Source: Chthonomonadaceae bacterium (GTDB lineage Bacteria > Armatimonadota > Chthonomonadetes > Chthonomonadales > Chthonomonadaceae). From it: 64,000 bases of DNA. Both the position numbers and the translations under genes were made by a program. The notes beneath the pieces were generated by a model. The model was given only the letters and a program-made list of their open reading frames with translations, was not told the DNA's origin and did not search any database. The stretch spans positions 1 to 64,000 of the forward strand of contig DAIDKH010000009.1 in assembly GCA_027450145.1 (NCBI GenBank), read 5' to 3'. How positions within the stretch are numbered: position 1 is the first letter of the stretch; each line of letters opens with the position of its first letter. Positions 1 through 64,000 of this stretch are shown here, one piece after another.

Positions 1-77
1 ATTGCGGCGTCATCGTCCACAGTCCATGCGTAAACTACGACGCCGCGTTCTTGCAGGGCATCTACCCGGCTGGCGCT
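1..77 (-). repeat. 77-bp direct repeat, copy 1 (glycerophosphodiesterase gene fragment)
   Basis: This stretch is identical base for base to 3290-3366, which lies inside the intact glycerophosphodiesterase gene. Identity ends abruptly at 77/78. It starts at the window edge, so the true repeat may extend to the left. On the minus strand the fragment encodes the C-terminal WTVDDDAA region of the enzyme. It is directly downstream of the 256-residue gene, whose TAG stop (76-78) straddles the junction. This is what the junction of a tandem duplication of 78-3366 (unit 3289 bp) would look like; an assembly join is the alternative. Confidence 0.9.
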
Positions 78-846
78 ATTTTGCCGGTGTACCGGTCTGC
101 TCGGCTGCCTTCTGCACAGGTTTGTGCTGTACGTCGTACTGGTACTTCGCAGTGGCCATGTAGCTTTGATAGATGTACTCCGGCATATGCGGAAATTTGC
201 CTCTCACTGCTGTAAACAACCTCATCTGCAACTGAGGATGCTTACGTATTTGTTGCAATGCTATTGCGTAGTTCCCTTCGATCAGCACGTTCTGTGGCAA
301 TAACCGATATGCTGTTGCAGCATACTTGCAGGCAAGCCTGGCCTTGTCCATGTTTGGTTGGCTCGGAACATATTCATTCTGGAGCTCAGTACAGGCAGCC
401 AGGTAGGTCATAGCAGCAACACCCCGGTCCGTTTGAAGTTCAACAAACGGCTTTATGTGCTTTTCATCGCCATTATATAGGTCGTCGTCCGCATTAAACA
501 GGTGCCGTGCAAGGTCATACTTCCCCAAATTCACAGCTGCCATGCAGAGTGCTATGTTATCGCCACCGTAAGGGTTTTCCGGTGTCACTAAAGGCAAAAG
601 GTAGTGCAGCGCCTCCCGGTAATGCCCAGTTGCAGTTGAGTATTCCCCCATTTCGATATGAATACTCTGCGTCTCCCACAATCTATATTTATGCAGGTCT
701 TGCATAGTGTCGTAATGAACCTGATCCGCCATCGATGTGATCGTGCGAACGCCGTTCCGCGTTGAGGTTAAGGGCGCCAGGTCTGGATCTTCGCTATGGA
801 CCTGGTTAAGCATTTTCTGGTAGTCACTAGTATTTAGGTTCTTCAA
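76..846 (-). CDS. Hypothetical TPR-like protein, possibly truncated at its C-terminus
   Basis: A 256-residue protein without a signal peptide, not assigned to a known family. Residues about 60-210 read like degenerate tetratricopeptide helices (for example GEYSTATGHYREALHYLLPL and later LACKYAATAYRLLPQNVLIE), suggesting a helical-repeat scaffold; this is inference from pattern only. The start overlaps the stop of the upstream 93-residue gene by 4 bases (ATGA), so the two are probably translationally coupled. The TAG stop is formed across the boundary of the 77-bp repeat: only its T lies outside the repeat. The natural C-terminus may therefore be longer, with this copy cut by a rearrangement. 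Confidence 0.7.
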   Translation of the reverse strand: MKNLNTSDYQKMLNQVHSEDPDLAPLTSTRNGVRTITSMADQVHYDTMQDLHKYRLWETQSIHIEMGEYSTATGHYREALHYLLPLVTPENPYGGDNIALCMAAVNLGKYDLARHLFNADDDLYNGDEKHIKPFVELQTDRGVAAMTYLAACTELQNEYVPSQPNMDKARLACKYAATAYRLLPQNVLIEGNYAIALQQIRKHPQLQMRLFTAVRGKFPHMPEYIYQSYMATAKYQYDVQHKPVQKAAEQTGTPAK

Positions 847-1124
847 TTTACGAATAGCGCGGCGGTACCTATGAATACGGAAGCGTAGTCACCGCCCTTC
901 TTTTCGGCTTGTGCTTCCGCCAGAATAGGGTTGATCTTGCCTTCAATATCTCGAGAAACCTCATTTAGTACAATGGTATACTGCACGCTCCAGCGCGTAT
1001 AGGCATTCGCGTGAGGTCCCATTGAGTTTTGTTCTACGGCCTGTCCATTCGCAATACCGCTCCATCCACAGGCAGTAGAAAAGGCGAGTGCGGCAACAAC
1101 CTTGTGTAAAAATATCCTTTTCAA
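843..1124 (-). CDS. Small secreted protein of unknown function
   Basis: A 93-residue protein beginning MKRIFLHKVVAALAFSTACG, a standard Sec signal peptide with likely cleavage after ANG near residue 27. The mature part is about 65 residues and amphipathic, and ends in a hydrophobic stretch (YASVFIGTAALFVN). No family is recognised. A purine-rich AGGAGGAGC-like ribosome site precedes the ATG. It lies between the large secreted protein gene upstream and the TPR-like gene downstream, with a 4-base overlap to the latter, so the three probably form one secretion-related transcription unit. Confidence 0.65.
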   Translation of the reverse strand: MKRIFLHKVVAALAFSTACGWSGIANGQAVEQNSMGPHANAYTRWSVQYTIVLNEVSRDIEGKINPILAEAQAEKKGGDYASVFIGTAALFVN

Positions 1125-1164
1125 GATTTGCTCCTCCTAATGTAGACTGCCCTCAATGGCACTA

Positions 1165-2871
1165 TTACCAGCCCGTCTGGTTATTCATCCAGGCAAATGT
1201 CCATGTGGGAAATGCGGGGTACGTGGTGCCTGGTGAAATCGACTCAGATGAATTTGAGTCAAGATACCAGCCCGAGCCAGAGACATAAGTAGCCGTGGCG
1301 TTCCAAGTCCAGGTGAGGTAGTTAAGTGGTACCCAACAGGAATTACCCCCGGTTGATGCGCCCGGCGGTCGGTAAAGCATGTAATCGTAGAAACTATCTG
1401 TGTCGCTCTCAGCAACGGCTCCGCCAGGGGGATTCATGAACGGTGCGTCCCAGTTATCCCCCTGACTTCCATCCGGTATCCAGTAGTGTTGGTACGGCAT
1501 GAAGTTATCAAGTCCCTGCATTCCATTGTTCCGGATTGCAACTGTATTGCCGTTGACCGTCGCCGTGCGGTTTGGCGTCCACAATTGAACTAAGCCCCAT
1601 TCGCCAATATCGCCATTGGAAGTCACGAATGCAGCGGGTGTGGTCACTGTGCCATAGAAATCAATGTGGTTGAGCCCTAGTGTGCCACTCACCCGGTCAA
1701 GATCAATATCCTGTCCTTGGTTATTTGCGGTAAAAGACCCGGTTAAGGATTTAAATGCAGGCTGTTGGACTGAGAATTGAAAGCTTTGGAACGAAGTTCC
1801 CGGAAAGCCTGCCGCAGGCAACGCGCCTGAAGGCACAGCAAGGTCACACGAGCAAGTCAATTTGATTGGTTTTGAAAGATTCGGCTTCTTGAAGTAGCAT
1901 TGAAATCCTGACTGGGTAAGATCCGCCTGCTGTAAAGGCTCATACGTTGCCGTTTCGGGTACTTCCGCGTTGCCCATTCCCGTGTTTACAACATAGTTGC
2001 TCAGAACCCAGTTTTTAAATGGACTACCGGCAGCAGGTATCGCCCACTTGTAATTTGGCATTGGCGCAACGGATAGACCACCTGTTACGAGTGAACCGCC
2101 GCACGATTGGCCTATAAGGTATTGGCGGGTCGCCTGCCCGCCAATACCGCCGTTAAGGCTAATGTACAACGGATTTGCTGCGGCAGTGTAACTAACACCG
2201 CCTCCCACAATCACATCGGGGCCCGTATCACTTGCGTTCCTGGCCACCGTGATATTCAAGCTCGGCGAGCACGTTACGCTAAACGAATTACCGGGGTTCT
2301 GTTTTATCTCATACAACGCCCCCAACCCCGGGCCGGAACCTCCGGAGTGAACGTCACCAGTAGCTGGCCCTACCTGAGGGAACCCGAGCCCACAGTCAGC
2401 ACTTTCACCTGTAATCTCGCTAGCGTTATACGAGTAGGGGCTGGCCCATGCAAAGCAGGTCTGCTCAATAACAACCGCTGGAGGGGGTATGTCGCCGGGG
2501 ACAGATGGATCTGGAACAAACGTAAATGTCGCGGTAATCTGGCCGCCTAGAACCAGGCTGCCAGAAGTATGTGGGCTAGTGCAATCGCAAGAGCCGCCGC
2601 CGCCATAGGAGCTTGTGCCGCCGCCAGAGTAGTTCACCGTTGTTGCCTTACCGTTCTCTGTGGTAACTACCGTGCCACCGGTATAGGTTACGACGTAATG
2701 ACCAGCTCGTGCCCTGCTAGCTGAGGCAGCCATTAGAACTACAGACGCGGTAAACCAGACACACATCTTGCAGTAGTGCACGAATTTATTACTATAAACC
2801 GGGGGGGGGGCAGCATCTACAAAGGAAATGATGCCAATGCCAGAATTCCACATGGGTACTGTACGGTTCAT
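1165..2871 (-). CDS. Large secreted protein of unknown function with a C10 tract before its signal peptide
   Basis: About 568 residues. I chose the ATG at 2871 (MNRTVPMW) because AGGAAAGG lies 9 bases upstream; a TTG at 2895 opens the frame without such a site. Residues 19-24 are encoded across a run of ten C, just before a hydrophobic signal segment (MCVWFTASVVLMAASASRAR, about 36-55). The mature chain is rich in G, S, T, N and aromatic residues, typical of extracellular beta-rich proteins. It has a glycine/serine-rich YSGGGTSSYGGGGSCDC stretch and about ten cysteines. No known domain is recognised. The slippery tract close to the start means translation of the whole protein could switch on or off by slippage (inference). 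It is the first gene of the secreted cluster ending at the 77-bp repeat. Confidence 0.7.
   Translation of the reverse strand: MNRTVPMWNSGIGIISFVDAAPPPVYSNKFVHYCKMCVWFTASVVLMAASASRARAGHYVVTYTGGTVVTTENGKATTVNYSGGGTSSYGGGGSCDCTSPHTSGSLVLGGQITATFTFVPDPSVPGDIPPPAVVIEQTCFAWASPYSYNASEITGESADCGLGFPQVGPATGDVHSGGSGPGLGALYEIKQNPGNSFSVTCSPSLNITVARNASDTGPDVIVGGGVSYTAAANPLYISLNGGIGGQATRQYLIGQSCGGSLVTGGLSVAPMPNYKWAIPAAGSPFKNWVLSNYVVNTGMGNAEVPETATYEPLQQADLTQSGFQCYFKKPNLSKPIKLTCSCDLAVPSGALPAAGFPGTSFQSFQFSVQQPAFKSLTGSFTANNQGQDIDLDRVSGTLGLNHIDFYGTVTTPAAFVTSNGDIGEWGLVQLWTPNRTATVNGNTVAIRNNGMQGLDNFMPYQHYWIPDGSQGDNWDAPFMNPPGGAVAESDTDSFYDYMLYRPPGASTGGNSCWVPLNYLTWTWNATATYVSGSGWYLDSNSSESISPGTTYPAFPTWTFAWMNNQTGW
2801..2810. 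repeat. Homopolymer tract (G10 on +, C10 in coding sense)
   Basis: Ten consecutive G on the given strand, read as C10 in the secreted-protein gene (codons Ala-Pro-Pro-Pro). It is between the chosen ATG and the signal peptide. Tracts of this length are slippage-prone in many bacteria, and a gain or loss of one base would shift the frame of the whole mature protein. Confidence 0.9.
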
Positions 2872-2895
2872 ACACGCATTCCTTTCCTGTTTCAA

Positions 2896-3201
2896 CTCAG
2901 ATCACAATCATTTGCACCTCTAGGTGCACGAATATGAATGCAATTTGCATAAATTATTCAACATATGCAAGAGCATATTAACATGGGATGTGTTGAATGT
3001 CAAGCGATTAAGTTACTTAAGCAAGGGAATTATTTACAAACGCCCCCAAAATTGTTCAACTCGTGCTAATATGACGCACAATTTCGCAAAATTATTACCG
3101 GTACTTGCTTAAATTAATTTGCAGTAATTGGAGCGCGCCCGGACGAAGGCATAAGTGCGTACAATGGGGCGCCAGGTGGAGCTGATGACAGTGGCCGCCG
3201 G
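2896..3201. other. AT-rich intergenic region upstream of the secreted-protein cluster
   Basis: About 300 bases with no convincing gene. It is markedly richer in A and T than its flanks, which fits a promoter region for the minus-strand secreted cluster. I see no clear operator, RNA gene or terminator. The short plus-strand open frame inside it has no coding character. Confidence 0.5.
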
Positions 3202-3936
3202 TTAACGAGGCTGCAGGTGCAGGTGTGATACCAGGCGGTCTACACGGTTACTGATAATGCCGTTAACACCTATTTCAATCATATGCTTGATTGCGGCGTC
3301 ATCGTCCACAGTCCATGCGTAAACTACGACGCCGCGTTCTTGCAGGGCATCTACCCGGCTGGCGCTTAAGAGGTGAAACTGCCATGTTACCGCATCGGTG
3401 TCCAAAGACTCTAAGAGGCGATCAAAACCATCGCCTGCAAGTTCGTTGGCCCGTTCACGCCCCAGCGATAGCGAAATTGGCAGATGCGGGTCCACCTGGC
3501 GCAGAATTTTACGGGAATATGGGCTTGCACCGGGCACAAGCTTTTGGCCGGGCGGCAACGCAGAGAGAATCTCTGCTGTCTTCGTCTCGGCACCATCGCC
3601 CTCTACCTTAAAATCTGCCATGACGGCACAACCGCACGAAGCCCAGTCAACAAGCTGTTGCAGGGTGGGTACTCCCTGTCCCGCGCCAAGATCCAGTGAT
3701 GCCAGGTGAGCCGACGTACACGCAGGAATGGAGTGTCTATCGCCATCACGATCGATCACATAGTCGTCGTGCGCCAGCACAGGTACTCCGTCTAATGCAA
3801 TCCGAACGTCACACTCCACCATCGCACAACCAGCCTGCCACGCTGACTGAAACCCCGCCAGAGTATTGGCGGGGAACAAAGCCGGCCATCCCCGGTGACC
3901 TACTGATACGGGCAAATGTGCGGCCAGATTATTCAT
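3202..3936 (-). CDS. Glycerophosphodiester phosphodiesterase
   Basis: Hydrolyses glycerophosphodiesters released from phospholipids to glycerol-3-phosphate and an alcohol. The 244 residues match the usual length of cytoplasmic UgpQ-type enzymes and there is no signal peptide. Visible family motifs: the HRG signature (His14-Arg15), the Asn24-Thr pair, the metal-binding ECDV (Glu41, Asp43), and the second catalytic His56 in LAHDD. The C-terminal half has the YAWTVDDDA and GVNGIISNRVDRL motifs near the barrel end. Its ATG overlaps the stop of the upstream DUF2227-like gene by 4 bases. A 77-base internal segment (3290-3366) is repeated exactly at the left edge of the window. Confidence 0.92.
   Translation of the reverse strand: MNNLAAHLPVSVGHRGWPALFPANTLAGFQSAWQAGCAMVECDVRIALDGVPVLAHDDYVIDRDGDRHSIPACTSAHLASLDLGAGQGVPTLQQLVDWASCGCAVMADFKVEGDGAETKTAEILSALPPGQKLVPGASPYSRKILRQVDPHLPISLSLGRERANELAGDGFDRLLESLDTDAVTWQFHLLSASRVDALQERGVVVYAWTVDDDAAIKHMIEIGVNGIISNRVDRLVSHLHLQPR
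3290..3366 (-). repeat. 77-bp direct repeat, copy 2 (inside the glycerophosphodiesterase gene)
   Basis: Identical to window positions 1-77 (offset 3289). The intact gene continues on both sides here, so this is the parental copy and the left-edge copy is the derived junction. Confidence 0.9.
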
Positions 3937-4478
3937 GTTGTAGAACGCCGCCTTCTTTGCCTACCCCTACTAGGTTTCACTGCGGAACCCACTAGATCGG
4001 TAAGAGTGTGCAGTGCACCAGCGGTCATAAAGCCTGCAAAACCCGCCAATGCACTAATGGAATGATCCCGCACTGCCGCGGCTGTATGCCGCCAAAGACC
4101 TGCTGTAACGGTGCCTGGTCCAAAGTGCTGACCGAGAAGATCGATACCCCAAACAGCCACGACGACGGCTACAGAGATGGCCGCTACTAGGTAAAGGGCG
4201 CGTATTAGGCCGCCGGATATCATCCCGTGAGATATCCAGCTGCGATGCGGTACCAATACCCTGTACGGCCACCATATTACACGCAATGGACCCCAGGCCC
4301 GGTATTCACGGGAGTTGGTATCTAGATCACCGGCACAAGCATACCCGGCAAATAGAAATGTACCGGTGAACCACAGGGCAGCGGCCACATGTTCATGTGG
4401 TTGAATATGCCAGTAGACGCCGTTAACGAAAGAGACTGCGGCGACGGTAACGGCGTCGTGTACGGGTGCTCCTGGCAT
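3933..4478 (-). CDS. DUF2227-like membrane metal-binding protein
   Basis: A 181-residue protein resembling the DUF2227 family (predicted metal-binding membrane proteins common in cyanobacteria). It keeps the N-terminal PxHD-type motif (APVHDAVT), an acidic GDLDTNSREYRAWGPLR block around residue 50, and the PHRSWISHG motif around residue 77. Three to four hydrophobic helices follow. The conserved His and Asp residues are the presumed metal ligands (family inference; catalytic role unknown). It sits 5 bases downstream of htrA and overlaps the glycerophosphodiesterase gene by 4 bases, so it is inside an operon. Confidence 0.75.
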   Translation of the reverse strand: MPGAPVHDAVTVAAVSFVNGVYWHIQPHEHVAAALWFTGTFLFAGYACAGDLDTNSREYRAWGPLRVIWWPYRVLVPHRSWISHGMISGGLIRALYLVAAISVAVVVAVWGIDLLGQHFGPGTVTAGLWRHTAAAVRDHSISALAGFAGFMTAGALHTLTDLVGSAVKPSRGRQRRRRSTT

Positions 4479-4483
4479 GTTGA

Positions 4484-5623
4484 TTAGGGCTTTTCAGCCG
4501 TGGTAAGCGTCACGTCGGCGTACTGATCACCGCGGTGAATCCGCAGTGTGATTCTCTCGCCCACCTTTAAGGCGTCCTCTATTTGGTTGAAACTGGCCTG
4601 ATCCGTGACGTGCTTACCGTTGATTCGGGTAATAACATCGCCAGGTTGTATCTGTGCAACGGCAGCGGGACTATTGCGATAGATGCCGGTAACAACCGCG
4701 CCCTGGATATTGGGCAGCCCATACTGCGCCGCCAGGTCGGATGAATTGCTAACTACCGCAACGCCAATCCACGGCCGAATGATCTTGCCGTATTTCTTGA
4801 GCTCCTGGGCAACACTCAACGCCGTATCAATGGGAATTGCAAACCCAATACCCTCCGCGCGCTGTTGCACGAGAGTATTAATGCCAATTACCTGTCCTTG
4901 AAGGTTCACGAGCGGCCCGCCAGAATTACCGGGATTTATGGGTGCGTCGTGTTGAATTAGATGTGGATATATGCGGCCATTGGGCATGGCAATGGCACGA
5001 TCTAAAGCGCCTATAACACCGTTGGTTACTGTAAAGTGGAGGTTGTACGGGTTACCAATTGCCACACACATTTGACCAGGTACCAGCCCCTTGCTGGTTC
5101 CCAAGTGCGCCACCGGAAGATTACTACCGTTCACCTTGATGAGCGCCACATCGTTCGTGTAGTCACCACCTACAAGATGCCCCCGTAGTTTCTGCCCCGT
5201 TGTAAGGGTAACAGTAATAACCTGTTTGCTGTCGTTAATACGGTGAACGACATGTTCATTTGTCAGAATGTATCCGTCCGAAGTGATAATCACCCCGGAA
5301 CCACTGCTGGTTTGATCGCCGTACTGCGGTGCAACCCCCATCATGTCGTCGAATATACTGCCGGGCATTCGCACTCGCTGTGTCGCATCTATGTTCACTA
5401 CTGACTTGTAAGCGATTTGCGCCGCGTGAGCGTAGATTTCGTCGGGAGACAGTGGTGCTGGAGGTGCTTGATGAACGTTAAGGCCCACTGTTTCTGCCCT
5501 GCTGCCGGGTAAGCTCCACGTGATATGCAGGTAGGGTAATACCAATCCGCCCAGTATAAACGCACCAATTAGAAACAGTACGCCTCGTAGATTCGATCGG
5601 TCATTTCTGGATGAATGATTCAT
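4484..5623 (-). CDS. htrA: HtrA/DegP-type serine protease with one PDZ domain
   Basis: Membrane-anchored periplasmic or surface protease for misfolded proteins. Of 379 residues, 14-36 form a single N-terminal membrane segment. The trypsin-like domain follows with the triad His124 (TNEHVVH), Asp158 (TNDVAL) and Ser234 (NPGNSGGPL). A single PDZ domain lies at about 275-370 (GVAVVSNSSD..., GDVITRING). One PDZ plus a membrane anchor is the DegS/HtrA layout rather than two-PDZ DegP. A GAGG ribosome site precedes the ATG. It starts 14 bases after the glucan phosphorylase stop, so it is likely co-transcribed with it, although the functions are unrelated. Confidence 0.93.
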   Translation of the reverse strand: MNHSSRNDRSNLRGVLFLIGAFILGGLVLPYLHITWSLPGSRAETVGLNVHQAPPAPLSPDEIYAHAAQIAYKSVVNIDATQRVRMPGSIFDDMMGVAPQYGDQTSSGSGVIITSDGYILTNEHVVHRINDSKQVITVTLTTGQKLRGHLVGGDYTNDVALIKVNGSNLPVAHLGTSKGLVPGQMCVAIGNPYNLHFTVTNGVIGALDRAIAMPNGRIYPHLIQHDAPINPGNSGGPLVNLQGQVIGINTLVQQRAEGIGFAIPIDTALSVAQELKKYGKIIRPWIGVAVVSNSSDLAAQYGLPNIQGAVVTGIYRNSPAAVAQIQPGDVITRINGKHVTDQASFNQIEDALKVGERITLRIHRGDQYADVTLTTAEKP

Positions 5624-5637
5624 GATGCTACCTCAGC

Positions 5638-8205
5638 TTATTCCCAAGCAATAAGCGCCAATTCCTGGGGCAGTTCTGCGTCCGGGTGCTGGGGAACAAC
5701 TCGTACTGAAAAGCCCTGTAGTCCTGTATTCTGGCACGGTACTGTACCCTCGAACGTGTGTATGCCGTCCACCGCGGGGCCAGTGCATTCCAGGCTCGTG
5801 ATGCTGCCGTTCATCACCTGGCGAGAGCTGTCGAGAGGCCCATGGTATGCTTGAACAAATACATCGTGTGGTGTGAGGCCAGCCAGATTGAGTTTGGCGG
5901 TTACCTGTACATTGGCGCCCACTGTAACAGCGCTGCCTTCCGCTAACTGGCTTTTTACTTCCACCACCTTTACCTGTGGCCAGTTTTTTCGTATCTCTTC
6001 TTTCCAGTCAACTAATTGGCTCGCGCGCTGCAGACCATTTTCGCTCAATCTGTCGTACCTCTCAATACCCGGTACGTAAAATGTCGAGGCATACTCTCCC
6101 ACCATGCGATGCGTGTTGAACACTGGGCACAGATGTCGCATAGAGCTCTTCATGCGCGCAATCCATCCGTTTGGCAGGCCGTTGATAGCCCTGTCATAAA
6201 ACAGGGGTGCAATTTCCTTTTCCAGGAGATCAAAAAGTGCATTGGCTTCAATGGCGTCCTGGTCCTGCGGGCTGTCATACTCTTCACCGCTGCCAATTGC
6301 CCACCCAACCGAAGGCGTATAGGCCTCATCCCACCAGCCATCCAGAATAGAGCAGTTAATTCCGCCGTTGGCGAGCACCTTCATGCCGCTTGTTCCGCTG
6401 GCTTCCATAGGTCGCCGCGGGGTATTCATCCACACGTCCACACCTTGCACCATAAACCTCGCCACAGCCAGGTCGTAGTCCTCCAGGAAGACTATGCGGT
6501 TACGTGCCTCTGGCCGGTGCGCGAATTGCACCACCTGCCGTATGAGTTCCTTGCCGCCATCGTCATGTGGATGGCTCTTTCCCGCCATGATGATTTGTAT
6601 AGGTCGATTGGGGTCGTTCAGCAGTCGAAGCAGCCTGTCCTGATCAGACAAGAGCAGTGTTGCACGCTTGTAAGTAGCAAAGCGGCGGGCAAAACCAATA
6701 GTGAGGATGTCCGGGTTCAGTACTTCCTTGGTTCGTCTCAGTTCCGAGTCGCTGTGGTGGAAGTGCCTGTACTGCTGGTAGAGCCTGGCACGAGCGAAAT
6801 GAACGAGTCTGTCGCGGCGGAACTGCTTTACTCGCCACAATTCCTCTGCAGGAATATCATCGACGCGGCTCCATACCTCGGGATCACTCACGTCCTGCGA
6901 CCAGCGCCCACCTAAATAGCGATCCAGCAGGTCAGCCATCTCTCGCGATACAAACGAACGGGCATGTATTCCGTTGGTTACATGTGAAACCGGTACCTCG
7001 TCCTCTGGCAGGTCACGGTAGCCGGCCTGCACCATCCTGCGGGTAACTTCACCGTGCAGCTTGCTTACGGCGTTCACATGGTGAGAAGTTCTCAGCGCTA
7101 GCACAGCCATGTTGAAGTTTTCACCGCGGTCCTCACGGTTTACCCGCCCCATCTCCAAAAACTCATCGAATGTGATACCAAGCTGGCTGACATAGTCGCT
7201 AAAGTAAGGAGCAAGCAGGCCAGGAGTGAATACATCAAACCCTGCCGGTACAGGAGTGTGAGTGGTAAAAAGGTTGCCGGCCGCACCGGCTTCTCGGGCG
7301 ACCGCGAAAGCGCAGCTATGTTCCTGCATGAGGCGTCGGGCGCGTTCCAGTGCCTGGAAGGCGGAGTGCCCTTCGTTCATGTGACACAACCGGGGCGAGA
7401 TACCCATGGCTTGAAGAGCCCGTTGCCCACCAATTCCTAAAATAATCTCTTGCTTAAGCCGCATCTCACTATCGCCGCCGTATAACTGATCGGTGATGTT
7501 CTGGTCTTCCGGTCGGTTGACCGAAAGATTTGTATCCAGTAAATAGAGCGGTACCCTGCCAACAACCACTTTCCACACCTGAATAGTTACGGATCTACCG
7601 GGAAACTGTACCTCGACACGCACCTGCTGGCCCTGATCATCCATCACGGGTTGAAGCGGCATGTTATAAAAGTCGTTTACAGGATAACGTTCTTGCTGCC
7701 AACCATCCACATTTAAGAGTTGCCGAAAATATCCCTGTTGGTATAGCAGCCCCACACCTACCAGCGGTAACCCCAGGTCACTAGACGATTTCATATGGTC
7801 ACCGGCTAGAACTCCCAGACCACCGGAGTAAATTGGCAGGCATTCCGTTATGCCAAATTCCATGCAGAAGTAGGCGATACACGTAGTGAGGGGGGCATGG
7901 TGATGGTTTCTGCGGTACCAGGTATTCGTCGACCGCACGTACGTTTCAAGGCCATGAAATGCACCTTCCACCATAGAGAGGTAGTTGTCGTCATTGGCCG
8001 CATCACGTAGTCGATCCTGTGCTACTGTGCCGAGCATAAGGACCGGGTTATGGCCGCTTGCCTCCCATGCTGAGCGATCCAAGCGCCGAAACAGCTCCAA
8101 TGTTTCCAGGTTCCACGACCATTGCAGATTGTAGGCTAGGGCGCGCAAATGCCGCAGCGGCTCTGGCAACGATGGAACGACTTGAAAAGTGTGAACGGTA
8201 GGCAT
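5638..8205 (-). CDS. glgP: Alpha-glucan phosphorylase (GT35, short thermophile-type)
   Basis: Pyridoxal-phosphate enzyme that releases glucose-1-phosphate from glycogen or maltodextrin. The 855 residues fit the alpha-glucan phosphorylase subfamily that begins with a DUF3417-like N-terminus (LRHLRALAYNLQWSWN). Seen motifs: YFCMEFGITECLPIYSGGLG near 112-131, NEGHSAF in the middle, and the cofactor-lysine motif EASGTSGMK with Lys609. An AGGAG site lies just upstream of the ATG. With the branching enzyme at 31-33 kb it indicates a glycogen cycle, although the two genes are 23 kb apart. The gene is the first of a tight set with htrA, the DUF2227-like gene and the glycerophosphodiesterase gene. Confidence 0.95.
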   Translation of the reverse strand: MPTVHTFQVVPSLPEPLRHLRALAYNLQWSWNLETLELFRRLDRSAWEASGHNPVLMLGTVAQDRLRDAANDDNYLSMVEGAFHGLETYVRSTNTWYRRNHHHAPLTTCIAYFCMEFGITECLPIYSGGLGVLAGDHMKSSSDLGLPLVGVGLLYQQGYFRQLLNVDGWQQERYPVNDFYNMPLQPVMDDQGQQVRVEVQFPGRSVTIQVWKVVVGRVPLYLLDTNLSVNRPEDQNITDQLYGGDSEMRLKQEIILGIGGQRALQAMGISPRLCHMNEGHSAFQALERARRLMQEHSCAFAVAREAGAAGNLFTTHTPVPAGFDVFTPGLLAPYFSDYVSQLGITFDEFLEMGRVNREDRGENFNMAVLALRTSHHVNAVSKLHGEVTRRMVQAGYRDLPEDEVPVSHVTNGIHARSFVSREMADLLDRYLGGRWSQDVSDPEVWSRVDDIPAEELWRVKQFRRDRLVHFARARLYQQYRHFHHSDSELRRTKEVLNPDILTIGFARRFATYKRATLLLSDQDRLLRLLNDPNRPIQIIMAGKSHPHDDGGKELIRQVVQFAHRPEARNRIVFLEDYDLAVARFMVQGVDVWMNTPRRPMEASGTSGMKVLANGGINCSILDGWWDEAYTPSVGWAIGSGEEYDSPQDQDAIEANALFDLLEKEIAPLFYDRAINGLPNGWIARMKSSMRHLCPVFNTHRMVGEYASTFYVPGIERYDRLSENGLQRASQLVDWKEEIRKNWPQVKVVEVKSQLAEGSAVTVGANVQVTAKLNLAGLTPHDVFVQAYHGPLDSSRQVMNGSITSLECTGPAVDGIHTFEGTVPCQNTGLQGFSVRVVPQHPDAELPQELALIAWE

Positions 8206-8274
8206 ACAATGGATCTCCTAATGCGGGGCCCTCGGCGGCACAAACGATAGTTACACAAACTCTGTAGCGTTATA

Positions 8275-10143
8275 TCAAGGTTTAGGAGCGGTGGATTTAG
8301 CTGTACCGCCCAAATGAAAATAACTCATGAGCATTTTTCGTGCCACGCCGGCCGCTGCAATTCCACCATACCCGTCCCGCTCTACCAGTACCGCGATTGC
8401 GATTTTTGGGTGGTCGATTGGCGCAAAGCAGACGAACACAGAGTTATCATACTCTTTACCATGAAAGTATACCTGTGCCGTGCCTGTTTTTGCTGCATAT
8501 GGGAACCCGGGAATGGCCGCTGCAGGAGCAGTTCCCCGTGGCTGTGTTACCAGTTCCATACCCTGAATAATGTCCTGCAGATACTGAGGATCTACGCCGA
8601 GCGACCTCACGGCCTTCGGCGCAATTACCGTCGTCTCACCCGTCTCTGGGTTGATGATGCTGTCTACAAGGTGCGGTCGGTAGAGAGTGCCACCGTTTGC
8701 AACTGCTGCCACGTAATCCACAAGCTGCATTGGCGACACACGGACATACCCCTGTCCAATCGCCATATTGAGAGTATCACCAGGAAGCCAGATGGTGTGT
8801 AGTACCTTCCGCTTCCAGGCCGTAGTTGGTATTAAACCACGATCATCGGTGGGCAGGTCGATACCGGTTTGCTGGCCTAGTCCAAAGTTCTGAGCCATTT
8901 GTGCTACGGCAGTGTGCCCAGCCTTTTGTGCCACGTGGAAAAAGTATACGTTGCACGATGAACCAAGCGCGTGGAAGAAGCTGATGTCACCATGCACCTC
9001 ATCGCATTTGAACTTGCGTCCGGCCACTATAAGGTAACCGGGACAATAGTAGGTATCGGATGTCGCGAGGGTACCGGACTCAAAACCTGCGGACGCCGTT
9101 ATCAGTTTGAACGTTGAGCCGATGGGATAGGTGCTGCCCGTTACACGGTTGATCAGTGGATGGTCTGGATTGCTGGCGAGTTTATTGTAATCCTTGCCAT
9201 AGTCGTTGAGATTATAGGTGGGCATGCTTGCCATGGTGAGTACGCCACCGGTTTGTGGGTTGATTGCTACCGCAGCACCTGGATGACCGGTATCGTGAAG
9301 AGCCTCAGCGGCCACTCGCTGCAGCTTCATGTCGAGGGCGAGTTTTAGTGTATCACCAGGCTGCGGGGGCTTTTGCCCCAGCGTCCGCATAAGCCTGCCG
9401 CGAGCATCCACGGCAACGTCGGTTTCCCCGGGTTTTCCATGTAGATAGGTTTCATAGTACTTTTCTAACCCAAAGATACCTACATAGTCGCCACCCTGGT
9501 AGCCCAGGGGCGCCAATTTCCGAAGCTCATTAGGGCCAATAGGTCGGGTTACTCCCAAAATGGGAGTGCAAAGTGAGTCGTCCTTGTAGTACCGCATTGG
9601 TTGGCGAGTAACCAGCACACCAGGCAAGCTTAATATCCGCTCGTCCACCTGCGCCACGGTCTTTAGATCTGCCCCTTTGACGACAGGCAGTGGATTATAT
9701 CTCTCTGGTCCATCGTACGTTTCTTTAACTTTGGCTTCAAGGGGTTTAAGCGGAAGACTCAATAGCTTTGCAAGACGGGGAAGCGTCTGTTTGTTGTGAG
9801 CTATATCGTTTGGAGTTACTGCGATGACAAACTGCGAGCGATTAGTAGCTATGATGACACCGTTACGATCCTCAATTATTCCCCGTGGCGGAATGGTTCG
9901 TATCTTGCGAAGCTGCTGTCGTACCGAGGCTTCGGCAAGCTGGGGGCCAAGAACAATTTGGAGGAACCATAGGCGCACGCAGATACAGATTATTACCACC
10001 CATATAAGTGCCGCTACAAATTTGAGCCTTCTCCATTCGGGTGGAGCAACCGGCCTCTGTATGAGGCCTTCTGCAATGGCGGGATTTACGTTGCGAGTGG
10101 CTGAGTGTATGCCACTGCGGTTTCTGCGATTTTTTGGAACCAT
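8275..10143 (-). CDS. mrdA: Penicillin-binding protein 2, peptidoglycan transpeptidase
   Basis: Class B PBP that cross-links peptidoglycan during elongation. About 622 residues from the ATG at 10143: a short cytoplasmic tail, one membrane helix (about 41-63), a dimerisation domain with the PPRGIIEDRNG motif, then the transpeptidase. Active-site motifs are Ser343-Thr-Phe-Lys346 (SxxK), Ser396-Cys-Asn398 (SxN) and KTGTAQV (KTG) near the C-terminus. The start is uncertain: neither the ATG nor the upstream GTG (10173) has a good ribosome site, and either overlaps the upstream gene by 58-88 bases, suggesting coupling. MreC, MreD and RodA are not in the window. Confidence 0.92.
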   Translation of the reverse strand: MVPKNRRNRSGIHSATRNVNPAIAEGLIQRPVAPPEWRRLKFVAALIWVVIICICVRLWFLQIVLGPQLAEASVRQQLRKIRTIPPRGIIEDRNGVIIATNRSQFVIAVTPNDIAHNKQTLPRLAKLLSLPLKPLEAKVKETYDGPERYNPLPVVKGADLKTVAQVDERILSLPGVLVTRQPMRYYKDDSLCTPILGVTRPIGPNELRKLAPLGYQGGDYVGIFGLEKYYETYLHGKPGETDVAVDARGRLMRTLGQKPPQPGDTLKLALDMKLQRVAAEALHDTGHPGAAVAINPQTGGVLTMASMPTYNLNDYGKDYNKLASNPDHPLINRVTGSTYPIGSTFKLITASAGFESGTLATSDTYYCPGYLIVAGRKFKCDEVHGDISFFHALGSSCNVYFFHVAQKAGHTAVAQMAQNFGLGQQTGIDLPTDDRGLIPTTAWKRKVLHTIWLPGDTLNMAIGQGYVRVSPMQLVDYVAAVANGGTLYRPHLVDSIINPETGETTVIAPKAVRSLGVDPQYLQDIIQGMELVTQPRGTAPAAAIPGFPYAAKTGTAQVYFHGKEYDNSVFVCFAPIDHPKIAIAVLVERDGYGGIAAAGVARKMLMSYFHLGGTAKSTAPKP

Positions 10144-12062
10144 GCACCTGATTTGTCTACCACCGGCAGCCACCAGGCGGACGGACGGTGATTCGTATGT
10201 GTTAATCCATCAATTGTGAGGCAGGCATTTCTAACTAGCTCTAACCTCGCCATTTCTGCTTGACGTTCCACGTCACGCAATACAGCGCGAGCGGCACATG
10301 CCCTTTCGCCGCGCTCAAGTTCCTCGCGCCGCTGCCGCATCCGTTCAATGTCCTGGCAAACTATCTTTTGATGCTTGCGAACCGCCTCGATTTCACCGTG
10401 AAAGGCTGCACGCCGTGCAATTTCCGCTGGAGTCCACTCCTGAACGGAACGGAAATGAATACCGCTGTCGCGCTGGGCTGCCTGACTCCTGGATTTTAAA
10501 AGGCGCAACCTGCCGTAGTCATTTTGAAGTGTCTGCTGTACCGCAAGCGCTTCATTTCTAAGCGTCATCAGTTCATTGCGAGCCTCGATATACTTAGAAG
10601 TCAACTCATCCCACGGGCCGGCGGGATCGCGTTCCTGCAGAAAACCCATAAGTTCCAGCGGCTTGCGCAGCCGTGCCAGCTGATCACAAAGAGCGCGTTG
10701 CTCCTCAAGTACGTTGTTCCACTGTGCCCCAAACTCAGCGGCAGGTATGGTTACTCGGCCAAAGGTAGCCGCTAAATGGTCCGTAGGCTTTAGTGTTGAC
10801 CTTGCCACGGAGAGCGCATCCCACGTGTGGTATTGTATCCGTAGAATAGGATGCATTGCAATATCTGCGCCCGCCGCTGCCAGAATATCATTCATCTGCC
10901 TGGTACGGCTAACATACATGGAGCCTTCTTCATTGAACACGAAGATGAACTCTCTGGCGAGCATGGATACGAGCGATACGGCTTTACCAACTAAAGTTAC
11001 GTGATCGCCAAGTCGCGAGGTTAGCACCTGCGCCAACTCATTAATACTTGTAATGGGCGCTTCCAGCGGAATCGCGATAGGATTTCTGGTCTCTATGAAG
11101 AGTACCCGTCGGGTGACACGCAGTGTCCCTCTGCCTCTTCCGGGAACAAAGCAGTCGAATGGCAGTGCGCCAGCTCCAAACCTATCCAGAGTGTAGATCT
11201 CGCTTCCCTCTACTACGCGATTGTAAGCATCTAGGGCGATAGCCTGAGTTTCAGGACGCAGGAAGAGATCCACGAATTGGAATCGGGGAAGCTGGGCGGT
11301 CTCCGGGGTAAGGCGAAGCAAATGGGCTGTGCAGGTAACTTCGAGGTTATCTGGCGAATATCCAAGCAATAGCGAATAAATCCGTGGCAATATAAACTGA
11401 AAAAGATCAGACAGAGTCTGATCTGGGTGCTCGGCGCAGAAATCCCGACAGTATCCTAACAGAATGTCGGCGGTGTTGCGTGCTTCGTTCTGACAACAGC
11501 CAGGCACAATCTGTCTCACTGCTTCGTCAAAACCCCAGCCCAGTATCTCAAGCATACCTTCGCTTACGTCGCTCAATTTGAGTGCATGAACAATGAGGTC
11601 ACTGGATCCCGTGTAAACCAGCCCCCGCCAGCCCCAAGCTTCGGTAACGGAATCTATAAAGGCCTGCTCGCCCATGGATGAACCGGAAGCCAAGCGATGC
11701 ACTGGAACTCCGCATCGTACATATTCCTGGCGCGAGGGAAACGTCTCACTGCCAAACAGCGTGGAGAGCTCACCCGCCGCCGACCAGAGCGATTTGGTTG
11801 TACCATCATTGTGAGCCATAGGCACAAAGCGGCCACGACCTGGCAAACGGACCGGTGATTTTGCAAAGTAGTCAGTATCATGCACACCCACAACTATTTT
11901 GCCACCCAGATTGTTGCGGTCTAAAACCTGGCGTAGTACTGCTTTCATTGGTTCGTCCCAAAAAACGGTCTGCCCCAAGGCCAGGAAGGGTGTATTTGGG
12001 AAAGCTGCTCGCAATTCTGCAGCAACACTGGCCACAGAACGGTTTGAGCCAGAACGAATCAT
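10086..12062 (-). CDS. Large protein of unknown function with a C-terminal coiled coil
   Basis: About 658 residues from the ATG at 12062, chosen because GGAG lies 9 bases upstream (a TTG at 12077 opens the frame). No signal peptide or membrane helix is seen and I do not recognise a family. The first 440 residues look globular. Residues about 450-610 are rich in E, R, L and Q heptads (for example RRAAFHGEIEAVRKHQKIV, RMRQRREELERGERA), a probable coiled coil. It lies between a SpoIIM-like membrane protein (gap about 40 bases) and PBP2 (overlapping), so a role at the envelope or in wall synthesis is possible from context only. Confidence 0.7.
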   Translation of the reverse strand: MIRSGSNRSVASVAAELRAAFPNTPFLALGQTVFWDEPMKAVLRQVLDRNNLGGKIVVGVHDTDYFAKSPVRLPGRGRFVPMAHNDGTTKSLWSAAGELSTLFGSETFPSRQEYVRCGVPVHRLASGSSMGEQAFIDSVTEAWGWRGLVYTGSSDLIVHALKLSDVSEGMLEILGWGFDEAVRQIVPGCCQNEARNTADILLGYCRDFCAEHPDQTLSDLFQFILPRIYSLLLGYSPDNLEVTCTAHLLRLTPETAQLPRFQFVDLFLRPETQAIALDAYNRVVEGSEIYTLDRFGAGALPFDCFVPGRGRGTLRVTRRVLFIETRNPIAIPLEAPITSINELAQVLTSRLGDHVTLVGKAVSLVSMLAREFIFVFNEEGSMYVSRTRQMNDILAAAGADIAMHPILRIQYHTWDALSVARSTLKPTDHLAATFGRVTIPAAEFGAQWNNVLEEQRALCDQLARLRKPLELMGFLQERDPAGPWDELTSKYIEARNELMTLRNEALAVQQTLQNDYGRLRLLKSRSQAAQRDSGIHFRSVQEWTPAEIARRAAFHGEIEAVRKHQKIVCQDIERMRQRREELERGERACAARAVLRDVERQAEMARLELVRNACLTIDGLTHTNHRPSAWWLPVVDKSGAWFQKIAETAVAYTQPLAT

Positions 12063-12100
12063 TCGGGTAAGCTCCAATTTCTTTCGGCGTGCAAAGTTCG

Positions 12101-13120
12101 TTACGCGTCGCCTTGCCGTCTAGTTCCGTTTATAGCGGAACTGCCTGTTGGGTATTTGCGTGCATCAGCGGCTTTACGCGGCAAAAATAGATAAAGGTAC
12201 CAGAAAATTCCGTTCAAACCAGCAAACAAGAGGCGTATTACAGGGCTAATGTTGAGATGCGAGAACATCCCTTCAATAAGCCCAGCAAAAATCAGCATCG
12301 GTACCACACCAAGAACCATCTGGATGGCATCGCTGCCTGCCTGCTTAAAAGCGTCCACGCGCTTGTACCGGCCTGGAACCAGCAGACTTACGCCTAACCT
12401 AAGGCCCGCGGCGCCACAAATGAATATGGAGGTAAGCTCGGCTATGCCATGCGGCAGGATGCCAGGCCATAGAGTACTGTGTTTATGCACCTCTGTCATC
12501 AACGCTGCAAGCGCACCCAAAGTGGCGCCGTTCTTAAAGAGCATCAGCAGTGTAGGAATTGCAGCGAGTATGCCCCCCACAAAGACGATGATACCGACGG
12601 TAATATTGTGTGTCATAAGTTCGCCAGAAAACAGGGCAGACGCCGGACTAGACACCTTGCCGCTCTTCCAAACGTTTACTGACGATTTGAATGAGATAGG
12701 AATAAAGTCATACAATGTGGAGGGATGATGAATCACTAACCAATAGGCATAAATGGCAGAAAATACGCTGAACAGAAATGCAACAAGAAAGTAACGATAG
12801 TGCCGCTGCATGAGGGACGGAAAATCATAGGCGTAGAACTGCCAGACTGATCGCAATGGCTTTTCGCTACGGTGGCCGGTGAAGATTTGGGCATGTGCCC
12901 TAGCGGTAAGGTAGTTGAGATGTTCAATCAGGTCGGGGCTAAGGTTGCGAGTACGGGCCAAAGCGAGATCCGAGGATACACGCCGATATAGCGGTGTAAT
13001 ATCCATCAGTTCATCACGGCTCATACTTCTAAGGCCCTCAGATGTTGTGGCCTTGTCGAGAAGCATTGTTAGCCGCTCCCAACCTGCATGCTTCAACTCT
13101 ACAAACTGCCGTTCTGTCAT
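12101..13120 (-). CDS. Stage II sporulation protein M-like membrane protein (SpoIIM/DUF95)
   Basis: 339 residues with about 100 cytoplasmic N-terminal residues (helical, LYRRVSSDLALART motif) followed by several membrane helices. The second half carries the family's glycine/alanine-rich core: NITVGIIVFVGGILAAIPTL, then HGIAELTSIFICGAAGLRLG. In non-spore-formers such proteins are widespread and of unknown function, so the name does not imply sporulation. An extended -10 box ends only 5 bases before the ATG, which predicts a leaderless mRNA. The next gene starts about 40 bases downstream. Confidence 0.88.
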   Translation of the reverse strand: MTERQFVELKHAGWERLTMLLDKATTSEGLRSMSRDELMDITPLYRRVSSDLALARTRNLSPDLIEHLNYLTARAHAQIFTGHRSEKPLRSVWQFYAYDFPSLMQRHYRYFLVAFLFSVFSAIYAYWLVIHHPSTLYDFIPISFKSSVNVWKSGKVSSPASALFSGELMTHNITVGIIVFVGGILAAIPTLLMLFKNGATLGALAALMTEVHKHSTLWPGILPHGIAELTSIFICGAAGLRLGVSLLVPGRYKRVDAFKQAGSDAIQMVLGVVPMLIFAGLIEGMFSHLNISPVIRLLFAGLNGIFWYLYLFLPRKAADARKYPTGSSAINGTRRQGDA

Positions 13121-13125
13121 TCTAC

Positions 13126-13134
13126 ATTATAGCA
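13126..13134 (-). promoter_or_regulatory. Extended -10 promoter predicting a leaderless spoIIM-like transcript
   Basis: Minus strand reads TGC then TATAAT, a perfect extended -10 element. The last T is 6 bases before the A of the ATG at 13120, the normal distance to a transcription start, so the mRNA would begin at or within one base of the start codon. No ribosome site fits in the 5-base gap (GTAGA). No clear -35 is seen, as expected for an extended -10 promoter. Confidence 0.65.
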
Positions 13135-13140
13135 TCAGGC

Positions 13141-13176
13141 TTGAGTGGTGCGGGAGTATCCTGCCGCACCACTCAA
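13141..13176 (-). terminator. Perfect 13-bp hairpin downstream of ahcY
   Basis: Arms 13141-13153 and 13164-13176 are exact inverted repeats (TTGAGTGGTGCGG on +), with a 10-base loop. It lies between the ahcY stop and the spoIIM-like promoter. There is no U-tract on the minus strand after the stem, so it is either an atypical terminator or an mRNA 3'-end stabiliser. Confidence 0.65.
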
Positions 13177-13193
13177 ACACCCGGTAACGGCAA

Positions 13194-14896
<1,703 letters not shown>

Positions 14897-15188
14897 AGTA
14901 ATACATCCTCAACAGTATTATACACTACGCCGGTAGTTAATAGCTGTCTCAACGGTCAAATCAGCTAAACGTGGTCATCCAAACCCATGAACCTTGTAAA
15001 GACAACACAAAGAACGGTTACCTTAGTAGGCATTGGAGCCGATGGGGGCCTCTGCACTGCACAGACGCGAAATAGCTATCGCGCATTTTTCATGCAGCAG
15101 GAGCTAGAGATGAGAAGATGCCGAACGAAAAGGAAGCAATATGAGCGAATCTACGACGTAAAGAGGCTTATTTTACGACGCTACGCCT

Positions 15189-15461
15189 CTACAGATAGTC
15201 CTTATCAGGCAGGAACGTACGGCCACATCGCCAGCACTTTTCTGCATTCGCGGGACTAAGCGTATTGCACCGCGAGCATTTATGGATCTTTACCGGGAAT
15301 TTGCCGCACTGGAGACACCGTGTGCTATCACTGTAAACAAGGGCACCGCAGTGTTGACAAGCAGTTGGCTCATTAGAGTGTTGATATTTTTTGTGCAATG
15401 GTACCACCAACACGCGAATTCGGTTTAGAGTGCAGAGCTTGGGCGCGTAACTGCTCGCCAA
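15189..15461 (-). CDS. Double zinc-ribbon protein
   Basis: Up to 90 residues. Four CxxC knuckles are seen: Cys35/38, Cys49/52, Cys62/65 and Cys76/79, making two zinc ribbons (CQHCG...CLQCG and CSRCN...CWRCG). Such small ribbons bind zinc and usually mediate protein or nucleic-acid contacts. The start is uncertain: the open frame overlaps the end of the M50 peptidase gene by 37 bases, and in-frame GTG codons (15413, 15407) would remove the overlap. It is likely in one operon with the peptidase. Confidence 0.65.
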   Translation of the reverse strand: MASSYAPKLCTLNRIRVLVVPLHKKYQHSNEPTACQHCGALVYSDSTRCLQCGKFPVKIHKCSRCNTLSPANAEKCWRCGRTFLPDKDYL

Positions 15462-16189
15462 TACATTCTAAAGGAACCAAAAACGAGCACGCTCGCCATC
15501 AGCGCCCACAAAAGTGCCCAGACCACCGCTGGAACGTGGGATACCCTAGCCATGTTAGCGGCGTCATTATCGCCGAGGTGGTTGGTGGTGATTACCAGCA
15601 GCGTCACCAGGTCATTAAGCGCATCTAGCCCGCACTCAACAGCAATAAAGATTGCCGTGAATTGGGCGGCACCATCCGATAGGTACTTCGCTAACAGCGC
15701 CATGATCACTGCGATTAGAAGGCCCATGACTGGCGTAAATAGTCCACTTACTGCCGGATTATGACACCATACCAGGGTAACAACGAGAGCATATCCTGCC
15801 ATAAACCGCAATATCGACTTGCCGGCGGTCTTAGATCGAAACCTGCCAAGCTGTAGCAACAGCGCCCCAAAAAGCGCCGCTCCCAAATACCCTGCCGGAT
15901 TAATAAGCCAATCAGCCCACCACGTGGCTCTAATTAATGTGACTCCGCTTGTATTCGGGTTCAGCCTTATACCATCCACTACACTGCCAGTTAAAGTCGC
16001 AGCGAGCGCATGGCCGCTCTCATGAACGAGGGTCACAAACAAACGTACCGGGTAGAGTACAAATTGACTATAAGGTATCCACATCATGACTAAAACCAGT
16101 GCGATAGCGCCTAGCAGCATTCGCCGCGCAGTAGCCTGAGAGGTCTCGCGCTGAGTCACGGTTGAAACCGGCGGAATGACAGGATCCAT
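15425..16189 (-). CDS. M50-type membrane metallopeptidase
   Basis: 254-residue integral membrane zinc protease of the M50B-like group. The metal motif HESGH (His56, Glu57, His60) lies at the end of the first membrane segment pair. The second conserved motif of site-2 proteases appears as LINPAGYLGAALFGALLL (about 102-119). Five to six helices follow, ending in a helix at about 220-240. No PDZ domain is present, so it resembles the minimal family seen beside unrelated genes in many bacteria. Substrate unknown; regulated intramembrane proteolysis is the family role. Confidence 0.85.
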   Translation of the reverse strand: MDPVIPPVSTVTQRETSQATARRMLLGAIALVLVMMWIPYSQFVLYPVRLFVTLVHESGHALAATLTGSVVDGIRLNPNTSGVTLIRATWWADWLINPAGYLGAALFGALLLQLGRFRSKTAGKSILRFMAGYALVVTLVWCHNPAVSGLFTPVMGLLIAVIMALLAKYLSDGAAQFTAIFIAVECGLDALNDLVTLLVITTNHLGDNDAANMARVSHVPAVVWALLWALMASVLVFGSFRMYWRAVTRPSSAL

Positions 16190-16254
16190 TTGCAGTCTCC
16201 TTATACTCTTCCCGATACGACTTTCTTCGAGCGGCCGTTATCCGGCCGGCTAGA

Positions 16255-17430
16255 CTAAACAGCTTTCATCACTTTAGCTATGCGGGCCACGGCTTCCTGA
16301 ATGCGCTCCCCGTTCTTATCACCCATTACAGTAAGCGACATTCGAATATATCCTTCACCGTGATCGCCATATCCGCTGCCCGGTATCACATTAACATCGG
16401 CCTTCTCCAGCAGCATGCGCGCGAAGCCTGCACTCGTGTAGCCTTCAGGAACACGCGTCCAGATGTATATTGCTGCTTCTGGGGATGTGACATGCCAGCC
16501 CAAATCATTAAGCCCCTTCACTAGGATGTCACGTCGACGCCGGTACAGCTCACACGTGGGCCGGTTATCCGTGTGCAGTAAGGCATGTGCAGCCGCTAAT
16601 GACACAGCGGGAAACTGCTTACTGTCCAGGTTGCTTTTCAGTTTGTTGAGTGTTGCAATCGCCTCGGCACAACCGACCGCGAATCCGATTCGCCAGCCAG
16701 TCATGTTGTACATTTTAGAGAGCGAGTGCAGCTCAATCGCGACATCTTTTGCACCCTCTACCTCCAGTACGGAGGGTGGTGCGACATCGTAATAGACGTC
16801 GGAGTAGGCTGCATCGTTGACTAACAGTAGGTTATGCCTGCGTGCAAAAGCCACCGCCTCGCGATAGAAATCAAGCGTTGCTGTGGCGCCTGTGGGGTTG
16901 TTCGGATAGTTCAGCCAGAGGATTTTAGCGCGTTTAAGTACATCCTCAGGAATCGCATTCAGGTCAGGTAAAAACCCGTTCTTCTCCAATAAGGGCATAG
17001 GGTAAGGCTCGCCTCCCGCCAGAAGCGTATTCACCTTGTACACTGTGTAGGCCGGATCTGGGCAGAGCGTCACGTCACCTGCATCAATGTACGACCATGC
17101 CAGGTGAGCCAATCCCTCTTTGCTGCCAATCAAAAGCATCGCTTCTGTATTGGAGTCTATATCCACGTTGAATCTTCGCTTCATCCATGTGGCTACAGCC
17201 TCCAGGAATGGCTCCCAGCCGGCATTTGTTTCGTCGTAGCGGTGCGTAGATGGGTCGTGCGCCGCCTTGTTGAGTGCCTCAATGATATTGGATGGGGTCG
17301 GCTGATCGGGATCGCCTATACCCAAGTCGATAACATCTCGGCCCTCTGCAATGGCTTTGCGCTTTATAGCGGATATTTCACCAAATAGATACGGTGGTAT
17401 CAGATCCAGCCTTCGAGAACGTTCAATCAA
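16255..17430 (-). CDS. dapL: LL-diaminopimelate aminotransferase
   Basis: Class I/II PLP aminotransferase converting tetrahydrodipicolinate to LL-diaminopimelate in one step, feeding lysine and peptidoglycan synthesis. I place the start at a TTG (17430): AGGAGA lies 7 bases upstream, and the protein then begins LIERSRRLDLIPPYLFGEI as in the family; the longer frame to 17523 adds an unmatched tail. About 391 residues. Seen: GIGDPDQPTP substrate loop, NYPNNPTGA, and the PLP lysine in HSLSKMYNMTGWRIG (Lys239). The motif set fits the DapL2-like subgroup; other class I transaminases with the same fold remain possible. Confidence 0.88.
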   Translation of the reverse strand: MIERSRRLDLIPPYLFGEISAIKRKAIAEGRDVIDLGIGDPDQPTPSNIIEALNKAAHDPSTHRYDETNAGWEPFLEAVATWMKRRFNVDIDSNTEAMLLIGSKEGLAHLAWSYIDAGDVTLCPDPAYTVYKVNTLLAGGEPYPMPLLEKNGFLPDLNAIPEDVLKRAKILWLNYPNNPTGATATLDFYREAVAFARRHNLLLVNDAAYSDVYYDVAPPSVLEVEGAKDVAIELHSLSKMYNMTGWRIGFAVGCAEAIATLNKLKSNLDSKQFPAVSLAAAHALLHTDNRPTCELYRRRRDILVKGLNDLGWHVTSPEAAIYIWTRVPEGYTSAGFARMLLEKADVNVIPGSGYGDHGEGYIRMSLTVMGDKNGERIQEAVARIAKVMKAV

Positions 17431-17635
17431 AAGGTCATCTCCTGTTAATATGAATTTCTTACGAATTGTACCAGAGAGCAGGACACACGGCAACCGGCTA
17501 ACATCGCGCTTGTTGCCGATCATATCCTAGATTAATCAATCCGCGAAACCAGCGATACGGGGTAAATACACTCATTCTGCCGAACGCGAGTGAGTGTCAT
17601 CAAGACGATGTAGAGGAATACACGCTTACCAGATG

Positions 17636-18040
17636 TCACACAATAGCGTCGAAATACTGCTGATCGGTGACGTGCTCCAACCACTCTACCGCCTTGCCAT
17701 CCAGCCCCTCCTGTATGGCAAGGTGCGACATGGCGGATGTCGCAGTGGCGCCGTGCCAATGCTTCTCGTCGGGCGGAAACCAGACAACATCGCCAGCCCT
17801 TATTTCCTCTCGTGGTCCGCCGTCCCGCTGCGCCCAGCCACAGCCGGATGTAACAACAAGCGTTTGCCCTAATGGGTGTGTATGCCAGGCAGTACGGGAG
17901 CCTGGTTCAAAGGTGACGCTTGCGCCCGCGACTCTTGCAGGTTCGGCTGCTTGAAATAGGCGTTCAACTCGTACTGTGCCCGTAAAATAGGCATCCGAAC
18001 CTCTGTCGCTTGGGTGGCTGCCATTTCTAGTTATATCCAT
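17636..18040 (-). CDS. Single-domain cupin protein
   Basis: A 134-residue cupin using the ATG at 18040, which is preceded by AGGAG at good spacing (the frame opens further up but without a ribosome site). First cupin motif: [12 protein letters not shown] with His53, His55 and Gln59. Second: [16 protein letters not shown] with His94/His96. The [11 protein letters not shown] connector and WHGAT ending resemble small cupins related to carboxymuconolactone decarboxylase partners and manganese-dependent hydroxynitrile lyases. A metal-dependent role is expected but the substrate is unknown. Isolated between dapL and small unknown genes. Confidence 0.85.
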
Positions 18041-18168
18041 TTTAGTCTCCTTTGGCGCTAGCAGCGCGAGTTCCAACGCCCACTTTCTACCAGCTCAATC
18101 CTCAAGTTCAAAGTCCGAGCATTAGAATTGGTTAGCAACTGTACGCTTTTGTTAACTATACGAACAAC

Positions 18169-18537
18169 TCAGTGTCCCGGGCAATGAATACGCACCAAAC
18201 TGCTAGAACACTGCCGCACAGCATCCAATACCTGCCAGCGGGCAAGGCGCTTTTGGCCGTCTACCTCTTCCCAGCGGGATTGCCATGGGTGCCGTAGTTG
18301 TACATGTCTGCGACCGTTCACAAGTGAGAAACACTTGATGGTAGCGCCATATCTTATAAGGCAAACGCGCGGGCATGCGCCTTTTGCTGCTGCCGCCATT
18401 AGTAGCCAGCGTTTTGCTAGACTTCCATGTGTACTGCTCGATAAGGCTGACGCCGATACCGTCAACCTCGTCAATCGACCTCTAATGTGGTATCCGAGCT
18501 CTCCGCAGATATCAAATGCAGCGTCGAAAAGCGTCAC
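18169..18537 (-). CDS. Uncertain small open reading frame
   Basis: 122 residues without recognised family, signal peptide or membrane helix. Composition is protein-like (RHVQLRHPWQSRWEEVDGQK) but rich in Arg, Ser and Cys, which also occurs in chance frames. The 500 bases around it otherwise hold nothing, so it is listed as possible only. Confidence 0.3.
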   Translation of the reverse strand: MTLFDAAFDICGELGYHIRGRLTRLTVSASALSSSTHGSLAKRWLLMAAAAKGACPRVCLIRYGATIKCFSLVNGRRHVQLRHPWQSRWEEVDGQKRLARWQVLDAVRQCSSSLVRIHCPGH

Positions 18538-18576
18538 GATCCCGTGGGCAAAGGGCGCAGGTTGTACATAGCGAAG

Positions 18577-18819
18577 TCAGTAACCGGAAGTATGTCTAAT
18601 TCTGTATAGAGTAATTAACGAACCCGAAATGTTCAAAAGACTCAACAATACGATAAATACTACGAAATAGAGAACAGAATCAAGAGTCAATCGATAGACG
18701 ATGCTGTCTGCAAATGCACTGCCCTGTTTATGCAAGGCAACGATTGACACGACAAAAACAACGGAGACAGTACCTATGATAAAACTCTGTACAGCATTCT
18801 TCCTTTGCGTCCGCTCCAT
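18577..18819 (-). CDS. Small two-helix membrane protein
   Basis: 80 residues with two clear membrane helices (about 12-29, SFIIGTVSVVFVVSIVAL; and about 45-70, LDSVLYFVVFIVLLSLLNIS) and a charged N-terminus. No family recognised. Its ATG follows the stop of the next upstream gene directly (TGAATG), so the two small membrane proteins are made from one mRNA and may act together. Confidence 0.55.
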   Translation of the reverse strand: MERTQRKNAVQSFIIGTVSVVFVVSIVALHKQGSAFADSIVYRLTLDSVLYFVVFIVLLSLLNISGSLITLYRIRHTSGY

Positions 18820-19074
18820 TCACGGTAGATGCTTGGACAGGTAGGAAGTAGGCTGCAATCCCGAAACTCCTCTGAAGTAATCGGTGGATAGCTTGTGAGC
18901 CCTTGTTCTCATTAGGCACGATAAGACGATCAAGATTGAACAAAGTAGAACTGCCATACCGGTCAGTTTTCCGGTCACAAATAGCAGCACGCACGCAGCC
19001 GGATAGTACACGACTTCAAAGTAATCCTCATGCGCAGCACACCACGCCGACAGTTTGCTATTATAATCGTTCAC
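18820..19074 (-). CDS. Small two-helix membrane protein, partner of the adjacent gene
   Basis: 84 residues starting at a GTG with AAGGA 7 bases upstream. Two membrane helices are predicted at about 20-35 and 38-55 (YYPAACVLLFVTGKLTG, MAVLLCSILIVLSCLM), then a basic cytoplasmic tail. No family recognised. Immediately followed by the 80-residue membrane protein gene with no gap. The paired arrangement suggests a small two-subunit membrane complex, but function cannot be told. Confidence 0.55.
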   Translation of the reverse strand: MNDYNSKLSAWCAAHEDYFEVVYYPAACVLLFVTGKLTGMAVLLCSILIVLSCLMRTRAHKLSTDYFRGVSGLQPTSYLSKHLP

Positions 19075-19510
19075 TCCGCTATCCTTATTCCCGCCGCACT
19101 CGACTTTGACCGAAATTCATAGGTTGACGCCAAGAAACGAATTGAAGGTATCCGTCGCCTTTGCTGTTGCTCGATAGTTGGGAAGTCGCATGTATCGCAA
19201 AGCAATTACTTGTCTATGTTTCATTGTAGCAAATACGAAGGGGTGAATGCGTTATTACGGCACGTAAGAAATTGCTGCTGGCACCACGTTCCACAATTGT
19301 TTGCACACAGGTCCGCAGCACCAGCGGACAATGAGGAGCCAAATCAAACCAGGTGACTGGGCTTTTTCAGCGCACCGCGCCATCTAGAGCAGGCTCCCCC
19401 TGCGCCACCTTCCTCCTTGACGCCACATCTGGTCTAATTCCGCGGTTATTTGATTCCTGATTACTACACAATAGTATGATCTTGACAAGCACACGCCGTG
19501 GTTTAATATT
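19075..19510. other. Intergenic region with no visible gene
   Basis: About 435 bases separating the small membrane pair from the STN-domain pair. I see no coding frame with protein character, no RNA gene and no long inverted repeat. It probably contains the promoter of the small membrane genes (minus strand) and the 3' end of the STN operon. Confidence 0.4.
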
Positions 19511-20437
19511 CTAGCCGTGATATTGAGGTGCGCTCAAATTCATAACTGTACCGCTAAGCCCGAGAGAGTTCCCTCCAACGACACCAACTCGAAACGTGTA
19601 GCATAGATTCACCCCGGGATACCCATTGCTTAAAGAAAGCGATATCTTCGCTGGCCAATTAAATAGCACAGGCACACCGTCAACGAGGTTTACCGTGAAA
19701 CCGTCGGAGCTTGGAGTGAAGACCGTAGAGATTAATCGTAAGATACCTAGCTTTACCTCCTCAGGCGGAATGTGATTACCAACTTTCAGCGCTGTGGTGA
19801 GCGGATGCTTTAGGTTCGCATAATCGGCAATTGCATTGTTAGTTAGTAAGCTAATCGAGTCCAGGCTACGTTGAACTGACGTCTGACGAGCGTTCTCATA
19901 CACAATCACCGATGCTCTATCATTGGCTTTACGCGCAGCCATAATATCGCCGGCCAGTTCACGGTCCAAAGTTGTATCTGCGGGAGACATGGTGTGATAC
20001 ATATCACGAAAGTCCTCGGTTAAACAGGACCTTAATGAAGCGGGTAGATCCTTAATCGTTGCCGGTAGGACTGGTCGCTTGGCCGTAATAACCAGAGTGC
20101 CGGCCTTTGTCGACTCGAACCACTGCAAACCCATCATGATGGCAAGGCCATTCAAGACTGTCCGCGCGCTAAGGTTATTCATATTACAGATTAGCCGGTG
20201 ACCCCGAAGGTAGGTAGCCATCTCAATTCGAAGACCAGTCTGCTTCTCCAGTGAAATAACTACCTTATCCAAGGTCGTGGGACCAGTCGTTAATGTGATC
20301 TCTCGGCGAAGTGCGACATTGCTTTTCTCGGAATAAGTTGACTGGGCCACGGCATAGGTAGTGGCGGACGTTAACAACAAAATGATAGCAGTGACCAAAA
20401 ATAAACGGCATTTGAACATTTGTAGCCTCATTTTCAC
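19511..20437 (-). CDS. Secreted protein with N-terminal STN-like (secretin/TonB N-) domain
   Basis: 308 residues. A signal peptide (MFKCRLFLVTAIILLLTSAT region, ending about residue 32) precedes a domain of the secretin/TonB short N-terminal type at about 45-120: a beta-strand with LTTGPTTLDKVVISLEKQTG, then LSARTVLNGLAIMMGLQW and a final strand LVITAKRP. The remaining 180 residues match nothing I know. No secretin barrel or plug follows, so it is not a channel itself. It overlaps the preceding 259-residue gene by one base; both share this layout, suggesting a duplicated pair in one operon. An ATG six bases inside the GTG start is an equal alternative. Confidence 0.65.
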   Translation of the reverse strand: MKMRLQMFKCRLFLVTAIILLLTSATTYAVAQSTYSEKSNVALRREITLTTGPTTLDKVVISLEKQTGLRIEMATYLRGHRLICNMNNLSARTVLNGLAIMMGLQWFESTKAGTLVITAKRPVLPATIKDLPASLRSCLTEDFRDMYHTMSPADTTLDRELAGDIMAARKANDRASVIVYENARQTSVQRSLDSISLLTNNAIADYANLKHPLTTALKVGNHIPPEEVKLGILRLISTVFTPSSDGFTVNLVDGVPVLFNWPAKISLSLSNGYPGVNLCYTFRVGVVGGNSLGLSGTVMNLSAPQYHG

Positions 20438-21216
20438 TAAAAGCGAAGTGGTGGTTCACCAGGAATTTTACATAAGAAAGCAGGATATACTGTGGAGGAA
20501 TTGCTCGTTTTTACCCTGGTCCATTTAACCTCCCACTGACTTTGGTGCTCAAGGGCGTATAAGACACGGTCCAGCTGGTAGCGAACGTTCCCCAGTAATC
20601 GGGATATCATAACCTGTTCGAACAATGTAGAGGCCCCATCGGGCATTTGATTGAGTTGCACACCAAATCCAACCTTCATCTGTTTTCGAGTGGCTGGCGA
20701 AAGGAGCGCAAGAGCTTGTAGAACAACCAGTCTCTGTGCGGCAGGCGTTAGTGGTCTCACCACAGCATCTACGCAAGCGGCCATATCCCTAACCATGCGT
20801 TCGATTTCTGGAGGATTTAACTGCGGACAATATCGACCTGGCAGATCCAAATTAGAGCCTTTATCCAAATACGCTCTCCGAAGTATAATCAACCTGCTGC
20901 CCGGCACTACCTTCCATACGCAGCCGAACCGATTCGCAATCGAGTCAAGATCCTTCCACAACGGTCCATCGAGGTCCAGAGAGAGAGGCCGCTGTCCCAG
21001 CCAATTGTCACCCATGAAGTTCACGCCAGTAGCTGTGGAAATTGCACTAATGATTTGTGTCAGCGTCATCTCGTGGAAGGAGCGAACAAACGGAACAGTC
21101 AGCAACTTTGGGTAATGTGTTGAACGATCCGACTTGTTCTCTGCTCTCGCATATGCTGTAGGTATCAGCAGCACGCAAATAAGAGCCACAAGCCTAGAAT
21201 GGTAACGCAATTTCAT
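20437..21216 (-). CDS. Secreted protein with STN-like domain
   Basis: 259 residues with a Sec signal peptide (YHSRLVALICVLLIPTAYA, cleavage about residue 25). Residues about 40-115 form an STN-like unit: PFVRSFHEMTLTQIISAIST, LSLDLDGPLWKDLDSIANRF and RLIILRRAY. This resembles the small alpha/beta domain at the N-terminus of secretins and TonB receptors, but no such large partner domain follows. The C-terminal half is helical and ends in a strand-rich tail. First gene of a two-gene operon; the next gene has the same organisation. Family-level inference only. Confidence 0.65.
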   Translation of the reverse strand: MKLRYHSRLVALICVLLIPTAYARAENKSDRSTHYPKLLTVPFVRSFHEMTLTQIISAISTATGVNFMGDNWLGQRPLSLDLDGPLWKDLDSIANRFGCVWKVVPGSRLIILRRAYLDKGSNLDLPGRYCPQLNPPEIERMVRDMAACVDAVVRPLTPAAQRLVVLQALALLSPATRKQMKVGFGVQLNQMPDGASTLFEQVMISRLLGNVRYQLDRVLYALEHQSQWEVKWTRVKTSNSSTVYPAFLCKIPGEPPLRF

Positions 21217-21277
21217 ACTTCATAACCTCTACAGTGTGAGTTGGCTGGGAAAAATCTCATTAGTTGACGATGCCGTA

Positions 21278-21979
21278 TTACGGATCCAGTTGCAGCATGT
21301 TAAGGCCGAACTTTATGTTGGCATGTTCACCGGTAACAGGTATTGGTTGGGATTGGGCCTTCACTGAAATAGTAACTGACCCGGATGGATGCTGTGCAAT
21401 CGACACTGGAATGCTTTCTCCCCAGGTACCTCCTAAATCCTGTCCGTTATATTTCTGCCAGCCGGTGAAATCTGGAATTCCGTTTGTTTGTATTGAGCAG
21501 AATACAGTAGAGCCGTTGGTTGCCGCGGCATCCAATGATGCAGTAAAGCCGTATTGCTGATTGGCGTTCCAATTTTGCGGAAGATCCCACGTCCAGACTA
21601 TCTGTTGCGACGACCACACCTGCACATCTGGCAGGTATTCGGCTGGGCTGTCGGCATCGGCCCATCCGGTCCCTCCATAATTGGAATTAACCATAGTAAC
21701 TGTCGAGTACGTACCTGGTGAATTGGTAGCTAAGCCTACCTCACCTGGCCCCATACCCGGGTTGTAGGGGTTGTAGTACGTCGATGCACTGGCGGTAGAG
21801 GTGAACCTCAGTTGAGCTTCCGCTCGTTTACACACGACAGAAGTAAAGATAAACATGCATGTTGTTGATACAAGCGCACCGACTAAATGTACCGAAATGG
21901 AGGGGAATACATGGTGGGTTAGGCTTCTACCGGAAGACAGGAAATGTGCTCTCTCTCTCTCTCTCTCGATCCTTGTCAT
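21278..21979 (-). CDS. Secreted beta-rich protein with a dinucleotide repeat at its 5' end
   Basis: 233 residues. The ATG at 21979 is followed by codons MTRIERERERAHF, whose ERERER part is encoded by a (GA)9 repeat. A hydrophobic export segment follows (about 26-48, VHLVGALVSTTCMFIFTSVV), then a mature chain rich in S, T, N, G, W and Y, of the type seen in surface or matrix proteins. No domain recognised. The long charged stretch before the signal segment is unusual: the true start may be internal, or the repeat may switch the frame. Next to the STN operon, same strand. Confidence 0.6.
   Translation of the reverse strand: MTRIERERERAHFLSSGRSLTHHVFPSISVHLVGALVSTTCMFIFTSVVCKRAEAQLRFTSTASASTYYNPYNPGMGPGEVGLATNSPGTYSTVTMVNSNYGGTGWADADSPAEYLPDVQVWSSQQIVWTWDLPQNWNANQQYGFTASLDAAATNGSTVFCSIQTNGIPDFTGWQKYNGQDLGGTWGESIPVSIAQHPSGSVTISVKAQSQPIPVTGEHANIKFGLNMLQLDP
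21949..21967. repeat. Dinucleotide repeat (CT)9C inside the start of a secreted-protein gene
   Basis: Nineteen bases of alternating C and T on the + strand, read as GA repeats in codons about 5-10 of the minus-strand gene. A change by one unit (2 bases) shifts the reading frame before the signal segment. Such repeats at 5' ends are the classic form of contingency loci. Confidence 0.9.
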
Positions 21980-22514
21980 GCGATGATGGCGAAGCGTTTA
22001 TAGAATATTCCACAGAATTTGTTCGATAAGTCATATCTTGGAATGCGTCCTTTCAACACAACTTTAAAGATGCACGTAGTGACAAATGATGCCACCAATG
22101 AGCGTTCACACATTAACGGATGACGCCTAATGAAAGGCGCCAACATCCAGATATGAATGGGGACGAGTACAAAGCAGACGTAGGCGCCTGCAAAAAATAG
22201 ATCAACAAACCTGCACCAAACGATTACTTATAGAAACATTTGCACAAGTAAAACCACTTACAACATAATGATAACAGAGGCTCTCACGCATGTCAAGGGA
22301 TTTTTGCCCACTTTTGATAAATTCTAATAAAATTCTCAACGGCAACTTCTTGTCAAATCTCTCGCTCTGCAACACCACCAGTCTGTTCGGCTATGCCGCA
22401 ACCACCTACCTGTCGCCGTCTCTGCTCTCTTCGCTCAGCGCCCAAAGTGCGCAAGGGAGAAGTGTGGCTGGAAAACACCGGTGGAAAGGTCGCGCCTACA
22501 AAACCTGGACAACC
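21980..22514. other. Intergenic region with a degenerate copy of a dispersed repeat
   Basis: The first 400 bases are AT-rich with no coding frame of quality; they likely carry the promoter of the 233-residue gene. The last 110 bases (22401-22504) align with repeat copies at 52.4 and 55.4 kb and lie directly against the stop codon of the beta-helix gene. Confidence 0.55.
22401..22504 (+). repeat. Dispersed repeat, hairpin module, degenerate copy
   Basis: Aligns along about 100 bases with 52374-52477, sharing ACCACC, TCTGCTC, TCGCTCAGCGCC, CACCGG and ACAAAAC blocks in the same order and spacing, with scattered substitutions. This shows common origin and decay rather than chance. Confidence 0.65.
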
Positions 22515-23828
22515 TCATCGATGAAGACCAAACGCGCCTGCGAACGTACCAACTTCTGGCAGTACTACCGAACTGCATGGTGCGGAGTACTCCCGCGAAA
22601 GTGCGCCACCACGAGGAACGCCCATGGCATCCTGGTAGGTACCGGAATATGCTACATCGAGACAGGGGGAACCTGCCGCTAGGTGGTAATCGCCTGCTTG
22701 TGGCGCAACGAACCCTGGTGCGCTGCTAGTTACAGAGTGAGCAAAACCAGGTGGCGCACTGCCCGTTGGCAGCCAGTTATGCGTACCATTGACTGCTCCC
22801 ACACTGGGCGCTGCTATATTCGGGCTGCCAAAGAAGATGTTGGCGTCCGCCGTGGCAGCGCTGTGCGTATCGCCAACGTGTATGAATCGAATGCGCCCGT
22901 CACCGGCAATGAGTGTATTGTGCAGCAGATAAATCGTTCCATTCCGTTCACGCCCCATATCCTGCCCAAAGTCGATGAATTTAGCAGTATTGCCAGTTCT
23001 ATCCGGCTTACTTATAATCACATTCCCAAGTAACACGGCGTTACTGTATGGTAATGATGTGTGTGCGCCATCTACAATGGATACTTCACCTTCATTAGAT
23101 CGCGCAATCCAGTTGTAGAATAGCTCCGTGTAGCGTCCGCGAGACTTGAAATTAATTCCTGTAAATGCGTCGTGAATCCAGCAATACTGCACCCGCGTAC
23201 GGAATCCTTCCAGGTACAAATTGTGCGAATAACCGTTGAAGTGGCGACGGTTCCCGTTGTGTGCAATTTCGCACGAATCTATCGTGAGCAAGTCATTTCC
23301 GTCGCTCATAATGCCCATGTCGCAATCGATAATGCGGCAGCGTGAGATGGAGTTGTTGGAGGAACCGGTAATTCTAACACCCGCGCCGTTCCATGTCTTA
23401 TTTCGCCCATTGCGAAGTTCGAGATTTTCGAGATGGAGATGGCTGCCGGATACCTGGATCACGGCACGAGGTATTTTCCCCTCACCACTGCAGTTAAGGC
23501 CCTCACCGTCTATCAACGGTCGCTTTTGGCCCACACCTCGCACCACAATAGGGTGGGTTGCTGTGCCGCTCGCACGCAGGTTTACAACCTCGTGAATAAC
23601 CGCATCATGCAACTCAACTATATCACCCGGTTTAAGCGTAGGTAAGTCTGCAAATGCATGAAACCGCTTATCTTTTCCCACTTGGTAAATGGCGCCTAAA
23701 GGATTGGCTTCAGCCCGTGTACACTGCGCAAAGCCTGCGATGGCTACGCCTACCAGGAGCTGTCGCCGCGTAATAGACTGTCGAGCAATGTCACATGGTT
23801 TGATTTCAACAGGCGCGTTGAAGTTCAT
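22515..23828 (-). CDS. Tat-exported right-handed beta-helix protein
   Basis: 437 residues. A twin-arginine signal is visible (SITRRQLLVGVAIAGFA, residues about 18-34). A long parallel beta-helix follows with regular NxI/SxC rungs (ENLELRNGRNKTWNGAGVRI, NNSISRCRIIDCDMGI, LLTIDSCEIAHNG). It ends in the typical PxAGDYHLAAGSPCLDVA segment (about 375-395) of secreted polysaccharide-binding or -degrading proteins. Pectate-lyase-like folds act on acidic polysaccharides, but catalytic residues cannot be assigned, so substrate is unknown. Tat export suggests folding or cofactor loading before export. Confidence 0.85.
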   Translation of the reverse strand: MNFNAPVEIKPCDIARQSITRRQLLVGVAIAGFAQCTRAEANPLGAIYQVGKDKRFHAFADLPTLKPGDIVELHDAVIHEVVNLRASGTATHPIVVRGVGQKRPLIDGEGLNCSGEGKIPRAVIQVSGSHLHLENLELRNGRNKTWNGAGVRITGSSNNSISRCRIIDCDMGIMSDGNDLLTIDSCEIAHNGNRRHFNGYSHNLYLEGFRTRVQYCWIHDAFTGINFKSRGRYTELFYNWIARSNEGEVSIVDGAHTSLPYSNAVLLGNVIISKPDRTGNTAKFIDFGQDMGRERNGTIYLLHNTLIAGDGRIRFIHVGDTHSAATADANIFFGSPNIAAPSVGAVNGTHNWLPTGSAPPGFAHSVTSSAPGFVAPQAGDYHLAAGSPCLDVAYSGTYQDAMGVPRGGALSREYSAPCSSVVLPEVGTFAGAFGLHR

Positions 23829-24432
23829 AATGTCTTAACCTTGAGTAGTCGCTAAATCGTTAGTTAATCAACCGCTGCACCATTCTTGCCATTAGAAATA
23901 GGTAACCCTAAATACCTCACATTTGACGTTCATCACCAATCTGCTGGCAAGCGCGCGGTGCGGTGCCCAATATTTTGGAGCGTGATACGATGTTATAGAC
24001 GCACATCCATTCGGTCTAACGCGTTACGGTTGGCGCCCTTTGTCGCAATGCTACTTAGGCTACGAGTGGCAACATAGAGTGTGACGACGTAACGTATCCC
24101 AGGCTCGGTTTCATAGAGCACAGACTGCCCGACTTGTTCACGTGTGATGCGGTGAGAAACGGTAATACCGAGGGACGGCAATCGGCCTCCTAATCCGCGC
24201 CCAGGATTAAAGTAGAAGGAGTGTCTGGTATTATTGGTTCACAATTCGGGGTGAAGCGCACCATTAACAGCACATTGACAGTCGCTGGAGGGCTCCATTC
24301 CACAGCGAATGCACCTACGTCGGGCTCTTCTTTCCATCGTCGCACTTAAATATAACGAATGGGCCGAAATAAATGGAAGCCTGGGATTTAGGTGGTAGGG
24401 CGCTCCGCTTGCAACGTATCGCCGAGGACGAA
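23829..24432. other. Intergenic region with no firm gene
   Basis: About 600 bases. Two minus-strand frames are present. One of 62 residues (23993-24181) lacks any feature. Another ends with a short cysteine motif (CIRCGMEPSSDCQC at 24239-24337) that resembles half a zinc ribbon. Neither has a ribosome site or family support, so no gene is called. The segment separates the sigma-factor operon from the beta-helix gene. Confidence 0.4.
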
Positions 24433-25152
24433 TTAAACGGGAAGTTGGCGGGCGCCAAATCGCGAAAACATTGCTGCCCCGCAACCCATTAAAGCGCATA
24501 TTAACTGCACTGCAAGGGCTAGTCCGCCAAGACCAAACATTCCGGCAACGATGTTCACGATTAGCGCCATACTAAGCCCGCGTGCGGCATTCTTAAACCA
24601 GGTCGCGGGTGTGGGAGCCGTGCGTTCAAGTTGAGCACCAAGTGTTGCCATCGAACAGACCCATCCAAATGCTAGAAAGAGGAGTAAAATACCGCCTACG
24701 GCCGCTTTGAGAGGAAGAAAAAGAACACCAATAGGAAGATGAACCAGCCAACTGCAGGCACCAAAAGCAAACCCAAGACCCCCTGCTACCGCGCCGCCGG
24801 TGAACGCAAACACAACTGGCTTGCGCTTAATATTAACGCTTACATTGCGAACCGCGCGGCCAAATAACGCGCCAACAAGCCCGGCAAACCCCAGCCCAAG
24901 GCCCCACATTACCAACTGGCCAAACACAAACGGCCCGAAGCCTGCAGCCTGGTGGGCGGTTCCAGGTACCGTACTTGCTGGAATTGAGGCAGTATAGGAA
25001 GCCACAGCACTGCCACTACCAGATAGACCTGATATGGCCACGTGAGCCGAGAAGGTACTAGTATGCGTATGAGGTGAAGCAAGGGCACCCGCACAGGCCA
25101 GCACTAGCGCTAGCATGGTGATCAACATCTGATTATTACGGCCCAAAATCAT
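24433..25152 (-). CDS. Multi-helix membrane protein in the sigma/anti-sigma operon
   Basis: About 239 residues from the ATG at 25152, chosen because it follows the anti-sigma stop (25161) instead of overlapping it. A signal-like helix (MLITMLALVLACAGALA) leads an extracytoplasmic stretch of about 55 residues rich in Ser, Ala, His and Thr. Four to five glycine-rich membrane helices follow, with a basic loop RNVSVNIKRKP. No family is firmly recognised; small four-helix partners of anti-sigma factors are common. Third gene of the operon, so it could sense or transmit an envelope signal (inference). Confidence 0.65.
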   Translation of the reverse strand: MILGRNNQMLITMLALVLACAGALASPHTHTSTFSAHVAISGLSGSGSAVASYTASIPASTVPGTAHQAAGFGPFVFGQLVMWGLGLGFAGLVGALFGRAVRNVSVNIKRKPVVFAFTGGAVAGGLGFAFGACSWLVHLPIGVLFLPLKAAVGGILLLFLAFGWVCSMATLGAQLERTAPTPATWFKNAARGLSMALIVNIVAGMFGLGGLALAVQLICALMGCGAAMFSRFGARQLPV

Positions 25153-25160
25153 CCTTGTTG

Positions 25161-25937
25161 TCAAAATCCTGTGTACCCCGGTATCCGTCTTCGCATGAAC
25201 CATGCGGCCGCACAAATGAGTGCTGCGTCAAACACATAGGCAGTGACCATTGCAGGGTTAGCGGCAAACGCAGCAGCAGAGCCCTCAACGATATTCATTA
25301 ATACGGACGTTGCTACCGTAACTACCCATCCTACCACGGGCACATGCACACTAAGATGTCCCAAACTAGCGATCGCACGGCGGGCGACCTCAAAATTAAC
25401 TCCCATTGCAGCGCGGCACCATGGCATAGCAGCAATGCCAATCACAACGAGAAGCGAAATTATAGTTGAGCGAAGGTTGACTTGGTGCTGCGCAGCCGTG
25501 GTGACCGAATTTACATTTTGCCGCTCTACAGCGGTGAATGAAAGAGAACTTGCACCGGCCTGTCCATCGACCGAAAAGCGTGTACGCTGAGAAGCAGGGT
25601 CTTGTTCGGTAGGCCGGGGTTTCAGCGAGCGCGCAACGATATCGTCATGCACCTTGGCCGCAAGATCGATAGGAAGATCCAACAGCGGTAAGCTTTCGAT
25701 GGACGCAACGACCTGCTGCATTTGGCGGAATTCCCGCTTGCATGAGCTGCACACTGCCATGTGGCCATGTAGCGCCACAGCCTCGTCTGGCATTACGCTG
25801 CCATCATCCTCTAGCAAATCTGGCAGTCGTGAGCGCACTCCCATGCATAGGCTTGATGCCTGCTGGGTGTGCGCGAGAGGTTGGTACCTGGGGGCGCTTC
25901 GCGCATCTTCCCGGTTGGGTTCAAATCTATTTTCCAT
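25161..25937 (-). CDS. Zinc-finger anti-sigma factor, membrane-bound
   Basis: 258 residues. The N-terminal ZAS-type zinc-binding motif is HxxxCxxC: His59, Cys63, Cys66 (HMAVCSSCKREF), with Cys31 upstream as a candidate fourth ligand. A helix-rich linker leads to membrane helices at about 160-180 and 205-245. The N-terminal domain would hold the ECF sigma factor inactive at the membrane until a signal releases it. It overlaps the sigma gene by 11 bases, which is typical of sigma/anti-sigma pairs and couples their amounts. Confidence 0.88.
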   Translation of the reverse strand: MENRFEPNREDARSAPRYQPLAHTQQASSLCMGVRSRLPDLLEDDGSVMPDEAVALHGHMAVCSSCKREFRQMQQVVASIESLPLLDLPIDLAAKVHDDIVARSLKPRPTEQDPASQRTRFSVDGQAGASSLSFTAVERQNVNSVTTAAQHQVNLRSTIISLLVVIGIAAMPWCRAAMGVNFEVARRAIASLGHLSVHVPVVGWVVTVATSVLMNIVEGSAAAFAANPAMVTAYVFDAALICAAAWFMRRRIPGYTGF

Positions 25938-26559
25938 CGTTTATCACTTCCAGAAGCGGGCCCAAACGTTCCCGCAGCATCTCCCTGGCACGGAAAAGAT
26001 GTGTTTTCACCGTACCGGACGGCATATCCAATTTGTTTGCAATCTCATCTACTCCCAGGCCCTGCAGGTGACGCATCACCACAACAACCCGGTATCGGTC
26101 GGGAAGGTTCATCACCTCCCGCTGCACTACATTCTGTGTGTCGGCAAGACACGCCGCGGCCTCAGGAGCCTGCAATCGATCGTCTGCTACTGGCTCTCTA
26201 CCTTCCGACCGCTCTACGTCAAGCGAAAGGGTCGACTTCTTCTGCCGCGATCTCATAAGGTCTATACAGAGGTTGGAAGCAATTTTATAGAGCCATGTTA
26301 GAAAGCTGGCATCCTGGCGAAAGGAACCAAGGGCACTGTAAGCACGCAAAAAAGTATCTTGAGTCAGGTCGCATGCATCGTCTGCATTACCCAACATACG
26401 ATAGACCAGGCTGTATACCTGGCGCTGATATTTGCGCATGAGGCAATCGTAGGCAGAGGTTGTACCTGCCAGCGTCTGCCGCACGAGTTCTGCGTCTTCG
26501 TTTTCCACCAGCGTGATCGTCCTGATTTCCCCCTGTTCGCCAGTACCGTTCACAATCAT
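25927..26559 (-). CDS. ECF-type RNA polymerase sigma factor (RpoE/SigW-like)
   Basis: 210 residues. Region 2 is at about 28-100 (YDCLMRKYQRQVYSLVYRML, DACDLTQDTFLRAYSAL, FLTWLYKIASNLCIDLMRSR). Region 4 is at about 145-195 (LPDRYRVVVVMRHLQGLGVDEIA, SGTVKTHLFRAREMLRERLG). The linker is acidic, and no region 1 or 3 is present, as expected for the ECF class. It forms an operon with the anti-sigma gene and a membrane protein. No strong ribosome site precedes the chosen ATG. An autoregulated envelope-stress response is the family expectation. Confidence 0.93.
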   Translation of the reverse strand: MIVNGTGEQGEIRTITLVENEDAELVRQTLAGTTSAYDCLMRKYQRQVYSLVYRMLGNADDACDLTQDTFLRAYSALGSFRQDASFLTWLYKIASNLCIDLMRSRQKKSTLSLDVERSEGREPVADDRLQAPEAAACLADTQNVVQREVMNLPDRYRVVVVMRHLQGLGVDEIANKLDMPSGTVKTHLFRAREMLRERLGPLLEVINDGK

Positions 26560-26629
26560 TACGGAACCGTGAACTATGAGGTTTCACACATTGGCGGCCC
26601 ATTTGACTTATCCATTTCACGAAAAGTTC

Positions 26630-26651
26630 GGGCAGGCCGTTTCGCCTGCCC
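26630..26651 (-). terminator. Rho-independent terminator downstream of the FAS1 gene
   Basis: Arms GGGCAGGC (26630-26637) and GCCTGCCC (26644-26651) with a 6-base loop. On the minus strand the stem is followed by GAACTTTTCG, a short U-tract. It lies 35 bases past the FAS1 stop codon and upstream of the sigma-factor gene. Confidence 0.7.
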
Positions 26652-26685
26652 AAAGAATACCTCTATAACAACTGTTTCAACCAGT

Positions 26686-27228
26686 TTACATCTTGTTATG
26701 GGCTGCAGCTAGATACTTCCCAAGGTCTGGCGGAAGGATCACCCTGTTGATCACATGGATAACGCCGTTCGAGCACTCGATATCTGTTTTTATCACTTTG
26801 GCGTGATCTACAAAGACACCCTTAGAATTGTGATGTACAATTATCGGCGAGCCCTCTACCGTCTTTACCTTGGCCCCATTCTTGAGTTTGAGAACCGAAG
26901 CAGCTTCCACTTTTCCCGGCAATACATGGTAGGTAAGAATGGCGACAAGAGCCTTCTTATTGGCGACGATCGCATTGAATTTCGCTTCGCCGACCTTTTT
27001 CTCCAATGCCCTGAAAGCGGCATTGGTAGGAGCAAAAACAGTAAAAGGGCCAGCACTTTTTAGTGTCTCTACGAGCCCAGCTGCTTTCACCGCTTTAACT
27101 AATATCGAGAAATGTTTGTTACCGGCTGCGGTCGTCACGATATCAGAATCTGCCCGGGCGATAACCGGTGTAAGCCCTAGCGATCCCACCAGAGCCGCCA
27201 ATAGAGCAAACGTAGCAATACGTCTCAT
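26686..27228 (-). CDS. Secreted fasciclin (FAS1) domain protein
   Basis: 180 residues: a Sec signal peptide (FALLAALVGSLGLTPVIARA, residues about 5-25) then one complete FAS1 domain. Family blocks seen: FSILVKAVKAAGLVETLKSA, GPFTVFAPTNAAF (H1 box), LVAILTYHVLPG, and IECSNGVIHVINRVILP (H2 box). Bacterial single-FAS1 proteins are extracellular adhesion or polysaccharide-associated proteins. Stand-alone gene with its own terminator, upstream of the ECF sigma operon on the same strand; a regulatory link is possible but not shown. Confidence 0.93.
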   Translation of the reverse strand: MRRIATFALLAALVGSLGLTPVIARADSDIVTTAAGNKHFSILVKAVKAAGLVETLKSAGPFTVFAPTNAAFRALEKKVGEAKFNAIVANKKALVAILTYHVLPGKVEAASVLKLKNGAKVKTVEGSPIIVHHNSKGVFVDHAKVIKTDIECSNGVIHVINRVILPPDLGKYLAAAHNKM

Positions 27229-27330
27229 TTAAACCAAGTCCTTTCTGCTCTCATACCGTATCTTATTGTGGGTACGGCATGTGGCTCCCTGCTAGAGTTG
27301 CGTGCGGGGCAGCCAATTAGGTTACGACTG

Positions 27331-27358
27331 CAACATATCACTGGTTCCTGATATGTTG
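27331..27358 (-). terminator. 10-bp perfect hairpin after mntP
   Basis: CAACATATCA (27331-27340) and its exact complement at 27349-27358 enclose an 8-base loop, 4 bases past the mntP stop. AT-rich and without a U-tract on the minus strand, so it could be a weak terminator or an operator for the FAS1 gene about 100 bases downstream. Confidence 0.5.
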
Positions 27359-27361
27359 TAT

Positions 27362-27940
27362 CTACATTGCCATACCGAACAATAAAAGTAGTCCTAAAAC
27401 CAACAGCACTGCGCCGGCTACACCCTCGGCGCGTTCGGCAAATCGAGCTGAAAGCCTGCCTCCAAGATAGAGCCCAATCATCGTGAGTGCAAAAGCCTGG
27501 GCACCTATCACTATTGGAAGCCATCGATCGACGGCGCCGGATAAGCCAACACCAAATCCTGCAGCCAACTCATCAATACTTACAGCGGCGCCGGCTCCCA
27601 CAAGTCCCAAACCATGAAGGTGCGCGGCACGTTCTGCACGCTCCTCGGCCTCTTCCTGTAACTCCTCGGGCGACTCGTGCCATTCGGCAATCGCCTCCCG
27701 CATCATCATTGCACCTACAATTAACAGTACAACTCCCGCTGCTCGGTCACCCCACTGTCCCACCACGCGGGAGGCGGCCGCACCAAGTAGCAGACCGACA
27801 ATTGGCATGGCTCCTTCAAACAGTGCAAACATAATCCCTACACGCAGCCAACGGGATTTTTGCAAACCACCAGCGCCAAGGCCAACGGACATGGCAAAGG
27901 TATCGATTCCGAGCGAAACAACGAGCAGAATCAGCCACAT
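27362..27940 (-). CDS. mntP: Manganese efflux pump MntP
   Basis: 192-residue six-helix membrane protein of the MntP/UPF0059 family that exports Mn(II). The two pseudo-symmetric halves each keep the acidic signature: GIDTFAMSVGLG with Asp13 in helix 1, and SIDELAAGFGVGL in helix 4. The central cytoplasmic loop is acidic (SPEELQEEAEERAE). Length matches the family. I looked for a yybP-ykoY-type manganese riboswitch in the 190 bases upstream and could not recognise one. It is divergent from the sugar transporter operon. Confidence 0.9.
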   Translation of the reverse strand: MWLILLVVSLGIDTFAMSVGLGAGGLQKSRWLRVGIMFALFEGAMPIVGLLLGAAASRVVGQWGDRAAGVVLLIVGAMMMREAIAEWHESPEELQEEAEERAERAAHLHGLGLVGAGAAVSIDELAAGFGVGLSGAVDRWLPIVIGAQAFALTMIGLYLGGRLSARFAERAEGVAGAVLLVLGLLLLFGMAM

Positions 27941-28131
27941 GGAGATGTTCCTTTCCGGCTGGTCATAAAAAGTGCGAGCAATTGCAGTGGAATTAATTGA
28001 GATGCTCGAAAAAGTGGCAGGTATGTAATGTTGTACCCTGAACTACCTTAACATGGCCTAAGTGGTGCAACAACGCAGGATTCCCTTCCCAACATGACTA
28101 ACATTTGTCAACTAACCACAATTGAGGAATC

Positions 28132-29115
28132 ATGCGAGTCACTGGTAATTTACTGCGCAGAATGGTGCGTGCCCGCGAGTTTGGCGTAATGGCCTTCCTG
28201 GTCATAGCACTCGCCATTGCGGCGTTGCTTGCCCCCCGGTTTTACGCGCCACAAAATCTGCGAAACCTGTTGTTGGATACTCCACTTGTCGTCACTGTAG
28301 GTATGGGAATGACCGCTGTAATCGTATGCCGACAGATTGATCTCTCGGTTGGTTCCATTGTCGCGGTGAGCGGTATGGTGGTTGGTGAGATCTACAGATC
28401 TCACCCTGGGATGCCAACCCCGTTCGCCATGGCAGTTGGGATGGGAGTGGGCGTCATTTTGGGCATGGGCAATGCCCTGCTGGTAACGTACCTCAAAGTA
28501 CCATCCATCATTACTACGCTAGGAACGATGAGCATCTACCGCGGCCTCGCCTTTGTCATTGCCGGAGGGCGACAGATAAATCCCAATGACATTCCCGCTC
28601 GCCTGGTATCCCTCTCAATTACCTCACCCATCGGAATACCGGCTCTGGCGCTTGTTGCCCTGTTTATCTTTCTGTTAACACACGCATTTCTTGGGTGGTC
28701 GCGCGCGGGCAGAGCAGTTTACGCGACAGGAAGTAACCCGGATGCCGCACGCCTTAACGGTCTTGCACCAAACAGCATTATCGCGGGATCTTTTATTGCA
28801 TGCGGTGCACTTGCGGGACTGGCGGGAGTTATGTACGCCAGTCGATATGGATTTGTTAATCCAGCTCAAACAGGTAATGGGTTTGAGCTACAAGTAATTG
28901 CAGCGACAGTCATTGGTGGCACACAAGTCACCGGCGGCAGCGGTACCGCCGTAGGAACACTTCTCGGCTGTATTTTGCTGGCCGCCATATCAAATGTCCT
29001 TACAGTCGCTCACCTTTCGGGCCGGTGGCAGCTGGCAGCTTACGGGGCAATTATCCTGGTGGCAATTGTTGCCGACAGCTTAGGCCGACGGCAAAGTATG
29101 AAGGTAGCAGCGTGA
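28132..29115 (+). CDS. Sugar ABC transporter permease, rhamnose RhaP/RbsC-like
   Basis: 327 residues with about ten membrane helices of the branched-chain/ribose-type permease family. Motifs: AVIVCRQIDLSVGSIVAVSG around 62-81, and the cytoplasmic loop AVYATGSNPDAARLNGL (about 196-212), which contacts the ATPase. With its paralogue and the RhaS-like binding protein downstream it forms an importer most like the rhamnose RhaPQS system. The next gene starts inside its stop codon (GTGA overlap). No ATPase gene lies beside it, which is unusual. Confidence 0.88.
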   Translation: MRVTGNLLRRMVRAREFGVMAFLVIALAIAALLAPRFYAPQNLRNLLLDTPLVVTVGMGMTAVIVCRQIDLSVGSIVAVSGMVVGEIYRSHPGMPTPFAMAVGMGVGVILGMGNALLVTYLKVPSIITTLGTMSIYRGLAFVIAGGRQINPNDIPARLVSLSITSPIGIPALALVALFIFLLTHAFLGWSRAGRAVYATGSNPDAARLNGLAPNSIIAGSFIACGALAGLAGVMYASRYGFVNPAQTGNGFELQVIAATVIGGTQVTGGSGTAVGTLLGCILLAAISNVLTVAHLSGRWQLAAYGAIILVAIVADSLGRRQSMKVAA

Positions 29116-30077
29116 AACTGAAGAAGATTAATTGGACGCACCAATATACGCTACTCGTCTTGGTGGCGTTGTCGTTTATGGTATCGGCACACCTTTCCAG
29201 CCACTTTTTGGATCCGACATACCTTCTCACCGCTTCTACGAATTTCGTGGAAACCGGGATAATGGCGCTCGCGATGACGGTTGTTATCCTGCTGGGCGAA
29301 ATCGACCTCTCGGTAGCCTGTAACCTTGCCCTTACTGCAGCACTAACAGGTGTCCTTTGGGCACACTTTGGCTGGCCGCTCCCACTCGCTTGTGTTGCGG
29401 GCCTTACTGTCGCGGCGCTTGCAGGGCTTGGCAATGGTCTGCTTGTAACTCGTCTTCAGCTGCCATCTTTAACGGTCACGTTAGGCTCCATGGCGCTACT
29501 ACGGGGGGCAGCACAGGTTTTAGTGGGTGACCATTCCATCACTGGATTTCCCAACTGGTTCATTGGCGTCGATCAGCGAGTTGTAGGACCTTTGCCCGCT
29601 ATTACGCTCCTGCTCGTTGGCACCGCGGTTGCATGGTGGGCGTTCCTAACACGATCTGTAAGGGGACGAATGACAGAAGCAGCCGGCGCCAACCCAGTGG
29701 CCGCTCGGCTGGCAGGCATACCTGTAGATGCAATCAGAGTACGAGCATTTGTGGTCTCTGGCCTCGTTGCAGGAATATGCGGACTTATGATGACCTCACG
29801 TGTGGGCGCTGCACGGTGGGACATGGCGCAGGGCCGTGAGCTGGATGTAATAACTGCAGTGGTACTTGGTGGAACGGATATCAATGGGGGCGAAGCCTCC
29901 ATTCCTGGAACTATGCTTGCACTGCTTCTAATTGGTGTTATGCGTACAGGAATGGGACTTGCGGAGATCAATGCGGAGACTCAGCACGTTGCGGTAGGCA
30001 TTCTTTTGGCAGCCTCTATCGCCGTACCAAATCTACTGAAGAGACGAAACAGGCACAAAGCCGTGAACGCAATATAA
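29112..30077 (+). CDS. Sugar ABC transporter permease, rhamnose RhaQ-like
   Basis: 321 residues starting at the GTG at 29112, which overlaps the stop of the first permease by 4 bases; longer in-frame starts would lie deep in that gene. About ten membrane helices. Family motifs: VILLGEIDLSVACNLALTAAL (permease signature; only part quoted) and TEAAGANPVAARLAGIPVDA, the ATPase-coupling loop. Second half of a two-permease importer. Translational coupling to the first permease suggests a heterodimeric channel. Confidence 0.88.
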   Translation: MKLKKINWTHQYTLLVLVALSFMVSAHLSSHFLDPTYLLTASTNFVETGIMALAMTVVILLGEIDLSVACNLALTAALTGVLWAHFGWPLPLACVAGLTVAALAGLGNGLLVTRLQLPSLTVTLGSMALLRGAAQVLVGDHSITGFPNWFIGVDQRVVGPLPAITLLLVGTAVAWWAFLTRSVRGRMTEAAGANPVAARLAGIPVDAIRVRAFVVSGLVAGICGLMMTSRVGAARWDMAQGRELDVITAVVLGGTDINGGEASIPGTMLALLLIGVMRTGMGLAEINAETQHVAVGILLAASIAVPNLLKRRNRHKAVNAI

Positions 30078-30099
30078 CTTTGAGGAGATTATTGGCCCA

Positions 30100-31131
30100 A
30101 TGAATTCAAACAAAATGGTATTGGCCGCCACGGCTGCTGCTATTGCTTCCACTGTTTTTGGCTGCAAACCCAAAACTGCATCGGTAGTTAACGAAGCTCC
30201 TGTTACAGGTACCGTGCGCGTATGTTTCATACCAAAAAACACAGGCAATCCCTACTTCGATGCAGTGAACAACGGGTTTGTACAGGCAAGCAGTGCGCTA
30301 CACTTTAAGTACACCGAACAGGCACCGGCTGCGGCAGACGCAACCGATCAAATTCCGATTATACAGCAGCAGGTACAGGATGGGGTAAACGTCATTGCGA
30401 TATCACCAAATAGTCCGGACGCGCTAGATCCCGCCATTCGAGCGGCGGAGCAGCATGGAGTTCGAGTAATCACCATTGACGCCGACCTCACAGGGAATGA
30501 GAACCTACGCTCCGCGTGTGTGCTGCCGACAGATTTCAGTAAACTTGGCGCAAGCCAGATCGAGTTAATGGGCAGCCTTATAGGCTACAAGGGTGGCTTC
30601 GCCATTCTTAGTGCAACCACCGATGCGCCCAACCAGAACGCATGGATTGCGGGAATGAAGGAAGCGCTTAAGCTACCCAAGTATGCGGGTATGCACCTCC
30701 TTGAGGTCGCTTACGGCAACGACGATCCGCAGAAGAGCTTGCTGGAAGCGCAAAGCCTAATGACAAAATACCCGCAGCTTAAGGGAATACTGTCACCAAC
30801 CACTGTAGGCATTGCGGCGGCAGCTCAAGCCGTAGAAACCGCAGGCGCTGCCGGTAAGGTACAGGTAACGGGGTTGGGTACCCCCAACCAGATGCGGCGG
30901 TTTGTTGAGGATGGAACTGTTCAAAAGTTCGCCTTGTGGGATCCCGCGCAGATGGGTTACACCGCAGGATACCTTGCCGAGGGTCTAGCCAAGGGCACCA
31001 TTCATCCTGCGCCGGGTGTTACCTTCACAGCCGGTACCGAGGGCAAACGAGTGTTTGGCGCCAATAACGTGATAAGTAACGGTCCACTCGTGGTGTTTAC
31101 CAAAAGTAACATTGGGCAGTACCACTTCTAA
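30100..31131 (+). CDS. RhaS-like sugar-binding lipoprotein
   Basis: 343 residues. The signal peptide ends in a lipobox (STVFGC, Cys22), so the protein is lipid-anchored. The mature part is a two-lobed periplasmic-binding protein of the ribose/rhamnose class: FIPKNTGNPYFDAVNNGF at the start of lobe 1, PIIQQQVQDGVNVIAISPNS, and VTGLGTPNQMRRFVEDGTVQ plus FALWDPAQMGYTAGYLAEGL in lobe 2, which are the blocks most typical of RhaS. The substrate is probably rhamnose or a related deoxy sugar. It follows the two permeases 22 bases later with GAGGAG upstream. Confidence 0.88.
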   Translation: MNSNKMVLAATAAAIASTVFGCKPKTASVVNEAPVTGTVRVCFIPKNTGNPYFDAVNNGFVQASSALHFKYTEQAPAAADATDQIPIIQQQVQDGVNVIAISPNSPDALDPAIRAAEQHGVRVITIDADLTGNENLRSACVLPTDFSKLGASQIELMGSLIGYKGGFAILSATTDAPNQNAWIAGMKEALKLPKYAGMHLLEVAYGNDDPQKSLLEAQSLMTKYPQLKGILSPTTVGIAAAAQAVETAGAAGKVQVTGLGTPNQMRRFVEDGTVQKFALWDPAQMGYTAGYLAEGLAKGTIHPAPGVTFTAGTEGKRVFGANNVISNGPLVVFTKSNIGQYHF

Positions 31132-31174
31132 ATTCCGGTGGAGGCACCGGTGGCAGACTCTGGCATCGGTGCAA

Positions 31175-33238
31175 TTACCTAATAACACGTTGACTAGCAG
31201 GCTCCATAGGCATGAGTACCTGCGCACTACGTGAAGGCAGATAGATTTGAACACTGTACTGCCTACCGTATACTGGATGGTCTTGAATAGGATATAGCTG
31301 CTCAGTGTCTACCCTTCCGAATCCGCCGAATGTTGTGGCATCTGTGTCAAGGATTACGCGGTAATCTGCACGGTCTGGTACGGGTATACGAAAATCTGCG
31401 CGGCTGTCATGAGGATGAAAGTTAAAGGCAAATACCAGGGGTCCGCGGCGGAACACCAGTTCGCGCGCATTCTCGTGCAGGGCTAATTGCTCAATGAGCT
31501 TGTCCTCCAGTAAATTAAATTGTACATCCAGCTTCAGCATGGCCTTATCAAACTCATTAAGGTACTGATATCGCAGCCCGCCGTTATCTGCGAGCGACCA
31601 TTGTCTTCGCGCGTGCTGGTAAGAGTAATTATTGCCTTCGCGCGGGAAATCCACCCATTCCGGGTGCCCAAACTCGTTACCCATGAAGTTCAGGTATCCC
31701 TCGCCAGCCAGAGCAAAGGTAATCAGTCGAATCATCTTGTGCAATGCTATACCGCGGTCAATTACAAGGCTATTCGACTCCACGGTCATGTTCCAGTACA
31801 TCTCCTGGTCCATAAGCCAGAACGCCAGCGTCTTATCCCCTACCAGTGCCTGATCATGCGACTCGGCGTATCCAATGTGCTTCTCACTATGTCGCCTGTT
31901 CAATAGAGTGTGGTAGAGCTCGCTGAGGTTCCAATCCTCGTCGCGTTTCTCCTTTAGGGTCTTTATCCAGTAATCAGGCACGCCCATGGCGAGTCTGTAG
32001 TCAAAGCCAATTCCACCCAAATGCACTGGAGCTGCCATACCTGGCATTCCGGAGACATCCTCTGCAATCGTAAGTGCTCGTGCATCTAATTGGTGAGCCA
32101 AGACATTAGCCAGGGTGAGATACGTGACGGCATCCTGGTCGACATTCTCATTGAAATAATCATCATAGCTCGAGAATGTACGAAGACCATGATCCAGGTA
32201 GATCATACTCGTAACACCGTCAAACCGAAAGCCGTCAAACTTGAACTCCTCCTGCCAGTAGCGAACATTGGAGAGCAGAAAACGAAGAACCTCGTACTTA
32301 CTGTAATCGAACAACAGCGAATCCCATGCGGGATGCTCACCGCGACCGCCTGCATGAAAATACTGGTGGTCGGTTCCATCAAAACGATTGAGACCTTCCA
32401 GCACGTTCTTGACCGCATGCGAGTGGATTATATCCATTATGACGACGAGCCCCAGTCCGTGGGCTGCATCTACCAGCTTCTTAAGCTCCTCAGGGGTTCC
32501 AAAGCGCGAAGATGGCGCAAAGAAACTGGAGACATGGTAACCAAATGAACCGTAGTAGGGATGCTCCATTACCGCCATGAGTTGTACAGCGTTGTAACCG
32601 TTCCTGGCTATCCTTGGCAGAATGTTCTCCATGAATTCCGCGTAGGTGCCAACTTTGCCTTCCTCCTGTGCCATGCCAGTGTGAGCCTCGTAGATACGTA
32701 GCCCGCCGTGCAACTCAGGACGAGAATTCTTCCACCTAAAAGTTTCCTCTGGCAGCCAATACTGTGCTGTAAACTGGCCGCCGTCACCCTCCTGCACTAC
32801 TCTGCGGATGTACGCAGGAATTCTATCCTGACCACCGGCCGCGCTCTCGACATGGACCTTTAGTCGACTACCGTGGGTGAGCCGTTCGCTATAAATAGAG
32901 TCTGGAAGGAACAATGACCAAACTCCAAACTGATCACGCTGCATGGGTGAGGCGCTTCGGTCCCAGTCGTTAAAATCACCTATAAGCGAGAGGTTGTACG
33001 CTGCAGGCGCCCACTCACGGTACCAAACTCCAGGCACTCCTTCATTCTCACCACGATTAAAGCCGTAGTAACGATGACCCTGGCTAATCGATCCTGTTAG
33101 GTCTCCGTCAGGTGCGATATCGAATAGCCTCTGCTGCGTATGCCTGAAGCGCCGACGCAGTTGGTCGGAAAACGGCTGAAGCCAGGGATCGTGAGTTATG
33201 AGACCATTTCCGTCGCCATCTTGCAGTGGGTTAAACAT
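31175..33238 (-). CDS. glgB: 1,4-alpha-glucan branching enzyme (GH13, eukaryotic-like type)
   Basis: 687 residues. Transfers alpha-1,4 segments to make alpha-1,6 branches in glycogen. An N-terminal CBM48 domain (VWYREWAPAAYNLSLIGDFN, about 71-90) precedes a GH13 barrel with VIMDIIHSHAVKN, DGFRFDGVTSMIY (nucleophile Asp), ALTIAEDVSG (acid/base Glu) and YAESHDQALVGDKT. These, and the overall length, match GH13 subfamily 8 (plant, animal and some bacterial enzymes) rather than the longer bacterial GlgB. No other glg gene is adjacent; GlgP lies at 5.6-8.2 kb. Confidence 0.95.
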   Translation of the reverse strand: MFNPLQDGDGNGLITHDPWLQPFSDQLRRRFRHTQQRLFDIAPDGDLTGSISQGHRYYGFNRGENEGVPGVWYREWAPAAYNLSLIGDFNDWDRSASPMQRDQFGVWSLFLPDSIYSERLTHGSRLKVHVESAAGGQDRIPAYIRRVVQEGDGGQFTAQYWLPEETFRWKNSRPELHGGLRIYEAHTGMAQEEGKVGTYAEFMENILPRIARNGYNAVQLMAVMEHPYYGSFGYHVSSFFAPSSRFGTPEELKKLVDAAHGLGLVVIMDIIHSHAVKNVLEGLNRFDGTDHQYFHAGGRGEHPAWDSLLFDYSKYEVLRFLLSNVRYWQEEFKFDGFRFDGVTSMIYLDHGLRTFSSYDDYFNENVDQDAVTYLTLANVLAHQLDARALTIAEDVSGMPGMAAPVHLGGIGFDYRLAMGVPDYWIKTLKEKRDEDWNLSELYHTLLNRRHSEKHIGYAESHDQALVGDKTLAFWLMDQEMYWNMTVESNSLVIDRGIALHKMIRLITFALAGEGYLNFMGNEFGHPEWVDFPREGNNYSYQHARRQWSLADNGGLRYQYLNEFDKAMLKLDVQFNLLEDKLIEQLALHENARELVFRRGPLVFAFNFHPHDSRADFRIPVPDRADYRVILDTDATTFGGFGRVDTEQLYPIQDHPVYGRQYSVQIYLPSRSAQVLMPMEPASQRVIR

Positions 33239-33420
33239 TCAGGCATACCTTAATGCACAGGATGGGTTACTATAGCCGTTTGCCGCCGCACTGTCAAGAC
33301 AGTGGGATCATTCACGCCTAAATTAAACAGGAAGTAGTTAGCCTCCGCCAATTTACCAATGTGATTTGTGAGCACTATTCAAATATAACTTGTAGCACTG
33401 GGTTAAATGGCGATTGGAAG

Positions 33421-33459
33421 TATAATATTGAAGATCAATATCGATGTACGATATTGATC
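33421..33459 (+). promoter_or_regulatory. -10 box and perfect palindromic operator of the padR operon
   Basis: TATAAT at 33421-33426 is followed by an exact inverted repeat: GATCAATATCG (33433-33443), 5 bases, CGATATTGATC (33449-33459). The palindrome starts at the predicted transcription start and ends 7 bases before the padR ATG. This is the size and position of an autoregulatory operator for a PadR dimer. No good -35 hexamer is seen. Confidence 0.75.
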
Positions 33460-33466
33460 TGGAAAC

Positions 33467-33829
33467 ATGGAACTTCGCTTGGACGATTTTCTTAGAAACA
33501 TTGTTATGGGTTTCGTACGCGTTCATCTTCTCTATCACGCAAGCATCGAACCGATTTTTGGTGCAGAAATGATTGACGAACTTCGAAGGCACGGGTATTC
33601 CATGAGCCCAGGAACTCTCTACCCAATCCTCCACTCCATGGAGCAGGCAGGATGTTTGGCTAGCGAGAACAGGGTCGTAAATGGCAAGCGCAGGAAATAC
33701 TACACGCTTACTGATCGCGGTGCGGACGTGCTTTTAGCGCTTCAGAAGCAAGTTCACGAGCTGGTAAGCGAAATTACGCCTGCACCACCAAATCCCGCTA
33801 ACCACCGCGAAATCGAAGAGGCTACATGA
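33467..33829 (+). CDS. PadR-family transcriptional regulator
   Basis: 120 residues. A winged-helix PadR domain covers about 8-95: FVRVHLLYHASIEPIFGAEM, ELRRHGYSMSPGTLYPILHS (recognition helix and the diagnostic SxGTLYPxLxxLE motif), and NGKRRKYYTLTDRGADVL (wing). A short C-terminal helix allows dimerisation; the length is that of subfamily-2 PadRs. Its gene overlaps the next by 4 bases and is preceded by a perfect palindrome, so it probably represses its own operon with the beta-barrel and ChrA genes until an inducer (possibly chromate) binds. Confidence 0.92.
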   Translation: MELRLDDFLRNIVMGFVRVHLLYHASIEPIFGAEMIDELRRHGYSMSPGTLYPILHSMEQAGCLASENRVVNGKRRKYYTLTDRGADVLLALQKQVHELVSEITPAPPNPANHREIEEAT

Positions 33830-34617
33830 GGCATTATCAAAGGTTTTCATCTGCTGCCATCCTTGCCGCTACATTCAGCTGCATGCCAGGTCGCCTCTTG
33901 GCTGGGCCTCCTTTCATGACAGATGATCCTGATCCCGTGCCATTGCATCATTGGGAATTCTACACATTTTACTCTGGTGGCACCACCCAAACGTCAAACA
34001 ACCTGACCGGTCCAGCAATCGAGCTGAACAATGGAGTGGCGCCCAATCTGCAGCTGCACCTCATCATTCCAGACAACGTTGTAAGCGTCAACGGCATAAG
34101 CCACCAGGGCTTGGGCGACGTGGAAGCAGGAGTAAAGTATCGCTTCGTGAAGGAGACGCCATCAACCCCGGAGGTGGGCATATTCCCTCTGCTAGAGATT
34201 CCTACCGGTGACGCCTCGCGCGGTTTGGGGAATGGACGCACATGGTTCAAACTACCTATCTGGATACAGAAAAGCTGGAGGAATTGGACAGCCGACATCG
34301 GCGGGGGCTATGCCTATAACCCGGCGCCTGGACAGAAAAACTACCTTTACAGCGGAGTACTACTTCAGCGCACGTTTTCGCCACGATTCACGCTTGGCGT
34401 GGAGATGTTTGTGCAAGGCGCTCAAACCGACGCCGTGCCTGGCAGTTCAACACCCGTTCCAGGCTCCAGAGCCACCTATCTATGGAATGTTGGCGGATAT
34501 TACAACTTCACGCCCGATTTCAGTCTGCTGTTTTCTGCCGGACACTCTCTTGCAGGCGAGGGCAATTCCGTATTCTACCTAGCCCTGTACCGCACCTGGG
34601 GCCCAGGTTCACCGTAA
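33826..34617 (+). CDS. Secreted outer-membrane beta-barrel-like protein
   Basis: 263 residues with a signal peptide (SSAAILAATFSCMPGRLLAG, cleavage about residue 27). The mature chain shows alternating amphipathic strands with aromatic girdles (HWEFYTFYSGG, LGDVEAGVKYRFV, WTADIGGGYAYNP, YLWNVGGYYNF) ending in LALYRTWGPG. It resembles the transporter-like barrels grouped with phenol-degradation MetA-type proteins (PF13557-like). Start overlaps padR by 4 bases and stop overlaps chrA by 1 base, so all three are coupled. A barrel co-encoded with a chromate efflux pump is suggestive of a two-membrane export route (inference). Confidence 0.78.
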   Translation: MRHYQRFSSAAILAATFSCMPGRLLAGPPFMTDDPDPVPLHHWEFYTFYSGGTTQTSNNLTGPAIELNNGVAPNLQLHLIIPDNVVSVNGISHQGLGDVEAGVKYRFVKETPSTPEVGIFPLLEIPTGDASRGLGNGRTWFKLPIWIQKSWRNWTADIGGGYAYNPAPGQKNYLYSGVLLQRTFSPRFTLGVEMFVQGAQTDAVPGSSTPVPGSRATYLWNVGGYYNFTPDFSLLFSAGHSLAGEGNSVFYLALYRTWGPGSP

Positions 34618-35819
34618 TGGAGCAATCTACGCCCAATCACAATGTAAGTGCCTCCGGTCCTGCATCACTTGCTGAACTGGCTGCTGCGTTTTTGCGGTTG
34701 GGGCTCACAGCATTTGGCGGACCAGCAGCACATATAGCAATGATGCGGCAGGAATTCGTGGAGCGAAAGGGCTGGCTGTCGGAGGCCGAGTATCTCGATC
34801 TCATAGGGGCAGCCAGCGTAATTCCTGGACCATCTTCCACAGAAGTTGCCATGTATGTGGGTCATCGGTGTTCAGGATTGCGCGGCCTCTTTGTTGCGGG
34901 TATCTGCTTCATTTTACCCGCTGCAGTGGCCGTCACGTTTTTGGCTCTGGCATACCACCAGTACGGCCGGCTGCCAGTCACACGAAACCTGTTCTACGGC
35001 GTAGAGCCGGTCATTGTGGCGATTGTCGCACAGGCACTATACAGCCTCGGCCGAACGGCTATTAAAACCTACTCTCTTGCATTTGTATCTGCGGCATCGT
35101 TGGTATTCGCCGTTCTTGGTGCACCGCCTGTCCTTCTCCTTTTTAGCGTCGGTTTGCTATACAGCCTTGCTAAATGGGGATGGGATCGCGAACATCGAAT
35201 GGCTGCCCAGCTTATAAAACTCGGGGCATCTATCGCTCTTCTACTGGCGGTTCCGGCAGCTATTACAACGGTAGAGCCCGCTCGAACTGCACCACCAAAG
35301 CTTTGGTCTATTGTTTTGGTGTTTATGAAGATTGGGGCGGTGGTTTACGGAAGCGGGTACGTGCTACTGGTATTCTTGCGAAGCGAACTGGTTATGCGCC
35401 TGCACTGGATTACGCCAGAAAACCTCATTAATGCAGTTGCAGTTGGTCAGCTTACACCCGGCCCTGTATTCACGACTGCCACCTTTATCGGATACCTTAC
35501 GTCTGGCCCAGCTGGTGCTGCGGTTGCGACACTAGGCATCTTTCTGCCGGCATTCATTTTTACGGGTCTCAGTGGACCTATACTTCCCTTAGTGCGGAAA
35601 CTGCCAACATTTCGCTCGTTTTTAGATGCAGTGAATGCCGCATCACTCGCCCTAATGGCATTCGTAACCATTGAAATTGGTCGAGTTGCCATTAAGGATC
35701 CACTTACTGCTGTAATCGCCGTTTGCACACTATTAGTGCTACTTCGGTGGCGAATGAACACCGCGTGGCTTGTAATGGCGGGGGCAGTGATTGGGTTGGC
35801 AGCTCATCTTATGAGATAG
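34617..35819 (+). CDS. chrA: Chromate transporter ChrA
   Basis: 400 residues from the ATG at 34617, which overlaps the previous stop (TAATG); the longer frame runs back into that gene. Two homologous CHR domains of five to six helices: N-terminal FLRLGLTAFGGPAAHIAMM and IPGPSSTEVAMYVGHRCSGL; C-terminal GAVVYGSGYVLLVFLRSEL and AVGQLTPGPVFTTATFIGYL. This is the full-length two-domain type that exports chromate and is often sulfate-related. Regulation by the upstream PadR is likely from the operon layout. Confidence 0.94.
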   Translation: MEQSTPNHNVSASGPASLAELAAAFLRLGLTAFGGPAAHIAMMRQEFVERKGWLSEAEYLDLIGAASVIPGPSSTEVAMYVGHRCSGLRGLFVAGICFILPAAVAVTFLALAYHQYGRLPVTRNLFYGVEPVIVAIVAQALYSLGRTAIKTYSLAFVSAASLVFAVLGAPPVLLLFSVGLLYSLAKWGWDREHRMAAQLIKLGASIALLLAVPAAITTVEPARTAPPKLWSIVLVFMKIGAVVYGSGYVLLVFLRSELVMRLHWITPENLINAVAVGQLTPGPVFTTATFIGYLTSGPAGAAVATLGIFLPAFIFTGLSGPILPLVRKLPTFRSFLDAVNAASLALMAFVTIEIGRVAIKDPLTAVIAVCTLLVLLRWRMNTAWLVMAGAVIGLAAHLMR

Positions 35820-36165
35820 ATGTCATCGACGCCGTGACCCAGCCGTACGCATTCTGATTAGTGAACGGTCAACTTTGGATTATTTGCACCTGGGCTTTTA
35901 CGAATCCATTAGTTAGCTCAATTGACACTCACTAGTGTGAATGTTCCCCGTAGATAGAACTTCGGTCCGTACTGCGTTGCCTCGATCAACATGCGCGCAC
36001 AATTTCGGTCGCCCCAAAAACCTTACCTCCATCGCTCGGCCGCTCAAATAATGACGCGCAGGGAACCATGTTTCTCCAGTTCTGGTATAATAGACAAATC
36101 TCTACTAGTTTCAGGCTGCATTCCGCATTTTCCACAAGCAGCAATCAGTTTAGCTGGAGGAAACT
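35820..36165. other. Intergenic region upstream of a sigma-factor gene
   Basis: About 345 bases without a convincing gene. Near its right end an extended -10 promoter (36083-36091) precedes the sigma-factor gene. A GGAGG ribosome site lies just before the ATG. Confidence 0.5.
36083..36091 (+). promoter_or_regulatory. Extended -10 promoter of the sigma-factor gene
   Basis: TGG followed by TATAAT on the plus strand. Predicted start about 36098, giving a 68-base leader that ends in GGAGGAAACT before the ATG. No clear -35. Confidence 0.55.
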
Positions 36166-36969
36166 ATGGAAAACGAAGTGGTACCTAACGTGGCTGAATT
36201 GGAGAGGAGAGCATTTGATGACGTTTGCAAACGGCTGAGACCCAGACTCAAAGCCCAGGCATGCCGACTGGTGGGTTTACAGGAAGCGGATGACGTTGTA
36301 CAACAGGCGTTGCTTACCGCATGGAGCGTACGCATGCGCATCAACCTGAACTCTACCGACGGCGAAATGTTTGCGTGGCTTAGCAAGTTCATTACATTTA
36401 CCGCACGTGAGCAACGTAGAATTGCCGCGCGCAGGCGTGGGCGAGAAGCACCCACGGATACCGTACCTATACCAGACGACTTCCTGCAGCTGTACGTACC
36501 AGATACCGCTACCGCCCGACAGGAGCTCTACCTCATACAGAGACGTGAGCTGCTTCGTCTGCTTTGTAGAGTTAACCTAACGAACAGACAGCGGGATTGT
36601 GTACGATCCTGGGCAAGTGGAGAAAGTCAACATGCCATTGCTGCACGGCTTCATCTACGCAGCGCCACCGTGTGGCAGCACATAGGCGCTGCAATCGACA
36701 AGATGCAACAACTGGAGCGTGACACTGCCTACACCGCCCGTACCGCCTACTTTCATGAACAGGGAAGGAGGGGCTATACCGCACCAGAACCGATAGGCGC
36801 GCGACTAGCTAGGGAACAACTTGCAAAGATGGCACATCACGATTCACTCGTAGCCGCAAGATGTCGCCGACGCAGAATTCGATGGTCACGTTCACAAGAT
36901 GCAATCTCAAACGTGCCAACCAAAACTATAAAGGCATGCTCCAAAGAGTCTGCAACTGATCGAAAGTGA
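36166..36969 (+). CDS. Sigma-70 family factor with a basic C-terminal extension
   Basis: 267 residues with GGAGG before the ATG. Region 2-like sequence at about 15-95 ([37 protein letters not shown]). Region 4-like helix-turn-helix at about 135-185 ([36 protein letters not shown]). About 80 further residues follow, highly basic ([12 protein letters not shown]) and without a recognised domain; ordinary ECF factors stop near residue 190. No anti-sigma gene is adjacent. The last 44 bases overlap, tail to tail, the pseudopilin gene on the other strand. Confidence 0.8.
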
Positions 36970-37576
36970 GTATCTTCACGTGGCCGTCGCCAAATAGCGT
37001 GTTGTACATTAGTGTTCGAGGAAAACTGGAGCCGTGCCACTTACCCGCACCATCGAACAACACGTTGAGCTGGGAGGGCGTTTGAAAGGACGCATCGCCA
37101 GCGTGCCTGAAGGTGATCTCGGTACGATAGTAGTAGCTTGTACCAAACTTTGCAAAGCTGCTGGGTTCCGCGTTGGCCGGGTTACCAGTAGGATCAATCT
37201 GCAAGCCTGTGAAGTCCTCGGTGTTAAATCCTGTATCTGCAGGGCAGTGGAATACCTCTTTGCTCTTCACATAAGGCTGCAACGGAATCTGAATAAGCGG
37301 TATGTACTTTATCTGGGCTTCAAACTGAGGAAACTGACTCCATATTTGCGGAGTGAACTTGTCTGCGGGGTCTACAGCCCAGGGGTAAATACCGTCATAA
37401 TCCTGGCTATACATGTTGATCGCCAGGCCGATTTGATGAAGGTTGGAGGCGCACACAACTTGCCGTGCCTTGCCTCTTGCGGCGAGAAAGGCAGGGAAGA
37501 GCAAGCCCGCTAATATGGCGATAATCGCGATAACAACAAGCAGCTCAATGAGCGTAAAACCACGGTCGCCACGCAT
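36926..37576 (-). CDS. Pseudopilin-like protein with prepilin N-terminus
   Basis: About 216 residues from the ATG at 37576 ([13 protein letters not shown]). A start at 37615 would put the codon inside a hairpin, so the shorter form is preferred. Type IV prepilin signal and hydrophobic helix ([20 protein letters not shown]), then [20 protein letters not shown], as in the large DUF1559-like families of Armatimonadota and Planctomycetota. The C-terminal H-X9-DG motif is degenerate here ([10 protein letters not shown]). Exported through a type II/IV-like system and probably assembled or anchored at the envelope; precise role unknown. Confidence 0.85.
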
Positions 37577-37610
37577 TCCATTTGCCCCCAGTGTTAGTGA
37601 ACAACCAAAC

Positions 37611-37646
37611 TTCACCGGGTGACGTTATGATCTGCCACCCGGTGAA
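37611..37646 (-). terminator. 11-bp hairpin downstream of the BI-1 gene
   Basis: TTCACCGGGTG (37611-37621) and its exact complement (37636-37646) enclose 14 bases. It sits between the BI-1 stop (37655) and the pseudopilin start. No U-tract on the minus strand. Confidence 0.55.
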
Positions 37647-37654
37647 TAATCCAG

Positions 37655-38335
37655 CTAATTCCTTCGGTTAAGGTCCATGAGAAGCCGTAGTATGAACAGG
37701 AAAAGATTGATGAAATCTAGGTAGAGCGCTATGGCTGCGGTTATAGGTTCGTTGATCGTGTGCCTGTTCAGGATGTTTGAAGTATCGTACAATACATAAC
37801 CTGAGAAGATAAGCACACCACCTAGAGAATAGAGCAGGCTAAGCATAGGCACGTGCAGGAACATGAGCACAATGCCACCCACCACAAGCCCTATAAGCGC
37901 CATGAACAGGAAGCCACCGAGGTATGAGAAGTCCTTCCCGCTTACAACGGCGTACATCGAAAGGGCACCAAAAGTGGTAAGCGTAAGTACTGCGGCAAGG
38001 GCAGGGACACCCGGGGCAGATTGGTTGGCAAGCAACAGTAACGGCCCGAAAAGGAGCCCCTGTGTAGCTGCAAACATATAGAGCAGGAAGACATTAACAC
38101 CGGTAGTGCGCCGCGTGAACGCCACCACGAAACCAAGAATCAAGTTCAGTATAAGAATGGGCATCATCAGCGGCAGCAACACCGAGGCCATGCCTGCCGC
38201 GAATGTACCGACAACGACAGTCACCAGCAGTGAGCTAAAGAATATGCCGTATACCCGGCGAATGAACGCCTGCCGCTCGTACACCGGTGCAAACGCCGCG
38301 GCGTTCTGCAGTACGTTAGTATTTGAGTAATTCAT
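37655..38335 (-). CDS. Bax inhibitor-1/YccA-family membrane protein
   Basis: 226 residues with a short cytoplasmic N-terminus and seven helices. Family marks: FIRRVYGIFFSSLLVTVVVG (helix 1), AATQGLLFGPLLL, SGKDFSYLGGFLFMALIGLV, and YVLYDTSNILNR (the conserved YDT motif of the proton/calcium site near helix 6). Ends LRLLMDLNRRN, typical of the family. Members are calcium-leak channels or protease-complex partners. Its start overlaps the end of the PHP phosphoesterase gene by 20 bases, suggesting coupled translation. Confidence 0.93.
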   Translation of the reverse strand: MNYSNTNVLQNAAAFAPVYERQAFIRRVYGIFFSSLLVTVVVGTFAAGMASVLLPLMMPILILNLILGFVVAFTRRTTGVNVFLLYMFAATQGLLFGPLLLLANQSAPGVPALAAVLTLTTFGALSMYAVVSGKDFSYLGGFLFMALIGLVVGGIVLMFLHVPMLSLLYSLGGVLIFSGYVLYDTSNILNRHTINEPITAAIALYLDFINLFLFILRLLMDLNRRN

Positions 38336-39176
38336 TTTTCGTCCTCATAAAGGCCTTTAGGTCATTAAGCATCTCGATGGGTGCTGGTTGACCACACTCC
38401 ACTTCTCCCAGCTTAATGGCAGGTTTCACAGTTGGACCATGAAAGTCGCTTCCACCAGCGGTAATAAACCCGTTGTTTTTCGCAAAGTGAAGATATTGGC
38501 TGGTCTCCGCAGCGGTATGGCTATTGTACCGTGCCTCGTACCCATCCAGGCCTACATCTTTCATACGTAATAACGCCTGCAGGGTTTCGTCAAAGGGAAG
38601 TTTTAGATTATTAGGATGCGCCAATATAGCGGCCCCGCCAGCCTCTTTAATCATCTCTATGCCCTGAGCCGGTGAGAGTTTTTCCTTTGGCACGGATGCA
38701 GCTGCGCCTTCAGCAAGGTATCGGTCGAATGCCTCCTGTAGTGTCGACACTACACCTTTTGCTACAAGTGCCCTGGCAAAGTGAGGACGGGCAACGAGGT
38801 CGCGGCCTGCGAATACGATAGCATCTTCCAGCGCGAACGGTATTCCCAGGTCGTTGAGCTTTTTCACGAGTGCGTCGTTTCTTGCACGTCTGGCGTCTTG
38901 AAGCTCCTGAAGTTTGTGCTTCAGCTGTGGACTATCGGGATCTATAAACAGCCCCAGCATATGACACTGCCCCCGCTCAATGACGCAGCTTATCTCAATA
39001 CCGGGAATTACCTCTACACCCAGGCTGCGCCCCGCCTCAATCGCCTCGTGCAGCCCTCCCAGCGTATCGTGATCGGTTACGGCTATCGTGGTGAGTCCAA
39101 CCGACTTGGCCATCTTAACCAGCTGAGTTGGTGTCTGATCACCGTCGCTGGCGGTTGTGTGCGCGTGCAGATCCAC
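38316..39176 (-). CDS. PHP-domain phosphoesterase (RNase AM / nucleoside bisphosphatase type)
   Basis: 286 residues from a GTG start with GAGGG 8 bases upstream; the frame begins directly with the PHP motif. Metal ligands seen: [11 protein letters not shown] (His4, His6, Asp11), TDHDT (Asp35, His36, Asp37), Glu61 in PGIEIS, His72, then AHPNN and the C-terminal GSDFHG. This is the YciV/TrpH class that removes 5' nucleotides from RNA or 3'-phosphates from nucleoside bisphosphates such as PAP. The nearby APS kinase and APS reductase genes make a PAP-related role attractive (inference). Confidence 0.9.
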
Positions 39177-39188
39177 CGATCTGCCCTC

Positions 39189-39197
39189 TGGTATACT
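39189..39197 (+). promoter_or_regulatory. Extended -10 predicting a leaderless ynfA transcript
   Basis: TGG then TATACT on the plus strand; its last base is 8 bases before the A of the ynfA ATG at 39205. The whole intergenic space to the divergent PHP gene is 28 bases, so both promoters overlap the opposite coding region. Confidence 0.5.
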
Positions 39198-39204
39198 CGT
39201 TGGT

Positions 39205-39555
39205 ATGGTAATTCTCCGTTCTGTATTGCTGTTCTTCTTAGCAGGCCTCTGTGAAATTGGCGGCGGCTACCTTGTGTGGCAATATGCCCGAAACGGTAAA
39301 CCACTCATCACTGCGGTGATAGGCAGCATAGTCCTAATATTGTACGGTATTCTCCCAACTCTTCAGCCTGTAAATTCATTTGGTAGGGTTTACGCAGCGT
39401 ACGGGGGTGTGTTTATTGTGATGTCGCTGTTGTGGGGATGGAGATTTGACGGGCAGGTGCCCGACAAAGCCGACCAGGTTGGTGCATTGATATGCCTGAT
39501 CGGCGTTGCGGTCATTATGTACTGGCCAAGAGTGCTGCCAGCCGTTAGGCGTTAA
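39205..39555 (+). CDS. YnfA/UPF0060-family small membrane protein
   Basis: 116 residues from the ATG at 39205; the longer frame runs antisense into the PHP gene. Four helices in SMR-like topology: [20 protein letters not shown] with the conserved Glu, [12 protein letters not shown], then [20 protein letters not shown] and [20 protein letters not shown]. Family members (YnfA) are small multidrug-resistance-like efflux proteins; substrates uncertain. Convergent with cysC, with an 11-base overlap at the ends. Confidence 0.92.
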
Positions 39556-40096
39556 TAAGGCCCTGCTCGGTAAGGAAAGCGAGCAAACGCTCTGCGGAGG
39601 TTTCTACACTCTCTTCCGCAGTGCAGGCAACAAACTCGGGATGCTCGGGTGCCTCGTACGGATCAGATACTCCGGTGAAGTTCGCAATTTCACCTGCCAG
39701 CGCTTTTTTGTAAAGCCCCTTTACGTCGCGCTCTACCAGTGCCTCAAGCGGAGCATAAGCGTATGCTTCTACAAATTTAGCGCGGCCCTCCTCCTCTACT
39801 TGCCTGCGAATCTCGTCTCGTACCTCAGCATAGGGTGAGATTGCAGCGGTTATCGCGATCACGCCGTTGCGCGCTAGCACACGGGCCACCCAGCCGATAC
39901 GTCGAATGTTGGTATCGCGATCTTCCTTGCTAAACCCAAGCCCCTTAGAGAGGTTGGTGCGAACTTCGTCACCATCCAGCAACTCTACTTTGTAACCTCT
40001 CACATTAAATTCCTGAACCAGCCTATTGGCCAGAGTGGATTTACCCGCGCCAGAAAGGCCTGTGAACCACAGAACAAAACCCTCATGCGATGCCAT
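39545..40096 (-). CDS. cysC: Adenylylsulfate (APS) kinase
   Basis: Phosphorylates adenosine-5'-phosphosulfate to PAPS. About 183 residues from the ATG at 40096 (GGGGGC upstream); the frame extends 12 codons further without support. P-loop GLSGAGKST at residues 13-21, [20 protein letters not shown] (APS-binding, about 44-63), [18 protein letters not shown], and [20 protein letters not shown] with the PYEAPEHPE ending characteristic of CysC. Divergent from cysH, with which it shares a 150-base control region. No ATP sulfurylase gene is in the window. Confidence 0.95.
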
Positions 40097-40162
40097 AAAA
40101 TGTTGCCCCCGTGATTTGTGTAGAATGCGCACCCTATTGGCTCACTCTGTTATACCCTGCAC

Positions 40163-40192
40163 TTGACAGGAGTGAAGCTATTGTACTATAAT
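40163..40192 (+). promoter_or_regulatory. Consensus sigma-70-type promoter of cysH, with downstream heptamer repeat
   Basis: Perfect TTGACA (40163-40168) and TATAAT (40187-40192) with an 18-base spacer. The predicted start is about 40199. Immediately downstream, TTAGTCA occurs twice (40202-40208 and 40219-40225), 17 bases apart on the same face range, a candidate repressor site between start and ribosome site. Confidence 0.85.
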
Positions 40193-40246
40193 CTTATCAA
40201 GTTAGTCAACATACCAATTTAGTCAGGTTTATCGAGGTATCTGAAA

Positions 40247-40963
40247 ATGACGCAAACTAATTTACCAGATCGAAGTGATTTGCCAACAATAAGCAGCCGG
40301 TTCGATAACGCACAACCTATTGAGATCCTGCGATGGGCGGTGGAAACTTATGGTTCCTGCCTAACAATGGCCACCGCATTTGGGGTAGAGGGCTGCGTAC
40401 TTATGGACATGCTCGCGACGCTGGGAAGTGATGCGCGGAAAGTACATATTTTCAACCTTGATACTGGTTACCAATTTAAGGAGACTCTCGAGCTTAGGGA
40501 GAAGATTCAGGCGCGTTACGGATTTCAAATCGAATTGGTACGCGCCAAAGAGTCGCGAGAGGAGATGGAGGCTCGGTTTGGTGGTCCCATCTATGGTGCA
40601 CAGCCAGATGAATGCTGCCGCATTCGCAAAGTGGTACCTCTGCGAGAGACACTGGAAGGATACGGAGCATGGCTCAGCGCAATAAGACGCGACCAGACAA
40701 AGACCAGGGCGAACCATGATTTGGTGCAGTGGGATAACAAGCATAATCTCGCGAAAATAAGCCCGCTTGGCAATTGGACCCGGGAGGATGTGTGGGCTTA
40801 TGTACGAGAGCACAATGTAGACTACAATCCGCTGCACGATCAGGGATATCCGTCTATTGGCTGCCAACCATGCACGCGACCTGTACAGGAAGGCGAACAT
40901 GAGCGTGCGGGCCGCTGGAGTGGTACCTCGAAAACAGAGTGCGGTCTTCACTTCCAGATCTAG
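40247..40963 (+). CDS. cysH: Adenylylsulfate reductase, 4Fe-4S type
   Basis: 238 residues. Reduces activated sulfate to sulfite with thioredoxin or glutaredoxin. Cluster ligands Cys123-Cys124 (DECCRIRK) and Cys206/Cys209 (GCQPC) are all present. This marks the APS-using (assimilatory, iron-sulfur) form rather than the cluster-free PAPS form. The catalytic Cys232 lies in KTECGLH near the C-terminus. ATP-pyrophosphatase-like fold with LTMATAFGVEG (about 39-49). It is divergent from cysC, so the cell appears to draw APS both to PAPS and directly to reduction. Confidence 0.95.
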   Translation: MTQTNLPDRSDLPTISSRFDNAQPIEILRWAVETYGSCLTMATAFGVEGCVLMDMLATLGSDARKVHIFNLDTGYQFKETLELREKIQARYGFQIELVRAKESREEMEARFGGPIYGAQPDECCRIRKVVPLRETLEGYGAWLSAIRRDQTKTRANHDLVQWDNKHNLAKISPLGNWTREDVWAYVREHNVDYNPLHDQGYPSIGCQPCTRPVQEGEHERAGRWSGTSKTECGLHFQI

Positions 40964-40989
40964 AGCTCACAGGATTGCATCTAAAACGA

Positions 40990-41025
40990 AAAACGACGCG
41001 CTTCAATCAAAAAGCGCGTCGTTTT
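40990..41025 (+). terminator. Bidirectional 14-bp terminator between cysH and tRNA-Glu
   Basis: AAAACGACGCGCTT (40990-41003) and its exact complement (41012-41025) with an 8-base loop. The stem ends in four T on either strand, so it can terminate cysH from the left and tRNA-Glu from the right. Confidence 0.85.
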
Positions 41026-41029
41026 CACA

Positions 41030-41101
41030 TAGGGCTACGGGGAATCGAACCCCGGCTTACGGGCTGAGAACCCGCCGTCCTGACCGCTAGACGATAGCCC
41101 C
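41030..41101 (-). tRNA. tRNA-Glu (anticodon CTC)
   Basis: Folds as a 72-base tRNA: acceptor GGGGCTA pairing with TAGCCCT (one G-T pair at position 1-72), D-arm starting GTCTAGCGGTCAGGAC, anticodon stem around the loop TTCTCAG (anticodon CTC), and T-arm CGGGG-TTCGATT-CCCCG. Body matches bacterial tRNA-Glu. CCA is not encoded. It lies between cysH (convergent) and mfd. Confidence 0.93.
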
Positions 41102-41222
41102 ATATTTGGCACACATTATGATACCCCAGTTGCCGGTGATCGTCAAGAACGCGGGCCCTCACGAAAACCTATCGTTTGTCGGCGCTAACGCAAACTGCAA
41201 TGCCGCTGCCTGCCGTATCACA

Positions 41223-44200
41223 CTACTTTCGGTTTCCACTTGCAGAGGATGCGCTTGGGAAGGCCAAGGCGCGCGCTATGACCTCTACTGCTTCTTCAAT
41301 ATTTTCAAGGACTTTGGTCGATTTAATGGGTACCACCACGCCATCCGGAAGGAATTTCATGCCGCGCAACGCTGTACCTAACAGTTGAATCGCCCTGGGT
41401 GCAAGCCGTACCTGCGGCAGAAATCGTATTTGAACGTCCAGTTGTTCTGCCTTAATCGATGTGATCCCAAGGTCGCGGCAGCGCAGGCGCAGTCGCAGGA
41501 TGTTCAGTGCCTGCCATACTGCCTTCGGGGGATCGCCGAACCTATCTTCCAGTTCGGCTTGCAAATCCTCTATATCCTTCACCGTGCGCACCGCACTCAT
41601 TCGCTTATAGAAGTAGATCCTTTCGGCCTCACCTGGTATATAGTCACCCGGTATAAACGCCGTGATCGGCAGATCCACAGACGGCAAAATGTCTTCTTCG
41701 GGCTCTTCACCCTTCAACTCCTGCACTGCCTGGGATAACAGCCTGCAGTACAAATCAAACCCAACACTTACAATCGCGCCACTCTGTTCAGCGCCGAGCA
41801 GGTTACCGGCGCCTCTTATTTCGAGATCGCGCATGGCCACCTTGTGTCCGCTGCCAAGCGCAGTAAATTCTTTGATAGCGTTAAGGCGGTGCTCAGCCAC
41901 CTCGGAAACCAGCTTGCTGCGCCGATAAAGCATGTAGGCGTAGGCCTGGCGGTTAGACCGCCCTACTCGTCCCCTTAGCTGGTAGAGTTGCGCCAAGCCC
42001 AAATGGTCGGCGTTGTCCACAATGATCGTGTTCGCGTTTGGAATATCAAGTCCATTCTCAATTATGGTGGTACACAGAAGCAGATCTGCCTCGTGGTGAT
42101 AAAAGCGGTACATCACCTTTTCGAGCTCTTCCTCTGACATCTGCCCGTGACCGACCTCAATACGCAGCTCTGGCACCAGCTTCCGCAGATGCATCGCCAC
42201 ATGAAAAATCGACTCGACTCTATTGTGCACGTAGTAAATCTGCCCGTCTCGCTCTAGTTCACGAAGTATGGCGTCCTGCACCGTGTCGTTTTCAAATTCG
42301 CGAACGAATGTGAGTACAGGCATACGGCCTTCTGGAGCGTCCTCTATTACGCTCATATCGCGCAGTCCACTTAGAGCCATACTAAGAGTTCGCGGGATGG
42401 GAGTGGCTGAAAGAGTGAGCACATCAACAGAAGTACGCAGCTGCTTGAGTCGCTCTTTATGAGCCACACCAAAGCGCTGCTCTTCATCGACAATAACAAG
42501 TCCAAGGTTTGGGAATTCAACATCCTTACTTAGAAGCCTGTGCGTTGCAACGACGATGTCTACCGTCCCCTGTTTCAATCCTTTCACTGTTTCCAACTGC
42601 TCTTGGCGAGATCTAAATCGGGAAAGGAGTTCAACTTTTATGGGGTATGCTGCAAGCCTGCTGCTAAAAGTAGTGTGGTGCTGAGCTGCGAGTACTGTGG
42701 TTGGACATAGCACGGCCACCTGTTTACCGGCACTCACGGCCTTAAAGGCCGCGCGAACAGCCACCTCTGTTTTGCCAAAACCTACATCGCCACATATGAG
42801 TCTATCCATGGGTCTTGGCCGCTCTAGGTCCTGCTTCACGTCATTAATAGCGCGCATCTGCGAGGGAGTTTCAACGTACGGGAATGCGTCCTCCATCTCG
42901 GCCTGCCAGGTAGTATCCGGTCCAAATGCGGGCCGCGACGAAGCCTCACGCGCTGCATAAAGCTTGATAAGTTCGGCCGCCATTTGGCGAGCTTGTTCGC
43001 GCACCTTCTTGCGCGTGCGCTGCCAATCGGCGCCACCAATCTTGCTAATCTGTGGTGGCTGTCCTTCAAGCGCCTGGTAACGCTGCAGTCTATCTATCTG
43101 ATCAGCCGGAACATACAGTCGATCGCCGCCCTGGTACTCGATCAGGAGGTAGTCGCGGTCGAAGTTCTCATTGCGACGCTTTACCATACCGCGATAGATA
43201 CCAATACCGTGATGAATGTGAACGACTAGATCGCGCTCTTTCAGATCCAGCACGCTGGAGATAGGTGTACCACCGGCAACTTTGCGTCTTGCCTGCACTG
43301 GGCGCGCGGCGCCAAAAAGCTCGGCATCTGTCAGTACAAAAAGGCGCAGTTCGTCAATTTTAAAACCCGAGCGAAGGCTGCCCTCAAGTACGAGCAGGCA
43401 GCTGCCAGTCGTCAGAGCCGCATCCGCCGATAGCAGTGGCAGCTGCAATTCGGCGCAGATCTCTCGCACGCGATGGGGCTGTTCGGTAGTGAGAAGTACC
43501 CGGCATTCGTTATCTAGCCAGGTACCTATTTCATCCGCCATTCCCTGCAAACGGCCGCGGTAGACATCGGTTGGCCCGCAGTTAACCTCTATACGATGCC
43601 TAATTCCCAGTCCCTCGGTTACCCTACCCAGGCTGGCCAGGACCGTTATGGGGTGTGACCGCATTCGCTGAACAGCCGTCTCAAAATCGAGGAAGGCTGG
43701 GTCGCGATCTAGTGTCTCACCAAATTCCCAATGGCGCTCACGAGCGGAAACCATATCCGCCGATAAACGCTCCCAGTGCAGTGCAATCTGCTTAGGCTCG
43801 TCCAGTATAATGAGCGCCTCGGAGTTAAAATGATCCAGCGCACAGGTGTTTTCCGGCAGAAGCCAACGAATATACTGCTCTAGCCCGTCAAAATAGGAGC
43901 CCTGCTGCAGCATCGCAATGTCACTATTCACCTTGTCGTGCAGCCTGTCGGCAGCATCCTTGGCGCCTGCCGCAACCAGCTCCTTAAGACGGGCGGCAAG
44001 CGCCTCCCGCAGCCTGGGCAGTCCCTCCGGCTCCGCGGTGAGGCGTATTTCGCGCGCAGGGGTGATATTAACGACAACCTGCCGCTGTAGACTGCGCTGT
44101 GTGGATACGTCGAATAAGCGGATTGACTCAATGGTGTCACCAAAAAGTTCAATTCGCACAGGCGAGGTTTCTGCCGCAGGGAACACGTCCAGAATACCAC

Positions 44201-44744
44201 CTCGCCGGCTAAACTCACCCGGGCGGCTGACGGTAGCTGCGGGCAGATATCCCATATCCACCAACTGGCGGGCCATGCCCTGCAGATCGATCTCATCCCC
44301 AACAGAAGCAGAGAAAGTGTGGAGCTGTATGTTACCAGGTGGGGCGGTATACTGGAGCACTGCCTCGACGGAGGCAATGACAATACCCGGCTCTTCTTGC
44401 GATGCCATGTGCAGCGCGGCTATGCGCTCACCTATCACCCGTGTATCAGTAATGTCCCCTTCCAGCATAAGGCTTTGGGCAGCTGGCAACACGGCAACTC
44501 GGTCCTCCGACACGCCAAGTCGTGTAAAATCGTCCCATAGCCGGTTGGCGTTTTCAGGTGAGTAGGTGACCACAAGCATGGTGCGGTTGAGCTGCTGCCA
44601 AAGCCGTACGGCAGCCATGCTCCTTGCAGTACCCGTAAGGCCCTCGATTTCTACTGCGTGGGGTGTAGTGTCAGCAAGCAGCTTCAGAAGCTCGTCAAAT
44701 TTAGGTAAAGAGTCCGTTAGCCTGGGAACGTCAGACAATCGCAT
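41223..44744 (-). CDS. mfd: Transcription-repair coupling factor
   Basis: 1173 residues. Releases RNA polymerase stalled at DNA damage and recruits the UvrA/B machinery. Layout: UvrB-homology domains at the N-terminus (about 20-300), RNA-polymerase interaction domain (about 480-560; GDLVVHxxHG form is DLVVHIHHGIGIYRG), two helicase lobes (about 600-960) with Walker A GDVGFGKTEVA, DEEQ box VIVDEEQRFGV, TLSATPIPRTL, and QLRGRVGRS. The C-terminal TRCF domain ends near residue 1160. Length matches the family. With uvrC 4 kb away it marks nucleotide excision repair. Confidence 0.97.
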   Translation of the reverse strand: MRLSDVPRLTDSLPKFDELLKLLADTTPHAVEIEGLTGTARSMAAVRLWQQLNRTMLVVTYSPENANRLWDDFTRLGVSEDRVAVLPAAQSLMLEGDITDTRVIGERIAALHMASQEEPGIVIASVEAVLQYTAPPGNIQLHTFSASVGDEIDLQGMARQLVDMGYLPAATVSRPGEFSRRGGILDVFPAAETSPVRIELFGDTIESIRLFDVSTQRSLQRQVVVNITPAREIRLTAEPEGLPRLREALAARLKELVAAGAKDAADRLHDKVNSDIAMLQQGSYFDGLEQYIRWLLPENTCALDHFNSEALIILDEPKQIALHWERLSADMVSARERHWEFGETLDRDPAFLDFETAVQRMRSHPITVLASLGRVTEGLGIRHRIEVNCGPTDVYRGRLQGMADEIGTWLDNECRVLLTTEQPHRVREICAELQLPLLSADAALTTGSCLLVLEGSLRSGFKIDELRLFVLTDAELFGAARPVQARRKVAGGTPISSVLDLKERDLVVHIHHGIGIYRGMVKRRNENFDRDYLLIEYQGGDRLYVPADQIDRLQRYQALEGQPPQISKIGGADWQRTRKKVREQARQMAAELIKLYAAREASSRPAFGPDTTWQAEMEDAFPYVETPSQMRAINDVKQDLERPRPMDRLICGDVGFGKTEVAVRAAFKAVSAGKQVAVLCPTTVLAAQHHTTFSSRLAAYPIKVELLSRFRSRQEQLETVKGLKQGTVDIVVATHRLLSKDVEFPNLGLVIVDEEQRFGVAHKERLKQLRTSVDVLTLSATPIPRTLSMALSGLRDMSVIEDAPEGRMPVLTFVREFENDTVQDAILRELERDGQIYYVHNRVESIFHVAMHLRKLVPELRIEVGHGQMSEEELEKVMYRFYHHEADLLLCTTIIENGLDIPNANTIIVDNADHLGLAQLYQLRGRVGRSNRQAYAYMLYRRSKLVSEVAEHRLNAIKEFTALGSGHKVAMRDLEIRGAGNLLGAEQSGAIVSVGFDLYCRLLSQAVQELKGEEPEEDILPSVDLPITAFIPGDYIPGEAERIYFYKRMSAVRTVKDIEDLQAELEDRFGDPPKAVWQALNILRLRLRCRDLGITSIKAEQLDVQIRFLPQVRLAPRAIQLLGTALRGMKFLPDGVVVPIKSTKVLENIEEAVEVIARALAFPSASSASGNRK

Positions 44745-44852
44745 AGTTTAAGGATTCCGTCTTGCAGCGGGGGATATTCCGCCAAACCTGTATTTCTGGT
44801 GGAACAGTGTGTTATATCTAATGAATGTGCACCTATTTTACCGCACAAATAC

Positions 44853-44889
44853 ATGCGAGGTTCCGACCAGGCTAGCCGGAACCTCGCAT
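44853..44889 (-). terminator. 13-bp perfect hairpin downstream of glnA
   Basis: ATGCGAGGTTCCG (44853-44865) and its exact complement (44877-44889) with an 11-base loop, 25 bases past the glnA stop and before mfd. Only a weak U-run (GTATTTG) follows on the minus strand. Confidence 0.7.
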
Positions 44890-44914
44890 TTTGTATTGCA
44901 ACTAAAGCAGGTTT

Positions 44915-46330
44915 TTAGATGTCGTAGTAAAGAGCGAACTCATATGGATGCGGTCGCAAAGCAATCTGCTTGAATTCCTGGGTGGTCTTGTAATCGATGT
45001 ATGTATCGATAAGATCCTTGGTAAATACGCCACCCTTCAGTAGATATGCGTGATCTGCCTTCAGTGCCTCCAGGCTCTCCTCCAAACTGCCTGGCGTCTG
45101 CTGAATACCCTTGCGCTCCGCGGGTTCCATTTCGTAGAGATCCTTGTCGATCGGAGCAGGAGGATTGATCTTGTTTTCGATTCCGTCTAGCCCGGCCATC
45201 ATCATCGCCGCAAAAGCAAGGTAAGGATTTGCGCTAGGATCTGGAGCTCGGAATTCGATGCGCTTGGCCTTAGGAGACTTGCTAACCATAGGGATGCGAA
45301 CGCAAGCTGAGCGGTTTCGCGCGGAATAGATGAGGTTGATTGGAGCCTCGTAACCGGGAACGAGCCTTCTATAAGAGTTGGTGGTAGGTGCGCAGAACGC
45401 CAACAACGAAGCGGCGTGCTTAAGGATACCACCTATGTAGTGGACGCCCAGTTCGCTTAGCTGACCATAACCCTTCTCGTCATAGAACAGAGGGCTGCCG
45501 TCCTTCCACAAAGACTGGTGGCAGTGCATTCCGCTGCCGTTGTCCATGAAGAGTGGCTTTGGCATAAACGTAGCGGTATAGCCGTTCTGTACAGCTGTGT
45601 TCTTAATGATGTACTTGAACTTCATGATCGTATCGGCCATGTTAAGCAGTGTGCCGAACTTCATGTCGATTTCACTCTGTCCACCCGTACCTACTTCGTG
45701 GTGATGCATCTCCATCTCGATACCGCTCTCAATCAGGTTGAGCATCATCTCTGTGCGGATGTCCTGAAGGGTATCCGAAGGTGGAACGGGGAAATAACCG
45801 CGCTTGTAAGGGATCTTGTAGCCCAGGTTTGGCTTTTCATCGCGACCGGAGTTCCAAATACCCTCGTCGCTGTCTACATAATAGTAGCCGCTATGGGAGG
45901 TCTGATCGTACCGAACATCGTTGAAAAGGTAGAACTCAGGCTCTGGGCCTATAAAGCACGTATCCGCAATTCCTGTTGTTTTAAGGTAGGCCTCTGCCTT
46001 CTTGGCAACCGAGCGTGGATCGCGATTGTAGAGTTCACGAGTAATAGGATCCTCAATGTCGCAGGTAATGTTCAGTGTGGGGACATCGAAAAATGGATCA
46101 ATAAAGGCCGTCGTTGGATCTGGGATGAGAAGCATGTCGGATTCGTTGATGGCCTTGAAGCCACGAATCGAGGAGCCGTCGAATGCCAGGCCGTCAGCAA
46201 AAACATCTTCCTTCAGCACTTCTACGGGGATGGAAAAATGCTGCTGCTGTCCGATAAGATCCGTGAAGCGGATGTCGACAACACGGACTTCTCGCTCACG
46301 CGCGAAATCAATCACTTCCTTGGGCGTCAT
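44915..46330 (-). CDS. glnA: Type I glutamine synthetase
   Basis: ATP-dependent ligation of ammonia to glutamate. The 471 residues fit GSI. Family blocks: [20 protein letters not shown] (about 48-67), [11 protein letters not shown] (metal site), [39 protein letters not shown], and NRSACVRIP. The tyrosine segment near the C-terminus ([11 protein letters not shown]) corresponds to the adenylylation site of beta-type GSI, so covalent control is possible if an adenylyltransferase exists elsewhere. Preceded by a strong promoter and a leader of about 250 bases. A hairpin follows the gene. Confidence 0.96.
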
Positions 46331-46714
46331 GTGCGCTTATCTCCTTTTTGAGAGTGAGTTTCTACGGACCAGCCGGCGCAATAGGCTGGACCGACATTTT
46401 CAGGTTATTGAGGCCTGTGAGAGGTGCAGGAGAGCGTGGTGACGTATAGCGAGCCTGTGGGAGACCCACCTATTACTGGACACGTCCTGACACCGGGTAT
46501 ATCCGCTGTGCAGGCGCATCTTCGAGCCTGAATAACAACCGGCAATAGACGATTGAATGGCTGGGGCAACTTTGCCCAAAAGCTTGCACAAGTATAGCAG
46601 TATGTGAGACTGCAAGTCAACGCATTCTGCGCCACCACGGTTAAAACCTGACAATACGACCATTTAATTTTAAAAATATCTTGAAAATTCGTGCTAACAA
46701 CCGATTATACGCAC
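46331..46714 (-). other. Long 5' leader and promoter region of glnA
   Basis: No gene is seen in these 384 bases. The promoter at 46591-46620 would produce a leader of about 250 bases ending in AAGGAG before the glnA ATG. The leader holds short inverted repeats, including CCAGCC/GGCTGG around 46369-46389. I do not recognise a glutamine riboswitch or another named element, but such length before a nitrogen gene suggests RNA-level control. Confidence 0.45.
46591..46620 (-). promoter_or_regulatory. Sigma-70-type promoter of glnA
   Basis: On the minus strand TTGACT (46620-46615) and TATACT (46596-46591) are separated by 18 bases. Transcription would begin near 46584. Confidence 0.65.
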
Positions 46715-47464
46715 CTAAGGCACGTGCATGTTAATGTTTGGTGGTGAAAATGTTTGGCTAAAGTGCATCCATTTTGCATGTCCATCGGCAAACACATAGT
46801 TACTGCCGCCCATATGCCTTATCGTTGCAATGGCTCCCGTGCGGCTGCCCATTTCATTGTAACCGCCAGGTGTGAGCGGGTTTATAGACGGATCAAACCA
46901 GGGGTGATATATATCATCGCAATAAGGCACTACGTTATCGACTGTAATGCTTCGACGCTCGGTGTACTCTATCGTATTTGCCGGTGATTGAACGCCAGGT
47001 TCAGTGATACCCCATACAAAATAGCCGTTCACAAGGTACGAAATCACGTTGGGGCCTCCGGGATTAAACTCCGATGGGCAACGAGGATCGAATGGATGTG
47101 GATCCGATGGGCATGCGAAAAGCATCTGCTTAAACTGTGCGCTCTGCGACTTGCTGCCCTGTCCCGTGTAAGGGAAAATCATATCGAAAACGGATCCGAT
47201 GTCAGGGTTCTCCAGGCTGCCGTCAGCATCATCAATCTGTGGCTGCGACGTGGAATGGCCCTTTGTTTGCGGGTAACGGCCATCATAATCTTGTAAATAC
47301 ATCTGTGTTGCGATGCCGATCTGGCTCATGTTGGAAAGGCACGAGGTAGACCGAGCTGCCTCCCTGGCCTGCGCAAACACAGGGAAGAGAAGCGCGGCAA
47401 GAATTGCAATAATTGCAATGACAACAAGCAGCTCAATAAGTGTGAATGCTCGGCTTTCCAACAA
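46715..47464 (-). CDS. DUF1559-like pseudopilin with H-X9-DG motif
   Basis: 249 residues starting at a TTG placed 7 bases after AGGAGG; the nearby ATG is out of frame. Prepilin signal and helix ([20 protein letters not shown], about 7-26), then the Armatimonadota-type [12 protein letters not shown] and [20 protein letters not shown]. The C-terminus carries His-X9-Asp-Gly ([17 protein letters not shown]). Such proteins occur in dozens of paralogues per genome and are thought to be envelope or pilus-related structural proteins. Followed by a second, similar gene upstream at 47.7-48.6 kb. Confidence 0.92.
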
Positions 47465-47540
47465 TCATAGACCTCCTGGTCTGTCATCGGACGAACGGAG
47501 TGCGAGTCGGTGACTAGGTTAACTTGAAATCTGATGAGTA

Positions 47541-47549
47541 ATTATAACA
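47541..47549 (-). promoter_or_regulatory. Extended -10 promoter of the 46.7-47.5 kb pseudopilin gene
   Basis: TGT followed by TATAAT on the minus strand; start near 47534 and a leader of about 70 bases. TTGACT occurs upstream but with a 20-base spacer, so the extended -10 is probably the main element. Confidence 0.6.
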
Positions 47550-47612
47550 CTAGTTTCACCTTCAAAAGTCAACAGGTCGTTTACTGCCCGCTAATACCTA
47601 TTCCCAAGCAAC

Positions 47613-47646
47613 CGCGCAGGTGACATATTCTATAGTCACCTGCGCG
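47613..47646 (-). terminator. 12-bp perfect hairpin downstream of the second pseudopilin gene
   Basis: CGCGCAGGTGAC (47613-47624) and its exact complement (47635-47646) with a 10-base loop, 30 bases past the stop codon. No U-tract. Confidence 0.6.
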
Positions 47647-47676
47647 ATGGAGAGTGCTCCAAATTACAAAACAACG

Positions 47677-48555
47677 TTACTGCTGACCAGGATCCGAAAA
47701 AATGCCCATATGTACGTAGTCATTATAGATTTGGGCGAACGATCTGCGTGTGCCATCCGCATTGACAAAAGGAGGATCCTTCACCCACTTGGCGTGGCCG
47801 TCCAGGAAGTCCCAAACACGGCCAGTTTCGTGCCGCTGCCCCATGGACCACCTGTTATCCCCATTGCCGTTTCCATAGCCCGGGACTATATAGTAACCGC
47901 CAAAATATACTGGCGATCCGTTTACGGTAAACGTACCGGAGCCAACGTCTGTTACGAAGAACACCTGCGCCGGTGCATAAACGGACGCTAGCGATACACC
48001 GCCTGGAACATCTGCGTTGGGAGTATTTACAGAAGTCTGGGTGGTTCGGCTAAGGTAGTAGTTGGCGGCATACGAAAGCGGCAGCGCTTTAATTAGCCCT
48101 GCGTTGCTGTTCATAATCCCGGTATACGAGTTAGGCCAATGTGCCGCTAGAAGCTGCGCCTCGTAACAGTAGGAGCCGGTTTTCCCATACCCGGCCTTGT
48201 AGGGATCGGATGGGCACGAGTAAATACCGTAGTTTTTGGCGTACGGCTGTATGGCAAATGGCCAACCCAGTAGACCATCGTAATACTTGTCTGATCGAAC
48301 CGCTCCAGGGTTGCCGTTTTGTCGGCACGAATCGCCCCAGGTATCCGGTACTATCATCTCATCATAATCCTGCAGATACATCTGCTGTGCAAGCCCTATC
48401 TGCTGCAGGTTTGATATACAAGTTGCCTTACGCGCAGCTTCTCGAGCTTGCGCGAAAACCGGGAAGAGAATTGCAGCCAGAATTGCAATAATAGCGATTA
48501 CCACTAGCAGCTCTATAAGTGTAAATGCACTAGATTTAGCTCGTGTCATGTTCAA
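47677..48555 (-). CDS. DUF1559-like pseudopilin with H-X9-DG motif
   Basis: 292 residues. Prepilin cleavage region and helix ([20 protein letters not shown], about 9-28), [37 protein letters not shown], and the C-terminal [17 protein letters not shown] in which His-X9-Asp-Gly is exact. The central region (about 90-230) is variable and rich in Tyr, Gly and Asn, as is usual. AGGAAGG precedes the ATG. Same family as the neighbouring gene, but sequence between the conserved ends differs, so the two are diverged paralogues. Confidence 0.92.
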
Positions 48556-48778
48556 GCACCTTCCTGCGCGCTCTGGTTAAGCCAAGGCGGACCTCTCGAC
48601 TACTGTTCACGGTTGAAGGCAACCTATTGCTGTAGTCGCATGGTGTAAATATGACACCAGAACTTTAAGGGGCTGTTAATTCTGTGTTAAGCTTTCGTTA
48701 GCATTCTAGTACATCCGCTCGTCACGCTGATTGCGCATTAATCAATCAACGACGTGACCAAGCGTCGTCACCATGCCG

Positions 48779-50629
48779 CTATGCCTCGCCATCAGCTGCG
48801 TGCAGGTAGTCGAAGACCGTCTCCGCCAGCACCCTTGTCATTCCTGGGGCGCCCACAATTTCGTCGATCGTAGCAGCCCGAATTTTAGCCAAGCTGCCAA
48901 AGTGCATCTGCAGTGCTTTACGGCGGCGTGGCCCAATGCCAGGAATCTCTTCAAGGGTTGAACGAGTCATCGCCTTGCCTCGCACGTTCGCGCCGTATGT
49001 ATTTGCAAACCTGTGAGCTTCGTCGCGAATGCGCTGAACCAGGTACAGCGCCTGACTGGTGCGCGGGAGTATGACCGGGAGTACCACATCCGGCAGGATA
49101 AGGTGTTCAAATTGTTTTGCAAGACCAACCAGCGGTACCTGAATTCCCGCCGCTATCATCGCTTGCGATGCCGCAGTAACCTGCCCCTTACCGCCGTCCA
49201 CGATTAACAGGTCGGGCAGCGGGAGAAAGCGCTCGTTGCCCTCGCGCGCCTCAGTTAGCCGCCGCGTAAGCACCTCCTCCATGGAAGCGAAATCATTTGG
49301 CACCCCATCTTCCCGCTTAATCTTAAACCGCCTGTACTCCTGTTTGTTCATTTTACCGTCGGTACAAACAACCATGGAGGCAACCTGATGAGCGCCCTGC
49401 GTATTGGAGATATCGAAGCACTCAATGCGTGCAGGCGCTTCTGGCAGATCCAGTGCATCGGCAAGTTCTTCTAACGCCTTGCCAGTGCTGTTTAGCTGAG
49501 CACGCATCTCCGCCTTCATCTGCTCCAGAGCGTGCTTTGCATTGTCCGCGGCAAGCTCCACCAGCCGCCGCCTGTCGCCGCGTACCGGTACGTGTATCTC
49601 TACCTTGCGCCCCTTTTGCTGCCGCAACCAGCTCTGTACAATATGCGCCTCTGCAATAGAGTGAGGGAGCAGAATCTCCTGCGGAATGTAGGCAGCAGAC
49701 TGATAGTACTGCTTAACAAATTCCTGCACTACGTCGGCCTGCGTCTCCTCGCTGGAACCTTCTACCAAAAAGTGATTCTGACCAATCAGCTTCCCACCGC
49801 GGATATAGAACATCTGCACACATGACCCATTAAGGCCTGTTTCGTCTGCAACCACGGCTATTACATCCTGATCAGTCATCTGGGTAGATACAACTTTTTG
49901 CCGTTGCAAAACATCTTCCACAGCCAAAATACGGTCCCGAATGCGCGCAGCTCGTTCGAAATCCAGACCTTCGGCCGCTGCCTCCATCTCCTTTCGAAGA
50001 CTTTTGACAATACGCTCCTGCCGGCCGTCCAGAAAATCCGCGACCTCAGCAACGGCTGCCTTGTAGGCATGGCCGTCCGCTAAACCAGCGCACGGGGCGA
50101 GGCACTGTCCCAGGTGATAATATAGGCAGGGCTTTTGAACGGCCCGGCCATCAAACTTCTTGCCGCACGATACCAGCGGGAACACTCTATTAACCAATTC
50201 CATGGTAGAACGAACGGCGCGTGAATTGGTGAATGGTCCGAAATACCTGTTGTTATCCTGACGAACCCTACGCGTGATTATAAGGCGAGGAAACGGCTCG
50301 GATGTTGTGAGGCACAGGTACGGGTAGTGCTTGTCGTCGCGCAGCCGAACGTTGTAGTGAGGCTGATACTTCTTTATGAGCGAGCACTCAAGTACCAGGG
50401 CCTCCAGCTCGCTGTCACACACAATGTACTCAAGGTCTGCTACTACCGAAACCAACCGTCGCACTTTAGGGGTGAGGTTTGCGCTACTCTGAAAATACGA
50501 ACGCACACGGTTGCGAAGATTTACCGCCTTGCCTACATAAATAACACGCCCGGTCGCATCCTTGTGCAGGTAACAGCCGGGGCAGGTGGGCAAAGTTGCA
50601 AGTTTTTCCAGAACTTCCTGAGTTGGCAT
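48779..50629 (-). CDS. uvrC: Excinuclease ABC subunit C
   Basis: 616 residues; makes both incisions in nucleotide excision repair. GIY-YIG nuclease at about 12-90 (CPGCYLHKDATGRVIYVGKA). UVR (UvrB-binding) motif at about 200-235 (VKSLRKEMEAAAEGLDFERA). RNase H-like second nuclease in the middle (ARIECFDISNTQGAHQVASM, LLIVDGGKGQV). Tandem helix-hairpin-helix at the C-terminus (LEEIPGIGPRRRKALQMHFG, DEIVGAPGMTRVLAETVFDY). Complete. A small NTF2-like gene ends 10 bases upstream, so it may be co-transcribed. Confidence 0.96.
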   Translation of the reverse strand: MPTQEVLEKLATLPTCPGCYLHKDATGRVIYVGKAVNLRNRVRSYFQSSANLTPKVRRLVSVVADLEYIVCDSELEALVLECSLIKKYQPHYNVRLRDDKHYPYLCLTTSEPFPRLIITRRVRQDNNRYFGPFTNSRAVRSTMELVNRVFPLVSCGKKFDGRAVQKPCLYYHLGQCLAPCAGLADGHAYKAAVAEVADFLDGRQERIVKSLRKEMEAAAEGLDFERAARIRDRILAVEDVLQRQKVVSTQMTDQDVIAVVADETGLNGSCVQMFYIRGGKLIGQNHFLVEGSSEETQADVVQEFVKQYYQSAAYIPQEILLPHSIAEAHIVQSWLRQQKGRKVEIHVPVRGDRRRLVELAADNAKHALEQMKAEMRAQLNSTGKALEELADALDLPEAPARIECFDISNTQGAHQVASMVVCTDGKMNKQEYRRFKIKREDGVPNDFASMEEVLTRRLTEAREGNERFLPLPDLLIVDGGKGQVTAASQAMIAAGIQVPLVGLAKQFEHLILPDVVLPVILPRTSQALYLVQRIRDEAHRFANTYGANVRGKAMTRSTLEEIPGIGPRRRKALQMHFGSLAKIRAATIDEIVGAPGMTRVLAETVFDYLHAADGEA

Positions 50630-50639
50630 CGTATGTTGA

Positions 50640-51050
50640 TTACGTAGGAGTACGGTGGAAATGCACCATCAGCCACGATCCGTTTTGTTTCACATAAACA
50701 CGGCTCTCGTTGAAAGTGCGCCACGACGGTTTACCAGCGTCATCAAAGGTTAGTAAGCGCGTATACGTAACCACAGCAGAGTCACCGTATCGCTGCACAC
50801 GCGGGGTAAGCAGATCAAATCTCACAGGCTGCTGTAGTGGGTCTTGCGCCATCTGTTTAATGAGACTAACGTGAAAGGGTATGCCATCAATACGGTACGG
50901 GCATACGTCTTCAAAGCAGGTTAAGTCTGTTGCGCACAGCGAAGCATATGTGTCCGCATCGCCACGATGAATGGCATCCAGCATCGTTTCGGTAATATCC
51001 AGGAGCTCTTGATCTTCAGGACTGAAAGTGGAGAGTGAGGCGGTGTTCAT
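50640..51050 (-). CDS. NTF2-like protein resembling the CaMKII association domain
   Basis: 136 residues, a cone-shaped alpha+beta NTF2-like fold. The family signature of CaMKII association-domain (PF08332-like) proteins is visible: LDAIHRGDADTYASLCATDL, TCFEDVCPYRIDGIPFHVSL and the C-terminal ESRVYVKQNGSWLMVHFHR. Bacterial members form oligomers of unknown function; a small-ligand binding or structural role is possible. It is directly upstream of uvrC with only 10 bases between, likely one operon. Confidence 0.88.
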   Translation of the reverse strand: MNTASLSTFSPEDQELLDITETMLDAIHRGDADTYASLCATDLTCFEDVCPYRIDGIPFHVSLIKQMAQDPLQQPVRFDLLTPRVQRYGDSAVVTYTRLLTFDDAGKPSWRTFNESRVYVKQNGSWLMVHFHRTPT

Positions 51051-51119
51051 TGTTGCCCTCCGGAGAAACAGCCATCGGCGCAGTACATATATTTACAACG
51101 TGATTTGAATGCGCTCAAA

Positions 51120-51191
51120 AGCCGACGGTCGGATTCGAACCGACGACCGACGGTTTACGAAACCGTTGCGCTACCTCTGCGCCACGTCGGC
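51120..51191 (-). tRNA. tRNA-Thr (anticodon CGT)
   Basis: 72-base cloverleaf: acceptor GCCGACG with CGTCGGC, D-arm GCGCAGAGGTAGCGC, anticodon stem-loop CGGTT-TCGTAA-ACCG with anticodon CGT, and T-arm GTCGGTTCGAATCCGAC. CCA is not encoded. It lies between the NTF2-like gene and the EVE-domain gene, 1.4 kb from the left end of the phage-like cluster. Confidence 0.93.
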
Positions 51192-51491
51192 AACATCAAC
51201 CATTATGACAAAGCACTGTCGCTTCTGTCAAGCGAAATTGGCGCCGTGCATCGTTACCTATGTTGCCAATGGCGCGCCCGTTAAACCAATACCACCCGCC
51301 GTGCCATTTTGAAACACTAGTTGCAACTAAACCTGTAAACTTCCGACCTTGCGCTGTGCTTACGGAGGTCGGTTACAAACAAAACCTCAGGCAGGTGGCA
51401 ATTACGTTGATGCTACCGTTCTCGGGCAAAGGTTCTACGCCGAACTTTTAACACCGTAACCAACTCATAACTCTTCACTGTACGTACTAAG

Positions 51492-51932
51492 TCAACCCTG
51501 GTTGGCGGCAGCTTCCTTCACAGCGTTAATTACCATCACCGCATCGTCTTCGCTCCATGGCCTCAATGTACTGCGCACGTGCACTCCCCATTTTGACGGG
51601 TCGGCAGAATCAAAAATGGATAGCTCCTGAAGACTGCGGATATCTACACCGGTATCTGGAGTGAGTTGGTATACGATGCGCACCCTGAAGCGGTATGGAT
51701 ACGTCTCTTTCCATATTGGTGAGTCATCGAAATAAGCATCCGATAACACTTCCAGCACGCCTACCCACCTTGACAACCCGGAGAGGTAGCAGAGAAACAT
51801 GTCGCCCGGCCGTACCTTTTTTACAACATCAACCTTGTTGGGCGCAAAACCAGAGGTTTCGCCACCGGCTTCCAGAAAGTCCTGCCATGTCTTCACCGAA
51901 AAAATGTCGAACCAGTAGTTACATGTACGCAT
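51492..51932 (-). CDS. EVE-domain protein
   Basis: 146 residues of the PUA-like EVE family, which binds modified nucleobases in DNA or RNA. Motifs: NYWFDIFSVKTWQDFLEAGG at the N-terminus, KVRPGDMFLCYLSGLSRWVG (about 39-58), VLEVLSDAYFDDSPIWKE, and a final helix. EVE proteins often accompany restriction and other DNA-modification-dependent defence systems, but here no restriction gene is adjacent. It is the last clear gene before the repeat patch and phage-like cluster. Confidence 0.93.
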   Translation of the reverse strand: MRTCNYWFDIFSVKTWQDFLEAGGETSGFAPNKVDVVKKVRPGDMFLCYLSGLSRWVGVLEVLSDAYFDDSPIWKETYPYRFRVRIVYQLTPDTGVDIRSLQELSIFDSADPSKWGVHVRSTLRPWSEDDAVMVINAVKEAAANQG

Positions 51933-52089
51933 CGAGATGTGCCTCCCTAGACAACTTGGCCACTGAATTGAGTTAGTGTTTTAAGATTACTAGCACATTC
52001 TCCTCCCTGCAACGGATCATTTACTAAGCGATCTCCTTGAAGCGAACGAGTCGTTATTCCGCGGCAGGAATAATGAAGAGTCTTGCGAA

Positions 52090-52139
52090 CAGCGCAACGG
52101 CCGCGTTGCTTGTGGGCAGGTTCAACAGCTTGTTGACAC
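52090..52139 (+). repeat. Dispersed repeat, 50-bp core module, copy A
   Basis: Shares CAGCGCA, CGGCCGC, TTGCTTGTGGGCAGGTT, CAGCTTGTTGACAC with copy B (52269-52318), offset 179 bases, with only a few substitutions. Copy C is at 55236-55281. Confidence 0.85.
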
Positions 52140-52156
52140 TGCGCAAGGCGCAAGGC

Positions 52157-52226
52157 GCGTGACCTCTCCCCGCCGTTAAAGCGGCGCCCCTCTCCCGGGC
52201 ACTCGCTACGCTCATTGAGCCAGGGG
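52157..52226 (-). repeat. Dispersed repeat, hairpin module, inverted copy
   Basis: Read on the minus strand it matches 52374-52477: CCCGGGAGAGGGG, then a small hairpin, then GGGGAGAGGT and CACGC. Placed head to head with the direct copy, giving an inverted pair. Confidence 0.75.
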
Positions 52227-52268
52227 TACAGATGACGATTTCGTTTTGTGCTTGCGGGCGACAATGCA

Positions 52269-52318
52269 CAGCGCAGCGGCCGCATTGCTTGTGGGCAGGT
52301 TTACCAGCTTGTTGACAC
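52269..52318 (+). repeat. Dispersed repeat, 50-bp core module, copy B
   Basis: Near-identical to copy A; followed about 55 bases later by a hairpin module in direct orientation. Confidence 0.85.
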
Positions 52319-52373
52319 GACGCAAGGCGCAGAGACTCCTCCTGAAGCGAAACACAACCGTTTTCTCAGCGTG

Positions 52374-52477
52374 ACCACCACGTAGGCGCCCAATCTGCTC
52401 CCCTCGCTCAGCGCCAAAGGCGCGCCCGGGAGAGGGGTCGGTGCGAAGCACCGGGGGAGAGGTTACGCCAACAAAAC
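52374..52477 (+). repeat. Dispersed repeat, hairpin module, best-conserved copy
   Basis: Contains nested short palindromes (GCGCCAAAGGCGC; CGGTGCGAAGCACCG) between CCCCTC and GGGGGAGAGG arms. Copies or remnants at 22.4, 52.2 (inverted) and 55.4 kb. Confidence 0.8.
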
Positions 52478-52592
52478 AACGCAAACATACTCCCCGTCCG
52501 GTGGCACTGCACAGTGAGCGCCATAACTGAGCGATTGAACAGCCTGGCAGCCGGTACGCCAGGCGGAAGCCGAGTCACACCCCACTACGCGC

Positions 52593-53813
52593 TCAGCTCG
52601 CGATCCAACCGCCAGGCCCACCTGGGCCATTACCCGTTGCCGCGCCTGCTAGTTGCGAAGCGTCCAGGCTGTTGACGACAGTTACCTGTACACTGCGGCC
52701 ACTAACAGCGTCGAACATCGCAACGAAATCGGCATTGATCACGATCGCCCCCGCAGCGTGCGGCACCGGGGCTCGCTGAAGTTTTACATGTGGCAGCCAC
52801 AATTCCACGCTGGCCGCAACGCCACTGGTCCCCACAGTCGCGCCGGTTAATCGCAGGTTCATGGCACATTGGCTAAAGCCAAGCTCAGCGGCTGGCAGGC
52901 TCATGTCCTGGTACAGGCACACAAGCCTGCCACTCACGGTAAACTCCGCGCAAAGCACAGCGCCAGGGTCGTAGCCGCTTCCAGCCACCTGACGACTGTC
53001 AACAGTCCGCTTAAGCACCACACGCGTACCAGGCAGCAGTTGAACCGGGACTACTGTGCCATCTATGCTTAGAAACCCGCCAGCAATCTGGGCGCCATAG
53101 CCCAATCCGGCAAAAACTAGTGGACCGTTGCCGCTGGAACCGCCCTGCACATCGATAAAAGAAGGTGACGGGTTCTGCACCACTGTCTTCACACCGTCGC
53201 CACCCATTTGCAGCGGCAGCACCGCAGGCACCGTGCCAAAGAATACAGACCGGTACACGCCTCCAGCGTCCGGATATGAGTTTGGTATCTGACGGTGTGC
53301 AACAACGGCTACCACTGCCGTCACGATGTCGCCAAAGTCCAGTGTCACCTCCTCTACTACTGCACCGCTCGTGAGACGGCCATTTGCGCCATCCCCCATC
53401 TGTTCTTCAACGGTAAACGAAGGGACGCTTCGAGCAGGGCTCATCACATGTTTGAACATAGCAGGTGAGTGGTTTGCGTCCTGGGATTGAACCGTAGTTT
53501 GAATGTCTCTGCCAAAAATGCCAAGAAGCGGATAGTAGAGGTTTTCGCTGTCTGCCCTCAGGCTAATGTCGCCTTTATACTGCTTGCCTAACAACGTAAT
53601 TCGCCTCTGTTCCACCATTCCATCTATTTCCGGCTTTAGGTCCAGTATCGGCTCGCCGCTGATTCCGTTACCTGGCTCTACGGCACTGAACCGCATAGGA
53701 TTTGTAACGGCAGACCCTGCCACAAACGGAGCGGTCGCTCCAGACAAAGGCACACTGCAGAATGCCGACTCTATCGCCAAACCTATTGCCCCGTTGATAC
53801 CGCTCACAGCCAT
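52593..53813 (-). CDS. Phage tail-tube-like structural protein
   Basis: About 406 residues from the ATG at 53813 (AGGTGTC upstream region; the frame to 53864 adds an unrelated Arg/Cys tail). The N-terminus MAVSGINGAIGLAIESAFCS with PMRFSAVEPGNG resembles major tail/tube proteins, which open with a short glycine-rich strand and an ESxFG motif. Two beta-rich halves repeat a similar pattern (VTLDFGDIVTAVVAVV; AEFTVSGRLVCLYQD), as in duplicated tube domains. It is the last phage gene of the cluster; no tape-measure gene follows, which is unexpected. Assignment rests on pattern and gene order (portal, connector, terminator, tube). Confidence 0.55.
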   Translation of the reverse strand: MAVSGINGAIGLAIESAFCSVPLSGATAPFVAGSAVTNPMRFSAVEPGNGISGEPILDLKPEIDGMVEQRRITLLGKQYKGDISLRADSENLYYPLLGIFGRDIQTTVQSQDANHSPAMFKHVMSPARSVPSFTVEEQMGDGANGRLTSGAVVEEVTLDFGDIVTAVVAVVAHRQIPNSYPDAGGVYRSVFFGTVPAVLPLQMGGDGVKTVVQNPSPSFIDVQGGSSGNGPLVFAGLGYGAQIAGGFLSIDGTVVPVQLLPGTRVVLKRTVDSRQVAGSGYDPGAVLCAEFTVSGRLVCLYQDMSLPAAELGFSQCAMNLRLTGATVGTSGVAASVELWLPHVKLQRAPVPHAAGAIVINADFVAMFDAVSGRSVQVTVVNSLDASQLAGAATGNGPGGPGGWIAS

Positions 53814-53911
53814 AAGACACCTCCAACATGAACCCGCCAAGTCATGCGCGTTAGCACGCCTCATCCATTTGGGTGTAGAATAGTGGAAATTACACGGAGT
53901 TCAACTAGCAG

Positions 53912-54619
53912 ATGCCGCTGCCGCCCCTCATTGTGGTGCCCACGTTTAACGAGATTGAGAACCTTCCTGAGCTAATCGAGCGCATTTTTGCCGTGATGAA
54001 TAATGTGCACCTATGGATAGTGGATGACGCATCACCGGATGGCACGGCGGATGCTGCCGAGCGGCTGCTGGTCGATAGGGAAGGTTCGCTCGTCTACAGA
54101 CGCACAGGAGAACGGGGACTGGGAAGGGCCTATTGCGATGCTTTTCAGAGAGCCCTGTTGGCAGGATACACCACGATCGTGCAGATGGACGCAGATCTCT
54201 CGCATGACCCGGCGCACCTCCCTGCGCTCATTGCTGCAACCTCTACGTGCGATCTCGCCATCGGCTCGCGGTATGTGCGTGGTGGCGGTGTAAGGGCCTG
54301 GCCGCTGCGCCGCATTCTGCTTAGCCGAGGTGCAAACTTGTACGTTCGGCTCATCACGGGGCTGCCTGTAAATGACGCCACTTCCGGGTTTCGCTGCTGG
54401 ACCGCCAAAGCACTGACCGCGGTAGACCTCGCGACTATGAATGCTCGCGGCTATGCCTTTCAGGTTGGCATGGCATACCGTGCCTTCCATGCTGGTATAC
54501 ACCTTACCGAGGTTCCCATTGTCTTTACCGACCGCAAACTGGGAAGTTCAAAGCTAAGCGGCACCGTGTTTCGCGAGTCGGTACTGGTGCCGTGGCTTCT
54601 CCGCTTTGGGCGCTGTTAG
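53912..54619 (+). CDS. GT2 glycosyltransferase, polyprenyl-phosphate mannose/glucose synthase type
   Basis: 235 residues. GT-A fold with PTFNEIENLPELIERIF (N-terminal), WIVDDASPDGT, the metal/nucleotide motif QMDADLSHDP (about 91-100), ATSGFRCWTAKALTAVDL and YAFQVGMAYRAFHAGIHLTE, FTDRKLGSSKLS. These are the standard blocks of DPM1-like enzymes that load mannose or glucose onto polyprenyl phosphate. No C-terminal GtrA membrane domain. Plus-strand gene set inside the minus-strand phage operon, overlapping the next phage gene tail to tail by 4 bases. Could be a cargo gene that modifies surface glycans. Confidence 0.92.
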   Translation: MPLPPLIVVPTFNEIENLPELIERIFAVMNNVHLWIVDDASPDGTADAAERLLVDREGSLVYRRTGERGLGRAYCDAFQRALLAGYTTIVQMDADLSHDPAHLPALIAATSTCDLAIGSRYVRGGGVRAWPLRRILLSRGANLYVRLITGLPVNDATSGFRCWTAKALTAVDLATMNARGYAFQVGMAYRAFHAGIHLTEVPIVFTDRKLGSSKLSGTVFRESVLVPWLLRFGRC

Positions 54620-55155
54620 CCACTATACCGTATTCGCACGGGCAGAACTGCCACCGCCTCGGCCGTCATCTGGCTGCCGCTGCCCGCGGTAGTCATCCAG
54701 CGGCGCGCCTCCATCTCGCCCCCGGCCGCAGGCGCCATGCGTAGTTCGTACCACCAGCCGGTTTCCACCAAATGTGCATTTAGAGCGGATCGTAGATTAG
54801 CGGCTAACTGGTCGCGCTGCCGCCGCGCATCTGCGCGAACGGGTGCGCTGCAGGCCACCACAAGCTGCACGACCGCTGCAATGAGGTCGGTCACGCCACC
54901 CACTGCGAGCGGCGCTTCCAACCATTCCAGCGACTCCAGGGCATGCGTACCCAGGTACAGTGCCGGCCGCTCCTCCGCTCCAGCAGGTTGATAGCTGCAG
55001 TCGTAAAGGTTTATCCATCCAGGCGCGGCGGGTATGCCGCTATCAGGGCGTGTTACTCCGGGCCATCCTGTGCTCCAGATTGTGCCCGGCTGAAGCAGTA
55101 CGCTAGAGGCCTGCAATAGATCCAGCAGGTGCCCGGTAATCTCAAAGAGCGTCAT
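54616..55155 (-). CDS. Phage structural protein, tail-terminator-like
   Basis: About 179 residues from the ATG at 55155 (MTLFEITGHLLDLLQASSVL). Composition is hydrophobic and Ala/Trp rich, without a signal peptide. Size, position after the connector gene and alternating strand/helix pattern fit a tail terminator or minor tail protein, but no family is recognised by motif. Stop overlaps the GT2 gene on the other strand. Separated from the connector gene by a 310-base repeat-containing gap. Confidence 0.5.
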   Translation of the reverse strand: MTLFEITGHLLDLLQASSVLLQPGTIWSTGWPGVTRPDSGIPAAPGWINLYDCSYQPAGAEERPALYLGTHALESLEWLEAPLAVGGVTDLIAAVVQLVVACSAPVRADARRQRDQLAANLRSALNAHLVETGWWYELRMAPAAGGEMEARRWMTTAGSGSQMTAEAVAVLPVRIRYSG

Positions 55156-55235
55156 CTTGACTCCTAGGAAGTTTAGGTGAAATCGCACACGCCCAAGCGT
55201 TTACTATTAGTGCTTGAAATACATATCCTGCAATG

Positions 55236-55281
55236 CGCTGCGCTGCGGCCTCTTTGCTTGTGGGCACGTTCACCAAATTTA
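55236..55281 (+). repeat. Dispersed repeat, core module, copy C
   Basis: Shares GCTGCGGCC, TTGCTTGTGGGCA, GTTCACCAA with copies A and B, with more substitutions. Confidence 0.7.
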
Positions 55282-55348
55282 AGGACTGCTGGAACGGAGT
55301 ATGAGAAGTAAAACTGCACAGTCGGTTCATCGCCTTCTTGTTAGCGCA

Positions 55349-55438
55349 ACCACCTGCCAATCTCCACCTCCCATTCCCCTCCTTAAGTGCCAGAGGTGCG
55401 CCAGGCGGAGGGGTCGACGCGCTATCGGCGGGGAAAGT
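55349..55438 (+). repeat. Dispersed repeat, hairpin module, copy C
   Basis: ACCACCTGCCAATCTCC, CCCCTCC, AGTGCCAGAGGTGCGCC, GGAGGGGTCG and GGCGGGGAAAG follow in the same order as in 52374-52477. Confidence 0.65.
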
Positions 55439-55467
55439 GTCTATGCACGGTAAACGCCATTGCAGCG

Positions 55468-55800
55468 CTAACCTCCCACAAGCTGCACGATGGCAGTAAC
55501 TCGTACAACAGTTCCCTGCACGTCTGTAATGTCCAGGGCACGGATAACTCCATTCCAGCCCGCTGAAAGCCAAACGATACTAGCGCCCGGGGCTGCCAGG
55601 GCGGGTGCCAGGAGCGCCTCGGCAGGCAGGGTTACCTCATAAGCCGGCTCACTCCACTCCGTATCGCCTAAAAACATCTGCACGCGTCCGGGCTGTGCTC
55701 GTTCCCAAAGTGCGAGCAGTTCCGTTCCGTTTATAAGAGTGGGCGTGCCTGCAAATCCAACAGCCCACGAAGCCGCATTCTGCAGCGCATTTCCTAACAC
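55468..55800 (-). CDS. Small phage protein, head-tail connector-like
   Basis: 110 residues, beta-rich with an Ala/Pro-rich C-terminal half (TLPAEALLAPALAAPGASIV). No recognised motif. It overlaps the end of the portal-like gene by 7 bases and precedes the terminator-like gene, the usual place of a connector or stopper protein. Function inferred from order only. Confidence 0.5.
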   Translation of the reverse strand: MLGNALQNAASWAVGFAGTPTLINGTELLALWERAQPGRVQMFLGDTEWSEPAYEVTLPAEALLAPALAAPGASIVWLSAGWNGVIRALDITDVQGTVVRVTAIVQLVGG

Positions 55801-57221
55801 GCCGTGCCTCCTTGCGGTAACGCATCATCTAACTGGCTGTGAGGCGGGCCAGCCACTGCGGCTGTCCCCGTAATGGCGATTGCCGCACTCTCCTGGCTCT
55901 GCCATCCTTCGTCGCGAATGCGCGCCTGGTTGGCTATTTCCAGAGCAAGAGCCTGCGCCTCCTGTAACCGGCCTACCGTAGGTGCAGGCACAAACTCTGC
56001 TTCCACTCGGCAAGCCATACCTAACAGCCTTAAATGCAATTCACTGGCTCGCACCAGCGGCGCTGCGGCACGGGATGCCATGGCCTGCAGGCCCGCCGAA
56101 TAGATATCCCACTGCACGCGGCTCCAGGTCTCTGTGTCCCCCTCCACCACGCCCATCAGCGTCGGCAGTTGCTTGAGTGACTGAATAAGCCGCTGGCGCA
56201 ATATCCGCCAGATCGGCTCAACCTGCCCCCAGTCACTCCCGCTGCCCACGGCATTTACCTTACTCTTTAAATCGTGAAAGAATGCGTCGTCCGGGTTGAG
56301 GTCGCTGTAAAACTTAACTGCGTCATCATAGCGGCTCTGCACATACTGCTGTATCTCTACCGGGTCAGCGAGTCCCACTACATCTCGCGCAAGGGTAGCC
56401 CACATCTCGAAGTCAAACCCCACGTCCCATTTGGGTGTACCAACCCTATGCCATGCCAGCAACAGATCGCGCATAAAAGCCAGGCACTCCAGAACCGGGG
56501 TGAGGGCGGCGCCAAAGGGAGCCCTGCCGTAAGGTTCATCCGGCAGAGCCGCCAGCCTGCTGATAAAGAATCGCTGCATGGGCATCGGCGCGAAAAACCC
56601 GCCAAATCCAGCAGAATAGAGCCCCAATCCGTTGGCATTGGCCGTCTGCTGCTGCCATAAAGTCAATTCACCGCTGTTATCTCGCTGGAACCGGAGCGTA
56701 AGCGTGTTAACCGGAAAGACAGCTGCGACTCCCCCACCACGTTCCGCAGGGACCGCCTCGCAAGCGCACATGCCACTGAAACAGAGCATCTGCAAGTTCT
56801 GAGCCATGGCATCATGGAAGTCGCCAACCTCCTGCGGGTTGTCACGCCAAAGTTTGTCCAGCGCGGCATGAGCCTCCGGCCACGTTTCTCCCTTGCCACC
56901 CGGCTGCACTCTCACTGTGCGAAGCCTCACACGTTCGGGACTGCAGCTTAGCCACGTGAGGTTCCAAAGTGCCAGGCCAACTTCGGGCACTACGTCTGGT
57001 AACAGACTCAACAGTTCCAGCGGTTGCTGAACCGCCAGCCGTGACAGCCCCTCCAGCGTCTGCACAGCCAGGCTTGTGCCAAAATCGACGCCCCTTCGCG
57101 CGATGTAGCCCAAGCCGCCGTGGTTTAGCAAAAGCTCGCCAGCCCCCTGGCTTACACGTCTTGAGTCCGCACTAGACCTCCCGCCGCCGGGCGTAGCACC
57201 GGCCATTCGCTGCAGTCTCAT
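55794..57221 (-). CDS. Phage portal-like protein (Mu gp29/DUF935-like)
   Basis: 475 residues with AAGGAG 8 bases before the ATG. Early helices with RGVDFGTSLAVQTLEGLSRL, then a long mixed domain (LWNLTWLSCSPERVRLRTV, PFGAALTPVLECLAFMRDLLLAWH) and a C-terminal helical stem-like part (RILRQRLIQSLKQLPTLMGV, QAMASRAAAPLVRASELHLR) typical of portals. Size fits DUF935-like portals (about 450-520). Overlaps the connector gene downstream. Assignment is from overall pattern and neighbours; no catalytic motif exists to test it. Confidence 0.65.
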   Translation of the reverse strand: MRLQRMAGATPGGGRSSADSRRVSQGAGELLLNHGGLGYIARRGVDFGTSLAVQTLEGLSRLAVQQPLELLSLLPDVVPEVGLALWNLTWLSCSPERVRLRTVRVQPGGKGETWPEAHAALDKLWRDNPQEVGDFHDAMAQNLQMLCFSGMCACEAVPAERGGGVAAVFPVNTLTLRFQRDNSGELTLWQQQTANANGLGLYSAGFGGFFAPMPMQRFFISRLAALPDEPYGRAPFGAALTPVLECLAFMRDLLLAWHRVGTPKWDVGFDFEMWATLARDVVGLADPVEIQQYVQSRYDDAVKFYSDLNPDDAFFHDLKSKVNAVGSGSDWGQVEPIWRILRQRLIQSLKQLPTLMGVVEGDTETWSRVQWDIYSAGLQAMASRAAAPLVRASELHLRLLGMACRVEAEFVPAPTVGRLQEAQALALEIANQARIRDEGWQSQESAAIAITGTAAVAGPPHSQLDDALPQGGTAC

Positions 57222-57233
57222 CCCAGGTGCTCC

Positions 57234-58070
57234 TTAAAAAACCGGTTGGAAACCCCCATCACCATTGCTATTCTCACCAGACGCGTCTAGAAACCAGTGA
57301 TCAGTAAGCAGCCGGATAACGCCACCCAGAAGAGTCTCCACGCTTCCCTGCTGCACTGCGTAGCGTGTAGGTCCGCTCACCTTAAAGGGCTGAAAAGCCG
57401 CGGCGGCCGCCTGAAATTGCGCCTGAATTACGGTAACCCTACCAAGAGAGATTACTGCCTCCTGCAACCACTGCTGCTCAAGAGGTGTGCCCGCGCTACC
57501 ATTTGCGTAGACAAAGCTGCTTTGGCCAAGCTTGATTTGTGATACTTCGCCAACAGGTAGGGATTTGGCTCGCCCGGGTCGTAGCTTGAGTGCAGTAACT
57601 AGCCCTACCGCCCAGTCAAACCGCTCCTGATCCAGTCCCGTTAGACCAGAATAGCCTCCTGCAATCTGAAGCGCGGCGAACCTGTCCTGCAACGTCCTAA
57701 TCACGGTCCATACCTCAGCATCAAGATCCGCGTCGGCCAATGTTCCATTTGTCTCTTGCAACCGCCGCCTCACGAGAGCCCCCACGTCGGTGTACGTGCA
57801 TGTTCGTGTTTCTTTGCGGTCCACTATTTCGCCATCGCTGTAGGTGAATCTCCATTCAAGCTGGTATTCGCCAACGGTGCTCGCAGAGATGTTGGCTGTG
57901 AATGTATGTGCTATAGCGGCAGCAGTCGGCGAGACGGTCACGACTGGCGAAGGAGATAACACACCGCCGTTCGGCATCACTACGGAGAGTTGCTGACCGG
58001 TGACAGCGATCGATGCTAAATGTGATTCTGCGCGCACCACGGTTTGAACGTCCCCTGCAATAAGGGTCAT
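57234..58070 (-). CDS. Phage protein with N-terminal Ig-like and C-terminal connector-like part
   Basis: 278 residues. About 20-115 is a beta-sandwich-like stretch (VVTVSPTAAAIAHTFTANIS, YQLEWRFTYSDGEIVDRKET), recalling BppU-type baseplate or Ig-like domains. About 120-250 is helical (YTDVGALVRRRLQETNGTLA, VIRTLQDRFAALQIAG), as in DUF1320-like connectors. Such a fusion is unusual and I do not recognise it as a named family. The portal-like gene follows 13 bases later. Confidence 0.5.
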   Translation of the reverse strand: MTLIAGDVQTVVRAESHLASIAVTGQQLSVVMPNGGVLSPSPVVTVSPTAAAIAHTFTANISASTVGEYQLEWRFTYSDGEIVDRKETRTCTYTDVGALVRRRLQETNGTLADADLDAEVWTVIRTLQDRFAALQIAGGYSGLTGLDQERFDWAVGLVTALKLRPGRAKSLPVGEVSQIKLGQSSFVYANGSAGTPLEQQWLQEAVISLGRVTVIQAQFQAAAAAFQPFKVSGPTRYAVQQGSVETLLGGVIRLLTDHWFLDASGENSNGDGGFQPVF

Positions 58071-58104
58071 TGAGCGCCTCCTTCAAGCCGCCGTACCTTG
58101 CAGC

Positions 58105-58920
58105 TTACATTCCAACGCCTATCGACAGCCGAAATGGACCCGTGCGCCCACCATTCGTAGAGATGGCAGCCAGCCGTGATAAAGTACCGGTAGCCGGCTG
58201 GAGAAAAGCGAATGGGGTGGCTGCAAGCAGGGCAAATTCTGTGGAGATAAGTGCGCGGTTCCACACGTAACCAAGATAAAACAGACCGTTCATGGCAGTA
58301 TTGGCGGTTTGAATGGAACGCTGCTGCATGAGCGCGACACCAGCATTCCCGGCATATGGTCCCTTAGCAGCAGCCTCGCCGCCCACCCGAATGCCGTTGA
58401 AATAGAATGCTCGGCTAAGATCACCGTTTAGCACGGCGCCTATCATTACAGGAGTATTCGGTGAAAATCCACCAGGTATGGGGCGATACGTGTAATCATT
58501 ACCCATATCACACCACAAATACTGGTTATCCCAAATACCCACGTTGAAGCTGGTGTCTACCCCCTGGACCGACCCAATACTGATGGCAAGCGGTGAGTTG
58601 GAGACAGGATTGGAAGTAGCAAACGCTGCAGCCACCAACACGGTGATCTCTCCCTCAGTAATGTTCTCAATTAACGAGCTGCCAATTCCTCCTAAACTGC
58701 TTCCGTTCTGTTGCAGAGCGAATCCCTCGCTTGCAACCACTGCTGCTATGCCTGCGCCTCCATTTAGGATGTTGGGCGAGTCGGTAACGCCACCCGCAAT
58801 GTTCCGCGGCAGTAGCGAGTCGCCTGTTACTACCCAACACCCGATGAGGCCATAGGCAAGTGGATTGCTCATGTCCACAGTGACCGCAGCACGTGGCTGC
58901 CCGTACAGCTTAAGCGTCAT
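58105..58920 (-). CDS. Phage LamG/ConA-like surface protein
   Basis: 271 residues. Starts MTLKLYGQPRAAVTVDMSNP and shows the jelly-roll pattern of LamG/concanavalin-like lectin domains: NPLAYGLIGCWVVTGDSLLP, YTYRPIPGGFSPNTPVMIGA, SRAFYFNGIRVGGEAAAKGP and AMNGLFYLGYVWNRALISTE (the final strand motif GxxxxGYVWNR is common in these). Likely a carbohydrate-binding decoration or fibre tip. Overlaps the 127-residue gene by 4 bases. Confidence 0.65.
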   Translation of the reverse strand: MTLKLYGQPRAAVTVDMSNPLAYGLIGCWVVTGDSLLPRNIAGGVTDSPNILNGGAGIAAVVASEGFALQQNGSSLGGIGSSLIENITEGEITVLVAAAFATSNPVSNSPLAISIGSVQGVDTSFNVGIWDNQYLWCDMGNDYTYRPIPGGFSPNTPVMIGAVLNGDLSRAFYFNGIRVGGEAAAKGPYAGNAGVALMQQRSIQTANTAMNGLFYLGYVWNRALISTEFALLAATPFAFLQPATGTLSRLAAISTNGGRTGPFRLSIGVGM

Positions 58921-59300
58921 ACTAGCCCGTCCACAGTACTGGTTGTCACCCAGAGGGTAATGCCGTTCGCACTGTCACCATTCAGCACCTGCAGCAGGTA
59001 GCGCCCAGTGGCCAGGCACAGCGAACGGATAGCATGTCCACCCGCCAGTGCGAGCGCTTGGCTGAAAGCCGCCATCGGCACTGTGTCTGCTGTAGGCACG
59101 CTGCCAATCAGGCGGTAGACATTGATCGTCGCGACAGCCCCTGATGTCACAGCCGACCCACTGAGCAGATCAATCTGCACCTGCCCCTCCAGTTTGTTGC
59201 TGAAGTCTAATGTGTAGTTGTTGGAGACACTCCCCGGACCAATGGGTATACTTGCCGCCACATTGCCGTACAGGTTTTGCGTCATTTGTGGAGATGCCAT
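58917..59300 (-). CDS. Small phage beta-rich protein
   Basis: 127 residues starting MASPQMTQNLYGNVAASIPI after GGAGGA. Alternating strands (YTLDFSNKLEGQVQIDLLSG, AVATINVYRLIG, HAIRSLCLATGRYLLQVLNG) but no known family. Probably a structural partner of the LamG-like protein, with which it overlaps by 4 bases. Confidence 0.55.
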   Translation of the reverse strand: MASPQMTQNLYGNVAASIPIGPGSVSNNYTLDFSNKLEGQVQIDLLSGSAVTSGAVATINVYRLIGSVPTADTVPMAAFSQALALAGGHAIRSLCLATGRYLLQVLNGDSANGITLWVTTSTVDGLV

Positions 59301-59447
59301 AGCCTATCCTCCCCGCTTGCCGCGGTTACTTTCACGTTCACGAGAAAAATTGGATGAGCCCACGGGTAATTTTGCGCTGCCACTCGGATTATAGAGGTGT
59401 ACGCCTACGCAAATGCATCACACATTAACTACATCAGGAGCGATTGA

Positions 59448-60317
59448 ATGAAGATAAACCTGAACACGGCTATAGCTGCAGCGCTGTTGGCAGTTGCGGC
59501 TATCCTTCCCGCATGGGCGCGGTCCACGGCCACTCCGCCAGCCATCCTCGCATTTCTGCCAGCTACTGTCGTTCACCAGGGCGAAACCCAGGAAAACCCA
59601 CTGCTCACGCAGAACGCATTTAACCCTCTAGACTCTTACAACCGCGACGTCACGAGATTTGCAATAGAATCGCGCAAACGAAGGTGGCCGTTCTATATTG
59701 CCGACGCGGATGCCGCGAACGCCGCCTGTCAGGCCGTTATTGGAAACCAGCTCACCTCGCAGACTAACTATCAATTCGGAGAGTTGAAAGAGATCGCCAA
59801 ACGGATTCCAGCACGGTACCTCGTGCTAGTTTCCATTACCGAGATAACCTCATACCGCAAAACGAATACCTTTACAGCTATGGCGGAAGGTCGTGCCTCT
59901 ATCACGCTCACTGTATATGATGCCGACCAAAACGCATATGTCTGGCAGGACTCCACCACGAGCAGCTCAGCACGGGGTGACCTCTTCCATAGCGGCAGTC
60001 TCTCGGCCAGGCAGGATCAGGCGCTCCTCAACTGCATGCTAAACGCCCTTACGCCATTCGCAAAAGGCCAGAGGGAGGTGATTGCACGACCGGAGTGCGA
60101 TGCAATAGCAAAGGTGGTAGAGGTCATCCCTTCAGACACCCAGGTTCTCATCAACGTAGGATCCACTCAAGACGTCATGACGGGCATGAAGTTTCGCGCG
60201 CTTGGCAGCGGGCTGGTCGTCACCGTGAAGACGGTGTTTACCAATGGTGCACTAGCTGCATACAGCGGTGGAGTACCCGCAACGGGGGAAGCACTTCTGC
60301 CTGTGCGTTCCAACTGA
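59448..60317 (+). CDS. Secreted protein of unknown function embedded in the phage cluster
   Basis: 289 residues on the plus strand. A Sec signal peptide (AIAAALLAVAAILPAWARS, cleavage about residue 25) precedes a mature chain with RYLVLVSITEITSYRKTNTF, EGRASITLTVYDADQNAYVW and QVLINVGSTQDVMTGMKFRA, a layout recalling CsgG/FlgT-like periplasmic lipoproteins. No lipobox is present and no family is firmly recognised. SD GGAG lies before the ATG. It looks like a host or cargo gene, flanked by minus-strand phage genes on both sides. Confidence 0.65.
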   Translation: MKINLNTAIAAALLAVAAILPAWARSTATPPAILAFLPATVVHQGETQENPLLTQNAFNPLDSYNRDVTRFAIESRKRRWPFYIADADAANAACQAVIGNQLTSQTNYQFGELKEIAKRIPARYLVLVSITEITSYRKTNTFTAMAEGRASITLTVYDADQNAYVWQDSTTSSSARGDLFHSGSLSARQDQALLNCMLNALTPFAKGQREVIARPECDAIAKVVEVIPSDTQVLINVGSTQDVMTGMKFRALGSGLVVTVKTVFTNGALAAYSGGVPATGEALLPVRSN

Positions 60318-60323
60318 GTTCAG

Positions 60324-60533
60324 GTGCGCGTCGCCGGATTCGATGCGCCCGAACCACGCGCCGGCCTGGCGGTTAGAGGTCATCCATTGCAGCCGGTACT
60401 CCTGCAACTCCTCACTGCCGGGCAGGTGCGGTTAGTGATGTACTGCAGCGGATTTACCGACGGGACTCGGCGGCTAAGCAATGAGCGCATGCACTACGTC
60501 CAGCTGACTTACGCTGCTGTTTTCGCCCCATAG
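60324..60533 (+). CDS. Possible remnant related to staphylococcal nuclease family
   Basis: 69 residues from a GTG. It begins RVAGFDAPEPRAG, close to the VxVxGIDAPE motif of SNase proteins, and continues LLTAGQVRLVMYCSGFTDGTRRLS. The rest of an SNase fold is missing, so if real it is a fragment. It overlaps the next phage gene on the other strand by 60 bases. No ribosome site is seen. Confidence 0.25.
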   Translation: MRVAGFDAPEPRAGLAVRGHPLQPVLLQLLTAGQVRLVMYCSGFTDGTRRLSNERMHYVQLTYAAVFAP

Positions 60534-60935
60534 TGTTTCAGCACGGCTGCACGGGCGGGTGGTGATGCTGCTCACCACAGCCGCCGACAGCAGGCCGTCA
60601 CCCACCATGGCTGCTAGAAAACTTTGAGTGGATGCAAGCGACGGCAGAACGGCTTTACTGGTAAGCATCATCTGCAGTGCGCCACTGTACAAAGTTTGCT
60701 TGGCAGCGGACAGCGATGCCAGAGCGTTATAGAACGAGGCCAGCTCCGGCAATACGGCAGCAATGAACTGGTCGTGAGGAATTGCCTGCATAGTAAGGAC
60801 ACCTGCACCGGGGCCAGTACGCGCGTTGAGGCAAGACGCTGTAGCCGCCGTATTCCCCGCTGCAAGCAGCGCCGCATACCCCATATGAATGGGGTCATTG
60901 TGCAGCTCGCTGTTCAATTGATCCAAAGGTACCAC
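60474..60935 (-). CDS. Phage-cluster protein of unknown function
   Basis: 153 residues, helical and Ala/Leu-rich (YAALLAAGNTAATASCLNAR, ELASFYNALASLSAAKQTLY), no signal peptide. No family is recognised. It opens with MVPLDQLNSELHNDPIHMGY, a phrase resembling short tail-assembly or baseplate-associated proteins. Follows the small membrane gene on the same strand. Confidence 0.5.
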   Translation of the reverse strand: MVPLDQLNSELHNDPIHMGYAALLAAGNTAATASCLNARTGPGAGVLTMQAIPHDQFIAAVLPELASFYNALASLSAAKQTLYSGALQMMLTSKAVLPSLASTQSFLAAMVGDGLLSAAVVSSITTRPCSRAETLWGENSSVSQLDVVHALIA

Positions 60936-60951
60936 TCGATAAACACTCCTC

Positions 60952-61167
60952 TCAATATTTGCCCAAATGACCTATGAGCCAGCCCACTAGCACCCCCGCC
61001 ATCGCGCCAATGCTCACTGCATAATGGGGATGGCGAGATATGCCGGCCCGCACAATTTGGGTGATGGCCGGTACCCTGCCTGATGCCAGCGCATATGCCT
61101 CGTAGGCCGCCAAACCGGTGAGTCCAGCACTCACAAGTGTCGCGCTAAATGCAAGGAAACTACCCAT
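60952..61167 (-). CDS. Small membrane protein next to the endolysin, holin candidate
   Basis: About 71 residues from the ATG at 61167, which has GGAG 8 bases upstream and overlaps the endolysin stop by 8 bases. Two hydrophobic segments (MGSFLAFSATLVSAGLTGLA and YAVSIGAMAGVLVGWLIG). Position, size and topology fit a holin, but no holin family is recognised. The longer frame to 61257 would run inside the endolysin gene. Confidence 0.55.
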   Translation of the reverse strand: MGSFLAFSATLVSAGLTGLAAYEAYALASGRVPAITQIVRAGISRHPHYAVSIGAMAGVLVGWLIGHLGKY

Positions 61168-61894
61168 GCGTGCCACTCCGTACGCCAGATCCTCGCTCCT
61201 CACACAGGGGATTCGCGGCACCCGCAGCCCGGATAGTATCACCAGTCGTCGAGACACGTACTCGAGCGCGCGGGGCGGCTTCAGCCGGTGGAAGCAGGCG
61301 CATAAAAGCGCTGCGACCGTTGGTGCGGTTTACATCGCATGGCCCCATAACGCCGTCCACCGAACCGTGGTCGCTGTACTGCCATACCGTCCAGCCGGAC
61401 CAACCTTTCGGCAGCGGTCCAGGCTCAGCAGAATAGTGAGCCAGCCACAGGGGGTATTCACCAAAGCCCTCGCCTAGCCAAGTATCCAGCCATGCTCTAC
61501 TACCGTAAAGCAGGCAACCTCTACCTGTGCGGTCCTTGATGGCGTCAACAAAGCCTTGGACAACCTCGCGAATTGCCCCTGCGCCGCGAGCCCTGGCCAT
61601 TGGGTCCTCAAGATCCAGCGCGACCAGCATGTCCGAGCCGGGACGATAGCCCGCTGCCTCTGCTCGATCTAGACACCAGCGTGCTTGCACATCACCTGGC
61701 AACCGTGTGTGCAGGTAGTGGTACACGCCCAGGTGCAGCCCAGCTTTTCGAGCGCCAGCGATGTAGCGGGCGCACACAGGATCCTCCCGATTAATTCCCT
61801 CGGTAGCTTTTATATAGACAAAATCCTGCCCATCGCGTGAAACATCCCTCCACGAAACAGTGCCGCTCCAGTGGGAAACATCGATACCTCTCAT
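61160..61894 (-). CDS. GH25 lysozyme-type endolysin
   Basis: About 244 residues from the ATG at 61894 (AAAGG upstream). Muramidase barrel with MRGIDVSHW (Asp5), VYIKATEG (Glu32), GLHLGVYHYLHTR and VALDLED (Asp94, Glu96), the catalytic set of the family, then WLAHYSAEPGP and WTVWQYSDHG. It cuts the MurNAc-GlcNAc bond for host lysis. A C-terminal Pro/Arg-rich tail of about 40 residues follows the barrel. No cell-wall-binding repeats are visible. Placed between capsid and portal genes, which is unusual. Confidence 0.92.
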   Translation of the reverse strand: MRGIDVSHWSGTVSWRDVSRDGQDFVYIKATEGINREDPVCARYIAGARKAGLHLGVYHYLHTRLPGDVQARWCLDRAEAAGYRPGSDMLVALDLEDPMARARGAGAIREVVQGFVDAIKDRTGRGCLLYGSRAWLDTWLGEGFGEYPLWLAHYSAEPGPLPKGWSGWTVWQYSDHGSVDGVMGPCDVNRTNGRSAFMRLLPPAEAAPRARVRVSTTGDTIRAAGAANPLCEERGSGVRSGTHG

Positions 61895-61913
61895 CGTAAT
61901 GCCTTTCAAATAA

Positions 61914-61953
61914 CAAACCCGGTATTGCAGCACAAGGCGCAGTACCGGGTTTG
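61914..61953 (-). terminator. Hairpin upstream of the endolysin gene
   Basis: CAAACCCGGTA and TACCGGGTTTG arms (61914-61924 and 61943-61953) around an 18-base loop. It may terminate the capsid/coiled-coil unit on the minus strand. Confidence 0.5.
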
Positions 61954-61980
61954 ATCACCGTAAATAATGCACTGGTTACG

Positions 61981-62283
61981 TTACGAACTGGAGCCGCCTG
62001 CACCGGAACTCCCATCCTTAGGCGAGGTGATGCCAGACGCAACTTTCGCAGCCACCGCACCGATGGCTCTGTCTGCCTCCTGCTGCGCCCAATTGGTGAG
62101 CCGTGGCTCCATATTGGTCACCTCACTATCCAGAGCCGTCTGCATAGCAGCCTTAATCGGCCCCGGGATGGATGCCTTTATCTTCAGCTGCCTGGGCCGA
62201 ATGTAGAGTGCATGATGAATCCATGCGCCAAATGCGGCGCTCACCGCGCCCAATGCAGTTCCAAAAAACCAGTTCACTGGCAT
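61981..62283 (-). CDS. Small phage membrane protein
   Basis: 100 residues. One N-terminal membrane helix (WFFGTALGAVSAAFGAWIHH), a central helical part with KASIPGPIKAAMQTALDSEV, and a Gly/Ser-rich tail. It overlaps the coiled-coil gene by 10 bases. Possibly part of the lysis cassette (spanin or holin-like), without sequence proof. Confidence 0.55.
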   Translation of the reverse strand: MPVNWFFGTALGAVSAAFGAWIHHALYIRPRQLKIKASIPGPIKAAMQTALDSEVTNMEPRLTNWAQQEADRAIGAVAAKVASGITSPKDGSSGAGGSSS

Positions 62284-62546
62284 TTACCTCCCTTTTGCTG
62301 TACAAGCAGGTCGAGCTTGGCCTCAATACGGGCCAGTCTCGTATCCAGATCACCCGCCACCGTAGCAATTCGATCACCCCGCTCTTCTTCCGACTGCAGG
62401 TCGCGACGCAGGGCGACAACCTTCTCTTCCAGCGTGGTAATACGACCACTAAGCCTTACTATTGCGGCGGCCGCGCCCCCGAGGATCGTAATGACACCTA
62501 CCGCCGCCATCACCATAGCTGCCAGCTGCGAAGCGACAGTCCCCAT
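62274..62546 (-). CDS. Small membrane protein with coiled coil (lysis-cassette candidate)
   Basis: 90 residues from the ATG at 62546; upstream codons lack support. One membrane helix (MVMAAVGVITILGGAAAAIV) is followed by an uninterrupted heptad coiled coil (TTLEEKVVALRRDLQSEEER, LARIEAKLDLLVQQK). Such TM-plus-coil proteins are common next to phage lysins. Function not established. Confidence 0.6.
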   Translation of the reverse strand: MGTVASQLAAMVMAAVGVITILGGAAAAIVRLSGRITTLEEKVVALRRDLQSEEERGDRIATVAGDLDTRLARIEAKLDLLVQQKGGKCQ

Positions 62547-62563
62547 TGCACTCCCCTCCGCGC

Positions 62564-62818
62564 TTAATAGAGGCCTAACAAAACTGCGCTGCCCAGGCTT
62601 GTGCCCGTCGCCCATACCTGTGTAACGCTCACAGGGTTGTATCCCTTTTGCAGCGGCAGTGCCACTATATCTCCACCAAGCATAGTGACTCGCACAGTAC
62701 AGTCCGCCGATGCCAGAAGTGACCGCGCCCAGGGCACACCGCTTTCTGAAACATGCTGATTGTCGCTTGGAGCAATCACCCAGGCTCGTGCGGCCGGGTT
62801 GCTGGCAGGTACGTTCAT
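62564..62818 (-). CDS. Small phage protein resembling spike-base proteins
   Basis: 84 residues from the ATG at 62818 with AAGGAGG upstream. Pattern: IAPSDNQHVSES, then ARSLLASADCTVRVTMLGGD, then VALPLQKGYNPVSVTQVWAT. It resembles small spike-base or decoration proteins (RCAP_Rcc01079-like), in which a short entry strand and a VxVTTxGGD strand are conserved. Follows the capsid gene. Confidence 0.55.
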   Translation of the reverse strand: MNVPASNPAARAWVIAPSDNQHVSESGVPWARSLLASADCTVRVTMLGGDIVALPLQKGYNPVSVTQVWATGTSLGSAVLLGLY

Positions 62819-62836
62819 CTCTCCTCCTTGCCGCAA

Positions 62837-63766
62837 TTAGCTCGTGGCACTGCTGCCATAGGCGAGCTGCCACAACCCGTAGCCCTGTGCGTATCTTCCC
62901 CTAATAGTGAACTGGTACTGCTCACGAATGCGCGCAGTGGGTTGGTCCATATCAGTCTCCAGGGTAATTGGCACATCCTCACGGCTCTGAATCACGACCG
63001 GTTTCACCTCGCGGCTGCAATCCATGAGGAACCACTGGTAACCGCTGATGTATGGGCTAACCACCAAGCGGTACCGTCCGCTAAAGTAGTTACGATAGGG
63101 TGTGGATGGCACGCCGGCAGTACCGGTTTCGCCTGTCGCAACCACCACATCCTGCGCCACGAGGTTCCACGCCCGCCTGGCCAGAAGAGGACCCACCACG
63201 AGCGTATCAGGTATGACTTCAAGCGGTACACCCTTGTCATCCACGTAGCTCATCATTGCAGTGGCAGCCTCCTCCAGGGCACTATCCGCCAGCGGTTGAG
63301 CAGTTGTGTTGGACTGTGCCGGACTACTGCCTTCCTGGTGCGCCGTGCTAAAGAAGAGCTGACCATCGTAGCATGGGTTTGCGAAGCCTGCGGGCAGGGC
63401 CTGAAAGGCCAGTTGATTCCAGTGGCGAACTGGCTCCTGCGCAAGTTCCCGCGCACGAATCATGAGTAGTCCGTACTGATCATCTTCCAGCGTGCGCCGG
63501 TCTATTACGAGGTTTCCTTTATACAGGATGTCTGCCAAGCGGTAGCTATCTTCCCTCAAACCCTGCTGGGGGGCTTCGTCATTGAACGGACGCATCACCG
63601 CACCGCGTCCCAGCCATGCGTAATTTTGAATTGGCAGTGTAGTTGGTATTTCTGTAGCAATGGAGCGCCAGTCGGCATTTTCTTGCGCCTTTATGTACGC
63701 CGCATTAAACTCGGTCTTGATACCCGCCTGCGTAAGCAGTAGAACATCACTGGTAACAACCGCCAT
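62837..63766 (-). CDS. Mu gpT-like major capsid protein
   Basis: 309 residues with AAGGAG before the ATG. HK97-fold capsid protein of the Mu gpT group. Seen: QNYAWLGRGAVMRPFNDEAP, NLVIDRRTLEDDQYGLLMIR, PCYDGQLFFSTAHQEGSSPA (the YDGQxFFxTxH motif of gpT), VIPDTLVVGPLLARRAW and PYRNYFSGRYRLVVSPYISG. Length matches the family. It is the most diagnostic gene of the phage cluster. Mu-type gpT proteins have no scaffold domain, and a separate protease/scaffold gene may lie to the right of the window. Confidence 0.92.
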   Translation of the reverse strand: MAVVTSDVLLLTQAGIKTEFNAAYIKAQENADWRSIATEIPTTLPIQNYAWLGRGAVMRPFNDEAPQQGLREDSYRLADILYKGNLVIDRRTLEDDQYGLLMIRARELAQEPVRHWNQLAFQALPAGFANPCYDGQLFFSTAHQEGSSPAQSNTTAQPLADSALEEAATAMMSYVDDKGVPLEVIPDTLVVGPLLARRAWNLVAQDVVVATGETGTAGVPSTPYRNYFSGRYRLVVSPYISGYQWFLMDCSREVKPVVIQSREDVPITLETDMDQPTARIREQYQFTIRGRYAQGYGLWQLAYGSSATS

Positions 63767-63798
63767 GTTTCAAGTTCTCCTTGTGCGCACTGCGCCTT

Positions 63799-64000
63799 CT
63801 ACTGCACCGCACGATCAATTCGGATCCGCACGTCGCTGGAATCGATGATCTCCACAGCGTAACCGATCAGCTGATTACCCGTGTTTGCGATAGTGACGGT
63901 CTGGTCATCTGCGGCGTAATAGGCCTGACCAATATCCGCCTGCGTAGCGGCTGACGAGGCGCCAAAGACGAAGCTGCCGCTCTTCTCTACACGACATATG
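63799..64000 (-). CDS. Phage head decoration-like protein (5' end outside the window)
   Basis: The frame enters from the right edge and ends in TAG at 63799-63801. The visible 66 residues read RVEKSGSFVFGASSA, then QADIGQAYYAADDQTVTIAN, then GYAVEIIDSSDVRIRID. Strands of this type occur in the small capsid decoration or fibre proteins that precede gpT in Mu-like phages. It is 30 bases upstream of the capsid gene, same strand. The start is outside the window, so length is unknown. Confidence 0.75.
   Translation of the reverse strand, partial: ICRVEKSGSFVFGASSAATQADIGQAYYAADDQTVTIANTGNQLIGYAVEIIDSSDVRIRIDRAVQ

Follow-up and report, generated by a model that had tools for sequence, protein, structure and literature searches.

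The join at positions 77/78 of the window, the whole 64,000-nt stretch of DNA analysed here (C9:1–64000, of a contig that ends at 71,450), is probably a real head-to-tail duplication junction beside a glycerophosphodiester phosphodiesterase (GDPD) gene, and we put the probability of this at roughly 0.7. The observations on which this rests are an exact repeat, its position at the contig edge, a 77-nt ceiling on the overlaps of contig ends, an intact natural stop codon, and a tandem copy in a sister genome. The first-pass annotation had offered either a tandem duplication or an assembly join. Of these, duplication fits better, given a diverged tandem copy in the sister genome G001 and a probable microhomology at the join; the truncated protein and the 77-bp repeat length proposed along with it did not stand.

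The repeat at the contig edge

Positions 1–77 are identical to 3290–3366 at all 77 nucleotides, in agreement with the first-pass annotation. The spacing is 3289, and both copies are read on the minus strand (Table 1). This was the only exact repeat of at least 20 nt in the 64-kb window when direct and inverted repeats were checked, and it sits at the literal first base of the contig. In the genome contigs searched (those other than C140–C168), its 77-mer has two sites only. The ends of most contigs (180 ends; C140–C168, which were read as N, excepted) were compared with sequence elsewhere in the fetched set: ten match another place over exactly 77 nt, a few others over 35–76 nt, and none over more. 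In the contigs examined, a second copy of the 77-mer was found for 62 of 744,033 interior positions as against eight of the 180 contig ends. A chance repeat was ruled out by the rarity of duplicated 77-mers in the interior and by the lack of any other such repeat in the window. A dispersed repeat or insertion sequence at the join was likewise rejected, as the 77-mer has just the two sites.

Since 77 nt is the ceiling of the end overlaps, it is to be read as the K of the assembler and as the minimum identity of the two copies, not as the length of a biological repeat, for which it had first been taken. The assembler used for this genome is not stated, so that K = 77 is an inference, though a strong and almost certain one; the NODE names in the two sister MAGs are in the style of SPAdes, and the contig ends of metaSPAdes and MEGAHIT assemblies are reported to overlap by exactly maxK (PMC10914622). 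The present repeat resembles those maxK overlaps (COBRA, PMC10914622) in being exact, K nucleotides long and terminal on a contig, but it pairs with the interior of that contig rather than with another contig end. A de Bruijn contig starts in this way when 78 can be reached from 3366-type sequence and by no other path. Both a tandem duplication with a lost left flank and a chimeric read at a coverage gap fit this.

Table 1. Features at the left end of the window
Feature	Position	Strand	Remarks
Contig-start 77-mer (graph vertex)	1..77	-	GDPD codons ~191–215 again; probably the start of a leftward second copy
Probable 10-nt microhomology AGCGCCAGCC at the join	68..77	-	Shared by GDPD codons ~190–193 and, approximately, by the sequence 3' of the secreted gene
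Secreted helical-repeat (TPR-like) gene, ~349 codons	76..1124	-	Four-copy alignment (this genome, G001 twice, G002 once)
Presumed duplicated unit of 3289 bp, provided that the left copy is whole	78..3366	.	Proposed from 77/78 read as 3366/78; 77 nt of copy two seen
576-residue secreted protein	1165..2895	-	No Pfam family; relatives in several genera
GDPD, complete, 244 aa	3202..3936	-	PF03009, E 6e-30
Second occurrence of the 77-mer	3290..3366	-	Inside the intact GDPD gene

Gene content of the locus

On the minus strand the order of genes is GDPD, the 576-residue secreted protein and a secreted helical gene; from 78/77 onwards the last part of GDPD follows once more. The PF03009 match of GDPD scores 105.5 bits against a curated cut-off of 23.6. 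A relative of the 576-residue protein (45%) is present in genome G005, where it too adjoins a secreted gene of similar size. A run of ten Gs in the 5' part of the 576-residue gene (window positions 2801–2810) is slip-prone or an assembly weak spot.

Alignment of four copies (the one in this genome, two from G001 and one from G002) indicates that the 93- and 256-residue frames, initially described as separate genes, are a single gene of ~349 codons split by a 1-nt deletion near position 870. The predicted structure of the 256-aa part is all helical, with low confidence (pLDDT 60). In all four copies the terminal ...PAK-stop falls in the same alignment column, and the protein encoded here is therefore complete at its C-terminus. 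The supposed truncation of the 256-residue protein is thus not one, the stop at 76–78 being the natural and conserved end of the gene. In-frame stops are found within sister copies of the ~349-codon gene, with TAC to TAA in both G001 copies (L187:8240–11750), and the DsbA-like gene of the present genome (L104:3303–3875) contains a TGA ahead of its GTPTF motif. In these conserved genes such stops look like low-coverage sequencing errors. The k-mer coverage of related MAGs is very low (1.3–1.5), and at values near these sequencing error is as likely as decay.

Probable microhomology at the join

At 77/78 the sequence leaves GDPD, at codon ~191, for the end of the 256-codon frame, whose TAG stop (76–78, minus strand) spans the switch, as the first-pass annotation had described. 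The orientation of the join is direct, with 3366-type sequence followed by 78, i.e. unit end to unit start. The motif AGCGCCAGCC is present in GDPD, and the 3' flank that the secreted gene would have in unduplicated form can be predicted from relatives, which read TAACGCGAGCC or TAGCCTGAGCC after the corresponding stop. Past the stop, relatives read CGCGAGCC or CCTGAGCC and then a strong, terminator-like hairpin, ~13 nt beyond the stop of the secreted gene; in the present genome the sequence there reads CGCCAGCC and then continues as GDPD. This comparison would place the join in short homology, at the foot of the expected hairpin site.

Tandem duplication mediated by microhomology is already well known as a kind of event. 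For example, in amplification of the E. coli lac region microhomology was present at 40 of 40 sequenced junctions, 16 of them in REP sequences (PMC3161906). The present join is similar to those of the lac system (PMC3161906) in its direct orientation at a probable short homology, the likely presence of a hairpin nearby and the small gene unit involved. It differs in being known from assembled sequence, not from reads, and in showing only 77 nt of its second copy. A literature search on the sister samples or on this order found nothing.

Comparison with the sister genomes

A tandem copy of the end of GDPD and the secreted ~349-codon gene exists in the genus. In G001 (contig C69) the order is GDPD, gene copy 1, Uma2, a C-terminal GDPD remnant with stops, gene copy 2, and an 823-residue phosphoesterase-type gene. 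The Uma2-family gene (L187:9456–10106) lies exactly between the two tandem blocks. The G001 copies are 91% identical overall and 72–100% identical per ungapped 50-nt block, a divergence which argues that they are real and not an assembly echo; the mosaic of block identities suggests gene conversion. The blocks match from GDPD codon ~204 to 65–110 nt beyond the stop of the secreted gene.

The join in the present genome enters GDPD at codon ~191, within the codons (~168–244) that are duplicated in G001, and leaves the secreted gene at its stop, at most 110 nt from the end of the G001 unit. The duplication proposed here and that of G001 would thus both involve, head to tail, the GDPD C-terminus and the same secreted gene. 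The G001 tandem copy (JAJYCW010000042.1, BP9.bin74) differs in having other breakpoints, Uma2 at the join, no 576-residue gene in its tandem copies, and copies that are diverged and mosaic. By a rough estimate, about one random self-join in a thousand would both enter GDPD in the same part and leave at the same gene end. In G002, GDPD occurs without the ~349-codon secreted gene beside it; that gene is on another contig, and the GDPD locus bears no trace of duplication.

The left flank and other loops in the assembly

A continuation of the left flank was sought by DNA comparison in the same genome, and no contig carrying it was found among those searched (again those other than C140–C168). On none of these contigs is a left flank joined to 78–154, as a real duplication requires. 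C140–C168 are 29 contigs of less than 3 kb, amounting by hand sum to 47 kb; a flank so joined would have to lie on one of them or have been lost. On contig C120 of the same genome there is an ortholog of the 823-residue gene; ahead of it lie three further genes and the distal portion of the secreted gene's 3' flank, and the contig breaks off in a run of G. C120 probably lies to the left of C9. None of the contigs searched connects the two, and C140–C168 could hold the link; the native flank at 78 would read like TAGCG-AGCCTGAAGAGGCG, towards C120.

Both ends of C9 loop back. At the right end (C9:70519–71450; L010:10520–11451), 76 nt are repeated at a spacing of 856, giving an abrupt direct self-loop around a gene for a 226-residue secreted protein; a search of the relatives revealed no obvious tandem copy of this gene. 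Contig C115 (C115:1–6692; L109) has identical 77-nt ends and forms a closed loop of 6615 bp, which contains little besides a cas operon (Cas3, Cas5 and two more genes) and an apparent isomerase gene fragment. These two loops are as abrupt as the 77/78 join, and weaken the case for a duplication. Contig C94 (L141:1–1200) opens within two diverged secreted ~350-residue genes in tandem (94% across the first 100 nt), which indicates that true tandem copies occur and break this assembly.

Alternative explanations

A duplication is preferred to an assembly artefact because G001 has a diverged tandem copy of the GDPD C-terminus and the secreted gene at the same place, and because the join shows a probable microhomology, as is common in events of this kind. 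An artefact would require that the flank was lost at a coverage gap beside a strong hairpin and that a chimeric read, joined at AGCGCCAGCC, was left as the only path, looping the contig start into GDPD. The repeat length of exactly K, the abrupt self-loops at the right end of C9 and in C115, the low k-mer coverage of the related MAGs, the hairpin close to the stop in relatives, and the distal native flank on C120 are all consistent with it. Nothing, however, would direct a chimera to the very stretch of GDPD of which the sister species has a tandem duplicate, and to the end of the same gene. Its landing point, 3.3 kb off in direct orientation, is not a random place in the metagenome either; in an unamplified metagenome, library chimeras should seldom give a direct join at that distance on the same contig. 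We therefore regard an artefact as unlikely, though a real contender. Still less credible, to the point of being very improbable, is an excised circle of the 3289-bp unit in some cells. It would give an identical junction, and the same assembly contains the closed C115 loop, but no recombinase or replication gene was recognized in the unit, the main frames of which are the GDPD end, the 576-residue gene and the ~349-codon gene, and the exit of the graph into C9 implies that the unit is also chromosomal.

If the join is a real duplication junction, the genome, or part of the population, would carry it head to tail, and the contig would start there at a de Bruijn vertex of K = 77. The 3' end of the secreted gene would then run straight into the last part of GDPD, the start of a second copy to the left. 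Such a join may have arisen through a template switch or an illegitimate joining at AGCGCCAGCC, next to the terminator-like hairpin predicted from relatives. The true left flank, probably in the direction of C120, would have been lost to a coverage gap or would lie on a short contig.

Within the duplication reading, a complete and recent second cluster and a partial or inherited copy are about as likely as each other. A full recent tandem duplication of 3289 bp, leaving a whole second 576/349 cluster on the left, is a plausible form of the event to which we would give somewhat less than even odds. It accounts for the join and for the identity of the two 77-nt stretches, and the 576-type gene of G005 has a similar neighbourhood. 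The tandem copies of G001, however, lack the 576-residue gene, the truncation of the 256-residue protein that such a duplication was predicted to bring about is wrong, and the 77-nt identity is a floor set by K that an older copy under gene conversion could also reach, as the G001 mosaic suggests. More doubtful is an older duplication, from an ancestor shared with G001, in which a later deletion between two AGCG-CAGCC motifs would have brought the GDPD remnant up against gene copy 1. The G001 arrangement of gene copy 1, Uma2 spacer, GDPD remnant and gene copy 2 would supply the starting material, a similar motif occurs in the 3' flank of the gene and in GDPD, and gene conversion could restore the identity. 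This history needs an extra event as well as conversion, and the GDPD locus of G002 retains no sign of it.

Significance

More speculatively, the 3' end of GDPD may be a recurrent rearrangement hotspot in the genus, at which the ~349-codon gene would be repeatedly duplicated in tandem and homogenized, with template switching driven by the hairpin; we consider this doubtful at present. The length of a K-length repeat at a contig edge is technical, yet the join itself may carry biology that is testable with sister genomes. If real, the duplication would amount to a limited amplification, specific to its lineage, of an uncharacterized secreted gene in a poorly known bacterial group.

Follow-up and report, generated by a model that had tools for sequence, protein, structure and literature searches.

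What do the phage-type genes at one end of a 64,000-nt stretch of Chthonomonadaceae DNA encode, and where is the rest of the particle? The stretch (here ‘the window’) comprises positions 1 to 64,000 of contig DAIDKH010000009.1 (C9) in the draft genome GCA_027450145.1 (G000; 168 contigs), and a preliminary description had proposed a decaying prophage, a split particle locus resembling a gene transfer agent, or a new type of Armatimonadota phage. Judged by its gene content and by comparison with relatives, the locus probably encodes the head and neck of a siphovirus-like particle that has been domesticated and kept by vertical inheritance—a candidate gene transfer agent—with its tail genes located elsewhere.

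Head and neck genes in an unusual order

We compared the locus across a family panel of 17 genomes, seven of which carry particle genes. G002 represents the sister species and G003 is a one-contig relative of G000; G055 is a Capsulimonadaceae MAG, G062 and G049 belong to another family, L157 and L164 are viral contigs from IMG/VR, and L195 and L196 are viral contigs as well. Coordinates refer to C9, with particle genes on the minus strand, so that rightward means upstream.

52593–53864, minus: tail tube protein (Pfam Phage_tube_2, E=1e-11; phrog_290 minor tail protein, E=2e-13; homologues in 6 of 17 family genomes)
53912–54619, plus: glycosyltransferase between tailB and tube, of dolichyl-phosphate mannose synthase type from reading the ORF (G001 homologue 87% identical, in the identical position)
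54616–55188, minus: tailB, neck or tail-terminator candidate (homologue before the tube gene in viral contigs, 30–43%; no family match in Pfam and PHROG scans)
55468–55800, minus: neckA, head-closure candidate (homologue ahead of tailB in viral contigs; no family match in Pfam and PHROG scans)
55794–57221, minus: portal protein (phrog_3753 portal, E=1.7e-19; Pfam Portal_Mu at 18.2 bits, under the cut-off of 23.9)
57234–58070, minus: connector or adaptor candidate, named from its position and from homologues in relatives’ particle loci (4 of 17 family genomes and G055; no convincing family match, the best in Pfam being CopC, E=0.0097, under cut-off)
58105–58920, minus: LamG-like protein, possible fibre (Laminin_G_3, E=0.023, weak and under the Pfam cut-off; retained in G002 and G010)
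58917–59300, minus: small protein adjoining LamG (homologue in G010; no match in Pfam or PHROG)
59448–60317, plus: host-type exported protein, FlgT_M-like, within the cluster (Pfam E=8.7e-5, under cut-off)
60474–60935, minus: conserved small ORF (homologue in G010 contig C36 and at the end of G002 contig C295)
60952–61257, minus: small membrane protein, holin candidate from reading (homologues in G002, where the aligned stretch has one stop, and in G010)
61160–61933, minus: GH25 endolysin (Pfam Glyco_hydro_25, E=4e-41; phrog_291 endolysin)
61981–62283, minus: small ORF close to the lysis genes (G002 homologue 71% identical)
62274–62543, minus: spanin-like small ORF within a longer frame, 62274–62873 (phrog_739 Rz-like spanin, E=0.01, weak; homologues in G002, G003 and G010)
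62564–62836, minus: small ORF of a tail-fibre family (phrog_12296, E=4e-6)
62837–63766, minus: major capsid protein, gpT type (Pfam Mu-like_gpT, E=3e-52)
63799–64212, minus: decoration (cement) protein, cut at the window end at 64000 (Phage_cement_2, E=3.6e-6)
64216–65535: S49 protease (Peptidase_S49, E=3e-27)
65532–67025: large terminase, TerL (Terminase_6C, E=2e-11)
66955–67434: small-terminase candidate, TerS

The genes read earlier from the letters—gpT capsid, GH25 lysin, LamG, connector-like, portal-like and tube-like—were recovered, the LamG match being weak and the connector lacking a convincing family, as was their order of capsid, lysis, fibre, portal and tube, all on the minus strand with the connector between fibre and portal. 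This order is indeed unusual for a Mu-like phage, in that the portal follows the capsid. By comparison, an ordinary head order is seen in G055 and in the two best-matching viral contigs (L195, L196), and the portal follows TerL in G003, G010 and G055. Since the G002 assembly repeats the order lamG–connector–portal–neckA, mis-assembly is unlikely to be its source.

The label ‘Mu-like’ suits the capsid and, weakly, the portal. Mu-like phages such as Faecalibacterium phage FP_Mushu share the gpT capsid family, the best GenBank phage matches being 29–33% identical; the tail here, however, is of siphovirus type by its tube family, with no sheath recognised, and no Mu transposase was seen beside the particle loci read. 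Profile searches against solved structures returned one tail protein for the tube (E=0.002), no match for the portal, and short partial matches only for the tail hub described below (armadillo-repeat, fibronectin-type and carbohydrate-binding proteins); AlphaFold2 models of the hub (mean pLDDT 42) and tailB (55) were too poor to use.

Extending C9 to its end at 71450, 7.45 kb past the window, revealed the terminases and the S49 protease, followed by a formiminotransferase gene and other host genes. A normal phage genome to the right, raised in the preliminary description as an outcome that would undo its readings, thus materialised only by half: terminase and protease are present, tail genes absent. 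Consistent with that description, the ORFs scanned over 48–71 kb of C9 included none recognised as a tape measure, baseplate or integrase gene. A tRNA-Thr gene at 51120–51191, near the window site, brought up a tRNA-integrated prophage, a candidate that is not supported: no tRNA was found in ten scanned stretches of G000, G001, G003 and G010. Flanking direct repeats of at least 14 bp were likewise not found.

Tail genes at a separate site in the genome

A search of G000 located missing tail genes on a separate contig, C71, which carries a chaperone-like gene (TAC), a tape measure and a tail hub, the last cut at the contig end. In G001, these tail genes adjoin the same host genes as in G000. 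A draft of 168 contigs with the hub at a contig end invites the suspicion of an assembly or binning artefact, yet the one-contig genome G003 is also split, with its head locus at 1.66 Mb and its tail locus at 2.82 Mb, 1.15 Mb apart, and G001 and G002 repeat the neighbours seen in G000. The G003 arrangement contradicts an artefact, which we regard as hardly conceivable.

Relatives divide the set differently: G000 and G010 each have particle loci on two contigs and G005 on three, and host genes sit inside the clusters. Presence is patchy: five of the 17 family genomes have the capsid, no portal, connector or tape measure was recognised in G005, and only tail genes were detected in G001 and G009. 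As the G009 tape measure moreover has 678 residues, this genome may hold an ordinary phage. The genome of C. calidirosea is disorganised and its host operons are scattered in general, according to part of PMC4959169, so that scattering alone is weak evidence; splitting partly mirrors this genome style.

Might the locus belong to a living phage or phage-plasmid, possibly a two-part system, with its other half elsewhere? Homologous contiguous phages exist and G055 retains an ordinary head order, but none of the genes at the particle loci was recognised as serving replication or integration, the G003 halves are 1.15 Mb apart, and host flanks recur between sister species. We consider this alternative improbable. 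The earlier notion of a new Armatimonadota phage type was right about ancestry, but the genes are not contiguous and show no recognised replication or integration module at the loci.

Both halves are under long-standing purifying selection

We aligned 18 particle genes between G000 and G002. Their pS ranged from 0.64 to 0.80 and pN/pS from 0.039 (the capsid) to 0.302; 17 of the 18 were free of stops, and the proteins were 63–95% identical although synonymous sites are saturated. Both halves exist as open frames, and pN/pS of 0.04–0.30 at saturated pS shows that they have long been under purifying selection rather than in decay.

These values contradict the first of the earlier readings, a decaying prophage. 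Scattered genes, host genes within clusters and the generally disorganised C. calidirosea genome described in part of PMC4959169 would suit a prophage fragmented by rearrangements; the low pN/pS, the stop-free frames and sites that are unchanged in the sister species make it very improbable. The split particle locus, with tail genes on another contig and under purifying selection, is the reading that gained support.

Capsid identity to G000 tracks that of the host protein UvrC (capsid/UvrC: G002, 95/93%; G010, 77/74%; G005, 77/73%; G003, 78/72%). The tail-hub tree, (G002,(G000,G001)) with support of 98/98, agrees with the UvrC tree within the genus, while G003 takes different positions in the UvrC and capsid trees, its place in the latter being weakly supported (87/94). 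The particle genes may be old across the phylum. Counting against the main reading, G062 and G049, from another family, carry a 10.5-kb head block with different flanks.

Related phages have contiguous genes and long tape measures

Siphovirus-like phages in IMG/VR (L157, L164; e.g., IMGVR_UViG_3300025914_000010) possess a homologous neckA–tailB–tube–chaperone–tape measure–hub–fibre module, mostly at 26–48% identity. There the module is contiguous, whereas here it is split, and the tape measure, at 1235–1276 residues in five related viral contigs, has only 242–286 residues in five family genomes. On the head side, the gpT-capsid viruses L195 and L196 and the MAG G055 have portal, S49 protease, cement and a capsid 59–68% identical to the one here; TerL was matched in L195 and G055, with no match in L196. 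Their portal precedes protease and capsid in one block, in contrast to its place after the capsid in the window.

A co-occurring sigma factor and a promoter candidate

The window also encodes a candidate regulator.

36166–36969, plus: ECF-like sigma factor (Sigma70_r2 and GerE domains)

Strong matches to it occur in all seven family genomes with particle genes and in none of the ten without, and in G005 and G009 the gene sits next to particle genes. Across 23 upstream stretches, the best dyad was common to three, a level equalled in 1 of 20 shuffles, which makes it weak by itself. The fuller pattern TACCTGC-N16-MCGAT, picked after the fact, matches G000 at only two sites genome-wide, upstream of TerS and of TAC. 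Of the five matches in G001, one precedes TAC; G002 also has five, of which one precedes TerS and another lies ~300 bp ahead of the sigma gene; a control pattern gave one, none and one match in G000, G001 and G002, respectively. The TAC upstream stretches do not align at the motif in MAFFT, and no exact match was found in the loci examined in G003, G005, G009 and G010. We keep the pattern as a lead to a promoter.

A candidate gene transfer agent

Kogay et al. 2022 (a portion of PMC9662315) give six features of gene transfer agents: caudoviricetes ancestry of the particle proteins, packaging of largely random host DNA, full endogenisation, often over several loci, a genome too large to be packaged whole, predominantly vertical inheritance, and delivery of DNA to other cells. 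The particle has a caudoviricetes origin (capsid, portal, terminase, protease, cement and tube by family models) and is endogenised across several loci, as in G003. As to room in the capsid, a head of phage size, if that is its size, would be too small for a single molecule spanning two loci 1.15 Mb apart. With regard to delivery, all 17 family genomes have a ComEC-family gene, which does not discriminate. Structural genes of RcGTA, the agent of Rhodobacter capsulatus, are likewise endogenised over several loci (a section of PMC9662315), and its tape measure of 113+83+20 residues (a section of PMC7296036) is similarly very short. The capsid here, by contrast, is of gpT type, and packaging and transfer are proven for RcGTA but would be predictions for our particle.

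In the proposed mechanism, the sigma factor would switch on the head and tail loci, the terminase would package chromosomal DNA into the gpT-type capsid, whose maturation would fall to the S49 protease, and a short tail, its length set by the ~250-residue tape measure, would be added. GH25 and the small membrane proteins would lyse the cell, and the particle would deliver host DNA to kin, thereby acting as a gene transfer agent.

PBSX is a headed particle containing host DNA that kills competitors without delivering DNA. A domesticated particle of this type would fit the gene content (capsid, terminase, tail, lysin) equally well. Two points, neither of them strong, speak against it: the short tape measure recalls RcGTA, and none of the genes at the loci was recognised as conferring immunity. 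We rate such a killer particle unlikely. The predicted gene set is most likely that of a gene transfer agent, or else of a PBSX-like particle.

The bacterium may therefore hold an undescribed gene transfer agent: no report of one in Armatimonadota was found in the open-access literature, and PMC13055281, where both terms occur, concerns an alphaproteobacterial MAG in the part available. A separate origin in this phylum is conceivable, and we propose it tentatively—a chimaera of gpT head and shortened siphovirus tail with scattered genes, its own ECF-like sigma factor and a promoter candidate before both halves, very old if the head clusters of other families are related. If true, a gpT-capsid agent whose tape measure rivals that of RcGTA in shortness would be an independent case of a phage turned host organelle. 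Since related phages with contiguous genes and long tape measures are available, each step (splitting, shortening of the tail, co-occurrence with a sigma factor) can be studied by direct comparison. Cultures of C. calidirosea exist, as stated in part of PMC4959169, which makes the claim testable provided that G003 is, as we infer, C. calidirosea.

Particle genes form a head locus at the right end of the contig

The draft Chthonomonadaceae genome (G000) comprises 4,140,905 bases, and the contig carrying the window (C9) stops at 71,450. Open reading frames and family scans on the minus strand bore out the preliminary description's order of capsid, lysis, fibre, portal and tube genes. It had also proposed looking further right for terminase and protease genes, and a small-terminase candidate (TerS), a large terminase (TerL) and an S49 protease indeed lie there, followed by a host formiminotransferase gene.

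Particle genes of the head locus, from 5' to 3'
67594-68577, minus: host formiminotransferase, 5' of the particle genes
66955-67434, minus: TerS candidate
65532-67025, minus: TerL
64216-65535, minus: S49 protease
63799-64212, minus: cement protein
62837-63766, minus: gpT capsid
between capsid and GH25, minus: three small ORFs
61160-61933, minus: GH25 lysin
3' of GH25, in order: two small ORFs, FlgT-like gene (plus), small protein, LamG-like, connector
3' of the connector, in order: portal, neckA, tailB, glycosyltransferase (plus)
52593-53864, minus: tail tube, last of the minus-strand series

Left of the tube gene lie tRNA-Thr and then uvrC amid further host genes; a protein that reads as EVE-domain-like (51492-51932) occupies the interval between tRNA-Thr and tube. 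As the head genes stand in ordinary order in a genome of another family, Capsulimonadaceae (G055; capsid 68% identical), and in the best-matching pair of viral contigs (L195, L196; 59-60%), the order in the window is derived.

Tail genes lie on a second contig

The preliminary description had found tail genes missing and suggested searching the rest of the genome. With the tail hub of a relative (G003) as query, they were located on contig C71.

Tail genes on C71
2873-3808, minus: tail-assembly-chaperone-like gene (TAC), named by place alone
minus: second, small chaperone-like gene (TAC2), named by place alone
1955-2707, minus: tape-measure candidate, 250 residues
minus: tail hub, truncated by the contig end

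These genes adjoin a GntR-type regulator, HtrA, ribH, ribBA and purH (names by reading), and one sister genome (G001) shares both this tail set and its host neighbours. In the other (G002), TerS adjoins FTCD and DUF2961 genes, as in the window. The tape-measure candidate was named from its place and a phrog_794 match (E=0.005); it is homologous to a 678-residue protein of the family relative G009 (phrog_167 tape measure, E=2e-4) and has its C-terminus in common with long viral tape measures. Five family genomes have tape measures of 242-286 residues and G009 has one of 678, as against 1235-1276 in viral contigs with homologous tails (six loci on five contigs, L157 and L164 being the same contig); that of the Rhodobacter capsulatus gene transfer agent (RcGTA) is given as 113+83+20 residues (PMC7296036).

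Relatives divide the set differently

In G003, a single contig of 3,437,861 bases, the head genes (1.655-1.666 Mb) run TerS-TerL-portal-[host-like genes]-protease-cement-capsid-small ORFs-GH25 and the tail genes (2.819-2.830 Mb) connector-neckA-[glycosyltransferase]-tailB-tube-TAC-TAC2-tape measure-hub-fibre. G010 carries TerS-TerL-portal-neckA-tailB-small ORFs-LamG-connector on C36 and GH25-protease-cement-capsid-tube-TAC-TAC2-tape measure-hub-fibre on C28. G005 has three loci: TerS and TerL separated by pilin-like and LacI-like genes (C245), sigma-protease-cement-capsid (C53) and tube-TAC-TAC2-hub-fibre (C194); searches of this genome returned no portal or connector, and no tape measure was recognised at its expected place. 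The gene set for a headed, tailed particle is real, conserved and split.

The glycosyltransferase of G003 (C1:2820880-2821857) lies between neckA and tailB, and viral contigs (L164 1283-9321, L159 1857-9270) hold several non-structural genes there; this interval is an insertion spot common to phage and host locus. Prepilin-like proteins beginning with a 17-residue stretch (letters not shown) are numerous (window 47677-48555 and 36926-37615; loci L078 and L111), and some sit amid the G005 particle genes.

Particle genes are under selection and follow the host within the genus

Between G000 and G002, 18 particle genes were comparable, with pN/pS from 0.039 (capsid) to 0.302 at a pS of 0.64-0.80, which is (nearly) saturated; one small ORF (60952-61257) has one stop in the aligned stretch. 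Five particle genes compared with G001 gave 0.17-0.23. The sole stop there, in the tube gene, belongs to an alignment that starts upstream of the start codon of G001, where the frame itself is open for 407 residues. Across both comparisons, host genes ranged from 0.018 to 0.408, with UvrC at 0.054 and 0.036.

Capsid identity tracks UvrC identity across relatives. The UvrC tree unites G010, G005, G002, G000 and G001 (98/96), all five with particle genes, and places G003 and G009 elsewhere within the family. The tail-hub tree again gives the grouping (G002,(G000,G001)). G003 groups with G005 and G010 in the capsid tree (87/94) and outside the clade of five in the UvrC tree, and we do not call the deep trees congruent at this level.

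The particle set in the phylum and among viruses

A capsid gene was found in 21 of 81 genomes overall and in five of 17 in the family, a hub gene in seven of these 17. Any hub match occurred in 47 of 291 genomes across the phylum: E was reported as 0 only in the seven family genomes and ranged from 9e-20 to 3e-51 in six more; the remaining matches (2e-11 or weaker) covered short parts. The capsid alignment search returned 431 relatives, the best at 59-60%; a search of IMG/VR with the portal found no relative.

Rows of the capsid tree tend to cluster by host family, and head clusters amid host genes occur in other families too, which suggests an older history. G062 has TerS-TerL-[aquaporin]-portal-protease-cement-capsid-neck-lysis, then accA and accD (names by reading). 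The different flanks of the same head block in G049 temper this reading. The aquaporin-like gene lies between terminase and portal in both genomes (L047 14408-15181 in G062; same position on C47 in G049). G049 has two distinct gpT capsid genes (C47 and C68), 39% and 36% identical to that of the window.

G009 carries a tail cluster with a sigma factor, the 678-residue tape measure and a CHAP-type lysin (C19 16613-25688; L112, L109), and a capsid search of this genome had no match; the cluster is perhaps an ordinary phage remnant, or a particle with another head type.

A sigma factor co-occurs with the particle genes

A gene at 36166-36969, ~16 kb from the tube gene, matches the sigma factor adjoining the protease in G005, of which a weaker homologue adjoins the tape measure in G009. 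Among 23 genomes searched, each of the family's seven particle-carrying genomes gave a strong match (E 1.6e-11 or better), and the family's other ten gave none (best E=1.1e-5). The chance of this co-occurrence is 1 in 19,448 with descent disregarded, and its true weight is smaller because five of the seven genomes form one clade.

Such a sigma factor would drive co-expression of the particle loci; the particle would package host DNA, cell lysis would follow, and the particle would deliver its cargo. RcGTA DNA is described as entering the recipient via the recipient's competence proteins (PMC7296036); a ComEC-family gene is present in all 17 family genomes and so has no discriminating value. 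Two of the six gene-transfer-agent features of Kogay et al. 2022 were found: particle proteins derived from caudoviricetes, and endogenisation across several loci. For another of the six, vertical descent, the trees agree within the genus only. Scattering is not by itself a mark of such an agent: C. calidirosea, the species to which G003 may belong, is described as having scattered host operons and many sigma factors (PMC4959169), so that scattered particle genes point to long residence in such a genome.
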